IMG/VR virus record: IMGVR_UViG_3300047362_000015
Coordinates: 1 to 36,173 of that record
DNA length: 36,173 bases
From: a virus
Strand: one strand, 5' to 3'
Within the stretch, counting starts at the first letter, position 1. Every line of letters begins with the position of its first letter. The notes under the pieces were generated by a model. It did not search any database. It worked only from the letters and a program-made list of their open reading frames with translations, and was not told the DNA's origin. Below, in pieces: positions 1 through 36,173 of this stretch. The translations under genes and the position numbers were made by a program.

Positions 1-127
1 TTCTTCAGTCTGATCGTCATCAGGCTCAATCATTGCGTCCACAGCTTCGTCAAAATTATTGTCCTCAGAAGTTTCCTCTGAGGGTGCGAGTAGGCTTTCT
101 ACTGCGTCATCTAGGGTAGTCGATTCC
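1..127. repeat. Terminal direct repeat, left copy (contig circularity overlap)
   Basis: Bases 1-127 are identical to bases 36047-36173. The repeat lies inside the scaffolding-protein gene and the reading frame continues perfectly across the join. It is therefore best read as the end overlap of a circular or circularly permuted molecule. The odd length of 127 matches a common maximum assembler k-mer, which favours an assembly overlap over a biological terminal repeat (inference). Confidence 0.95.
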
Positions 128-129
128 AT
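1..129 (-). CDS. Scaffolding protein, N-terminal part (split by contig end)
   Basis: This is the 5' end of the scaffold gene whose main part lies at 35192-36173. Translation starts at an ATG at 129-127 and begins MESTTLDDAVESLL, running off the window at base 1. Joining it to the right end gives a single acidic protein of 327 residues. A purine-rich AAAGGAAG stretch stands just upstream of the ATG, and the preceding 80-aa gene ends 5 nt before it. The order portal, small protein, scaffold, major capsid is the normal head-gene order in many podoviruses, which supports the role. Confidence 0.85.
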   Translation of the reverse strand, partial: MESTTLDDAVESLLAPSEETSEDNNFDEAVDAMIEPDDDQTEE

Positions 130-134
130 CGGTG

Positions 135-377
135 CTACTTCCTTTGTTTGCGATCCAAAAGTGCCTCTGCCGCAAGCGCAGCGTCGAGGGCAAATTCGAT
201 CTGGTTAAGCGCACGGATCATCGCGTGCGCCTCTTCACGGGCAGCCACGTCAGCCGCCCCACTGCTCGCAAAAACCTGCATTTGGTTTTCGCGCACACTC
301 TGCATGAACTGCTGAAATGCAGTATCGCTTTTCAAACGACGTGCCTCATCGGCCTCTATGCGTATTTCTGTTGTCAT
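135..377 (-). CDS. Small protein between portal and scaffold
   Basis: An 80-residue protein, helical and rich in Ala, Glu and Arg, with no membrane segment. Its ATG overlaps the stop codon of the portal gene in an ATGA arrangement, and its own stop is 5 nt upstream of the scaffold start, so it is translationally coupled within the head operon. I do not recognise a named family. Its place between portal and scaffold suggests a head-assembly accessory role (inference). It could equally be a small non-structural protein. Confidence 0.8.
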   Translation of the reverse strand: MTTEIRIEADEARRLKSDTAFQQFMQSVRENQMQVFASSGAADVAAREEAHAMIRALNQIEFALDAALAAEALLDRKQRK

Positions 378-2458
378 TGTTGTGGTGTCCCTTGAGCCAT
401 GCCGCCGATCATGCGCATTTTCTCTTGCTCGGCCTGCACACGGGCAACGTCAACGGCTGTGCCGTATTCGCCATAAATCTTTGCCGCGTCCACCATTAAA
501 TCTTGCGCCATCTGATCTCGCTTGAGATCGTCATTGGCCGCTGCCTTCTGCATTTCTAACTGCAACTTGGCCATGTCAGTTTGGACTTTCGCCTGAGCCT
601 TCATTTGCTCTGCCTGCAAGAACGCAGCGTTTGGATCAGCCGCCTGACCTTGCTGTGCTTGCGCCTGTTGCTGCATCTGCAACATTTGCATTTCAATCTC
701 TGGTGTGATTGGCGCAAAGTAACGGTCAGCGTTGCGTATGCCAGAAACAGCCAACTGATCCGCCAGCGTATTGCGAATGTTGGTCAAGCTGACCAGACCA
801 TTCATCGGGCCGTAGTTCTGATAAACCATCGTCTGCATTTGCAGTGCTTGGTTCAACGCCATCGCCTTCTCTTCCTCACGGCCAGTGCCGAGGCCCACAT
901 TAATGCTCACGTCCATTGACTGATCCCAGACGCGTGGATCAACTGGCACAAACGCACCATTCATCCGCATCATCTGCTCTTCGTCAACATTCTTGCTCAT
1001 CAAACGCAGCATAATGCCAAACAAGTCACGCATACCGTCTGCAAGGTTGCGAACCATAACCTCAACCTGACCCGCTGCGGCCTGCACAGTGGCCTGCACA
1101 GCGGCCTTTGTAGTTGACTGCATTGCATCAGGGTCTAGGCCCATTGAGGCCCTGGAAACGCCTGTCTTGCTCTCTACGAGGCCATCTAGGTATGTCAGCG
1201 CGCCGAGTGTCTGGCCTGCGGTAAATGGAACGGATAATTCCTGCACAGAACCCGGTGCGCGCATACGCACAATTGCGCCGATTTCGTTGTTGAGTACGTC
1301 GTCAATGTTAACGGCGTTCTCTACAATGCCAAGGCGTGGGTTGTTTGTCATTGCCACGTTGTCAAGGATTGAGCGCAGCACAGACGTGGCTGCGTCTTGG
1401 TCATCCATAACAATCTCGGCCAGTGAGCGGCCATAGAATGTGTGTGGCTCTGGGTCCACCTCAAACTTGGCAAACGGCAACTCATCGCATGGCTCAAAGT
1501 CAAGCATTTCATATGACGTGCCGCCGCATATGATCTTGTGCAAAACCGGGATACCAGTGCCATCAACGTCAATGCGCATATACGCCTCTGTCACGGCAAC
1601 ATTGCGCATGGACGGGTCTTGCTCATCGTCATCAGACGTATCCATGTCATAGCCACGGCGCTCATACATTTCAGCTTCGGTCATGTCTGAACCGCTCTCA
1701 AAGCTGTCTAAGTTAAGCACTACGTCTGGGTCAAATCCCATCGCAATCAAGTCGCCTGCACGCATGTCAGTTCGGTGAGCTACAACGTAAGCGTCGGCAA
1801 GGCTGCGGGCGTCACGGTTAATAAAAAACTCTTCCGGCGGAACGCTCTCAATGCACAGCTCACCCATTTCCTTCTGGCGGCTGAGTTTAACGCTGTGAAT
1901 AGGTAGCTCAATCTCCATGCCCATTGGGTCAATCTCAATGGTCATTTCGGCAGTATGCTCAAGCACAGTCACGCTATCGTCTTCAATGAGATATGTGTAT
2001 TCATCGTCAGATAGGTCGGTGAACGTGTAAATCTCCGCCTCTGGATACGTCATCCAGTATGCCTTCACGATACCTTGCTTTTTGACCAGCGCATCTTGGA
2101 AGGCGTCATTCATCACGCGGTAGCCGTTTAGCCGGGTAAACTCATGGTGCATAAACTCCGTGGCTTGCTCGGCCATTGCCACGTCTTCTGGACCCTGCGG
2201 AACAAACTCAACCGGCTTGGACGTACTGAGGAATATGCGCATCAGGCTTGGCTTAACGGAACGTACAGTATCCCGTACTTTTGTGGCTACAACCTTGCTG
2301 CGGCCTTCCTCGTAACCAAGGTCAACCTCGCCATCGTAATAGCGCTGGGCTTTGATCCGACCATCGCTGATCTCGCCCTCAACAAAGTCCACCGCATCCG
2401 ATATTGCGTCTTGGACAATGCCCTCAATTTCGCTGCGTGATTTTGGTTTAAGTTCCAT
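374..2458 (-). CDS. Portal protein (P22-like head-to-tail connector)
   Basis: A 694-residue protein that would form the dodecameric ring at the capsid vertex through which DNA is packaged and ejected. The length, the acidic N-terminal region with the KAQRYYDGE stretch near residue 40, the internal FTRLNGYR segment and the Gln/Ala-rich coiled C-terminus (roughly residues 590-694) fit the large P22-type portal family found in marine podoviruses. It sits directly before the 80-aa gene and scaffold and just after the ejection-protein genes. The ATG has a good AAAGGA site upstream. The family call rests on overall pattern and context, not on a catalytic motif. Confidence 0.85.
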   Translation of the reverse strand: MELKPKSRSEIEGIVQDAISDAVDFVEGEISDGRIKAQRYYDGEVDLGYEEGRSKVVATKVRDTVRSVKPSLMRIFLSTSKPVEFVPQGPEDVAMAEQATEFMHHEFTRLNGYRVMNDAFQDALVKKQGIVKAYWMTYPEAEIYTFTDLSDDEYTYLIEDDSVTVLEHTAEMTIEIDPMGMEIELPIHSVKLSRQKEMGELCIESVPPEEFFINRDARSLADAYVVAHRTDMRAGDLIAMGFDPDVVLNLDSFESGSDMTEAEMYERRGYDMDTSDDDEQDPSMRNVAVTEAYMRIDVDGTGIPVLHKIICGGTSYEMLDFEPCDELPFAKFEVDPEPHTFYGRSLAEIVMDDQDAATSVLRSILDNVAMTNNPRLGIVENAVNIDDVLNNEIGAIVRMRAPGSVQELSVPFTAGQTLGALTYLDGLVESKTGVSRASMGLDPDAMQSTTKAAVQATVQAAAGQVEVMVRNLADGMRDLFGIMLRLMSKNVDEEQMMRMNGAFVPVDPRVWDQSMDVSINVGLGTGREEEKAMALNQALQMQTMVYQNYGPMNGLVSLTNIRNTLADQLAVSGIRNADRYFAPITPEIEMQMLQMQQQAQAQQGQAADPNAAFLQAEQMKAQAKVQTDMAKLQLEMQKAAANDDLKRDQMAQDLMVDAAKIYGEYGTAVDVARVQAEQEKMRMIGGMAQGTPQQ

Positions 2459-2470
2459 TAATCGTGTCCT

Positions 2471-4417
2471 TTATTCGCTTGTAACCGCTGGCGTAGTAGC
2501 CATCAAGCCAACTTGCGTCAGCATGTCTGTCAGACGTTGCAGCTTTGTTTTGTCTTGCAGGCGTGAAGCCTCGCCCAACAGCTGACGGACCACTGCGTCA
2601 CGCTCGGCACCTTGCAGCGTGAGTATTTCGCCAACTTCACGGCGGATGTCGCCCGTGCCGTACATGATTTCGTCCATGATCTTATTGACAGGTGCAGCTA
2701 TGGCAGTCTTGACACGCTGACCGACGCTGGGTGCATTGAAGCTCTCAGGGTCACGAAGGTCTCGCAATGCAGACTGCGCCTCTGTGCGGAAGCCTGTTTG
2801 CGAGCCAGCAAGAACGTCAGATGAGGTTTTGGCAAACTCTTTTTCAGCAAGCAAGCGCTGGGTGATAGCTGCCGCACTTTCGTCGCCAACAAGCATCCTC
2901 AGTTTTTCAGCGTTCCAGCTTTTTCCGAACTCACCCCAAGCGGCGGCTGCATCGTTGCGAGACGTTCCCATAAGGGAGCCAATGTAGTCCCGTGCGCCCT
3001 TCTGGAAAGCAGCTCGTTCCATGTCAGACATGCCTGCGAGCTTTGCTTCCAATTCACGCGGAGACAATGCAGATGTTTTGCCGCCAGTAAATACCTTTTC
3101 ACCGTCTTCAACAGCACGCTGAATGGCGGAAGCCTCAGAGTAGCCTGATCGAGCCGCTGCATAACTTGGCAGCTCATCCAACTTATCGTCAATTTTGTGC
3201 AGGAATGGCTTGAGGTTTACAGCAACGCTTCCACCCTCTTTAAATATAACGTCGCTCAATGCTGATCTGACGTTATGCAGCTTCTCAGCGCTAACGTCGC
3301 CTTTTGTGCCTAAATCTTTCAACACAGCATTCATTTGAGAGCGAACCGAGCGTGAAGCATCCTTGCCGTACAGAACCAGTGCGCTGCGCAGTGTGTTTAC
3401 ATCAAACATTTTATCGCTTTGAGTGGCAGCCTCATACATTGGGCCAAGCACGCCAGACTTGCGCTCTTGCTGAGCCAATGTTTCTTCAAACCCTACGTTT
3501 GGCCGGTCAATGCGCTGCGTCATCACATCTTCAACACGCTGACCTGCGCCTGCACCGCGAGCGCCTATTTCGCGGGTCAAAACCTCTTGGCCTTGGCCGG
3601 GGATGGTCGCCAAACCTTGAGCCAAGGTGCGGGGGCGGCCCGGAACGTCGGCCAGCATAGCTTCTGGACCAAGGCTTTTGAGATATGACTGAATGTCCTG
3701 AGCTGTCGCTTGAGGGCCAGACAGCTGCCCAGCCACCCTGCGTGATGCTGCGCCACTGTACCCACCGGCACCGCGTCGAGTTAAGTTCTGCGCGCCGCGT
3801 GCAGCTGCGCTGGTCACTCGACCAGCTACAGGTGAAACCATGCCGATTGTGCCGCCGACCGCAGTGGACAGAGGGTCAATTTCTGAAACTCTTTCAGTGA
3901 AGCCACCTTCGCCACGACCGAATTGTGGCAGAGCTGTGGCCGTAGCGCCAACGCCGCCAGACGTGGCTATCTGACCCAAAACGGGTAACTTTGATCCAGC
4001 TTTGAACGCCACGCCGCCGGGTGCAACCATGCTCGTGACTGCGCCGGAGGTTTGGCCACTGGAGTATTGCTCGGGGGCTAGAAGCTGCAATGCTTCGTCA
4101 ATCTGGCGCTGAAGGTCGCGGTATTTAGCGTAAGCTGCCTTTGCGCCTTCCATGTCGCGCTTCGCTATTAGCTCATTGGCAAAGTTGTATGCGCCGCGAG
4201 CCTCGTCATTTAGGTTCATCAGCGCGCCAGCTGTAAAGCCGCCGTATGTGGCACGAGTTTCAAGCTCGGCTTGCTTGGCAGGCTTGCGCTTCTCACGAGC
4301 GCGGTCCAATGCGGCCTGCTCGCTTGCTGTGATTGTACCGTTAGCCTCTAGTTTCTCCAAAACCTTAATAGCTTGAAGAATTTGTGAGGACTCCGCCGAT
4401 GTCATCGTTTCCGCCAT
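2471..4417 (-). CDS. Large internal virion / DNA-ejection protein candidate
   Basis: A 648-residue protein, strongly helical and Ala/Gly-rich, next to the portal gene, where podoviruses usually encode proteins ejected with the DNA. Residues about 115-210 hold Gly/Ala-rich apolar stretches (VAPGGVAFKAGSKLPVLG, then a similar run near TAVGGTIGMVSPVAG) that could insert in membranes. The rest is helical with repeated KEFAKT- and ERAAF-type segments. I chose the ATG at 4417 because AAGGAG lies 7 nt upstream. An in-frame GTG at 4438 has no such site. The gene starts 10 nt after the lysozyme-domain protein stops. Function is inferred from position and composition. Confidence 0.75.
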   Translation of the reverse strand: MAETMTSAESSQILQAIKVLEKLEANGTITASEQAALDRAREKRKPAKQAELETRATYGGFTAGALMNLNDEARGAYNFANELIAKRDMEGAKAAYAKYRDLQRQIDEALQLLAPEQYSSGQTSGAVTSMVAPGGVAFKAGSKLPVLGQIATSGGVGATATALPQFGRGEGGFTERVSEIDPLSTAVGGTIGMVSPVAGRVTSAAARGAQNLTRRGAGGYSGAASRRVAGQLSGPQATAQDIQSYLKSLGPEAMLADVPGRPRTLAQGLATIPGQGQEVLTREIGARGAGAGQRVEDVMTQRIDRPNVGFEETLAQQERKSGVLGPMYEAATQSDKMFDVNTLRSALVLYGKDASRSVRSQMNAVLKDLGTKGDVSAEKLHNVRSALSDVIFKEGGSVAVNLKPFLHKIDDKLDELPSYAAARSGYSEASAIQRAVEDGEKVFTGGKTSALSPRELEAKLAGMSDMERAAFQKGARDYIGSLMGTSRNDAAAAWGEFGKSWNAEKLRMLVGDESAAAITQRLLAEKEFAKTSSDVLAGSQTGFRTEAQSALRDLRDPESFNAPSVGQRVKTAIAAPVNKIMDEIMYGTGDIRREVGEILTLQGAERDAVVRQLLGEASRLQDKTKLQRLTDMLTQVGLMATTPAVTSE

Positions 4418-4427
4418 AGTAGGCTCC

Positions 4428-6038
4428 TTATCCACCACCCAAAATATCTAAAGCATCTTGGCGAGTTAAGCCACCAGCTTCGCCGTCACCAGCTGGAGCA
4501 TTGAAGCCTGCAAACGGGTCTGGTCGGCTGTTCAGTAGCTCAAACGCTTGAGCTTGCGTGATTTCCCCTTTACGCAAGCGCTGCACAATCCTACCGCCCT
4601 CTGCATCATACTCGGCCAGACCGCGCATTGTATTAATGATAATTTGGTTGCCGCCCGGCGAGTTGATTATGCGCGGCAGAGACCGCTTGAAAAGCTCCAA
4701 ATCTGCGTCTGACATTGGGCCAGACCCCGGAGGCCGTTGCGCTGGAACAAGGGCGCTTATAAGTGCATTTGCCGCTTGAATGTCATCAAGCCCTTGCGTC
4801 TGAATGCCAAAGTTTCCTGCGAACTCCTTAACGCTTGCGCCCATGCCGCTGTCAATGTTGCTTAGCAATGCCTCAAGGCGACCAATTTGTGCAAGGCTTC
4901 GGGACGCTGTTGCGCCAACGCCAGCAACTTTAGCCAGAGCCGCTGCGTCCAGTTCTGCAAACTTTTCTCCAAACTTTTTGTCGCCAGCGGCCGCCACGGT
5001 TGTGGAAATATTAACTCCACCGCCACCAATTTTACTCGCAGTGCCATCGGGCTTCAAATTATAAAGGCCGGGGTCAATCTCAGCGCCGGGGAACATTTGG
5101 CGCAAAACTGAAGCGTCAACAACTTTGCCCTTTTCCTTCGGCGTAGCAAGTAACTGCCCAGCCGCATCGGCCGGAGAAATCATGCCGCGCTTAAGCATAT
5201 CAGCCAGGTCATCACGACCTCTGGCCCGCAGCATTTCAATAGTTCTATTCTTGTTCCCAGAAGCAACCCGTTGCGCGCCCTGCTTCCGAATAGCCTCGCC
5301 ACCGCCACGCAGTTCTGGCAAAATAAGCGGGTCAAGCGCAGCGGCAACAGTTTGAAGACCCGTCAACCCAGTTTGCGGATTAACAGCAGTCGCCTTGTCT
5401 TTTAGAGTTGACAGAAGACCGCGCAGCCCGCCTTGCTGCTGCATGTTGGGCGCGTTGTAAGTTTCTTCGCCGCCCATCATATATGGAGGCTTATTCGAAA
5501 TGGCCATGTCTTGACCCCCTTGATTGCTTGTAAGTAAACCGCCACTGGCAGTGGTCGCTGGCAGTGATGTAATGTCTGACACGTCAACGCCTGCAAATTT
5601 GGCCAGATCATCCATCCGGCTACCGCGCCATTGCGCAATGCCATATGTGCCTTTGCCGCCTGCCATAGTGTTGCGAGCGTCTGGGTTCATGTCTTGATAG
5701 CTCTCAGCCATCAATCGACCAGTGACGCCAGCGGCCTGCTGCGGAGTGAGACCTTTCTGCGTCAAATACCCGTAAGCAAACTTTGCGTTGGGCGAGATCA
5801 CACCGGGATTGGACGTACCATCAGCCATTGCCGCGAAAACGCTGTTGGCGTAACCCCGAGCCTTTTCATCGCCAGCGCCGCCAGAGCGCTCATAGTATTT
5901 ATCCCACAGCGTCGCATAGTCTTCTGGCGTTGAAGCGTTGGCCGTAAGAAACTTGCCAAAGCCAGACTTTTCCTTCCCCTGAACTTCATTCCAGAGAAAA
6001 TCCATTTGCGTTGAAAGAGGGATAAAACCTTGCGGCAT
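4428..6038 (-). CDS. Virion protein with a Phage_lysozyme2-like (tail lysozyme) domain
   Basis: A 536-residue virion protein likely to cut peptidoglycan during DNA entry. Residues about 83-150 look like the N-terminal half of the phage tail-lysozyme family: a GLTPQQAAGVTGRLMAES segment with the expected catalytic Glu at 112, then GTYGIAQWRGSR. The half that normally follows (QMDFLWNEV ... YYERSGG ... RGYANSVF) is found before it, at residues 11-70, so the domain appears circularly permuted. The remainder is Gly/Ala-rich and helical with no recognised domain. It overlaps the preceding gene by one base (TAATG). Lysozyme family confidence is moderate to high. The permutation is read by eye. Confidence 0.75.
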   Translation of the reverse strand: MPQGFIPLSTQMDFLWNEVQGKEKSGFGKFLTANASTPEDYATLWDKYYERSGGAGDEKARGYANSVFAAMADGTSNPGVISPNAKFAYGYLTQKGLTPQQAAGVTGRLMAESYQDMNPDARNTMAGGKGTYGIAQWRGSRMDDLAKFAGVDVSDITSLPATTASGGLLTSNQGGQDMAISNKPPYMMGGEETYNAPNMQQQGGLRGLLSTLKDKATAVNPQTGLTGLQTVAAALDPLILPELRGGGEAIRKQGAQRVASGNKNRTIEMLRARGRDDLADMLKRGMISPADAAGQLLATPKEKGKVVDASVLRQMFPGAEIDPGLYNLKPDGTASKIGGGGVNISTTVAAAGDKKFGEKFAELDAAALAKVAGVGATASRSLAQIGRLEALLSNIDSGMGASVKEFAGNFGIQTQGLDDIQAANALISALVPAQRPPGSGPMSDADLELFKRSLPRIINSPGGNQIIINTMRGLAEYDAEGGRIVQRLRKGEITQAQAFELLNSRPDPFAGFNAPAGDGEAGGLTRQDALDILGGG

Positions 6039-7420
6039 TACTTATACCCCATTGCCTTGCGCTTGGCGTCCATGAACGGGCGAATAACCAGTTTAAGAGC
6101 TGGCACTTTTGCCACAACTTTTGCCACATTTTCGCCATATTTGCTGTACGCTTTGTAGAACCAATCTGGTGAATAACCAATAACCCACTCGCGGAATTGT
6201 AGCCACTTTGGATCATCCTCGCCGTAAACTTCACGGGCAACCCAACACATTGCTTGAGCGCCAAGTTGCAGATAGTTAAACAAGCCGGGCTTCATAGTGC
6301 TAGTTGTGCTTTCTGGAGCTGGCGCTGCACCCAACGCGGCAAGCGGCAATCCGAGTGATTGCTGCGGTGCGCCAATTGCGCCTGCATATTGCCCGCGAGC
6401 CGCATCAATAAGCTGCTGCTGCAAGCCCTGCTGCATTAAGCCCTGCTTCATTTGTTGGTTCTGGATGGCCATTGAGGTGTCAAACGCTTGCCTGCCAAGG
6501 TCGCCCATTTGACCAGATGCGCCTAGGCGAAGCTGAGCGCCCTGTAAGCCAGCGCCTTGGTTTAGCTGCTGGGCCGTCATGCCTTGCGTAGCACCAAACT
6601 GGCGTTGCTGATTTAGGGCTGCTTGGTTTGCCAATGCAGCTTGGTTTGCTGCTGCCGCGCCAAACTGGCCAGCTTGGTTGAGCGCAGCTTGATTGGCCAA
6701 GTTTACCTGCTGCCCAAGTTGTGCGGTTGTAGTTCCTGCCTGCAAATTTGCGCCTTGATTGGCCAATGCTGCCTGCATTTGCGTTGCAATGTCTTGCCCT
6801 GCAAGCTGCTGCGCCTGTTGGTATCCAGCTTGGCGTAAGCCTGACACCATTCGGGCCGCTTGGTCTGCATATGACTTGCGGGTTTCAGCTTCGGCAATAC
6901 CTTGCCTTGAACCACCAAATGCGCGGGCAGCCGTAGCTTGCGCCCCCATTTGGTTTAATGCTTTTTCTTGAGCGCCACCAAGGTCAGTTAATGACTGCTG
7001 AACGACTTGGCTTTCGTATGGGTTAGTGTACGCGCCAAGGTTAGTGCCAGCGATTTGCCCGGCGCTAACTTGGTCTGCCGTCAACCCAGCCTGTTGAGCT
7101 GCACGCGCTGCATCGTAGCCTTGGCTTGCAGCTTGAGCCGCTGTGTAATCAGTGGCCTTAACCTGCATGGGCTGATAACCCATTGCCGCCCGAGTACCCT
7201 GCATGGCTTGTTGCAAACCGCTTGCTGCTGCTTGGTTAACGTTGAACCGACGGGGTTGGGGGAGCGGTGCGTAACCGGGAGAGGCCGTGGGTTGAGTGGG
7301 CGCTGGAACTGCTGGCATGCCACCGCCACCGCCAGCCCCCTTTCCGGGTCCAGACGGCGTACCAGCCGGCATTGGACCCATTGTAAGGGCATTTGGACTT
7401 CCCGCTGCTGAACTACCCAT
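6038..7420 (-). CDS. Internal virion protein, Gln/Ala-rich, with C-terminal CWxAREVYG domain
   Basis: A 460-residue protein. The N-terminal 60 residues are Gly/Pro-rich. Residues about 60-330 are dominated by Ala, Gln and Asn with short internal repeats (NQAALNQ, QQGLQQQ) and should be helical. The last 70 residues form a distinct domain beginning MCWVAREVYGEDDPKW and containing FREWVIGYSPDWF and a PFMDAKRKAMGYK end. I know this C-terminal module from podoviral ejection-type proteins but not its function. The neighbouring 356-aa protein ends in a related Cys/Trp-rich domain. It begins 1 nt after that gene's stop, with AAGGA upstream. Confidence 0.7.
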   Translation of the reverse strand: MGSSAAGSPNALTMGPMPAGTPSGPGKGAGGGGGMPAVPAPTQPTASPGYAPLPQPRRFNVNQAAASGLQQAMQGTRAAMGYQPMQVKATDYTAAQAASQGYDAARAAQQAGLTADQVSAGQIAGTNLGAYTNPYESQVVQQSLTDLGGAQEKALNQMGAQATAARAFGGSRQGIAEAETRKSYADQAARMVSGLRQAGYQQAQQLAGQDIATQMQAALANQGANLQAGTTTAQLGQQVNLANQAALNQAGQFGAAAANQAALANQAALNQQRQFGATQGMTAQQLNQGAGLQGAQLRLGASGQMGDLGRQAFDTSMAIQNQQMKQGLMQQGLQQQLIDAARGQYAGAIGAPQQSLGLPLAALGAAPAPESTTSTMKPGLFNYLQLGAQAMCWVAREVYGEDDPKWLQFREWVIGYSPDWFYKAYSKYGENVAKVVAKVPALKLVIRPFMDAKRKAMGYK

Positions 7421-7421
7421 C

Positions 7422-8492
7422 TTATGCGTCCTTCTTAACTAGGCCGACTGCAAAAAACTGTGCAGTTCGGAACGTAAACGTCAGTGCGCCACGAAGCGTG
7501 CGCTTTTTGCCGCTAGCAAAGTCAATGTAACGACGGAACTCTCCGTAATGCTCACGCGCCTTGCCTTGCTCGATTTTCTTATTGCCGCAGTAACGATAAC
7601 CGCGCCGTACAGCCTCGCCCCACCACTTACCGTGCAGCGCGTTCATGCACCACACAACAGCCTCACGCTTGGTGGCCGGGGAAAATGCACCTGAGTTAAC
7701 TGCGTGTGTCGCCACTACACAGCTGCCAGTGTCGCTTGTACCCGATGAGTCTCTACTAACGGGTCTGGAGCTACTTGTTACCGCACCAGATTGCTGAGTT
7801 GGGCTGGTTGCCCCTGCAATGAATTGGTTTACGGGCTTACCTAAGTTTCGGTCATTCACGCCGCCCGGAAGATATGCGGATACTGTGCCGGATGGCGAAA
7901 GGCCAAAACTAGCGTTTTGCTGGTCCACAGTCATAGCTCCTGTGTCTGCGCCCGTCGCCGTAGGGAACATTGCCATTTGCTCATCAACGGTCATCGCACC
8001 AGTATTGTTTGAGCCGCCAGCGGCCTGCGTGTAATCTGTGCCAGCCGCATACCCAGCGCCAGCTGCCGCAGCAGCATCAGCCCCGCCAGTTCCGTATGGA
8101 GCCATTGGCTGCGCGCCAGTGACGGGATCAATAAAGGGAGCATTGATTGCAGCGTATTGTCCGGGGCGGCGAGCTTCAAGCTCAGCCATAGATTGCTCGA
8201 ATATCGGGGCAGACGAATACCCTTGGATACCGCCCGCATATGTAGTTGGCGTAGGCATACCCTCCATGCCAGTTCCGCCTCCAGCTAAACCAAACGCATC
8301 AGCCATTCCGGCTGTGTTCTGAAAGCCCGCTTGCTGCATTGGAGTAAACGCGGCAACGTCTGGACCGTAATATGGCGTGTAGCCAATTTTTGAAATCTCT
8401 TCAGCTTTGGCAAGGTTCGCTTTTGCCGCATCCTCAATGTACTGAGGTATCGTAACCGTTGAGGATGTTGATCCACCTTTTCCGCCTGACAT
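7422..8492 (-). CDS. Internal virion protein with Gly/Ala-rich body and basic C-terminal domain
   Basis: A 356-residue protein. The N-terminus (MSGGKGGSTSSTVTIPQYIE) is a start I associate with podoviral virion proteins. The middle is low-complexity Gly, Ala, Thr and Pro, with a twice-repeated TGAMTVD(E/Q)Q segment near residues 165-195. From about residue 258 the composition changes to a compact basic domain with CVVATHAV, EAVVWCMNALHGKWWGEAVRRGYR and HYGEFRRYIDF, ending in an apolar stretch. This tail resembles the Cys/Trp domain of the next gene. It overlaps the upstream gene by one base (TAATG). A role in ejection or the inner head is inferred from context. Confidence 0.7.
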   Translation of the reverse strand: MSGGKGGSTSSTVTIPQYIEDAAKANLAKAEEISKIGYTPYYGPDVAAFTPMQQAGFQNTAGMADAFGLAGGGTGMEGMPTPTTYAGGIQGYSSAPIFEQSMAELEARRPGQYAAINAPFIDPVTGAQPMAPYGTGGADAAAAAGAGYAAGTDYTQAAGGSNNTGAMTVDEQMAMFPTATGADTGAMTVDQQNASFGLSPSGTVSAYLPGGVNDRNLGKPVNQFIAGATSPTQQSGAVTSSSRPVSRDSSGTSDTGSCVVATHAVNSGAFSPATKREAVVWCMNALHGKWWGEAVRRGYRYCGNKKIEQGKAREHYGEFRRYIDFASGKKRTLRGALTFTFRTAQFFAVGLVKKDA

Positions 8493-8854
8493 TACTCAAA
8501 CTCCTTAATGTATGAGGCATGATGAGCTTCCCAGCCGTGTGCCTTTAATGGTTTTTTCCAGCCGTATCGGCCAGACATTGTTAGAGCGCTGCAACCCTGA
8601 GCTTTGCCCCATTCTATCACATCATCGTGCATATCTAAAATCTGGTCCAATTCACCGCCACCTAAGAAGACGTTTAGCACACGTTTCTTCGGATATACCA
8701 CTATTTCAGTGACTATGCACCCCCTTGGCGTGGGCCACAGTTGCAACGTGCCTTTTTGCAACCCAGCGACTACATCATCAAATCCATGAGTGCCGCCGCT
8801 GTAGCTTAAAGCTGCCTCAATCCAAGGCTTGCATCTGTCTAGCTCTTTATCCAT
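8492..8854 (-). CDS. Small GNAT-like phage protein
   Basis: A 120-residue protein with alternating strands and helices and the C-terminal pattern SGRYGWKKPLKAHGWE, which resembles the end of small GNAT-fold proteins encoded among podoviral virion genes. The acetyl-CoA pyrophosphate loop (Q/R-x-x-G-x-G/A) is not clear by eye, so enzymatic activity is doubtful. It overlaps the jelly-roll tail gene by 8 nt and touches the start of the 356-aa virion gene, so it is co-translated with structural genes. It could be a structural remnant of the fold rather than an enzyme. Confidence 0.6.
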   Translation of the reverse strand: MDKELDRCKPWIEAALSYSGGTHGFDDVVAGLQKGTLQLWPTPRGCIVTEIVVYPKKRVLNVFLGGGELDQILDMHDDVIEWGKAQGCSALTMSGRYGWKKPLKAHGWEAHHASYIKEFE

Positions 8855-9497
8855 GCAGCCTCGTAATTGACAGTGTGGACGCCGGAATATTTGGCACAGG
8901 GGACGCAGCCGCTGTGGCGTTTAAAAAACCAGCAGTGCTGTCCACCATCCAGTTAACCTCAAGGTAATCATTGGCTGCCACCGTGAATATTTGCGTCCGA
9001 GACGTAATCAAAGTTGCGTTGTTTTGGTGCAGTGCAGTTGTCATCGCGCTGTTGTTGATGTCTGTACCGTTAACGCTTGGCCAAAAGTAGAAGTGAACTG
9101 TGCTGCTTGACGTAGATGAAATTTGCGCAGAGAAGGCTATAACGTACTCCCCAGCTTCCTCAAACACAATTCTAGTTGCTGGTGTGCCAAGAGTAATGCC
9201 GCTGTTTGAGGCTTCGGCTGTGTAGGTTAATTTGTACTCTGTGCTTGCGCTTGCCGCCGTTACGTCTGCGGCAATGTAAAAGTCGCCGTGGCCGTCCTCA
9301 AGCACAACCTGACGCCACTCACCGTTCTTTGAGACCACCGGGTAGCCCTCTTCGCGATCCCAGAGCAAGACGCCATCCTCTGCCGCCGACACAGACGCAT
9401 CTTTGGCGTCAAGCTGGTTTAGAGCTTTGCCGAGGTAGCGGCGCAGATTTTCCGCCCACGCCGATAAGTCAAAGGTGATTGGCGGGACAACTCTCAT
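8847..9497 (-). CDS. Tail-associated protein, short attachment helix plus jelly-roll-like domain
   Basis: A 216-residue protein. Residues 1-30 include a conserved-looking ENLRRYLGKALNQLDAK helix, likely an attachment segment. From about residue 70 onward the sequence is beta-rich and Thr/Ser-rich (YTAEASNSGITLG, EEAGEYVIAFSAQIS, VHFYFWPSVNGT, NDYLEVNWMV), the strand pattern of C1q/TNF-like jelly-roll domains common on phage tails. It overlaps the nozzle gene by 4 nt (ATGA). A receptor-contact or tail-decoration role is inferred. I cannot separate a spike from an accessory tail protein. Confidence 0.65.
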   Translation of the reverse strand: MRVVPPITFDLSAWAENLRRYLGKALNQLDAKDASVSAAEDGVLLWDREEGYPVVSKNGEWRQVVLEDGHGDFYIAADVTAASASTEYKLTYTAEASNSGITLGTPATRIVFEEAGEYVIAFSAQISSTSSSTVHFYFWPSVNGTDINNSAMTTALHQNNATLITSRTQIFTVAANDYLEVNWMVDSTAGFLNATAAASPVPNIPASTLSITRLHG

Positions 9498-10972
9498 CGA
9501 CGCCCGCCCTGCCGCGCATCAAGCCGCATAATGCCAACACGCCAATCCGTCGCAACGCTACCCTCAACGCGCATACGCACCTGACGACCTTGGAAGCGAA
9601 CCGAAGTCGGGTTGCTCATGTTGAACGGCCCGTATTGGCTCTCAGCGCCATTCGGATAGAAACGCGTTTTAAACGTGGCAGTCACATCGCCCTGCGTTTT
9701 CTCGTCAGGGATAAGCTCAACAACATTCATCAGATTGTCGCCAGAACCAATAGAGATAGGCCCGGTTTCGGCATAGGGAGTGCTTGAGCCGTAGCTGTAG
9801 CCGATCTCATGCTCGTATAGCTCACCATCGCTTGCAATGAACATCGGGTAACGGAACACGCCGCGGTCAACGCCAGCGGTGCGATCCATTTCGCCTGTGA
9901 TCCATATGTTTTCAACAAAGTCATATGCAACGTAGCGGTTGCACTCAAGGCTGTCTGCGCTTGGATAGAACCACCAGATTTCGTTCCACGCGCTATTAAC
10001 CACGCAAGACACTTTTGAACGCTGGTCCTTATTAATGTCGCTGAATACATAGTCAGCCACATCGCACGGGATGCTCTGAACCCTTCCGCCAGAGTAGACA
10101 AAGAAGCCACGCAAGCCCATCCAGATCACGCCGTTGTCAACAGAAGCCGCCGCACGGGCCGCGATAAGCCCGCAGGAGGTGCCAACGCGCTCCACGCCAT
10201 ACACGAATGGCGGGCCATTATATGTCAATGTGTGGGCGTCTTCTGTGGTCAGAATGAGCGACTGGCCGCGTGTGCGCAGCCCCGCCAAGATAACGCCGTT
10301 GGTTTGCAAGTTTATGTCACCAGCTTCGTTTGTCGCTGCAGGCGTCCAGGTTGTGTTATCTTCGCGATCTGACCACTGGACCTTGCGCGGGTCGCCGCCT
10401 GCGCCGAAGCACACAACAAATCGCTCTTCCGTCACCATCATGCCAGTGCAATCTGTGGGAGCGTTTGCGATTAGCGCGGCGTCCGTTGCGGGATTACCCT
10501 GCCACTCGTATAGCTTGCCGTCATCGTATGACATGGCCAGCAAGTACTCGCCCCAATTCTCCAGAGACCAAGTTGTCGCCGGGAGGATGGTTTCAGTGTC
10601 AGCGCGTGGCAATCCATATTCTTCGTTGCCGTAGAACCCGCCGCCGTATGCCGTGTTGATGTTTGCGTCGATGCGCCCTGCGGTTAAGCCAGTGGGTGTA
10701 ATGTCAGTCGCTGTGCCGTTTGCGTTGATAACGTACAGGCTGTTGTACGTTCCCGCCGCCACTTGACGTAAGCCGTCATTCTCTTCCCACGCGATCATGG
10801 ATCGGACAACGCCGTTTAGGTCAACAGACGCACGCTGCCGCCATCCACCAACAGGACGCAGAGCATCCTCATGCCAGCGGACGAGGTTAATGTCCCGCCA
10901 GCGGCCCTGAGACATAAGGTCAGTGCCGTTGCGATACTGGCCAGCGGGGAGTTTGAGCGGGATTAGCGGCAT
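9494..10972 (-). CDS. Tail nozzle / packaged-DNA stabilisation protein (P22 gp10-like)
   Basis: A 492-residue beta-rich protein beginning MPLIPLKLPAGQYRNGTDL and RWRDINLVRWHEDALRPVGGW, an opening I associate with gp10-like nozzle proteins that close the portal channel and form the tail tip hub. WD- and YV-rich strands recur throughout, consistent with a beta-propeller. The C-terminus is basic (RLDARQGGRR). It lies between the propeller-like tail proteins and the jelly-roll protein, 9 nt after the previous stop. The family assignment is by pattern and context. Confidence 0.75.
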   Translation of the reverse strand: MPLIPLKLPAGQYRNGTDLMSQGRWRDINLVRWHEDALRPVGGWRQRASVDLNGVVRSMIAWEENDGLRQVAAGTYNSLYVINANGTATDITPTGLTAGRIDANINTAYGGGFYGNEEYGLPRADTETILPATTWSLENWGEYLLAMSYDDGKLYEWQGNPATDAALIANAPTDCTGMMVTEERFVVCFGAGGDPRKVQWSDREDNTTWTPAATNEAGDINLQTNGVILAGLRTRGQSLILTTEDAHTLTYNGPPFVYGVERVGTSCGLIAARAAASVDNGVIWMGLRGFFVYSGGRVQSIPCDVADYVFSDINKDQRSKVSCVVNSAWNEIWWFYPSADSLECNRYVAYDFVENIWITGEMDRTAGVDRGVFRYPMFIASDGELYEHEIGYSYGSSTPYAETGPISIGSGDNLMNVVELIPDEKTQGDVTATFKTRFYPNGAESQYGPFNMSNPTSVRFQGRQVRMRVEGSVATDWRVGIMRLDARQGGRR

Positions 10973-10981
10973 GGTTTCGCC

Positions 10982-12433
10982 TTATGTTTTCACTAGCATC
11001 TTTGTAGCAGATATTGCCGTTCCCGCCAAGACGCTTGGGTCAGCAGGGGTTGTGCCTACCGTGCCATCTGTCTGGACATAGTAACTCTGGCCTGACGTTA
11101 AGCCTGACTGCTCGTCGCTAACGCTGCCAATGATACCGACATTTGCGTTGCCGCCGTCAGCTACAGCGCCGCCAGTGGAAATACCGATGTAGTTCTCGGA
11201 GGTGAGGTTGGTGTCAACGTAAGCATTTTGCAGCACAAGCGATGCACCGTATTGGTTCGGACTAACGTCATGTATATAAGAAATGGCAACTTTATTTGCG
11301 GAGCTATCGTAAACTGAAGACATATAAGTAGTTGTATTAGAGTGAAATACAGTTTCACTCCCGAATGTTATGCTAGTTCCAGAAACCTCTCCAGAAATTA
11401 AAGTGCCGTGGTTTGAATTTCCACTGTCTGCATAAACCACTGTGGCCTTATTGGCGTTAGCGTCAAAACTCGCACCCAGATAGTTGTTAATACCACCACT
11501 AGCGAATACTACAGCACTACCAAAACTTATGCCTGTACCCGAAACAGACCCAACTATTGCTTTGCCTTTATTGCTGTCACCGCCATCCCTGTAAAAAATT
11601 ACCACTTTGCTTTGTGATGCGTCAAAACAAGATGCAACTTTATATGTTGCAGAAGCTGAAAAAACTGTTGCTGATCCAAAACTAATAGAAGTGCCGCTGA
11701 CTGTCCCGACTACTGAAGTGCCGTAAGTGTTGCCATTATCTTGATACGACAAAACCATTTTGTTGTTGGTTGTATCATACGTTAATGAATGAGAGTATGT
11801 GTCATTAGAGTCAAACTGGACTTCAGAACCAAAACTAATAGATGTGCCACTGACAGTGCCAACGATGGCCTTGCCCGGCCCAGAATTTCCATCTTGATAA
11901 GCTAAAACCACACGCCCCTCGTCAGGATCAAATGACGATCCTATTTCGCCAGTAGTTGTTGAATTAAACACAACAGGACTGCCAAAGGAAATGCTAGTAC
12001 CTGATACCGTTCCAACTACAGACGTGCCGTATGAAGAGCTACCTTGATATGAAATTATTACTTTGTTATTTGCGCTATCAAAGCTCACACTATTGTGAGG
12101 GGCGAAAACACTTTCATAAACAACAGGAGTTCCAAAACTTATCGAGCTTCCTGAAACTGCACCAACTACTGCTGTACCATAGTAGGAGTTGTTGCCATTA
12201 CCATATGCCAAGACGACTTTATTTGAATTACTATCAAACCCAGAAGCGAGGTAAGTAATATTGTTGTTTTGAAATTTTGTCTCAGTTCCTACTGACTGAC
12301 TTGCAGACGTGCCTGTAATAACACTAACAGTCCCGTCAGCATTAACAATCACAGGCTGGCCGCTTGGCAGTGTCCCAGATGCAACGGCCTTGAGCTTACC
12401 GCCCTCTTGCTTCGGAATGGTATCTAGTGCCAT
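10982..12433 (-). CDS. Seven-repeat (beta-propeller-like) tail protein, paralogue C
   Basis: A 483-residue protein built from seven repeats of about 48 residues. Each has a YDxxxNKVVxSYxDxGN strand segment followed by GTSVVGTVSGTSISFG. Seven copies of the first segment can be counted, which fits a seven-bladed propeller. A short N-terminal region (GTLPSGQPVIVNADGTVSV) and a C-terminal region (QSGLTSGQSYYVQTDGTVGTTPADPSV) flank the repeats and are shared with the two paralogues upstream. It starts 3 nt after the previous paralogue. A host-surface binding role is inferred. The repeats are more AT-rich than the neighbouring genes. Confidence 0.8.
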   Translation of the reverse strand: MALDTIPKQEGGKLKAVASGTLPSGQPVIVNADGTVSVITGTSASQSVGTETKFQNNNITYLASGFDSNSNKVVLAYGNGNNSYYGTAVVGAVSGSSISFGTPVVYESVFAPHNSVSFDSANNKVIISYQGSSSYGTSVVGTVSGTSISFGSPVVFNSTTTGEIGSSFDPDEGRVVLAYQDGNSGPGKAIVGTVSGTSISFGSEVQFDSNDTYSHSLTYDTTNNKMVLSYQDNGNTYGTSVVGTVSGTSISFGSATVFSASATYKVASCFDASQSKVVIFYRDGGDSNKGKAIVGSVSGTGISFGSAVVFASGGINNYLGASFDANANKATVVYADSGNSNHGTLISGEVSGTSITFGSETVFHSNTTTYMSSVYDSSANKVAISYIHDVSPNQYGASLVLQNAYVDTNLTSENYIGISTGGAVADGGNANVGIIGSVSDEQSGLTSGQSYYVQTDGTVGTTPADPSVLAGTAISATKMLVKT

Positions 12434-12436
12434 GTC

Positions 12437-13894
12437 TTAGCCCTTCACGATAAGTTTGGTTGCAGCTACAGCAGTGCCAGCGAATACACTTGGGTCTGCT
12501 GGTGTCGTACCCAGCGTGCCGTCCGTCTGGACGTAGTAACTCTGACCTGCGGTCAAGCCAGATTGGTTCTCGTCCACAGCGCCCTTGATGTTGATCTTAG
12601 CGCCTTGGCCATCAGGTGCGCCTGTAGCGGCTGTGCCGATGTAGTTGTCTGAGGTGAGGTTGGTGTTGCTGTATGCCGCTTGGAAAACAACAGATGTACC
12701 ATAATCAGAATTACCGGGGTTTCTATAAGAGACAACCACTTTTTGGGCGTTAGAATCATAAGTAGTTGATGTATATTCTATTTCTGACGAACTTACAAAA
12801 GTAACGGCGCTGCCAAAACTTATAGAAGTGCCGCTTACGGTTCCGACAATAAGTTTACCGTACTTAGGATCAGTTTGGTCCTGATACGATATAACAACTT
12901 TTTGAGCGGCAGCGTCATAAGCCACCGAAGTCCAATTTGTTGAGGATGATTGAAACACAACGGAAGTTCCAAAGCTAATAGATGTACCAGATACAGTTCC
13001 AACTATAGCAGTGCCACGATTAGAGTTGCCTTCATCTTTATAAGATATAACAACTTTGTTTGAGTTACTGTCAAATGTAGCGCCTATATATACGGTTAGC
13101 CCTTCCTCAAAAACAACAGGCGTTCCAAAACTTATACTTGTTCCGCTTACAGTGCCAACAACGGCAGTGCCTTTTTGAGAATTGCCATTGTCATTGTAGG
13201 CAACTACCACCTTGTTTGAACTGCTATCAAACGTGGCTGACATATACCGGGTGCTATTAGTAGTGTATGTGCCTACAGAACCAAAGCTAATATTTGTGCC
13301 ACTGACAGTGCAGACATAAGCATAACCCCTGTTTGTGCCTCCCGCATCTCTAAAAACAAGAATTACTTTTTGAGCATTTGAATCATAAGTCGAAGAATAA
13401 AAATCAGAATAACCCGCAGAGTCAAAAACAACAGGCGTTCCGAAACTGATAGATGTCCCTGACACAGTACCTACTATCGCTGTTCCACGAGAGGAGTTTC
13501 CTTCATTTCTATATGCTATCACATGCTTTTGGGCATTAGCGTCATAAGTAGTAGTGATATGTCGAGCTTCTGCTGAATTAAAGACGACAGAACTTCCGAA
13601 ACTAATACTGGTTCCCGATACCGTGCCAACGATTGCCGTTCCGTAATCGGAGTTACCTCTGTCCCTGTAAACCAAAACTAGCTTCTGAGCGTTAGCATCG
13701 TAGCTTGACGAAATATAATCAGTGCTGGCACTTTCAAACACAGTGTTGCTGCCAAGTGCTTGGCTGGCACTACTTATAGCAACAACACTAACAGTCCCAT
13801 CAGCGTTCACTACAACAGTGTCACCCGTGGACAACACACCACTGGCAACGGCCTGTACTTCTCTCGCTTTTCCAGCGTTACCAATGATGCGCAT
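12437..13894 (-). CDS. Seven-repeat (beta-propeller-like) tail protein, paralogue B
   Basis: A 485-residue paralogue of its two neighbours. Seven YDxNAQKVVVSYRDxGN segments alternate with six VSGTSISFG segments, a pattern expected of a seven-bladed propeller closed by its termini. The N-terminal MRIIGNAGKAREVQAVASG region resembles the start of paralogue A, while the C-terminus (QSGLTAGQSYYVQTDGTLG ... VKG) is shared by all three. A strong GGAGGAA site precedes the ATG, suggesting high expression. One repeat (residues about 190-225) has YVCTVSGTNISFG instead of the usual form, a small drift within the array. Receptor-binding is inferred. Confidence 0.8.
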   Translation of the reverse strand: MRIIGNAGKAREVQAVASGVLSTGDTVVVNADGTVSVVAISSASQALGSNTVFESASTDYISSSYDANAQKLVLVYRDRGNSDYGTAIVGTVSGTSISFGSSVVFNSAEARHITTTYDANAQKHVIAYRNEGNSSRGTAIVGTVSGTSISFGTPVVFDSAGYSDFYSSTYDSNAQKVILVFRDAGGTNRGYAYVCTVSGTNISFGSVGTYTTNSTRYMSATFDSSSNKVVVAYNDNGNSQKGTAVVGTVSGTSISFGTPVVFEEGLTVYIGATFDSNSNKVVISYKDEGNSNRGTAIVGTVSGTSISFGTSVVFQSSSTNWTSVAYDAAAQKVVISYQDQTDPKYGKLIVGTVSGTSISFGSAVTFVSSSEIEYTSTTYDSNAQKVVVSYRNPGNSDYGTSVVFQAAYSNTNLTSDNYIGTAATGAPDGQGAKINIKGAVDENQSGLTAGQSYYVQTDGTLGTTPADPSVFAGTAVAATKLIVKG

Positions 13895-13899
13895 ATTGT

Positions 13900-14160
13900 T
13901 TATTCCTCCAGCGTAGCAGGATCGACCCAGTCAGGGTTCAAGGTCCAGGTAGTGCCGTCAAACGTGTACTTATTGCCAGACCAATCGTCTGGGGCGTTTG
14001 TCACGTTGTCAGTGACAGTCACCGTGGTGCTGTTTAAGTCACCAATTATGAACTGTGCAGGATCACCAACTGTGATGTTATCAGCAGTAGCAGTGATGGT
14101 CACGTCATCTGCAAGCAGGTACTTGCTCAGGCCGCTTGACGTTTCAACGATGGTCTTCAT
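13900..14160 (-). CDS. Small virion-associated protein between propeller paralogues
   Basis: An 86-residue acidic protein beginning MKTIVETSSGLSKYLLADD, with a beta-rich body (VTITATADNITVG, FIIGDLNSTTVTVTDN) and a Trp/Asp-rich end (GTTWTLNPDWVDPATLEE). I recall similar small proteins among marine podovirus tail genes, but no function is known to me. It lies 5 nt after paralogue A and 5 nt before paralogue B, with an AAAGGG site upstream, so it is part of the tail-protein transcript. It may be an adaptor or chaperone for the flanking proteins (inference). Confidence 0.75.
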   Translation of the reverse strand: MKTIVETSSGLSKYLLADDVTITATADNITVGDPAQFIIGDLNSTTVTVTDNVTNAPDDWSGNKYTFDGTTWTLNPDWVDPATLEE

Positions 14161-14165
14161 GGGAG

Positions 14166-15647
14166 TTACCCTTTCACGATAATAGAGTTAGAAGATATGG
14201 CCGTTCCAGCCACAACAGACGGATCAGCAGGGGTTGTACCCAACGTGCCGTCAACCTGCACATAGTAAGTCTCGCCAGCAGTTAAACCAGATTGGTTCTT
14301 GTCCACGGAGCAAGTCGAGTTAAGCGCTGCGGATTGGCCGCTGGCGTAGCCGCTATTGGCAAAGCCTACGAAGTTCTCGGAGGTAAGGTTTGTAACAAGG
14401 GTGTTCATACTAATAACTCGGCTTGCTCCGTATCTAGTAGAACCAGTTTGGTCAGCATACATCATTGCAAATTTGTCAGCATTTACATCATACGTCATAG
14501 TGTACTCCGAGTGATTACCAGAACCACTCACAAAAGTATCTACGACTAGACGATCACCCGCGCTTATACTGGTCCCACTTACAGTCAGGGGGTAAAAATA
14601 CATATCCGTGTTACCGCTGGAATTATCGGATATTAAAGCGCCCACTTTCCCTGCTGATGAATTAAAAGCCACATGTGGACCTTCACGACCCGAAGCCGAT
14701 GCAGCAGAGGTAATCACAACTGGTGTTCCAAAACTTATAGACGTTCCAGAAACTGTACCGACTGCCGCTGTAGCATAACCGCTATTTCCACTGTCTCTAT
14801 AAACCACCACTGTTTTGTTGTTTGTGGTGTCAAAAGTTATACCCATATAGGCTTCGTCGCTAACGTCATTCGCAATATTTGCCTCTGAGCCAAAACTTAT
14901 AGACGTTCCAGACACAGTGCCAACAAATGCTTTCATTTTATAGCTCGCAAAGTAATCCTGACATACGACCACAACCTTATTATTTGCACTATCAAATGTT
15001 GCGTTTATATACACACAATAACCAGTCATAAAGACTACAGGAGACCCGAAGCTAATACTCGTTCCAGAGACCGTACCAACTCTTGCAGTAGCTTTATAAG
15101 AGTTACTGCCATCAGCATACACCACAACAACTTTGTTATTAAAACTATCAAAAGTTATATTATTGTGGTTTCCTGTAGTATCATACTCAACCGAGCTTCC
15201 AAAACTTATGTTTGTTCCAGAAACAGTTCCAACAATACAGTGCTTTGTATCAACATTGTTTTTGTAAAATGAAATTACAACTTTGTTATTATAACTATCA
15301 AACGTAGCATTACTTTTGTCCGTGTTAATACTAGAGTAAACAACAGGCGTGCCAAAGCTAATGCTTGTTCCGCTAACAGTTCCGACTACAGCGGTTGCAT
15401 AATCATTATTATCATCGTCCTTGTAGCAAAAAATTACTTTATTTGAGTTTGTGTCGTAAGTTGACCCTGTTTGCTCTACTGCACCCTCAAAAATTACTTT
15501 GCTGCCTACACCAGCAGGGGAGCCTGTGCTTGCAATAGAACTAACAGTGCCATCGCTATTCACGATAACAGTATCTCCAGTGGCTAACGCACCAGAGGCG
15601 ATAGCACGAACTTCACCATCTACAGGGGCGTTGCCAATAAAGCGCAT
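14166..15647 (-). CDS. Seven-repeat (beta-propeller-like) tail protein, paralogue A
   Basis: A 493-residue protein, first of three tandem paralogues. Seven repeat segments of the type FDSxNNKVVVVYxD can be counted, each but the last followed by a VSGTSISFG-type segment. The sixth repeat is the most diverged (VAFNSSAGKVGALISD ... YPLTVSG). Its N-terminus (MRFIGNAPVDGEVRAIASG) matches paralogue B. Its C-terminus carries the shared QSGLTAGETYYVQVDGTLG module. It overlaps the upstream gene by one base (TAATG). Base composition is visibly AT-rich in the repeats. A role as receptor-binding or tail-surface protein is inferred from position and architecture. Confidence 0.8.
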   Translation of the reverse strand: MRFIGNAPVDGEVRAIASGALATGDTVIVNSDGTVSSIASTGSPAGVGSKVIFEGAVEQTGSTYDTNSNKVIFCYKDDDNNDYATAVVGTVSGTSISFGTPVVYSSINTDKSNATFDSYNNKVVISFYKNNVDTKHCIVGTVSGTNISFGSSVEYDTTGNHNNITFDSFNNKVVVVYADGSNSYKATARVGTVSGTSISFGSPVVFMTGYCVYINATFDSANNKVVVVCQDYFASYKMKAFVGTVSGTSISFGSEANIANDVSDEAYMGITFDTTNNKTVVVYRDSGNSGYATAAVGTVSGTSISFGTPVVITSAASASGREGPHVAFNSSAGKVGALISDNSSGNTDMYFYPLTVSGTSISAGDRLVVDTFVSGSGNHSEYTMTYDVNADKFAMMYADQTGSTRYGASRVISMNTLVTNLTSENFVGFANSGYASGQSAALNSTCSVDKNQSGLTAGETYYVQVDGTLGTTPADPSVVAGTAISSNSIIVKG

Positions 15648-16021
15648 TAGCTGATCTCTTCGTAGCTTACGATAACTTCCAAGTCGTTTGCTGTGCCAGC
15701 AGTGACGGTGATGGAGCGATCTTCCTCAAGATAAAGGGCTGTGTTCTTGTCAATAGCAATCAGCGACGAGTCGGCAGGGACAGATGCAGTTGCGACCAGA
15801 GAGTAGGCTGTGCCGCCGCCAGATGCTGCGCTGTGCATATCCACAGTCACGTCACAGGCATTTGTGCCATCGACATTGGCAATCTGGATCATGTTGATCT
15901 TGAATACCTTGCCACTGGATGCAGCGTTGCTAACGACCGAAGTCGCGGATGTTGAACTTAAAGCCACCATTGCCGATTTGGCAGTGATAGTGGCTACATT
16001 TACTACGTTTGGTGCGGCCAT
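15647..16021 (-). CDS. Small beta-rich virion protein
   Basis: A 124-residue protein with few charged residues and many Ala, Ser, Thr and Val, predicted to be mostly beta strands (KVFKINMIQIANVDG, ACDVTVDMHSA, SVPADSSLIAIDKN, DLEVIVSYEE). A strong AAAGGAGA site precedes its ATG. Proteins of this kind occur among tail genes of marine podoviruses. I know no specific function. It may form a tail collar or a trimeric tip (inference). Confidence 0.7.
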   Translation of the reverse strand: MAAPNVVNVATITAKSAMVALSSTSATSVVSNAASSGKVFKINMIQIANVDGTNACDVTVDMHSAASGGGTAYSLVATASVPADSSLIAIDKNTALYLEEDRSITVTAGTANDLEVIVSYEEIS

Positions 16022-16033
16022 GTGGCTTCTCCT

Positions 16034-16303
16034 TTAACCGAAAACAATCGCCATTGCGATTGCCTTACCAGTTGTTGCAGCAGCGTCGAGCTGCGGTTGA
16101 ATAGCCGAGGTAACACCATCGACATAGTTTAATTCTGTTGTGGTAGCAGTCAGACCATTTAGCACGGAAAACTGCGCATTCGTAACGCCGCCGAGCAAAG
16201 TGTCTAAGCTGTCCCAATTGCCGTTAAGGTAGCCGCCCCACGCGTCTTCGTCACCGCCGACTGCTGGCTTATTCCAAGAATAGTTTGTCGTTGTCGTAGG
16301 CAT
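16034..16303 (-). CDS. Short tail-fibre-like N-terminal module
   Basis: An 89-residue protein starting MPTTTTNYSWNKPAVGGDEDAWGG, the attachment segment usually found at the N-terminus of long marine-phage tail fibres, followed by a short linker with LNGLTATTTELNYVDGV. It then stops instead of continuing into a shaft. I placed the start at 16303, where the ATG overlaps the previous stop (TAATG). The longer reading from 16339 lacks a ribosome site. It may act as a separate adaptor to which other proteins dock, or be a fibre gene reduced to its base. Confidence 0.75.
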   Translation of the reverse strand: MPTTTTNYSWNKPAVGGDEDAWGGYLNGNWDSLDTLLGGVTNAQFSVLNGLTATTTELNYVDGVTSAIQPQLDAAATTGKAIAMAIVFG

Positions 16304-17088
16304 TACGCGGCCCTCTCTAAGTAATCTGCCTCGGCCCATGTATTACTTGGGTTTGGCGCTGCTGTCCATTCTGTTGTCGGGTCATCTGCATCAAGCCACT
16401 TATAACGAGACAGAACATTTACTGTCAGGCTTAAATTGTCTGTCGCAGACATTAGTCTAACGCGATTATAGCTTATATTTACGCTAGATGATAGTGCTAC
16501 GTCTGCACGGCCCACAACGTCAATAACTCCGTTAGACGTAGCAGTAGATGTGAGAGTAATATTTGACGCCGCATTTGCAATCCGCTCACCAGAGCTTGCC
16601 ACGTTGCAAACAAGGTTAATGGCCGCAGCGCCTTCCTCGACACTGTAATTTTCGCCATAGATGTAAGAGCCGTAAGTGTTTAAGCCGTAACCCGGTCTAA
16701 AGCCAGGGACTTCTGGATACTCAACCGCCACCGCTACTATAATGCCTTGGCAAACTATATTGGCCGCAGCGGTTCTAACCTTAATAGACGCAGCCGATGC
16801 AGATGATGTGCAAGCTGTAGACGCTGCGCCGCCAATAACTCTATTACCGCTCGCACTAACGCTAACCGCACACGCCGCGCTTGATGCGCCTATTCTGACT
16901 TGCTGCAATAAAGCGGATGCTGTGCAAGCTATTGACGCAGTTGATGCAGCGTTGCGGACGTTAACGGCCTCAGCCGATACCGCACAAATTAATGATGCAC
17001 TAGCTGACGCGTCAACTATAGAGCCGGATAAACCATAAATATCCTGACCATAAAAAGCATCACCGTAGTTTGCGCGGTAGACGGTCAT
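16303..17088 (-). CDS. Ala/Ser/Cys-rich repeat virion protein
   Basis: A 261-residue protein opening with a Tyr/Gly-rich segment (RANYGDAFYGQDIYGLSG), echoed around residues 125-145 (GYGLNTYGSYIYGENY). The rest consists of repeats of about 20-26 residues with the form (R/V)xAASxAxIxCTxSA, giving unusually regular Cys and Ala spacing. The C-terminus is different and Trp-rich (KWLDADDPTTEWTAAPNPSNTWAEADY). It lies between the Gp80-like gene and the fibre-base gene, sharing a base with each. A fibre or surface-lattice role is possible. The family is not recognised. Confidence 0.75.
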   Translation of the reverse strand: MTVYRANYGDAFYGQDIYGLSGSIVDASASASLICAVSAEAVNVRNAASTASIACTASALLQQVRIGASSAACAVSVSASGNRVIGGAASTACTSSASAASIKVRTAAANIVCQGIIVAVAVEYPEVPGFRPGYGLNTYGSYIYGENYSVEEGAAAINLVCNVASSGERIANAASNITLTSTATSNGVIDVVGRADVALSSSVNISYNRVRLMSATDNLSLTVNVLSRYKWLDADDPTTEWTAAPNPSNTWAEADYLERAA

Positions 17089-17474
17089 TAGGCTAACGTA
17101 ATGTCCAGATCACCTGTTGGGATACGGAACACATCACCATCATTAATTGCTTTAGCTACAGTCAAAGCGCTATGGACAATCATGTCGCCGCTGCTTGATG
17201 CAGTCATGACCGCCATGTGTGTAATTGTACCCCAGTTCCCGCCATTTGCGGCTGGAAACTCTACCGCCGATGAATTGGTGGCAAGGTCGTTTGACACGGT
17301 AAAACTGACCGCTGTTCTTGCGTAACCATTGCCAGACACCTCGTTAGTTGTTGAACCGCTATCTGTTGGATCGGCAGTAAACAAACCAACGTACCATGCA
17401 GTTGGCCTTGTTACGCTAGTCGCGGTAAACACATAGTTCAAAACGTGTGTTTCGTAAGTATTTGTGAAGGACAT
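17088..17474 (-). CDS. Gp80-like minor virion protein
   Basis: A 128-residue protein with the pattern TAWYVGLFTADPTDSGSTTNEVSGNGYARTAVSF near residues 25-58, which I associate with a small minor-virion family (Gp80-like) present in many tail clusters. The rest is beta-rich with a NGGNWGTITHMAVM segment. It is separated from the adaptor gene by 48 nt, with a TAACGGAGA-type site before the ATG. The exact structural role is unknown. Confidence 0.75.
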   Translation of the reverse strand: MSFTNTYETHVLNYVFTATSVTRPTAWYVGLFTADPTDSGSTTNEVSGNGYARTAVSFTVSNDLATNSSAVEFPAANGGNWGTITHMAVMTASSSGDMIVHSALTVAKAINDGDVFRIPTGDLDITLA

Positions 17475-17522
17475 GGATTTCTCCGTTAGATATATCTGCG
17501 GCGGTTATACACCAGTTTCAGG

Positions 17523-18143
17523 TTAATAGCTAGTCACGCGCATTCTAAGGCCAGAGCCAGCAAAGCGTGTGTCGTTTGAGGCTTTTTGCAAAGACTGCAT
17601 TGCTGACGAATACAAAGCCGCCCAAGTTTGCGTTCTAGCGTCGTCGTTCAGGTATGGTGCAGCTTGGATTAACGAGCCATACAAATAAACGTCCGGCGAG
17701 TCTTGCAGCAACCAGTTGTATGTATTTGAATCAGTAAGCTCAGGAATTGATTGGTAATACATAAGCTGCATACCGTACTCACCATCAGGCGTCGGGAATA
17801 CCTCAATGCTTTCGCCAGCGTGAGAGTAAAATCTAGGCGCGCCGCTGGCGTTTGAATTGTTTTGCCGATATTTAATCATATCATCAAGGCTGGCCATCTC
17901 CAGCGGGCGCGTGCCATCACTCGTCAAACTAAAACGCAAAGTTTCAAGCCAATCAGCCGGAACCTGTACATAACGGCTATCAAGCGTAGCATCGACGCGG
18001 TTAACCATCTTGTAATGCCGTAAGTCACGGTTAATGCCTGCCTCAGTCAAACTAATAAAATCAGGAATGACCGACGTGAGATCGTCGCGGTTCAGCCAGT
18101 TGGCTATGCTAGACTTTAGCTCTGCGTAAGTTGTGATTGCCAT
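17523..18143 (-). CDS. Head-tail adaptor protein (SU10 adaptor-like)
   Basis: A 206-residue protein starting MAITTYAELKSSIANWLNRDDLTSVIPDFISLTE, a helical opening typical of adaptor proteins that sit under the portal of SU10-like and related podoviruses. A LRHYKMVNRVDATLDSRYVQVPADWLETLR segment and a YGMQLMYYQSIPELTDSNTYNWLL segment follow. It would form the ring linking portal to nozzle. It shares one base with the 542-aa gene. Together with the SU10-type capsid protein this supports a podovirus neck. Confidence 0.8.
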   Translation of the reverse strand: MAITTYAELKSSIANWLNRDDLTSVIPDFISLTEAGINRDLRHYKMVNRVDATLDSRYVQVPADWLETLRFSLTSDGTRPLEMASLDDMIKYRQNNSNASGAPRFYSHAGESIEVFPTPDGEYGMQLMYYQSIPELTDSNTYNWLLQDSPDVYLYGSLIQAAPYLNDDARTQTWAALYSSAMQSLQKASNDTRFAGSGLRMRVTSY

Positions 18144-19771
18144 TAGTAATTCCCCGACATTAGCGCGCGGTTCGACATAGCGTCAACTGCATACATATCA
18201 GCTGCCTCCTTGCCTTGTGTTTTTAATATTTCATCATACATCATGTTTACCTCAACCCACTGGTCATCAATTACTTGACGCATGTTGGGATTCATTTGAA
18301 ACCCGCGAATGTCTTTAGGCATTGCCTCAACTTTTAACATATTGGAACCAAATGGCGTTGAGTCAACAATTTTTGGGTAAGCCGCGTCTGGAAATTGCAA
18401 ATACCAAGGACGAAGACCGCTCATCGTCATATTTTCGCCGACTCGCGGAATAATTGCGTCGTATGATGCGTGCTTATTGCCGTATTCAAAGAAGTCGCCC
18501 GTTTGTGGCTCAAAAGCGCGATAGCCGCTGCTAAGGGCTGGAGGGTCAACAAGGTTTGGGTCGGTTGCAGCCCAACGAACAGCCCCAACACTCGGAACAC
18601 CAGCGTCATGGGCGGCCTTTGTGTCAAGAGACTTCATAAACGCCGCGCGCTCTCCACCCTTTAAGTTCGCAAGATATGCAGGCAACTCTGGACTCAAGAG
18701 TCCCATACCTTCTGGCAAAAACCTATTGTTGTTCTTAGCTGCGCCGCGAAGTGGAACAAAATTAGGGTCAATCTGATCGGCCAGCGCGCCTATCAGCTGA
18801 CCCATCGTCATAGTTTGGTGCATACTAAAGTCGCCGCCAGCTGTACCCATTGTCATGGGTGTGACAAGAGGCTTCCCGTCTTTCTGGGCAACTGAATCCC
18901 AAACTTTTTCTTTTGTTTTTAATGCCCGTTCCTCTGACGCGAAACCTCGGTTGTCTATATTATCGCCGAAGTTGTGACCACCTTGCTGCATAACTGATCG
19001 GGGCAAGCGAACATTATTAACTTCATCAATAACCGTATCACCCATAGTGCTGTCAGCAACAAAACCGAAAAGGTCTGTAAATCCAGCTTTCTGAATATCC
19101 TCTGCACTCATTGACTTGGGTGCTACAACCTCAGACGCAAGCCTGCGGCCAGAAACAGACCAATCACTAGGGGCAACCCCAGTTTGCTTAGTTTTAGCAA
19201 AATTTGAATACAAAGCAGGGTCTTTTGCACGCCCGCCACCCTGTCGGGGAGCGGCAAACCCAGATTTACGCGTAAATGGAACGGCGGCGGCAATTTGCTC
19301 TTTAGTTAAGTTATCAACCGCATCAAGAACATTTCCGACAGGCATCTGGCGAGGGACATTGCTGGATGCGGCACTTAAACTTTGAGCTTCGCCGCCTTTA
19401 CCAAAAGCGTCCAACACTCCACGCATGTCACCCTCTGCCAGCGACTTACCTGCATAAATTACATCAGATGGAACTTGATCCAATGCCGCACGCGCACCAG
19501 ACTTAACAGCCTTCGCAGCTGCGTCACCAATGCCGGGGAACAAACCCAACACGGCAGCGCCGCCAAGCGCGCCAACTAAAGCCCAATTCGGGTTTTCAGA
19601 TGTAGCCTCGTCGTAAATCTCTTTGGCCGCCATCGCGTCACCAATGATCGGTGTGGCCTCAGCTATAAAGCGAGCCGCGTCCATCGGCGTAACATTCGGC
19701 ACGTCAACCGCAAGCCGACGACCTTCCTCAGCATAGCCAGCGTAGTCGCTGGGTGATAGCAACCCAACCAA
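18143..19771 (-). CDS. Large protein of unknown function, possible ejection protein
   Basis: A 542-residue protein placed between the terminase genes and the adaptor. Residues about 35-90 include a Gly/Ala-rich apolar helix (WALVGALGGAAVLGLFPGIGDAAAKAVKSGARAAL) that could cross or perturb a membrane. The remainder is globular with no motif I recognise. The start is probably a TTG at 19771, with GGAAG about 7 nt upstream. A second TTG lies 9 nt further in. It begins 3 nt after the Cys-rich gene. Virion or ejection role is inference from composition. An enzyme or a protein domain shared with mobile elements is not excluded. Confidence 0.7.
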   Translation of the reverse strand: MVGLLSPSDYAGYAEEGRRLAVDVPNVTPMDAARFIAEATPIIGDAMAAKEIYDEATSENPNWALVGALGGAAVLGLFPGIGDAAAKAVKSGARAALDQVPSDVIYAGKSLAEGDMRGVLDAFGKGGEAQSLSAASSNVPRQMPVGNVLDAVDNLTKEQIAAAVPFTRKSGFAAPRQGGGRAKDPALYSNFAKTKQTGVAPSDWSVSGRRLASEVVAPKSMSAEDIQKAGFTDLFGFVADSTMGDTVIDEVNNVRLPRSVMQQGGHNFGDNIDNRGFASEERALKTKEKVWDSVAQKDGKPLVTPMTMGTAGGDFSMHQTMTMGQLIGALADQIDPNFVPLRGAAKNNNRFLPEGMGLLSPELPAYLANLKGGERAAFMKSLDTKAAHDAGVPSVGAVRWAATDPNLVDPPALSSGYRAFEPQTGDFFEYGNKHASYDAIIPRVGENMTMSGLRPWYLQFPDAAYPKIVDSTPFGSNMLKVEAMPKDIRGFQMNPNMRQVIDDQWVEVNMMYDEILKTQGKEAADMYAVDAMSNRALMSGNY

Positions 19772-19774
19772 AAC

Positions 19775-19855
19775 TTACTTCCCGTATTTTTTTGACAGGC
19801 AAGTTCCAGCACGTTTGCATCCGGCGGGGGTGGGGCAACCTTTACATGGTGTCAT
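19775..19855 (-). CDS. 26-residue Cys-rich mini-protein
   Basis: A very short gene encoding MTPCKGCPTPAGCKRAGTCL plus a basic tail. Four Cys at positions 4, 7, 13 and 19 suggest one bound zinc or two disulfides. A GAGG site 8 nt before the ATG, and its snug fit between two co-directional genes, support translation. I recall similar CKGCPxPxxCK mini-proteins in marine phages. Function unknown. Confidence 0.65.
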   Translation of the reverse strand: MTPCKGCPTPAGCKRAGTCLSKKYGK

Positions 19856-19931
19856 ATCATCATCCTCTAGCTTTTCTGCACATTAGCACATTTGTTTGAC
19901 AAAGGCCACGCAGGGTGTATTCCTCGCAATA

Positions 19932-20120
19932 TCACAGTTCACCCAAATCATCCATAATCTTTTCCATGCGGGAAGACAGCTTCCAATAGCCAGCGCGCCA
20001 GCGAGCCGCAAACTGTGCCTCCTCTAAACTCAAACCCTTGCCGATGTAAGTCTTAATCCATTGATTCATACGGATATTCTTCATCCTAGGTGACAGCTTG
20101 TGGAACGGAACTTGCTTCAT
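19932..20120 (-). CDS. Small basic protein after the large terminase
   Basis: A 62-residue basic helical protein (MKQVPFHKLSPRMKNIRMNQWIKTYIGKG) whose ATG overlaps the stop of the large terminase gene by 4 nt, so it is probably translated by re-initiation. It has no Cys, signal or membrane segment. I do not recognise a family. Basic charge and position make nucleic-acid binding or a packaging-accessory role possible (inference). Confidence 0.75.
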   Translation of the reverse strand: MKQVPFHKLSPRMKNIRMNQWIKTYIGKGLSLEEAQFAARWRAGYWKLSSRMEKIMDDLGEL

Positions 20121-21517
20121 GCAATGCCTTTTAAATTACGCTTGAGTGACTGCCTCCACGTTGACATAGACCCAGACAATGCAGTCGCAGCATCGCTGGC
20201 CATCGTCAAACACAAAGCGTCAGCAAGGTCAGGTGACTTCAACCCACGCTTGCGCATCTCATCCTTGCTCTCAGCTTTCATCTTGCCCGATGATGTGAAG
20301 CTGTACCTAATCGCCGTCAACTCCGCCAACAGTTGATCGTTGTTCGGCAACTTGCACGACCGATCCTCAAGCCAACCCTTCGTCTTAAACCAAAGCTCAC
20401 TGCGCAAGTTCATATGCGTCTTACCCATAGCCGGAGCCTCGCCAACATTAATCCCTCTGACAGGCGCGCCAAGCTCGCGCAATCTATCAACAACGCCGCC
20501 GCCAACGCCAATGCTGTCAACCAGTATCTCTTTCGGGCGAGCGCTGGGCGGCAAGCCCTCAAACTCAGCCATCACCCGGCCAACAGTCTGCATCAAGTCC
20601 AACCCCTGCCAGGACGTGATCTCAGTCACAACATTGCCATACCGCTTGCACAGCGCCGTCTTATCCGTACCAAAGCGCGCAACGTCCAAACCCCAGATAG
20701 GCCGCTCATCCGGCGTTACCTCAATGTCGCGATGAATTGCACTCTCAGCCAAGTGAAACGGAATGATCGTGTCATCATCCGCCATCGGGAACTCACCAAG
20801 CACGCGAATCCTAAACGCGTTTGACTCTTCCCCATATCTCGCACGCATCTCGTCAACAAACTCATCACTGACCAGCGGGCTGTCGATGCACGACCAGCGC
20901 CGTGTCCACCAGCTGTCAGCCATCCGCGTCTGACTTTCGTAAAACGTACCGCTGGAGCGCGTCGGGTTGCTCAGCAAGATCGTCGTAGCCGCGTGGCCCG
21001 ACATCGAACCAGCGGCCGCCTCAAACACCTTCTCAGGCACACCAGAAGCCTCGTCCACAACCAACAGCACATTCTCCGAGTGAACCCCAGCCAACGCCTC
21101 CGGCGTCTCAGCCCGGCTAGTCCTGGCCGAAATAAACGCCTCACTCGGCGCAGCGTTCAACTCAACTCGATCAGACTTAACCGTCAGCAACACCTTCAAC
21201 TGCGGCGGCAGCTCGTTAATCCAACGCTTCAGCTCCGCAAACAACGCATCAAACAACTGACCGCTGGTCGGCGCAGTCACAACAACCTTATTCGGAAAAC
21301 GCAGCAAAACAAACCAAAGCATAATCCAACTGGCCGACGTTGACTTACCCGTGCCGTGGCCACTGCGGATGCTAACCTTGCGCTCACCATCAGCAACAGC
21401 GCGCAGAAACTCAGCCTGATAATCATGCGGCGTTGCACCCAACACCTCATGCACAAATAAAGCTGGGTCATCGCGATAACGCAGCACAAACTCTTCTAGC
21501 GGGTTGGCTTCACTCAT
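20117..21517 (-). CDS. terL: Terminase large subunit
   Basis: A 466-residue DNA-packaging motor with an N-terminal ATPase and C-terminal nuclease. The Walker A loop SGHGTGKS is at residues 52-59 and Walker B VLLVVDE at 150-156. Nuclease acidic residues fit GLDVARFGTD (Asp 278), VDSIGVGGG (Asp 334) and KSPDLADAL (Asp 430/433). The gene overlaps the small terminase by 8 nt, the usual coupling. The packaging type (cos, pac or direct terminal repeats) cannot be read from the sequence here. Confidence 0.95.
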   Translation of the reverse strand: MSEANPLEEFVLRYRDDPALFVHEVLGATPHDYQAEFLRAVADGERKVSIRSGHGTGKSTSASWIMLWFVLLRFPNKVVVTAPTSGQLFDALFAELKRWINELPPQLKVLLTVKSDRVELNAAPSEAFISARTSRAETPEALAGVHSENVLLVVDEASGVPEKVFEAAAGSMSGHAATTILLSNPTRSSGTFYESQTRMADSWWTRRWSCIDSPLVSDEFVDEMRARYGEESNAFRIRVLGEFPMADDDTIIPFHLAESAIHRDIEVTPDERPIWGLDVARFGTDKTALCKRYGNVVTEITSWQGLDLMQTVGRVMAEFEGLPPSARPKEILVDSIGVGGGVVDRLRELGAPVRGINVGEAPAMGKTHMNLRSELWFKTKGWLEDRSCKLPNNDQLLAELTAIRYSFTSSGKMKAESKDEMRKRGLKSPDLADALCLTMASDAATALSGSMSTWRQSLKRNLKGIA

Positions 21518-22010
21518 CCGTCACATCCTCATAGTCAGCCTCAATGGCCGACGCCTCACGCTGGCGGTCCTCAGCATCAATCTGTGCAATGTCAGCATTG
21601 ACCTTCCTCAGCGCGTCCAAGTGCATATCGCTCACACTAATCGTAACATTGGTTTGAGGCCGGTTGCCGTAGCGCTCCTGATTATACGAGCCAGCCATAA
21701 ACTTGCGCCACTGCACCTTCTCGCGCGTCGCAGCAATCTCTTGCGTGGAGCTGCCGCCATCTAGCGCGTCAACCATCTCCAAACCCTGCTCAACCAACGC
21801 ATCAGCAGCCGTCAACTTCGCGCTCTCCATCGCCGACTTATACTCCGGCACAGTATGCAAACTGTTGCGCAAATACTCCCGGCTGCACTCAAACTCCTTA
21901 GCCATCGCCGTCACCGTGGTGCCAGATGATAGCCGATCAAATATATACTCAGCGCCGCCGTTCTTGGCGACCTCAGCCAAAATGCGTTTGCGTAAAGCCT
22001 TCCCAGCCAT
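21510..22010 (-). CDS. terS: Terminase small subunit
   Basis: A 166-residue protein with an N-terminal helix-turn-helix-like region (SSGTTVTAMAKEFECSREYLRNSLH, about residues 28-52), then a helical oligomerisation region and an acidic C-terminus (DAEDRQREASAIEADYEDVTDE). It recognises the packaging site and delivers DNA to the large subunit. GGGAG lies upstream of the ATG and the gene overlaps terL by 8 nt. A 369-bp non-coding region with several ordered repeats lies immediately upstream and is a reasonable place for its binding site. Confidence 0.9.
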   Translation of the reverse strand: MAGKALRKRILAEVAKNGGAEYIFDRLSSGTTVTAMAKEFECSREYLRNSLHTVPEYKSAMESAKLTAADALVEQGLEMVDALDGGSSTQEIAATREKVQWRKFMAGSYNQERYGNRPQTNVTISVSDMHLDALRKVNADIAQIDAEDRQREASAIEADYEDVTDE

Positions 22011-22083
22011 TGTGGTAACTCCCGTTTTTTTAAATTTTACTCTGAGTGAGCATCGGTTGGCAAGAGGGGGCCAGGGGGGGCAA

Positions 22084-22109
22084 GCGTGTGTGCGGGAAAC
22101 TACACACGC
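22084..22109. repeat. Hairpin among G-runs upstream of terS
   Basis: GCGTGTG (22084-22090) and CACACGC (22103-22109) pair perfectly over 7 bp with a 12-nt loop. G-runs flank the element, and a C-run lies at 22113-22117. The T-run needed for a terminator is absent. Confidence 0.5.
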
Positions 22110-22234
22110 ACACCCCCGCTAGATTTCTGACCGGGGGGGGGTGTTTTGCCATATTTCGCCAGCTTAGACGCATAATATGCATTATGTTAAATTTAATATG
22201 CAGTGATTACAGTGCGTTGACTTTTGTGAGGTAT

Positions 22235-22271
22235 CATTGCACCTCATTGTGCCACATTGTCGCCACATTCT
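22235..22271. promoter_or_regulatory. Four helically phased CATTGT-like hexamers
   Basis: CATTGC (22235), CATTGT (22245), CATTGT (22255) and CATTCT (22266) repeat every 10-11 bp, so all four would face the same side of the helix. Such phasing is typical of sites bound cooperatively by an oligomeric protein. They lie about 230 bp upstream of terS. The binding protein is unknown. Confidence 0.45.
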
Positions 22272-22277
22272 GGCTTG

Positions 22278-22299
22278 TAATTGAACAAGCGTTCAATTA
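22278..22299. promoter_or_regulatory. Operator-like palindrome TAATTGAAC-N4-GTTCAATTA
   Basis: A perfect 9-bp inverted repeat with a 4-bp centre. The shape and the TGAAC/GTTCA half-sites resemble operators of TetR-type dimeric repressors. The phage does not visibly encode one, so a host regulator would be needed. It could also form a weak RNA hairpin, but no T-run follows on either strand. Confidence 0.45.
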
Positions 22300-22379
22300 A
22301 GCGAGCGCACCCGGCGCGTCGTTGCCAACCAGTGTCGCGGGTGACTCCAACACCATCTGACACGCGCTCACAGCCTCTC

Positions 22380-22589
22380 TCAGTGTATGGTATCGTTCAT
22401 CCCAGCCATCAGCTCACCAGCGTCGCCAAGCTCAACCAGAGCCTCTACCATCGCCTGCACGATGCGCTGCATGTCGGCCCCATGATTGAGCCGCTCTTCA
22501 ACGTATTCAGCCAACCATGTAAGCTCTGCCTCCGCAGCGTCATCGTCTTCGCAGGCTATGTCGAGGCTCATTCTAATTCGGTGAGACAT
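22380..22589 (-). CDS. Small acidic protein of unknown function
   Basis: A 69-residue acidic protein (MSHRIRMSLDIACEDDDAAEAELTWLAEYVEERLN ...), predicted almost entirely helical. A GAGGG site lies about 6 nt before the ATG. It follows the intrinsic terminator at 22606-22651, so it would be made by read-through or from its own promoter. I recognise no family. Small acidic helical early proteins in phages are sometimes inhibitors or DNA mimics, but nothing here proves it. Confidence 0.65.
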   Translation of the reverse strand: MSHRIRMSLDIACEDDDAAEAELTWLAEYVEERLNHGADMQRIVQAMVEALVELGDAGELMAGMNDTIH

Positions 22590-22605
22590 GTCAGCGCCCT
22601 CTCAC

Positions 22606-22651
22606 AAAAAAGACCCCCGACGGACAAACTGGATGAAAACCGTCGAGGGTC
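22606..22651 (-). terminator. Rho-independent terminator after the DUF6378-like gene
   Basis: CCGTCGAGGGTC (22640-22651) pairs with GACCCCCGACGG (22612-22623) over 12 positions with one mismatch and a 16-nt loop. On the minus strand it is followed by six Ts (22611-22606). It lies 40 nt after the stop of the DUF6378-like gene and ends the early transcript, at least in part. Confidence 0.8.
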
Positions 22652-22691
22652 AGTTGGACAGCGCGGGAGGATGCGCTGCCTGATGCTCACG

Positions 22692-22991
22692 TTAAGGCTG
22701 CTGCATTGGCACGTCAAGCATACCCTCATCCAGCTCGCAGCCCAGCGCCAAGTATGCAGCGCCATCGCAGCTGCTATCGTGATGCGGGCCATTGCGAAGC
22801 CTTGCCAGCTTCAGGAGCGCCATGAGCCTACACACGTCGCCCGGCGATACCTTTACGCCCAGATATGCTGACCACATATGCGACGTTGCTCCAAAGTTCT
22901 CCTGCGGCGTACCGTAGTGCGCTTGGCGCGGCCCGTTGATTAGCCCGATGGCTTCCTCAAGCACCGCTGTGCGTACATTCTTCTGCGTCAT
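22692..22991 (-). CDS. DUF6378-like protein (all-alpha, MazG-like fold candidate)
   Basis: A 99-residue protein with the pattern AIGLINGPRQAHYGTPQENFGATSHMWSAYLG, then VSPGDVCRLMALLKLARL and a late DGAAYLAL, matching the small phage family known as DUF6378. Relatives are often thought related to all-alpha NTP pyrophosphohydrolases. I chose the ATG at 22991 because an AGGAGAG site precedes it and the upstream gene ends just before it. A longer reading from 23042 would overlap that gene by 50 nt. A nucleotide-pool cleaning role is possible but unproven. Confidence 0.75.
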   Translation of the reverse strand: MTQKNVRTAVLEEAIGLINGPRQAHYGTPQENFGATSHMWSAYLGVKVSPGDVCRLMALLKLARLRNGPHHDSSCDGAAYLALGCELDEGMLDVPMQQP

Positions 22992-22992
22992 C

Positions 22993-23586
22993 TCACTCTC
23001 CTGTCGGTTCAAAGTTAATCTCATCATCAAACGCCCGGACATCTACAATTCTTGCCCCGGCAAACTCTTTTGTCACAGCCGCCACCATTTCATCTGTGCG
23101 CACGCTCATGACTGCGCAGACCTCGCTGATATGATACACGGCCCACGTTGGATGCTTACGCCGGACAGCCGCTAGATCACCGCTGGCGAGGAAGCAATAC
23201 ATCTTGCCCTTAAACTCGGCTATATGCCCGTCAACCTTTGGCGGCTCATGCCCATCCTGCCTTGCCTTCACGTTCATCATCTTGAGCGCTTTAATAAGAC
23301 TTGTGGCCAGGTCAGCACACAACGTGTAATCGTCTGCGACCATTGCTGCGTCCAGCTCACCCCTCAGCTCACGATAGCGCAGCGCGTATGCTGGCGGCAC
23401 ACAATTAACCAGCGTATCACCCCACACCTTAGCCGCCGCTGCTGACGCGAAGGTAAACGGCTCGACCGCTGCTGCTACCTTGTAGTGGATCGGCTTGTCA
23501 TAGTCAGTATGCTTGCTGTCAAACGTGCCACGATTGGCCATCGCCGCTTTAGCCTTATCCGACTTTGGTTTTGCTTTTTTAGCCAT
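22993..23586 (-). CDS. Conserved-looking phage protein of unknown function
   Basis: A 197-residue protein with a Lys-rich start (MAKKAKPKSDKAKAAMANRG), a helical middle (YRELRGELDAAMVADDYTLCADLATSLIKALKMM) and a mixed C-terminal part (VDGHIAEFKGKMYCFLASGDLAAVRRKHPTWAVYHISEVCAVM). The C-terminal region may be a compact domain, but I do not recognise it. It is the first gene after the origin-like region and terminator, and it leads into the DUF6378-like gene with a 1-nt gap. Its promoter is expected in 23587-23708, but none is obvious. Confidence 0.75.
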   Translation of the reverse strand: MAKKAKPKSDKAKAAMANRGTFDSKHTDYDKPIHYKVAAAVEPFTFASAAAAKVWGDTLVNCVPPAYALRYRELRGELDAAMVADDYTLCADLATSLIKALKMMNVKARQDGHEPPKVDGHIAEFKGKMYCFLASGDLAAVRRKHPTWAVYHISEVCAVMSVRTDEMVAAVTKEFAGARIVDVRAFDDEINFEPTGE

Positions 23587-23708
23587 TGTGGACCAACTCC
23601 CGTAAACCCTGCCAACCCTGCCAGCCGACGTTAGGACGCAAAGCTGCGCCTCTGGCCCGACTTCGCGTCAGCGAAGGAAGGCGGGACAGTGGAGCTGCTG
23701 GTCGTCTC

Positions 23709-23744
23709 AAAAAAAGAGAGTGTTCGCTTTGGCGAACTCTTTTT
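23709..23744. terminator. Bidirectional intrinsic terminator
   Basis: GTTCGC (23722-23727) pairs with GCGAAC (23732-23737) around a TTTG loop. TCTTTTT follows on the plus strand (23738-23744), and a run of seven Ts follows on the minus strand, read from the A-run at 23715-23709. It can therefore stop transcripts from either side. It separates the replication operon and origin-like region from the next genes. Confidence 0.75.
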
Positions 23745-23764
23745 AAGACCTGCGCCTTGACAAA

Positions 23765-23931
23765 GTGCGTCACTGGAGGTAAATTTTCCGTAGGAAAATT
23801 CAGCAAATCCACTGACGCACTATATAAATAAGGGGTTTGCGAGATTTCCGAATCACCCACAAATTGACCGAATTTCAGCAATGCGTCACTGCGCGTCACA
23901 CATGCGTCACTGAAATTTCCCACTGACGCAC
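23765..23931. other. Iteron and hairpin region, candidate replication origin
   Basis: Six copies of a TGCGTCA(C/G)-type motif occur, in both orientations, at about 23765, 23808 (inverted), 23881, 23891 (variant GCGCGTCACA), 23902 and 23920 (inverted). The first pair brackets a perfect AATTTTCC-GTA-GGAAAATT hairpin (23782-23800), and an AT-rich TATATAAATAA follows at 23821. AATTTCAG (23871-23878) and CTGAAATT (23910-23917) form a second inverted repeat around the later copies. This combination is typical of origins or multi-site operators. It lies just after the primase-helicase gene and the 113-aa gene. Confidence 0.55.
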
Positions 23932-24272
23932 TACTCAATGACATCGAAATCGTCCTCTTCGTTGGCTTGCAGCCTGCTGTTGAACTCATCAATAAACTTG
24001 CCCAGAGGCTCAATGGCCTTCTCATATTTGAACTGGCCCTTCGACTTATGCGGCCAGAAGTTAAGTTCTGTGGCCTCGCCTTTGATCTCTATTATACACT
24101 GCAAGTGCCACGGCGCGTTCTCATAGTTTGGCCAGTAGAAATTTATATTTGGGTTTGCGTTTGCAAAGCTAGCGAACTCCATTGCGTTTTGCTCCTCTTC
24201 GCCGTCGTTGTATCTGTAGAAGCAATCGTCATAGTTTCCGCTCCACTCACGTCTCCATCGGTCATGTTTCAT
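23931..24272 (-). CDS. Acidic protein coupled to the primase-helicase, unknown function
   Basis: A 113-residue acidic protein, rich in Trp, Tyr and Asn (MKHDRWRREWSGNYDDCFYRYNDGEEE ...), with a NFYWPNYENAPWHLQCIIEIKGEATELNFWPHK middle and an EEDDFDVIE end. Its ATG overlaps the stop of the primase-helicase gene, so the two are translated together. The last codon lies within the iteron region. I do not recognise the family. The coupling suggests a replication role, and the acidic tail resembles the tail of the SSB in this operon (inference). Confidence 0.75.
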   Translation of the reverse strand: MKHDRWRREWSGNYDDCFYRYNDGEEEQNAMEFASFANANPNINFYWPNYENAPWHLQCIIEIKGEATELNFWPHKSKGQFKYEKAIEPLGKFIDEFNSRLQANEEDDFDVIE

Positions 24273-26575
24273 CAGCTCATCTCCCCAACTCTGCCCGTTG
24301 ACACGAGGCCTTTGCGCTCCCTGCGCTGGCTTGGGCTGTGATATACAATTTCTTCCAGCAGACCTTCGTCATTCCACTGGCGCAGAATTGTCTTTGCCTG
24401 CCCTGCTGACTTTGTGTGGTCTAGGTCTGAGAACCTGTAATTTGTGATGACTGCGCCGACCCAGCGCTGCTTGTCCTGCGGCCTGATAGAATACTTCTCA
24501 CCGTCCTCTGGGCCTTTGTCGATCAGGTCCAGCATATTGTTAACCACACGGGTTGTCATGCCCGCCCACTGATCGGGCAGCTTAAACTCAACGGCCACGC
24601 CAACATATTCGCCGTTGTCTAGCTGCGTGCTGACCATGCGGCGATAGATTGCCTTGTCAGCTGGCAATGGTGCCGAAAGATTAGCTTTGCCATCGTCCAC
24701 CCGGAACACACCCGTCGCGCTGGCTTCTGGCACACCGAGCGCCACTGCGTCCTCAAACTTAACTTTATTGATAACTCTGGCGGCTCTAGCTGCGCCAATC
24801 AGTGAACCTGCGCCGCGCACCGAGTCAATGTCAGCGTCCTCACCGTTGCCCTTGCGCACATGATGAACCACATGCACGGCACAGCCAGCCTCTCTAGCCA
24901 GCTGGCGCAGCATGGCGACAACCTTCTGCACACTCATATTGGAATTCTCATTGACTTCGTGCGTTGAGATAAATGGGTCGATTATCACGAGGCCGATGTT
25001 GTTTGCCTTAATCTTGTCTCGCATGTGGCATAGGAAGGCGTCATTGGTCTCAATGCCATCTCTTGTTTCCGCAGCAAGCGTGATGCCGATTGTGTCTTCG
25101 GCGTCCATGAATAGTTTGCCTGCGATTTCGGGGTGCGTGACGTTGTGTTGCTTCATGGCGGCGGCCAGCCTGATCTGCATTTCTGTCATATCGTCCTCCA
25201 AATTGACGATCCAAACATTTGTTGACTCATGCACCTTCTCACCCAGCAGTGGCCGCCCCGTCACCACAGCTAACGCCTCCACCATTGTGAGCGAAGTCTT
25301 GCCGATGCCCCCGGCAGATGCCGTGACGCTAACAAAGCCTCGAATGTGGTGATGCCCGTAAATCCACCGCCTGCGAGGTAAACTTGCTTCGTTGATAGTT
25401 CCGACGGGTGTTGGCCATTCGAGCTTGGGTGCAGGCTCAGGTTGGCTCTCAGGCTCAATCTCAGGGTCAGGTATAGTGTCAAAGTCATCCAGCCCGTCAT
25501 CTGGCTCCGGCAGCTGCTGGTTGACCTCATCAAACTTGCCTGGCCGCAGCTCGGCGGCGTAAGTACGCACGGCGGCTCGCATGTCGTTGTCATGTTCGAA
25601 ATAGCAGTATAGATCGAAAGCATCACCCCAGCAAAACTCTGCGCTGGTTTGGCCTATGCCTGCCGCTCGGTCTGAGCCTGACAGGCTGACCCAATGCGTG
25701 CCGAAATCTTTGGTGGCGTGCGAGCCAGATGTCTGCATGGGTGAGCGGTAGCTGTCTGATCGGCCCAGCTTTTCGTAACCGTGGCGCAGCATCATGTCAG
25801 CTATTGTATTACTACGGTTGAACTCTGCAACTGGATCAACGTCATCAAAATCTTTTCGCTTTTCTTCGCGTTGCTGTGCGCGCAGCTGACGCTCTGCGGC
25901 GGCTCGTTCAGCTGCGATGGCTTCATTCTTGCGACGGAACTCTAGGTTCGCCCAGATTTTGCTTTCGGCTGGGATAAGCAATCCCTCGCCGCGATTGCGC
26001 AGGCCGTGATAAAACTGCGGCTGGCCTAAGTTGTCTCTGCGCGCTGGAGGCACGTTTGGCAGGTAGATCGGCTGACCTGTGCGCGAGAGTGCGGCGTCGC
26101 ATGTGATGCCTTCCTGCTGCATTAGGTCAAATAGTGCGAGCTGGGCGTCAACGTAATCCTCGCCGCTGATCGGCTCTGACAGCGGGATAAGTGCGCGCCA
26201 CTTGCGGTTATCTTCAGTGGCCCCGGATGACGAATAGATGAGTGCGGATGCGTTGCCTGTGACACGCTCAACGGCGGTCTTCACTTCGGTCAGCGATGGG
26301 TCACCCTCGTCAACGTCAATGGCCAGCATCCAGTATTCGCCGCGCTCACGCTGGGCGGCGTGGCTTCGGCCATCATGCTCGCGGTAAGTTGACGGAATGA
26401 AAAACTTTGCGTCGGCCTTTTCGGTCGCCTGCGGTTCGCTTACCAATTTGGCAATTTCGGCTATCGTGATGCCGTCATATTGCGACCCAGCTTCATTGAT
26501 GCGAGTGTCGCGCGCACCAGCTGCAATCAGCATGTGTTTCTTGCCAACTTCGCTTGTCTTTGTTAGTCTGTGCAT
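24272..26575 (-). CDS. Primase-helicase: AEP-type primase fused to RepA/DnaB-like ATPase
   Basis: A 767-residue replication protein. The N-terminal part looks like an archaeo-eukaryotic (PrimPol-type) primase: the metal-binding DxD in AIDVDEGD near residue 87, then ALIYSSSG and KWRALIPL, and SRTGQPIYLPN near 165. A linker rich in charged residues and an acidic Pro/Glu stretch follow (about 355-385). The C-terminal part is a RecA-like ATPase with Walker A SAGGIGKTS near 420-428 and Walker B LVIIDPF near 530, plus a VVHHVRKG stretch. It would unwind DNA and make primers. I chose the ATG at 26575, preceded by AAAGG, over one at 26593. With no phage polymerase visible, it would recruit the host's. 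Confidence 0.85.
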   Translation of the reverse strand: MHRLTKTSEVGKKHMLIAAGARDTRINEAGSQYDGITIAEIAKLVSEPQATEKADAKFFIPSTYREHDGRSHAAQRERGEYWMLAIDVDEGDPSLTEVKTAVERVTGNASALIYSSSGATEDNRKWRALIPLSEPISGEDYVDAQLALFDLMQQEGITCDAALSRTGQPIYLPNVPPARRDNLGQPQFYHGLRNRGEGLLIPAESKIWANLEFRRKNEAIAAERAAAERQLRAQQREEKRKDFDDVDPVAEFNRSNTIADMMLRHGYEKLGRSDSYRSPMQTSGSHATKDFGTHWVSLSGSDRAAGIGQTSAEFCWGDAFDLYCYFEHDNDMRAAVRTYAAELRPGKFDEVNQQLPEPDDGLDDFDTIPDPEIEPESQPEPAPKLEWPTPVGTINEASLPRRRWIYGHHHIRGFVSVTASAGGIGKTSLTMVEALAVVTGRPLLGEKVHESTNVWIVNLEDDMTEMQIRLAAAMKQHNVTHPEIAGKLFMDAEDTIGITLAAETRDGIETNDAFLCHMRDKIKANNIGLVIIDPFISTHEVNENSNMSVQKVVAMLRQLAREAGCAVHVVHHVRKGNGEDADIDSVRGAGSLIGAARAARVINKVKFEDAVALGVPEASATGVFRVDDGKANLSAPLPADKAIYRRMVSTQLDNGEYVGVAVEFKLPDQWAGMTTRVVNNMLDLIDKGPEDGEKYSIRPQDKQRWVGAVITNYRFSDLDHTKSAGQAKTILRQWNDEGLLEEIVYHSPSQRRERKGLVSTGRVGEMS

Positions 26576-26620
26576 GTTCGGACCTTTCTCCATCCAATCG
26601 TGGGTTCGCTTTCATGGTGT

Positions 26621-26657
26621 CCCCCGGCAGCGTCCCAACTGCCGGGGGTTTTCTTTT
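26621..26657 (+). terminator. Strong hairpin with plus-strand T-run between SSB and primase-helicase
   Basis: CCCCCGGCAG (26621-26630) pairs perfectly with CTGCCGGGGG (26639-26648), and TTTTCTTTT follows on the plus strand. Read on the plus strand it is a textbook intrinsic terminator, yet both adjacent genes are on the minus strand. On the minus strand the hairpin is not followed by Ts, so there it would act only as an RNA structure between two cistrons. Confidence 0.65.
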
Positions 26658-26659
26658 GC

Positions 26660-27298
26660 TTAAAATGGTATTTCGTCCTCTATATCGGCTTGCGCTGGTG
26701 CTGCCTGCGGCGCAGGCGCAGCGGCTGGACCAAAGTCATCGAGAGCTTCATCAACGCCGCCAGACATTGTTGTTGGCACTTCGTCAAAGTCATCTAAACC
26801 GCCGCCACCATAAACTGCGTGCGTGACTTGCACGGTATCTATGAGCAAGCTGACGCCGCCGATGCCTTCTGGATCTGTCACGGGGTACGCAGTTACCTTG
26901 ATGCTACCCTTTGAGCCACCCCAGAACGCCGTGTCCGCCAGCGGTTGCTTCATGCCGTCAATGACGCGAGGCTTTTCGTTCTGCTGGCCTTGGCTGTTTG
27001 TGCCATTACGCTTGGCGCGGAACTCATAGTTGCCGCTGTCCAGCTTTTTCATGCCGAAGACTTTGGTGAATGCAGCTTTGGTTTGGCACGTCTCGTAATG
27101 TGCCTTCAGCTCTGCGTGCAGCGTCTTTGCGTCATCGGCGGTCATTTCCCAAGCAATTGAGTAAGCTGCGTTTGACGCCGTTGGCGCGCACTCTTCGCTT
27201 TTCTTTTCGGACGTGTTGTAACGATACGTCCCGTTTAGCCGGGGATACTTAAATTCCACGTTGCGGATCATTACTGGTTTGAAGTCTGTTTTAGCCAT
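26660..27298 (-). CDS. Single-stranded DNA-binding protein (Enc34/DUF2815-like)
   Basis: A 212-residue protein that would coat ssDNA during replication and recombination. The opening RNVEFKYPRLNGTYRYNTSEKK, the central region with KVFGMKKLDSGNYEFRAKRNG and GMKQPLADTAFWGGSKGSIKV, and the strand IGGVSLLIDTVQVTH fit the DUF2815/Enc34 ssDNA-binding family. The C-terminus is a flexible Ala/Pro/Gln-rich tail ending ADIEDEIPF, the acidic-plus-Phe tip that SSBs use to recruit partners. It lies between the exonuclease and primase-helicase genes, with GGAG upstream. Confidence 0.8.
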   Translation of the reverse strand: MAKTDFKPVMIRNVEFKYPRLNGTYRYNTSEKKSEECAPTASNAAYSIAWEMTADDAKTLHAELKAHYETCQTKAAFTKVFGMKKLDSGNYEFRAKRNGTNSQGQQNEKPRVIDGMKQPLADTAFWGGSKGSIKVTAYPVTDPEGIGGVSLLIDTVQVTHAVYGGGGLDDFDEVPTTMSGGVDEALDDFGPAAAPAPQAAPAQADIEDEIPF

Positions 27299-27317
27299 CT
27301 GTTTTTCTCCAAGCTAT

Positions 27318-28121
27318 TTAAAGTTCGACTGCATCTAAACGCAGCCATCGTGGCAGATCAATCACATTAGTTTGATCTGACCAACCAGTGTCCCACTTCT
27401 GGGCCTCGTTGGCTTTTGCAATCTTGCGCAGGGTCATATGCATTTCGCCTTTGGCCCAGTCAAGATATTCCTCATGTATGATATTTGTCGAGATCGCGTG
27501 TCCGCCAGTTTTCTCAACATGAACAAACACAAACTGTGACGCCTCATAGCCAGCCTGCTCCAAGCAGTGCATATAGAAGGCTTGCTGAATTGCGTAATTG
27601 TAGCCTGACGGCCCCATATCTTTCGCAACGCCGCGCGGTGAAGCGTCCTGACACGTCTTGAGATCATACAGGACACCTTTTGCATCCCAATAGCTATCCG
27701 GGCGACATTTGATTTTCAGCTCGGTCTCAGGGTCAGTGGCAAAGAAGCTGGCTTCGTTGACCGTTGTTGGCCCAGCCATGCGTTGCCCCACTGGATGAAA
27801 CAGCACGCTATCGGCAATATTCCGCGCAAGGTCATAGTCTGAGGCGGTCAGCAAAGTTTGATCGTTTGCCTGCGCTTCCTCATAGGCTTCCGTCCAAGCC
27901 TTGCCTCGGCGTGTCTCCGGCCCACGCACGACGCTTTTGCCGTCTTCTAGCACCATTGCGTGTACGGCGGTTCCCATGTCGAAGACCGGGCTTGAGCTGT
28001 ATGTCTTCGCCTTCCAGTGGGCGAGTGACTTGCTGTGGACCATCTTAACGTCAGATGACGATGTGTAGTCTTTCTTGGCGTGGTATCCTGTGTTGGATAG
28101 TTTGTCGGCAGGTATCATCAT
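27318..28121 (-). CDS. RecE/exonuclease VIII-like PD-(D/E)XK exonuclease
   Basis: A 267-residue nuclease of the exonuclease VIII type (PDDEXK, DUF3799-like). Visible residues are His 54 in GTAVHAMVLE, Glu 123 in NEASFF, Asp 142 in CRPDSYW, and Asp 153/Lys 155 in LYDLKTCQDAS, the metal-binding core. It digests one strand of dsDNA to make 3' overhangs for annealing. The adjacent SSB may supply ssDNA binding, but no RecT/Beta annealase is visible. The start overlaps the preceding nuclease gene by 4 nt. Confidence 0.85.
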   Translation of the reverse strand: MMIPADKLSNTGYHAKKDYTSSSDVKMVHSKSLAHWKAKTYSSSPVFDMGTAVHAMVLEDGKSVVRGPETRRGKAWTEAYEEAQANDQTLLTASDYDLARNIADSVLFHPVGQRMAGPTTVNEASFFATDPETELKIKCRPDSYWDAKGVLYDLKTCQDASPRGVAKDMGPSGYNYAIQQAFYMHCLEQAGYEASQFVFVHVEKTGGHAISTNIIHEEYLDWAKGEMHMTLRKIAKANEAQKWDTGWSDQTNVIDLPRWLRLDAVEL

Positions 28122-28507
28122 TGCATTGCCTCCCTTGCAATGTAGCAGAAGGTCTCAAAGTCTACCTCTGCCGTGTAATCGTGATCGCAATCAGTCAACG
28201 CAGCCAGAGGGATCACACACCGCATTGGCTTGCGGTCGTATTTGTAAATCAGGCACGGCATCTTTTGCTCACGCTCAGCGGCTATTTTGACTTGTTCCCA
28301 CCATGCAGGCGCACCGCCGATTGGGCCGTCCTTGTATCGCTTTAGTTCCAAGGTGAACGGGAACGCCGGGTCATCTGGGATTAGGTCTGCGTGAGCGCCA
28401 GCGCGGTATTGCTCAAGGTCGCGCTTAAAACCTATGCCAAGCTCATCGCGCAAGGCGTTGGCTGTCTCGCGTTCAAAATTTGCGCCCTTGTTGCGCCCGT
28501 TGACCAT
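28118..28507 (-). CDS. PD-(D/E)XK nuclease, possible Holliday-junction resolvase
   Basis: A 129-residue nuclease candidate. NKGANFERETANAL carries a conserved Glu (12), HADLIPDD an Asp (41), and FTLELKRYKDG the Glu-x-Lys (54-56) of the PD-(D/E)XK core. Size and spacing fit small phage resolvases that cut branched DNA before packaging. It overlaps the RHH gene by one base and the exonuclease gene by 4 nt, so it is part of the recombination operon. A restriction-like or homing role cannot be excluded. Confidence 0.75.
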   Translation of the reverse strand: MVNGRNKGANFERETANALRDELGIGFKRDLEQYRAGAHADLIPDDPAFPFTLELKRYKDGPIGGAPAWWEQVKIAAEREQKMPCLIYKYDRKPMRCVIPLAALTDCDHDYTAEVDFETFCYIAREAMQ

Positions 28508-28668
28508 TAGTCAGCTCGCGGCTGCTCTGGCTGGATGCCGGAGTTAAATGCTGCGGTTAAAGCTGCCGATCTAATAAACGTGGCCAGCGCCATGCCCTTA
28601 TGCTCAGCCGCTAGTGTCAGCACAACATGCTGCGACTCGGTCAATACGATCCGACTTTCCTTTTTCAT
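28507..28668 (-). CDS. Small ribbon-helix-helix repressor candidate
   Basis: A 53-residue protein (MKKESRIVLTESQHVVLTLA ...) with a short strand, then helix-turn-helix spacing ending GMALATFIRSAALTAAF, the pattern of Arc/MetJ-type RHH proteins. A strong TTGGAGGG site precedes the ATG. It is the first gene after the divergent control region, which has repeated TAGGA(C/T)G motifs, one lying on the predicted -10 box. Autoregulation and control of both divergent transcripts is a natural inference. It overlaps the next gene by one base. Confidence 0.7.
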   Translation of the reverse strand: MKKESRIVLTESQHVVLTLAAEHKGMALATFIRSAALTAAFNSGIQPEQPRAD

Positions 28669-28691
28669 GTCACCCTCCAAGGTTAATTTGA

Positions 28692-28751
28692 TAGGACGTT
28701 ACATCCTAAAAAAAGTTAGTGCAAGTGCAAATTAGGCATTTACATAGGATG
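28692..28751. promoter_or_regulatory. Three TAGGA(C/T)G operator-like repeats
   Basis: TAGGACG (28692-28698), its inverted partner CATCCTA (28702-28708) and TAGGATG (28745-28751). The first two form an inverted repeat with a 3-bp centre. The middle copy covers the -10 of the minus promoter. They lie between the divergently transcribed RHH and Cys-peptidase genes, and are candidate sites for the RHH protein. Confidence 0.5.
28703..28730 (-). promoter_or_regulatory. Candidate sigma70-like promoter for the replication operon
   Basis: On the minus strand, TTGCAC (28730-28725) is a fair -35 and TAGGAT (28708-28703) a weak -10, separated by 16 bp that include a run of Ts. It lies about 35 bp upstream of the RHH start codon. 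A second TTGCAC directly follows the first. Confidence 0.45.
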
Positions 28752-28800
28752 ATTTACGGATTAGTCTGATTGTATAGATAGAAACAAAGGGAACACGAAC

Positions 28801-29196
28801 ATGACTAACTTTACATATAACGATGGTGGCCGTGCCGCCTCTGGTCGCAAAGGTTCCGCTGGAGACTGCGGCGTGCGCGCCATGTCAATCGCGCTGGGCC
28901 TCGACTATGACGCCTGCTACAAAGAGCTGGCTCAAGCCAACAAGGATAACGGACGCGCCAAGTCGGTGCGCTCCGGCATCATGAAAGATGTCTACGCCGC
29001 CGTGCTTAACCGCTACGGCTGGGTCTGGCACTCAGCGCCAAAGTTTGATGGCCGCAAGGCGCGTTGCTCTGACCTGACGTTCGGCACAGTCATCGCGCGT
29101 CAGTCCCGCCACTTCGTTGCCGTGATCGACGGAGAGCCGCAGGACATCTTCGATAGTTCAGAAAAGATGGTCTATGGCTACTGGGCCAAGGCTTAA
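28801..29196 (+). CDS. Papain-like cysteine-peptidase-fold protein candidate
   Basis: A 131-residue protein with GDCGVRAMSIALGLDYDACY (Cys 23 at the start of a helix), a later SRHFVAVIDG strand with His 104, and EPQDIFDSSEKMVYGYW with Asp 115/118. Cys, then His on a strand, then Asp is the order of papain-like and related peptidase folds. Similar short phage and plasmid proteins are common and uncharacterised. It leads the only plus-strand operon and is transcribed away from the RHH gene. Upstream AAAGGGA can serve as its ribosome site. Proteolysis of host proteins is a hypothesis. A non-catalytic fold is possible. Confidence 0.75.
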   Translation: MTNFTYNDGGRAASGRKGSAGDCGVRAMSIALGLDYDACYKELAQANKDNGRAKSVRSGIMKDVYAAVLNRYGWVWHSAPKFDGRKARCSDLTFGTVIARQSRHFVAVIDGEPQDIFDSSEKMVYGYWAKA

Positions 29197-29242
29197 CGGA
29201 ACACGGGGAGCTGCGGCTCCCCACTAAACTGGGAGAAACAAA

Positions 29243-29332
29243 ATGAAACGTAAATTTGAAATCGCTGGCGAAATCTTATTTCTCTTGGCATTGTTTGCCA
29301 TGCCACTATTCATCAAGAGCGCCATGCTATGA
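29243..29332 (+). CDS. 29-residue single-pass membrane protein
   Basis: A mini-protein with a basic start (MKRKFEIAGE) and one apolar helix (ILFLLALFAMPLFI). A clear GGGAG lies 8 nt before the ATG, and the stop overlaps the next start (ATGA), which makes translation very likely. It could be an inner-membrane modulator. Function unknown. Confidence 0.65.
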   Translation: MKRKFEIAGEILFLLALFAMPLFIKSAML

Positions 29333-29496
29333 GTAATATAATCAATTGCCCCGAATGCGATGGCAAGGGCGAGGTTGAGCGTGACGTGTGGGTGCGCCAA
29401 AGTTCAACTTGGCACGGCGACTTTGAGTCTGTTATGGAAGATTGCGATAACTGTGACGGCATTGGCCAAATTGAAGCGCTGGAGGAAGACGAATGA
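29329..29496 (+). CDS. DnaJ-type zinc-finger mini-protein
   Basis: A 55-residue protein with two CxxCxGxG motifs, CPECDGKG near residue 7 and CDNCDGIG near residue 40, the pair that forms one zinc site in the central domain of DnaJ. The J domain is missing. It is acidic between and after the motifs. Its start and stop overlap its neighbours (ATGA at both ends), so it is translated with them. It may act as a stand-alone zinc adaptor or bind unfolded host proteins (inference). Confidence 0.75.
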   Translation: MSNIINCPECDGKGEVERDVWVRQSSTWHGDFESVMEDCDNCDGIGQIEALEEDE

Positions 29497-30260
29497 AATA
29501 CGATCCAGAAGCCCTCACCCGTCACGTCCTTGCCTGTGCGGATCAGGGTATGTCCCAAATTGAAGCTGCTGAATTATTGCGGGTGTCACCGTCAACAATA
29601 CATCGCATTTGTTCGGCTGCGAACATAAAACTCGAAAGGAAAAAACGTGAGTACGGACCAAACTCAGATTATTATAAAAAGGCTGGAGCGCAACAACAGC
29701 ATAATGCTGACGGAGCAGAAAACTCAGATGAGGCCAAACTTGAAGCAGCGCCTGGAGGAGCAGCAAGCGCTAATCGACGTGCTAAAGCGCGAGATGCAAA
29801 AGACGCCGCAGAGCGATTGCTTGCCAAGCTAGAAGGTGTCACCGATAAGCATGAACGCTTTGAGATCACTTACGGCCATTGCTTGTGGGAGTTTGAAACG
29901 CTCATGTATCGCCAGCGTAAACGCGAGGCTCTGCCGTCTGGTCCACGCAGGCCCACTACAATGGCCCCATCTATGCACCGCGCGGCTGAGGCGAGCAAGC
30001 AGCACAGCATCGACCAAGGCAACCGCCTGTTCTCGCTAATACCTTACGACCAGCGTGTGACTGCCGCAGAGGCCGCAGAACTTCTGGGCGATAGCGTACC
30101 GCGCACGTCAAGCTATCTCAAGAAAATGTGGGAGGCTGACAAAATCTACCGCGTGCGTGACTTTGTTGAAGTGCCGGGCTACACGAAACGCCAATGGCGT
30201 TGGGTCTTCAGCAAGCGGCCTATCCAGCCGTTAAATAACTGTTTTGAGGATGAGCAATAA
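29493..30260 (+). CDS. Helix-turn-helix DNA-binding protein
   Basis: A 255-residue protein with an N-terminal helix-turn-helix (GMSQIEAAELLRVSPSTIHRICSAANI, about residues 19-45). A low-complexity Ala/Lys/Gln linker follows (60-115), then a helical middle (FEITYGHCLWEFETLMYRQRKREAL) and a C-terminal winged-helix-like part (VTAAEAAELLGDSVPRTSSYLKKMWEADKIYRVRDFVEV). Two DNA-binding parts suggest a regulator or replication-initiator type protein. It overlaps the zinc-finger gene by 4 nt. It could regulate the late genes, but no target is evident. Confidence 0.75.
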   Translation: MKYDPEALTRHVLACADQGMSQIEAAELLRVSPSTIHRICSAANIKLERKKREYGPNSDYYKKAGAQQQHNADGAENSDEAKLEAAPGGAASANRRAKARDAKDAAERLLAKLEGVTDKHERFEITYGHCLWEFETLMYRQRKREALPSGPRRPTTMAPSMHRAAEASKQHSIDQGNRLFSLIPYDQRVTAAEAAELLGDSVPRTSSYLKKMWEADKIYRVRDFVEVPGYTKRQWRWVFSKRPIQPLNNCFEDEQ

Positions 30261-30370
30261 TGGAAGATAAGGAAATGGAGCGCATGATAAACGCAGCGGG
30301 TCTGATTGGAGCTATCTTTGGCTTCGTCTCTGGCGCTGGCTTGATGGCTATGGTGGGTATTATATTTTAG
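30260..30370 (+). CDS. 36-residue membrane protein at the end of the plus-strand operon
   Basis: A mini-protein with a charged N-terminus (MEDKEMERMINAA) and a Gly-rich apolar helix (GLIGAIFGFVSGAGLMAMVGIIF). Its ATG shares a base with the upstream stop (TAATG), so it is likely translated by re-initiation. Not recognised. Confidence 0.6.
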   Translation: MEDKEMERMINAAGLIGAIFGFVSGAGLMAMVGIIF

Positions 30371-30377
30371 TAATCGT

Positions 30378-30445
30378 GTGGGTGGCATGATGTTGGCACA
30401 TTCGGTAACGCAAAACCAATAAACGGTTACGGTTGAGCCACCCAC
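30378..30445. repeat. Long-loop inverted repeat between convergent genes
   Basis: GTGGGTGGC (30378-30386) pairs with GCCACCCAC (30437-30445), 9 bp perfect, with a 50-nt loop. Inside it GTAAC (30405-30409) pairs with GTTAC (30426-30430). A third GCCACC copy lies at 30464-30469. It may be a structured 3' end for both converging transcripts. No T-run follows on either strand. Confidence 0.45.
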
Positions 30446-30484
30446 TCAAACTTTGTAATCAAAGCCACCTCGACCCGCAAGATA

Positions 30485-30868
30485 CTATTTGAAGCTGTCG
30501 AGAGTTTTTTGCATCGACGGGCCGTCGCTTAGAAATTCTGCCTCCGAAACATATGTTGTTGTCTTGGAGATTTCGTCGCCCCGGCGAAATACTACAGCAT
30601 CCAGATCAACAGCGACAAAGGCGTAAACGTCTGACCTTGGGCCGCTCTTTTTAACTGTGTGGAATTTGTACCTTTGCTCTACTCCATGCGTTTTACTGGC
30701 GCTTTTTACTTGCAATGTGAGCGTGCGTGTATCCGTCTGTATATACGCATCATGGTCTCTGATCTGGCATAAGGTGCAGAGATAACCTGCAAGCGAAAGG
30801 CGGGCGAGTGCTAAATGCTCGCCCGCTCTGCCTACTGCCGCGCTGGCCTTCTGATCTTGGACCCGCAC
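30485..30868 (-). CDS. PD-(D/E)XK nuclease-like protein
   Basis: A 127-residue protein with RAGEHLALARL (Glu 17), RDHDAYIQT (Asp 40) and TLQVKSASK, where Gln-x-Lys (53-55) stands in the usual Glu-x-Lys place. The pattern fits group I intron-endonuclease-like or resolvase-like small PD-(D/E)XK proteins. The start is probably a GTG at 30868, because an in-frame TAA lies directly before it and no ATG is near. No clear ribosome site is present. It follows the endolysin gene by 18 nt and ends facing the plus-strand operon. Confidence 0.65.
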   Translation of the reverse strand: MRVQDQKASAAVGRAGEHLALARLSLAGYLCTLCQIRDHDAYIQTDTRTLTLQVKSASKTHGVEQRYKFHTVKKSGPRSDVYAFVAVDLDAVVFRRGDEISKTTTYVSEAEFLSDGPSMQKTLDSFK

Positions 30869-30886
30869 TTAGCTAACTTAGCTAGA

Positions 30887-31507
30887 CTAGGCCATGAGCC
30901 AAGTGTGAATTTTTTTGCTCTGGTTGCTTCGATCATCCAGCCCGTGATAACCGCCATTCACGCGGCGCGTGATGCGCTTGATGGCGTCATCCGTCACGCC
31001 CTCATCGGCAATCTTAAACAAGCCATTCTTCTCGAAAAACCACAGCGCAGTCTCAAATGCGTAGTCGTCGGCGACCAAGTCTGGGTCTGTCATAACCTTC
31101 GGCACGCCCATGTCAGACGCAAACGAGCGATAGTTGTTGCGCCCGGTGAGTTGGAGAAATCCACGGCCAATGTATAGGCTCGCCTGAGCTTCATTCTCGT
31201 TACCCATGCGGCCAGCGTAAACCTTGCCAGCAAGCCCGTTTGGGTTCTTGGCGTATGGTTCTGCATCTTCAACAGTTGGGAAGCGCGAGGGCCACACAGC
31301 TTGTATGCGCTCTGGTGAGCTGTAGTACAGGCTTTCACGGGTGCGCTTGAAGCCACCGCTTTCGTGTGACGCCTGCCCCATCAAGTGTGCGCCGCGCGCC
31401 GGGGATAGGTTAAAATACTTTGCGATTGCTCGCGCCGTATTCGGCCCAAACTCACCATCGGGAGTTGACCCGATTTTAGTTTGGAGACTAGACATTGCCT
31501 TGCTCAT
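30887..31507 (-). CDS. Endolysin, GH19 chitinase/lysozyme-like
   Basis: A 206-residue lysis enzyme that would cut the glycan strands of peptidoglycan. HLMGQASHESGGF contains the expected catalytic Glu (49). YIGRGFLQLTGRNNYRSF (112-129) is the GH19 signature region. Residues 6-34 (SLQTKIGSTPDGEFGPNTARAIAKY) look like a shortened peptidoglycan-binding repeat. There is no signal peptide, so it depends on a holin for export. I chose the ATG at 31507, which overlaps the upstream stop by 4 nt, over a start 69 nt earlier. Confidence 0.9.
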   Translation of the reverse strand: MSKAMSSLQTKIGSTPDGEFGPNTARAIAKYFNLSPARGAHLMGQASHESGGFKRTRESLYYSSPERIQAVWPSRFPTVEDAEPYAKNPNGLAGKVYAGRMGNENEAQASLYIGRGFLQLTGRNNYRSFASDMGVPKVMTDPDLVADDYAFETALWFFEKNGLFKIADEGVTDDAIKRITRRVNGGYHGLDDRSNQSKKIHTWLMA

Positions 31508-31653
31508 GCTGTTCTCGTTTTCTTTGCTGTCTTTTTCTTGGGCTTTTGGCCCTTGGCCACGGCAAGGTTGCTCCAAGCGTTTGGATATTTAACGCCCCTT
31601 TTAGCAGACATTGCTTTGGCCTTAGCCTTTTGTGCAGGTGTGAGCTTTGCCAT
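31504..31653 (-). CDS. Lys-rich 49-residue protein in the lysis cassette
   Basis: A small, very basic protein (MAKLTPAQKAKAKAMSAKRG, YPNAWSNLAVAKG, then KPKKKTAKKTRTA). A GAGG site precedes its ATG by about 11 nt, and its stop overlaps the endolysin start (ATGA). It resembles Lys-rich small proteins of marine phages, but no function is known to me. DNA or envelope contact is possible. Confidence 0.65.
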   Translation of the reverse strand: MAKLTPAQKAKAKAMSAKRGVKYPNAWSNLAVAKGQKPKKKTAKKTRTA

Positions 31654-31657
31654 TTCA

Positions 31658-31918
31658 TTAAGTCCTCTTCGATTTAGTTCCGCTGCATTTCCAGCGCTTG
31701 CGTGAAAGATTTAGCGGGCTATCTGGATCAGCCGCAGCCTTTGGAAACTTCTTTTTCTGCGCGGCTGAGCGTGCGCAGTATGCGTCACCCTTGGACGTGC
31801 CAGGCTTGACGCGCGATCCGCCGCCCTTCGCCTTGCCCGCCTGCCCGTAGCTGACTTTTTTGCCGGACGCCGTTACCTTGACTCGCGCCTTACCTTTTGC
31901 TGGTGTAGCTCTACTCAT
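31658..31918 (-). CDS. Basic DUF6321-like protein in the lysis cassette
   Basis: An 86-residue basic protein. The second half (GDAYCARSAAQKKKFPKAAADPDSPLNLSRKRWKC) resembles the conserved core of a small marine-phage family I know as DUF6321, with paired Cys and a DPxSPLxxSxxKW motif. The first half is Lys/Gly-rich. I chose the ATG at 31918, preceded by GGAG and overlapping the previous stop by 4 nt. Function unknown. The Cys pair may bind metal. Confidence 0.7.
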   Translation of the reverse strand: MSRATPAKGKARVKVTASGKKVSYGQAGKAKGGGSRVKPGTSKGDAYCARSAAQKKKFPKAAADPDSPLNLSRKRWKCSGTKSKRT

Positions 31919-32103
31919 GTGTTTTCTCCAACTTTGAAGCAATACGGCCTAACTGAAAAACCTTTGTCAACTAACTCCAGAGCAAAGTTCATCGCGTCGG
32001 CTTGGCACTCGGCCTCTGTGTACCATATATTTTTTAAGTTTGCGACCACCGCACAGGACTGCGCTTGTAGCGCTGAGCATACGAGTAAGGCCGCGAGAAA
32101 CAT
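31915..32103 (-). CDS. Secreted two-Cys mini-protein, copy 2
   Basis: A 62-residue protein with a signal peptide (MFLAALLVCSALQAQ, likely cut after Ala 14), then CAVVANLKNIWYTEAECQADAMNFALELVDKGFSVRPYCFKVG. It shares an E-x-EC ... CFK(V/I)G frame with the 54-aa protein at 32740-32904, so the two look like diverged copies. The ATG at 32103 shares a base with the holin stop. In the periplasm the Cys pair may form a disulfide. A spanin-like or host-envelope role is a guess. Confidence 0.7.
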   Translation of the reverse strand: MFLAALLVCSALQAQSCAVVANLKNIWYTEAECQADAMNFALELVDKGFSVRPYCFKVGENT

Positions 32104-32447
32104 TACTTCTTTAACCCCTTTACTGTGCGTATGCCAAAGCTCGCCGCAATGCTCGCATACATCGCCCATTGAAACCACTGCGGCGCAGCGTCCAGATTAG
32201 CAAAGCCTTGCGCCATGTAGGGTTGTATCCCCGGTATGAAGCTGCCTAAAACTATGAAAATAAAGCATAATGTCCACGCCTCATCCTTCCAAGAATTATT
32301 GCTGGCCTCAATCGCAGCTTGCTCCCAGCTGATTTCGCCAGTGGCGATTTTCATCTTGGTCTCAGCCTCAGCTTTCTTCACGGCAGTCTTGCCGTCAATG
32401 TAGCTTGCCGCAAGGCCGCCGAGTGATCCGATTATCTGACCTATCAT
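32103..32447 (-). CDS. Holin, 3-TM gene-transfer-agent type
   Basis: A 114-residue membrane protein similar to the three-helix holin family found in gene transfer agents (GTA_holin_3TM). It has a Gly/Ala-rich N-terminus (MIGQIIGSLGGLAASYIDG), a conserved-looking amphipathic AATIEASNNSWKDE-like stretch (AAIEASNNSWKDEAW, about residues 44-58), then apolar helices (TLCFIFIVLGSFIPGI and WAMYASIAASFGI). It would open the inner membrane for the endolysin. Overlaps of 4 nt and 1 nt join it to its neighbours. Confidence 0.8.
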   Translation of the reverse strand: MIGQIIGSLGGLAASYIDGKTAVKKAEAETKMKIATGEISWEQAAIEASNNSWKDEAWTLCFIFIVLGSFIPGIQPYMAQGFANLDAAPQWFQWAMYASIAASFGIRTVKGLKK

Positions 32448-32743
32448 TTCTTAGCTCCCATTGCGCTAAATCCAAAGAACGCGGCAACAAGGCCAGATAT
32501 GGCTATGAAATATGTGGGGGCGATTGTAGCTAAGAGCTGCCCGGTTGTGTCATATCCCCATATGTCAGCCGCTACTATTCCAAACGGATAGATTAACAAT
32601 CCAAACAGAGCGAACCACGTCATGCGTAACTGCGCATCGCGCTTATGGTCTGCGTCTTCCATGCGCAGGCGACGGTCTTCTAGCATCAGTTCACGCTCAT
32701 CTAGGTCGATCTTACCGTTGCCGTTGAGGTCATATTCAGTCAT
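32444..32743 (-). CDS. EF-hand membrane protein, possible second holin or regulator
   Basis: A 99-residue protein. Residues 5-16 (DLNGNGKIDLDE) form a complete EF-hand loop with Ca-binding residues at positions 1, 3, 5, 7, 9 and 12. A charged helix follows, then two apolar helices (FALFGLLIYPFGIVAADI and IAPTYFIAISGLVAAFFGF). The EF-hand is single and would face the cytoplasm if the charged part stays inside. The start and stop overlap the neighbouring genes. I associate this architecture with lysis cassettes of marine phages. Its role is not established. Confidence 0.7.
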   Translation of the reverse strand: MTEYDLNGNGKIDLDERELMLEDRRLRMEDADHKRDAQLRMTWFALFGLLIYPFGIVAADIWGYDTTGQLLATIAPTYFIAISGLVAAFFGFSAMGAKK

Positions 32744-32904
32744 TGACTAACTCCAATCTTAAAGCATTGCAGATATTCGTTGTTTTTAGTTACCAAAACA
32801 GACGCCTTGCCCAGCGCGTCAAAGCACTCTTTCTCGCTACCATACTGGCCCACCTCAAAGTGGATTACCTGCGCCGTTAGTTGGAACCAAAGAAGTAAAT
32901 ACAT
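32740..32904 (-). CDS. Secreted two-Cys mini-protein, copy 1
   Basis: A 54-residue protein too short for most gene finders. The start MYLLLWFQLTAQVIHFE is an apolar signal-like segment, followed by EKECFDALGKAS and YLQCFKIGVSQ. The EC ... CFKIG frame matches the 62-aa protein at 31915-32103. Its stop overlaps the EF-hand gene start by 2 nt (ATGA), and it begins 4 nt after the preceding stop, so it is tightly packed in the lysis operon. Confidence 0.65.
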   Translation of the reverse strand: MYLLLWFQLTAQVIHFEVGQYGSEKECFDALGKASVLVTKNNEYLQCFKIGVSQ

Positions 32905-32908
32905 CACA

Positions 32909-33379
32909 TCACCATTTACCGTGTTTGACGCCTAAGAAAAACAAGACCACAATTAAACTGCCAAACCCAGCAATCAATAGAGCTATTCCGACGGCCCAGT
33001 TGATACAGTTGTCAATAAACTCTTGCTTTTTATACACTAGCTCTTGCTGGCGTTTACGTTGCTGGCCCTCAATTTTCACGATGGCTTCCCAAGCGCTTGG
33101 CCCGTAATGCCAAGAAATATGGCTTCGGAGGTCTTCGCGATATTCAGCTAATTTTTGCTTTTGCGACCATATCTCAAGCGCGTTGGCCTCATTGTCGCTA
33201 AACATCTTATACAGTGGCGGCTTCTGTGATTTCTTTTCTAAAAAATCAAGGTCAGATGCGGCCTTGGCAAATTGCGATATTGTGCCAGACATTTCGTGGA
33301 CGCTTTTGCCGAAGTCCACGGCCTTTTTGATGCCCTTGTACGCAGCGCTCGCGGCGGCTATGCACGTTACCGGGTCCAT
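32909..33379 (-). CDS. Membrane-anchored phage protein of unknown function
   Basis: A 156-residue protein of a kind I recall from several marine podoviruses. It opens MDPVTCIAAASAAYKGIKKAVDFGK, has a charged helical middle (YREDLRSHISWHYGPSAWEAIVKIEGQQRKRQQE) and a C-terminal apolar helix (WAVGIALLIAGFGSLIVVLFFLGV). This suggests a cytoplasmic coiled domain tied to the inner membrane. GGAGCGG lies before the ATG. Lysis or head-assembly links are inferred from neighbours only. Confidence 0.75.
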   Translation of the reverse strand: MDPVTCIAAASAAYKGIKKAVDFGKSVHEMSGTISQFAKAASDLDFLEKKSQKPPLYKMFSDNEANALEIWSQKQKLAEYREDLRSHISWHYGPSAWEAIVKIEGQQRKRQQELVYKKQEFIDNCINWAVGIALLIAGFGSLIVVLFFLGVKHGKW

Positions 33380-33380
33380 G

Positions 33381-33614
33381 TTACCGCTCCATCAAACGAT
33401 CTATTTTTTCTTCTAGGCGGTCAAACTTATTCATAATTTGAGATAGAACCTCAGAGCTGTCTGACTTCGTAACATATTCCTTGGCCATTTCTTCGCGGGT
33501 GCGGTTAAGCAATATGCGGAGGCGATCCAGTTCTTCGCGCTGTGTTTTTAACCACCAGCCAATGCCAGCGATTATAACTCCAAAAAGTATATTCAAGATC
33601 GCGTCCATTTCCAT
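33381..33614 (-). CDS. Small XhlA-like membrane/coiled-coil protein
   Basis: A 77-residue protein with an N-terminal transmembrane helix (AILNILFGVIIAGIGWWL), followed by a long charged coiled coil (KTQREELDRLRILLNRTREEM ... IMNKFDRLEEKIDRLME). This layout resembles haemolysin XhlA-type and other small lysis-associated proteins. It starts 1 nt after the previous stop. A membrane anchor or a spanin/holin partner role is possible. Confidence 0.7.
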   Translation of the reverse strand: MEMDAILNILFGVIIAGIGWWLKTQREELDRLRILLNRTREEMAKEYVTKSDSSEVLSQIMNKFDRLEEKIDRLMER

Positions 33615-33615
33615 T

Positions 33616-33921
33616 TTAGTAACTGCCTTCCCAGACCCGAAGGGCGCTAAATTCGTTGCTTGCTAACTTACGTTTTAACACATCTTTGACGGCCTGTGTA
33701 TCCGTCCAAGCAACTCCAGCCTCTTTCAGCCATACGGCCAGCATAGCCATGTCAACATTGCCAACGTGCTTGTAGTCAGAACCAAAGCTATTCTTTGTCA
33801 CCTCACGGGCCTGTGCGGCGTCCTTGAGCATGTGAGACGCATCAAAGGTGCGCTTGATAACCATGTTATCATCGCCGTCAAATGAGATATTTTCCGAGAT
33901 TTTAGTCGATGTATTAATCAT
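33616..33921 (-). CDS. Small protein of the capsid cluster, unknown function
   Basis: A 101-residue protein (from MINTSTKISENISFDGDDN) with FDASHMLKDAAQAREVTKNSF, MAMLAVWLKEAGVAW and an ALRVWEGSY end. I chose the ATG at 33921, which overlaps the upstream gene by 8 nt. A longer reading from 34050 would run through most of that gene in another frame. I recall similar proteins near the capsid gene of marine podoviruses but no function. A virion-accessory role is inferred from position. Confidence 0.7.
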   Translation of the reverse strand: MINTSTKISENISFDGDDNMVIKRTFDASHMLKDAAQAREVTKNSFGSDYKHVGNVDMAMLAVWLKEAGVAWTDTQAVKDVLKRKLASNEFSALRVWEGSY

Positions 33922-34168
33922 TGACCCAAGCCTCATTGATATGGATGGTTGACGGATTATCAGCCCGCAGAGTGCCATTTTCGTTGCGCGCACGCTTTTT
34001 CTTTGCCGGGGCTTTAGCCTTGGCCGCTGGCTTTTCAGCCTCAAGCGCACCAGAGCGGATTTCGTTTATTGCTTTTATTTCGTCAGCGGGAAGGTCAACC
34101 ACGTCGCCCTTGAGAAACTTTCCGGCAGATGTGAATACATTTGCAACGGTCACTGTAGCTTTTGTCAT
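33914..34168 (-). CDS. Small Lys/Ala-rich head-cluster protein
   Basis: An 84-residue protein. The first half (VTVANVFTSAGKFLKGDVVDLPADEIKAINE) looks like a small beta domain found in phage head or neck proteins. The second half is a basic Lys/Ala linker (AKAKAPAKKKRARNE). I chose the ATG at 34168, with GGAG 6 nt upstream, over a GTG at 34180. It is the first gene after the capsid terminator. Capsid decoration or head completion is possible. Confidence 0.7.
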   Translation of the reverse strand: MTKATVTVANVFTSAGKFLKGDVVDLPADEIKAINEIRSGALEAEKPAAKAKAPAKKKRARNENGTLRADNPSTIHINEAWVND

Positions 34169-34182
34169 ATTGGTCTCCACTT

Positions 34183-34213
34183 AAAGTAAAATGGGGGCAG
34201 TCTCCCGCCCCCA
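34183..34213. terminator. Intrinsic terminator after the major capsid gene
   Basis: TGGGGGC (34207-34213 on the minus reading) pairs with GCCCCCA (34192-34198) over 7 bp around an 8-nt loop, followed on the minus strand by TTTTACTTT. A weaker CTCTTTT lies on the plus side. Partial termination here would make far more capsid mRNA than downstream mRNA. Confidence 0.8.
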
Positions 34214-34223
34214 CTCTTTTAGA

Positions 34224-35171
34224 TTATGAAGTTGTACAGTCGGCAATGATGCCGTTTGCAGCTTCATTTTTGGCGCAGAGTGTGAGTTCTGTCACAACTT
34301 GGCGAGTAGTGTTGTCGCCAGTTTTTGCCAATGCCACGTTTTTCGTGCCACGCAAGGAGGCAACTTCCCACATATCGTCCTGCATAACGAATACGTCACG
34401 CGAACGGTTCTCACGGCTCGGCATGAATTCTACGCTCCCCCATGGGGTTACATATACTGCCAAGGATTTAACAACGCGCTCATCGCCAGCTTGTACGCTG
34501 GAACGCTGGTTGTTGTTACCAGTGAAGCCCAGAGCTACATTCATTTGGAATGCAGAGAGATACACTGTGTCTGGCTTACCACCAGCAACCCAGATTGACT
34601 GCATAACAGTGTCAAAGTTGGCTTGTGAGAAGGCAGCTTGTGTGCCGTCTGTACGGGCGTCTGTACCGTCGCCGGTTGGGTCTGCACCGCCGGAACCGGC
34701 AACAGTGTTTGTTGTCAACCAAGCTGGTGCGCCAGCAAGTTCACGAGCTGTTGTGGAGTTACCAGCTGCGCGAGCGTTGTTTGCAAACAAAGCCTTTTCG
34801 ATGTCCAATTTTTGCTCTTTGGCAATCTTCAAGGTTTGATATGCAATCTCTTTTGCGCGACCGGCGTTGTCAACATTATCGTCGGAGTCGGATACGACAA
34901 CGGCGTTTTTGAAGATTTGCGTGTAGTTGCCCAAACGAGTTGTCGCTGCGCGAGCTTCGGCAGTAGTTGTGTCACCCTCTATATGAGCATTAACAGAGGA
35001 AGCACGGAGCGAGTCTGTCTGCCACTCTACGAGAGTATTCTTTGCGGCCTTTTTAGCAGCTTTGCTGTAAAATGGCGTTTCCTCTGGCGAAATGTTGTGG
35101 ATAACATTGCTGAGGTCTTCACGGATGCCTACGGAATCATAGGTATCAAATGTGTTGGTTGGCTGTGCCAT
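34224..35171 (-). CDS. Major capsid protein (SU10-like, DUF5309 type)
   Basis: A 315-residue protein that would form the HK97-fold shell. The N-terminal region (DLSNVIHNISPEETPFYSKA, about residues 19-38) is a hallmark of the SU10-type major capsid family. The central part has EIAYQTLKIAKEQKLDIEKALFANN, and the late part VYVTPWGSVEFMPSRENRSRDVFVMQDDMWEVA. It follows the scaffold gene by 20 nt, has a strong GAAAGGA site, and is followed by an intrinsic terminator, as expected for the most abundant protein. The precise capsid size is not readable from this. Confidence 0.9.
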   Translation of the reverse strand: MAQPTNTFDTYDSVGIREDLSNVIHNISPEETPFYSKAAKKAAKNTLVEWQTDSLRASSVNAHIEGDTTTAEARAATTRLGNYTQIFKNAVVVSDSDDNVDNAGRAKEIAYQTLKIAKEQKLDIEKALFANNARAAGNSTTARELAGAPAWLTTNTVAGSGGADPTGDGTDARTDGTQAAFSQANFDTVMQSIWVAGGKPDTVYLSAFQMNVALGFTGNNNQRSSVQAGDERVVKSLAVYVTPWGSVEFMPSRENRSRDVFVMQDDMWEVASLRGTKNVALAKTGDNTTRQVVTELTLCAKNEAANGIIADCTTS

Positions 35172-35191
35172 TAGTGTGTCCTTTCAAAGAC

Positions 35192-36173
35192 TTACTGATT
35201 TAAGATCAGGCTCAATGCGTCTTCCATAGAGCCAGTTTTCTGCAAGCGCTGTTGCGCTTTTTTACGAGTTGCAGCGTTACTATCAACACGCTTCTTTGCA
35301 CCAGCTTTCACCACAGGCCGGGCTTTCTCACCCTTGGACTGCGCTGATTTACGCTTTGCCACCAGCTCACGATATTTGCGCGCATCATTTAACGCCCGCA
35401 CATATCTAGCATCGGTTACGCCTTGCATTTCCTCGGCGCTAAAGCCGTAATCCATGCCTGTTTTAACCAATGCGTTTTTTATCACCTCACCCTTTTCAGG
35501 ATCGGCAATCTCAGGAATATGCTGCGTCAGAACTTGTGCTTGCTCTGCAAGGTAGGTTTGGTGAGCCTCTTGCTGAGCCTGCATGTTTTGCTGCTGCATA
35601 GCCTGCATCTGGAACATATTTTGGTCATACTGTGCCTTGCTCTCGTCATACTTGAGCTTTTCTTCCATGTACCCGATTGGGTCACTTTCAAACAACTCTC
35701 GCGTTGGCGGGATTGGAGCTTGCAGTCCACCATTTTGTGCTTGCTGATACAAAGCAGCGACTTGCTGTTGCTGCTGTTGCAATACGGCTGCCTGCTGTTC
35801 GATTTGCTTTCGCGCCTCGGCAGCTTCTTGGAACCGTTTATTAATTGCCGCTTGTCCCGCAGCAGATTGCTTTAACTGATCCAGTGTCCATTGCTCTTCC
35901 TTGCCGTCAACTTTAACGGAGAAAACATTGGTGTCTTCAGCTGGTGCTTCTACTAGGTCTTCGTCGTCAATTTCGACACCATCAAGATCGTCTTGATCTT
36001 CGCTGGATGCCTCAACGTCATCTTGCTCTTCGGCTGCAACCTCAATTTCTTCAGTCTGATCGTCATCAGGCTCAATCATTGCGTCCACAGCTTCGTCAAA
36101 ATTATTGTCCTCAGAAGTTTCCTCTGAGGGTGCGAGTAGGCTTTCTACTGCGTCATCTAGGGTAGTCGATTCC
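35192..36173 (-). CDS. Scaffolding protein, main part (continues at 1-129)
   Basis: The body of an acidic, helical protein that would guide capsid assembly. It has an Asp/Glu-rich N-terminal region (EEQDDVEASSEDQDD), a WTLDQLKQSAAGQAAINKRFQEA segment, a Gln-rich coiled region (QQQQQVAALYQQAQNG and a later QQQNMQAQQEAHQ) and a basic C-terminus (RPVVKAGAKKRVDS ... SLILNQ). The window ends one codon after its true start, which is at 129. The joined protein has 327 residues. Its last in-window codons duplicate bases 1-127. Confidence 0.85.
   Translation of the reverse strand, partial: ESTTLDDAVESLLAPSEETSEDNNFDEAVDAMIEPDDDQTEEIEVAAEEQDDVEASSEDQDDLDGVEIDDEDLVEAPAEDTNVFSVKVDGKEEQWTLDQLKQSAAGQAAINKRFQEAAEARKQIEQQAAVLQQQQQQVAALYQQAQNGGLQAPIPPTRELFESDPIGYMEEKLKYDESKAQYDQNMFQMQAMQQQNMQAQQEAHQTYLAEQAQVLTQHIPEIADPEKGEVIKNALVKTGMDYGFSAEEMQGVTDARYVRALNDARKYRELVAKRKSAQSKGEKARPVVKAGAKKRVDSNAATRKKAQQRLQKTGSMEDALSLILNQ
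36047..36173. repeat. Terminal direct repeat, right copy
   Basis: Identical to bases 1-127. Removing one copy gives a circular length of 36,046 bp with an uninterrupted scaffold gene. Confidence 0.95.

Follow-up and report, generated by a model that had tools for sequence, protein, structure and literature searches.

A predicted virion protein encoded on the minus strand of a 36,173-nucleotide viral record (IMG/VR IMGVR_UViG_3300047362_000015, positions 1 to 36,173; the window) begins with a tail-lysozyme domain whose two halves appear in reversed order, which raises the question of whether the domain is a genuine circular permutation, and whether it could still serve as an enzyme. The evidence points, with a probability of roughly 80 %, to the first ~160 residues of this protein (P0001) being a naturally circularly permuted muramidase domain of the Phage_lysozyme2 (phi29 gp13-type) family with a role in entry. 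The features concerned are the following.

4428..6038, minus strand: gene of the 536-aa virion protein P0001, the N-terminus of which is the permuted lysozyme domain (ORF list)
5826..6017, minus strand: second half of Phage_lysozyme2, placed first; residues 8-71, profile positions 75-140 (PF18013)
5790..5825, minus strand: linker of ~12 residues (72-83) from the old C-terminus to the old N-terminus (gap between the matches, crossed unbroken by the doubled profile)
5586..5789, minus strand: first half of Phage_lysozyme2, placed second; residues 84-151, profile positions 2-70, with the catalytic-Glu position inside (PF18013)
5703..5705, minus strand: Glu112 codon, aligned with phi29 gp13 Glu45 (phmmer against 3csr; position counted off the alignment)
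4968..5546, minus strand: low-complexity and helical stretch, residues 165-357, between the enzyme head and the C-terminal domain (boundaries approximate)
4431..4967, minus strand: C-terminal domain, residues 358-536, common to phages with other or no cell-wall hydrolase heads
6038..7420, minus strand: upstream gene P0002 (460 aa), overlapping the P0001 ATG; at least two distant relatives have a homologue fused ahead of their permuted domain
374..2458, minus strand: SU10-like portal protein gene, two genes downstream of P0001 (PF23899, E 1e-191)
2471-4438: neighbour gene of P0001 with a phrog_5880 match (PHROG match)
30887-31576: endolysin candidate (phrog_181), separate from P0001 (PHROG match)

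Both halves are recognised independently by the PF18013 profile, which has a length of 140 positions and a curated cut-off of 28.2 bits. Taken alone, residues 8-71 match positions 75-140 (E 1.3e-7, 32.3 bits) and the second-placed half matches positions 2-70 (E 4.7e-15, 56.4 bits), so that each exceeds the cut-off by itself; the whole protein scores 79.3 bits. Since the profile halves run 75-140 and then 2-66, the domain is classified as a permuted variant and not as an ordinary PF18013 member. No PF18013 match was found elsewhere in the 36-kb record. The PHROGs annotation of P0001 caught the second piece only, and residues 165-357 yielded no Pfam or PHROG match above cut-off. These results largely bear out the sequence-only reading of the locus: the segment that it singled out, 5589-6038 on the minus strand, corresponds to residues 1-150 of the ORF at 4428-6038 and contains the motifs that it quoted, the half that normally comes last does come first, and, as it stated, there is no further copy of either half. 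The boundaries that it gave, residues 11-70 and 83-150, are replaced by 8-71 and 84-150, and its reservation that residues 11-70 might fall in another family was rejected, as residues 8-71 belong to PF18013 itself (32.3 bits against the cut-off of 28.2).

The ATG of P0001 overlaps the stop of the upstream gene P0002 and is preceded, two codons upstream, by an in-frame TAA, which fixes the N-terminus of the protein. A misplaced start or a hidden upstream half is excluded by this TAA together with the presence of only two PF18013 matches in the record.

The completeness of the domain was assessed with a canonical profile built from 39 ordinary domains and used in a single (146 positions) and a doubled (292 positions) form. 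Against the doubled profile, all 18 permuted sequences align in one piece that starts at 75-78 and ends at 203-222, running from position 76 to 146 and then from 1 to about 57-76. For the window protein, this one-piece alignment scores 119 bits. Against the single profile, the same 18 sequences give two pieces in the wrong order, the second-half piece alone being non-significant in the much diverged L146 and L148 (5.9 and 4.1 bits). Chance similarity was ruled out, as none of 900 shuffled copies reaches the 39-sequence profile at E<=10, and an earlier independent profile of nine sequences led to the same outcome (1/900 shuffles matched). Because the alignments of all 18 sequences cross the join of the doubled profile unbroken, the parent domain is, by this measure, present whole and once, cut once and with its old ends joined, thus forming one complete circle.

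Conservation extends to individual residues. Twelve positions were defined as invariant by identity in all 39 ordinary domains, and 11 of them are identical in every one of the 18 permuted sequences, including Glu112, Gln136, Arg141, Gln11, Glu18 and Glu50, while at the remaining one, profile position 128, the canonical Arg is replaced by Ala throughout the 18. Trp137, which occurs in 37/39 ordinary domains, is also retained, so that E112, G133, A135, Q136, W137 and R141 are found in 18/18 permuted sequences and the catalytic Glu and the GIAQW...R motif are both present. The position of Glu112 is occupied by Glu in 39/39 canonical domains as well as in 18/18 permuted ones. In the phmmer comparison, residues 15-72 of phi29 gp13 align with P0001 82-139, which places Glu112, in the second-placed half as proposed earlier, on gp13 Glu45 (3csr), which we take to be the catalytic residue of that enzyme. 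A second gp13 stretch (121-142 against P0001 34-55) scores below zero bits and is no evidence by itself.

The permuted form was sought further by scans of viral contigs, one of which yielded 59 loci. In 51 of these the permuted domain is full-length and has a single breakpoint, the 51 contigs including near-copies (six contigs of one type). Among the other eight, L039, L040, L169 and L173 are cut by the contig end and four are ordinary or ordinary-looking (L172 scored as ordinary; L155, L174 and L175 begin in ordinary order and match partly). The domain lies at the protein start in 40/51 and is internal to proteins of 1111-1492 aa in 11/51, and it shares between 41 % and 97 % identity with the domain of the window protein. 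The front part of two such long proteins, L138 and L139, matches P0002 with 42-44 % identity over short stretches, the matches of the others inspected being not significant. A stretch DRRLKxDIxRIG..., resembling the S74 intramolecular chaperone, was also noticed ahead of the permuted lysozyme in the fused 1111-1492-aa proteins (L138-L148).

This distribution bears on the explanation that the reversed order is an annotation or assembly artefact, produced by a frameshift, a chimeric contig or a wrong start. The metagenomic source and the failure to find the permuted form in an isolated phage would suit such an origin, but the same arrangement recurs in one open frame in 51 independently named contigs, in some of them inside proteins of 1111-1492 aa, and an in-frame stop lies ahead of the ATG. 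As many contigs share the same open frame, an artefact may be considered already refuted, the chance that it accounts for the locus being negligible.

The permuted domain occurs in two protein architectures, which are about 41-54 % identical within it. In a FastTree tree on matched columns, the 18 permuted sequences group together in a single clade (local support 0.935), which midpoint rooting places inside the ordinary domains. Because there is one clade and one breakpoint, the sequences favour a single origin of the permutation. The two groups have widely separated portals, to judge by PF23899: four first-group records match with E 1e-191 to 1e-195, two second-group records with 3e-18 and 6e-13, and five fragments from the second group gave no match. 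In one 63799-base record (G001), portal matches were observed at both ends (51-989 and 62232-63473), which suggests a terminal repeat or a duplicated portal. Since two distant phage groups share the arrangement, it is evidently no accident but, to judge from these comparisons, an old, maintained circular permutation that was inherited and kept. The central proposal of the sequence-only reading, a circular permutation of the tail-lysozyme domain, is thus confirmed at this level and extended to a conserved form (PF18013, doubled profile, 51 contigs).

The same observations weigh upon the possibility that the two segments are left-over halves of a former tandem array, decayed and no longer forming an enzyme. 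The loss of one canonical-invariant residue would be in keeping with decay, yet the two architectures have kept both halves, the Glu position and the breakpoint in spite of a domain identity of about 41-54 %, and the circle is complete, and we therefore regard a decayed remnant as quite improbable.

As to how the permutation arose, PMC2395249 gives tandem duplication followed by loss of the outer halves as the standard model for permutations, and the present domain may have originated in this way. The tandem-duplicate intermediate that had been proposed for a search among homologues was not found: among 181 sequences (the window and L001-L180, with many contigs present more than once), the open frames showed the second-first arrangement in 121 cases, the ordinary one in 16 and a single half in 12, and none contained three or more halves. 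A further 80 loci with ordinary domains were all single and ordinary; as there are at least 407 relatives, of which these were the 80 best, the absence of a tandem form weighs little. A broader alignment, used for a further scan of viral contigs, added no full-length permuted contig to those already found, and contigs of bacterial and archaeal genomes, scanned twice with narrow seed patterns, gave no permuted form. Plasmids and isolated phages gave mostly first-half matches, with 10 of 398 records covering 80 % or more of the query in a permissive phage search. Of the two-piece phage rows among the matches listed, those of the Moonbeam and Twort tail lysins were read and confirmed to be in ordinary order, and no isolated phage with the permuted form came to light among the rows read.

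A 170-residue AlphaFold2 model based on 16 permuted sequences is compact (mean pLDDT 85.4, pTM 0.85), with a mean pLDDT of 57 for residues 121-130 and predicted helices at 8-20, 24-31, 38-50, 57-72, 83-94, 99-113, 140-149 and 153-157. The corresponding model of the ordinary phage Twort domain (39 sequences; pLDDT 91.8, pTM 0.87) has helices at 6-18, 23-37, 59-70, 78-90, 94-100, 106-117 and 127-141. When the Twort helices are rotated, they pair one to one with those of the permuted model (lengths 13, 7, 12, 15, 13, 15 and 12 versus 13, 8, 13, 16, 12, 15 and 10), which adds only the short terminal helix 153-157.

The Twort model superposes on phi29 gp13 over 141 residues (Z 17.8, rmsd 2.7; Foldseek E 5.5e-5), and the permuted model over 76 residues (77-156; Z 2.6, rmsd 4.0; 3csq, VIA-align 2), with unrelated histone chains scoring above gp13 against the latter (Z 3.0-3.4, VIA-align 2). 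A Foldseek search of the PDB with the permuted model gave no match at E<=0.001 and a search of BFVD gave nothing significant, the best BFVD match covering 161 columns (local similarity probability 0.90, E 0.051, rmsd 18.8, TM 0.38). VIA-align 2 reported no lysozyme across the whole model, a result that is confined to the Foldseek-ranked chains listed and so excludes nothing. In our reading, gp13 is matched poorly because methods that follow chain order fail when the chain is permuted; an rmsd of 4.0 over one half is, however, higher than an intact half would be expected to give, and the poor match may also mean that the model is not lysozyme-like. The expectation that the two halves would pack together as in the family fold is thus supported in part, by the compact model (pTM 0.85) and the rotated helix order, and not by the gp13 comparison in chain order. 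Sequence conservation and the pTM together suggest that the lysozyme fold is closed. A BFVD entry from an uncultured Caudovirales phage, A0A6J5MAM7 (737 aa, named Peptidase M23), matches weakly over 161 columns and may possibly contain another permuted domain.

The structural results also bear on a three-dimensional domain swap, in which residues 8-72 of one copy would complete 83-157 of its neighbour and activity would require several copies to come together, for example in the ejected assembly. Such an exchange could be accommodated by halves that are joined by the ~12-residue linker only; the closed fold is not shown by the PDB comparison, and the best BFVD match (rmsd 18.8, TM 0.38) looks as if the placement of the parts differs between predicted models. 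On the other hand, the single-chain model is both compact and confident (pTM 0.85), and linkers of about this length (~12 residues) across the old ends are commonplace in permuted proteins. A swap is accordingly considered unlikely, and a permuted domain closing within a single chain is preferred.

The position of the domain within its protein indicates the setting in which it may act. The C-terminal domain, used as a query, retrieved relatives at 54 loci, in which it carries an SLT transglycosylase (L066, L088), a peptidase M15_3 (L083, L095), a glucosaminidase (L096) or an ordinary Phage_lysozyme2 head (L043; L079 by Pfam; L080 and L082 by profile; L081 in its record). The heads of L076, L087 and L093, in the same slot, have no Pfam match at E 0.01 and are possible unrecognised cell-wall hydrolases. 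In L078 the head is absent, with the gene order around P0005-like and P0002-like genes and the same strong portal type being kept. One C-terminal domain is thus combined with at least four unrelated hydrolase heads, with a lysozyme in ordinary or permuted order, or with none. Because the N-terminal heads differ on the same C-terminal domain, the head is, on these domain assignments, an exchangeable cell-wall hydrolase cassette, of which the permuted lysozyme is one version. The C-terminal domain motif GSGPMSDADLELFKxSLPR was noted in L043 and L066-L097, which form a natural head-swapping series. Ten relatives (L007, L010, L020, L024, L027, L029, L030, L031, L032 and L135) share residues 1 to about 283-329 and differ in their C-termini beyond this point; the P0001 gene therefore exchanges its tail end too.

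The neighbourhood of P0001 consists of structural genes, namely the SU10-like portal, the phrog_5880 protein and further virion proteins. The portal occupies one end of the record (1-2458), and genes for the scaffold and the major capsid protein occupy the opposite end (34224-36088) in the same orientation, as would be seen if a circular or permuted map had been opened between the portal and scaffold genes. The adjoining portal and structural genes, the separate endolysin candidate and the swappable hydrolase heads in the same slot provide the context of a virion-associated hydrolase. The earlier description of P0001 as an ejection protein fits this neighbourhood and the heads of its relatives, and the ejection role itself is a likely one.

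Judged by its conserved sequence, the permuted domain is probably an active muramidase used in DNA entry. The ordinary chain would have been cut between helices three and four, at about profile position 76, and its old ends joined by the ~12-residue linker, giving the helix order 4-5-6-7-1-2-beta-3. Most likely, the chain closes on itself to form a two-lobed lysozyme of the ordinary type, whose cleft would hold Glu112. By the general biology of virion-associated hydrolases, the protein is most likely packaged in the virion, leaves it with the DNA and enters the periplasm at ejection, where the head would hydrolyse glycan strands, opening the peptidoglycan locally and allowing the ejection machinery to cross the wall. 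It is also conceivable, although doubtful, that the permutation is itself functional, since chain ends at the lobe hinge could impose an obligate swap between ejected subunits, or an ordered refolding that begins with the second lobe once the protein has passed through the tail; wall digestion would then start only once the protein has been ejected.

A natural permutation that is readable in sequence, and whose unpermuted relatives sit on the same family of host proteins, offers a good opportunity to study origin and change of function, and the occurrence of ordinary, permuted and head-less forms on one C-terminal domain makes the cost or benefit of permutation measurable. Such permutations also carry a warning, as annotation by one ordered profile match reports permuted domains as a truncated fragment.

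Among known systems, the closest in family is the phi29 gp13 tail lysozyme (PF18013; PDB 3csq, 3csr): both halves of the P0001 domain match its profile, Glu112 falls on Glu45, 11/12 family-invariant positions are kept and the predicted helices are the same. The permuted domain differs from it in its reversed halves, its new ends between helices 3 and 4, the linker across the old ends and its different host protein. The Rhizobium phage RHph_I3_18 protein EVC14_015 and its relatives L079-L082 share the C-terminal domain (45-61 % identity) and a Phage_lysozyme2 head, but the latter is in ordinary order. The engineered circularly permuted T4 lysozyme (PDB 1P5C; listed in Table 1 of PMC2395249) illustrates that cutting and rejoining a lysozyme is feasible; it is man-made, belongs to another lysozyme family and is cut at residue 12. 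A natural permutation of this kind had been called unusual, which stands in part: a permuted lysozyme-fold core, with the catalytic-Glu helix placed after the other core helices, is described for the Enc34 endolysin (Sci Rep 2022, PMC8943055), so that permuted lysozymes as a kind are already known. The Glu helix of P0001 (99-113) likewise follows the second-half helices. According to the same paper, the Enc34 enzyme is a lysis endolysin without recognisable GH73/GH23 sequence similarity, recognised from structure only, whereas the P0001 permutation is readable in sequence, lies within a named Pfam family and is carried by a virion protein. No report of a permuted Phage_lysozyme2 was found in the open-access papers searched. 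As far as these searches reach, it is the family, the clarity at the sequence level and the virion setting that are new.
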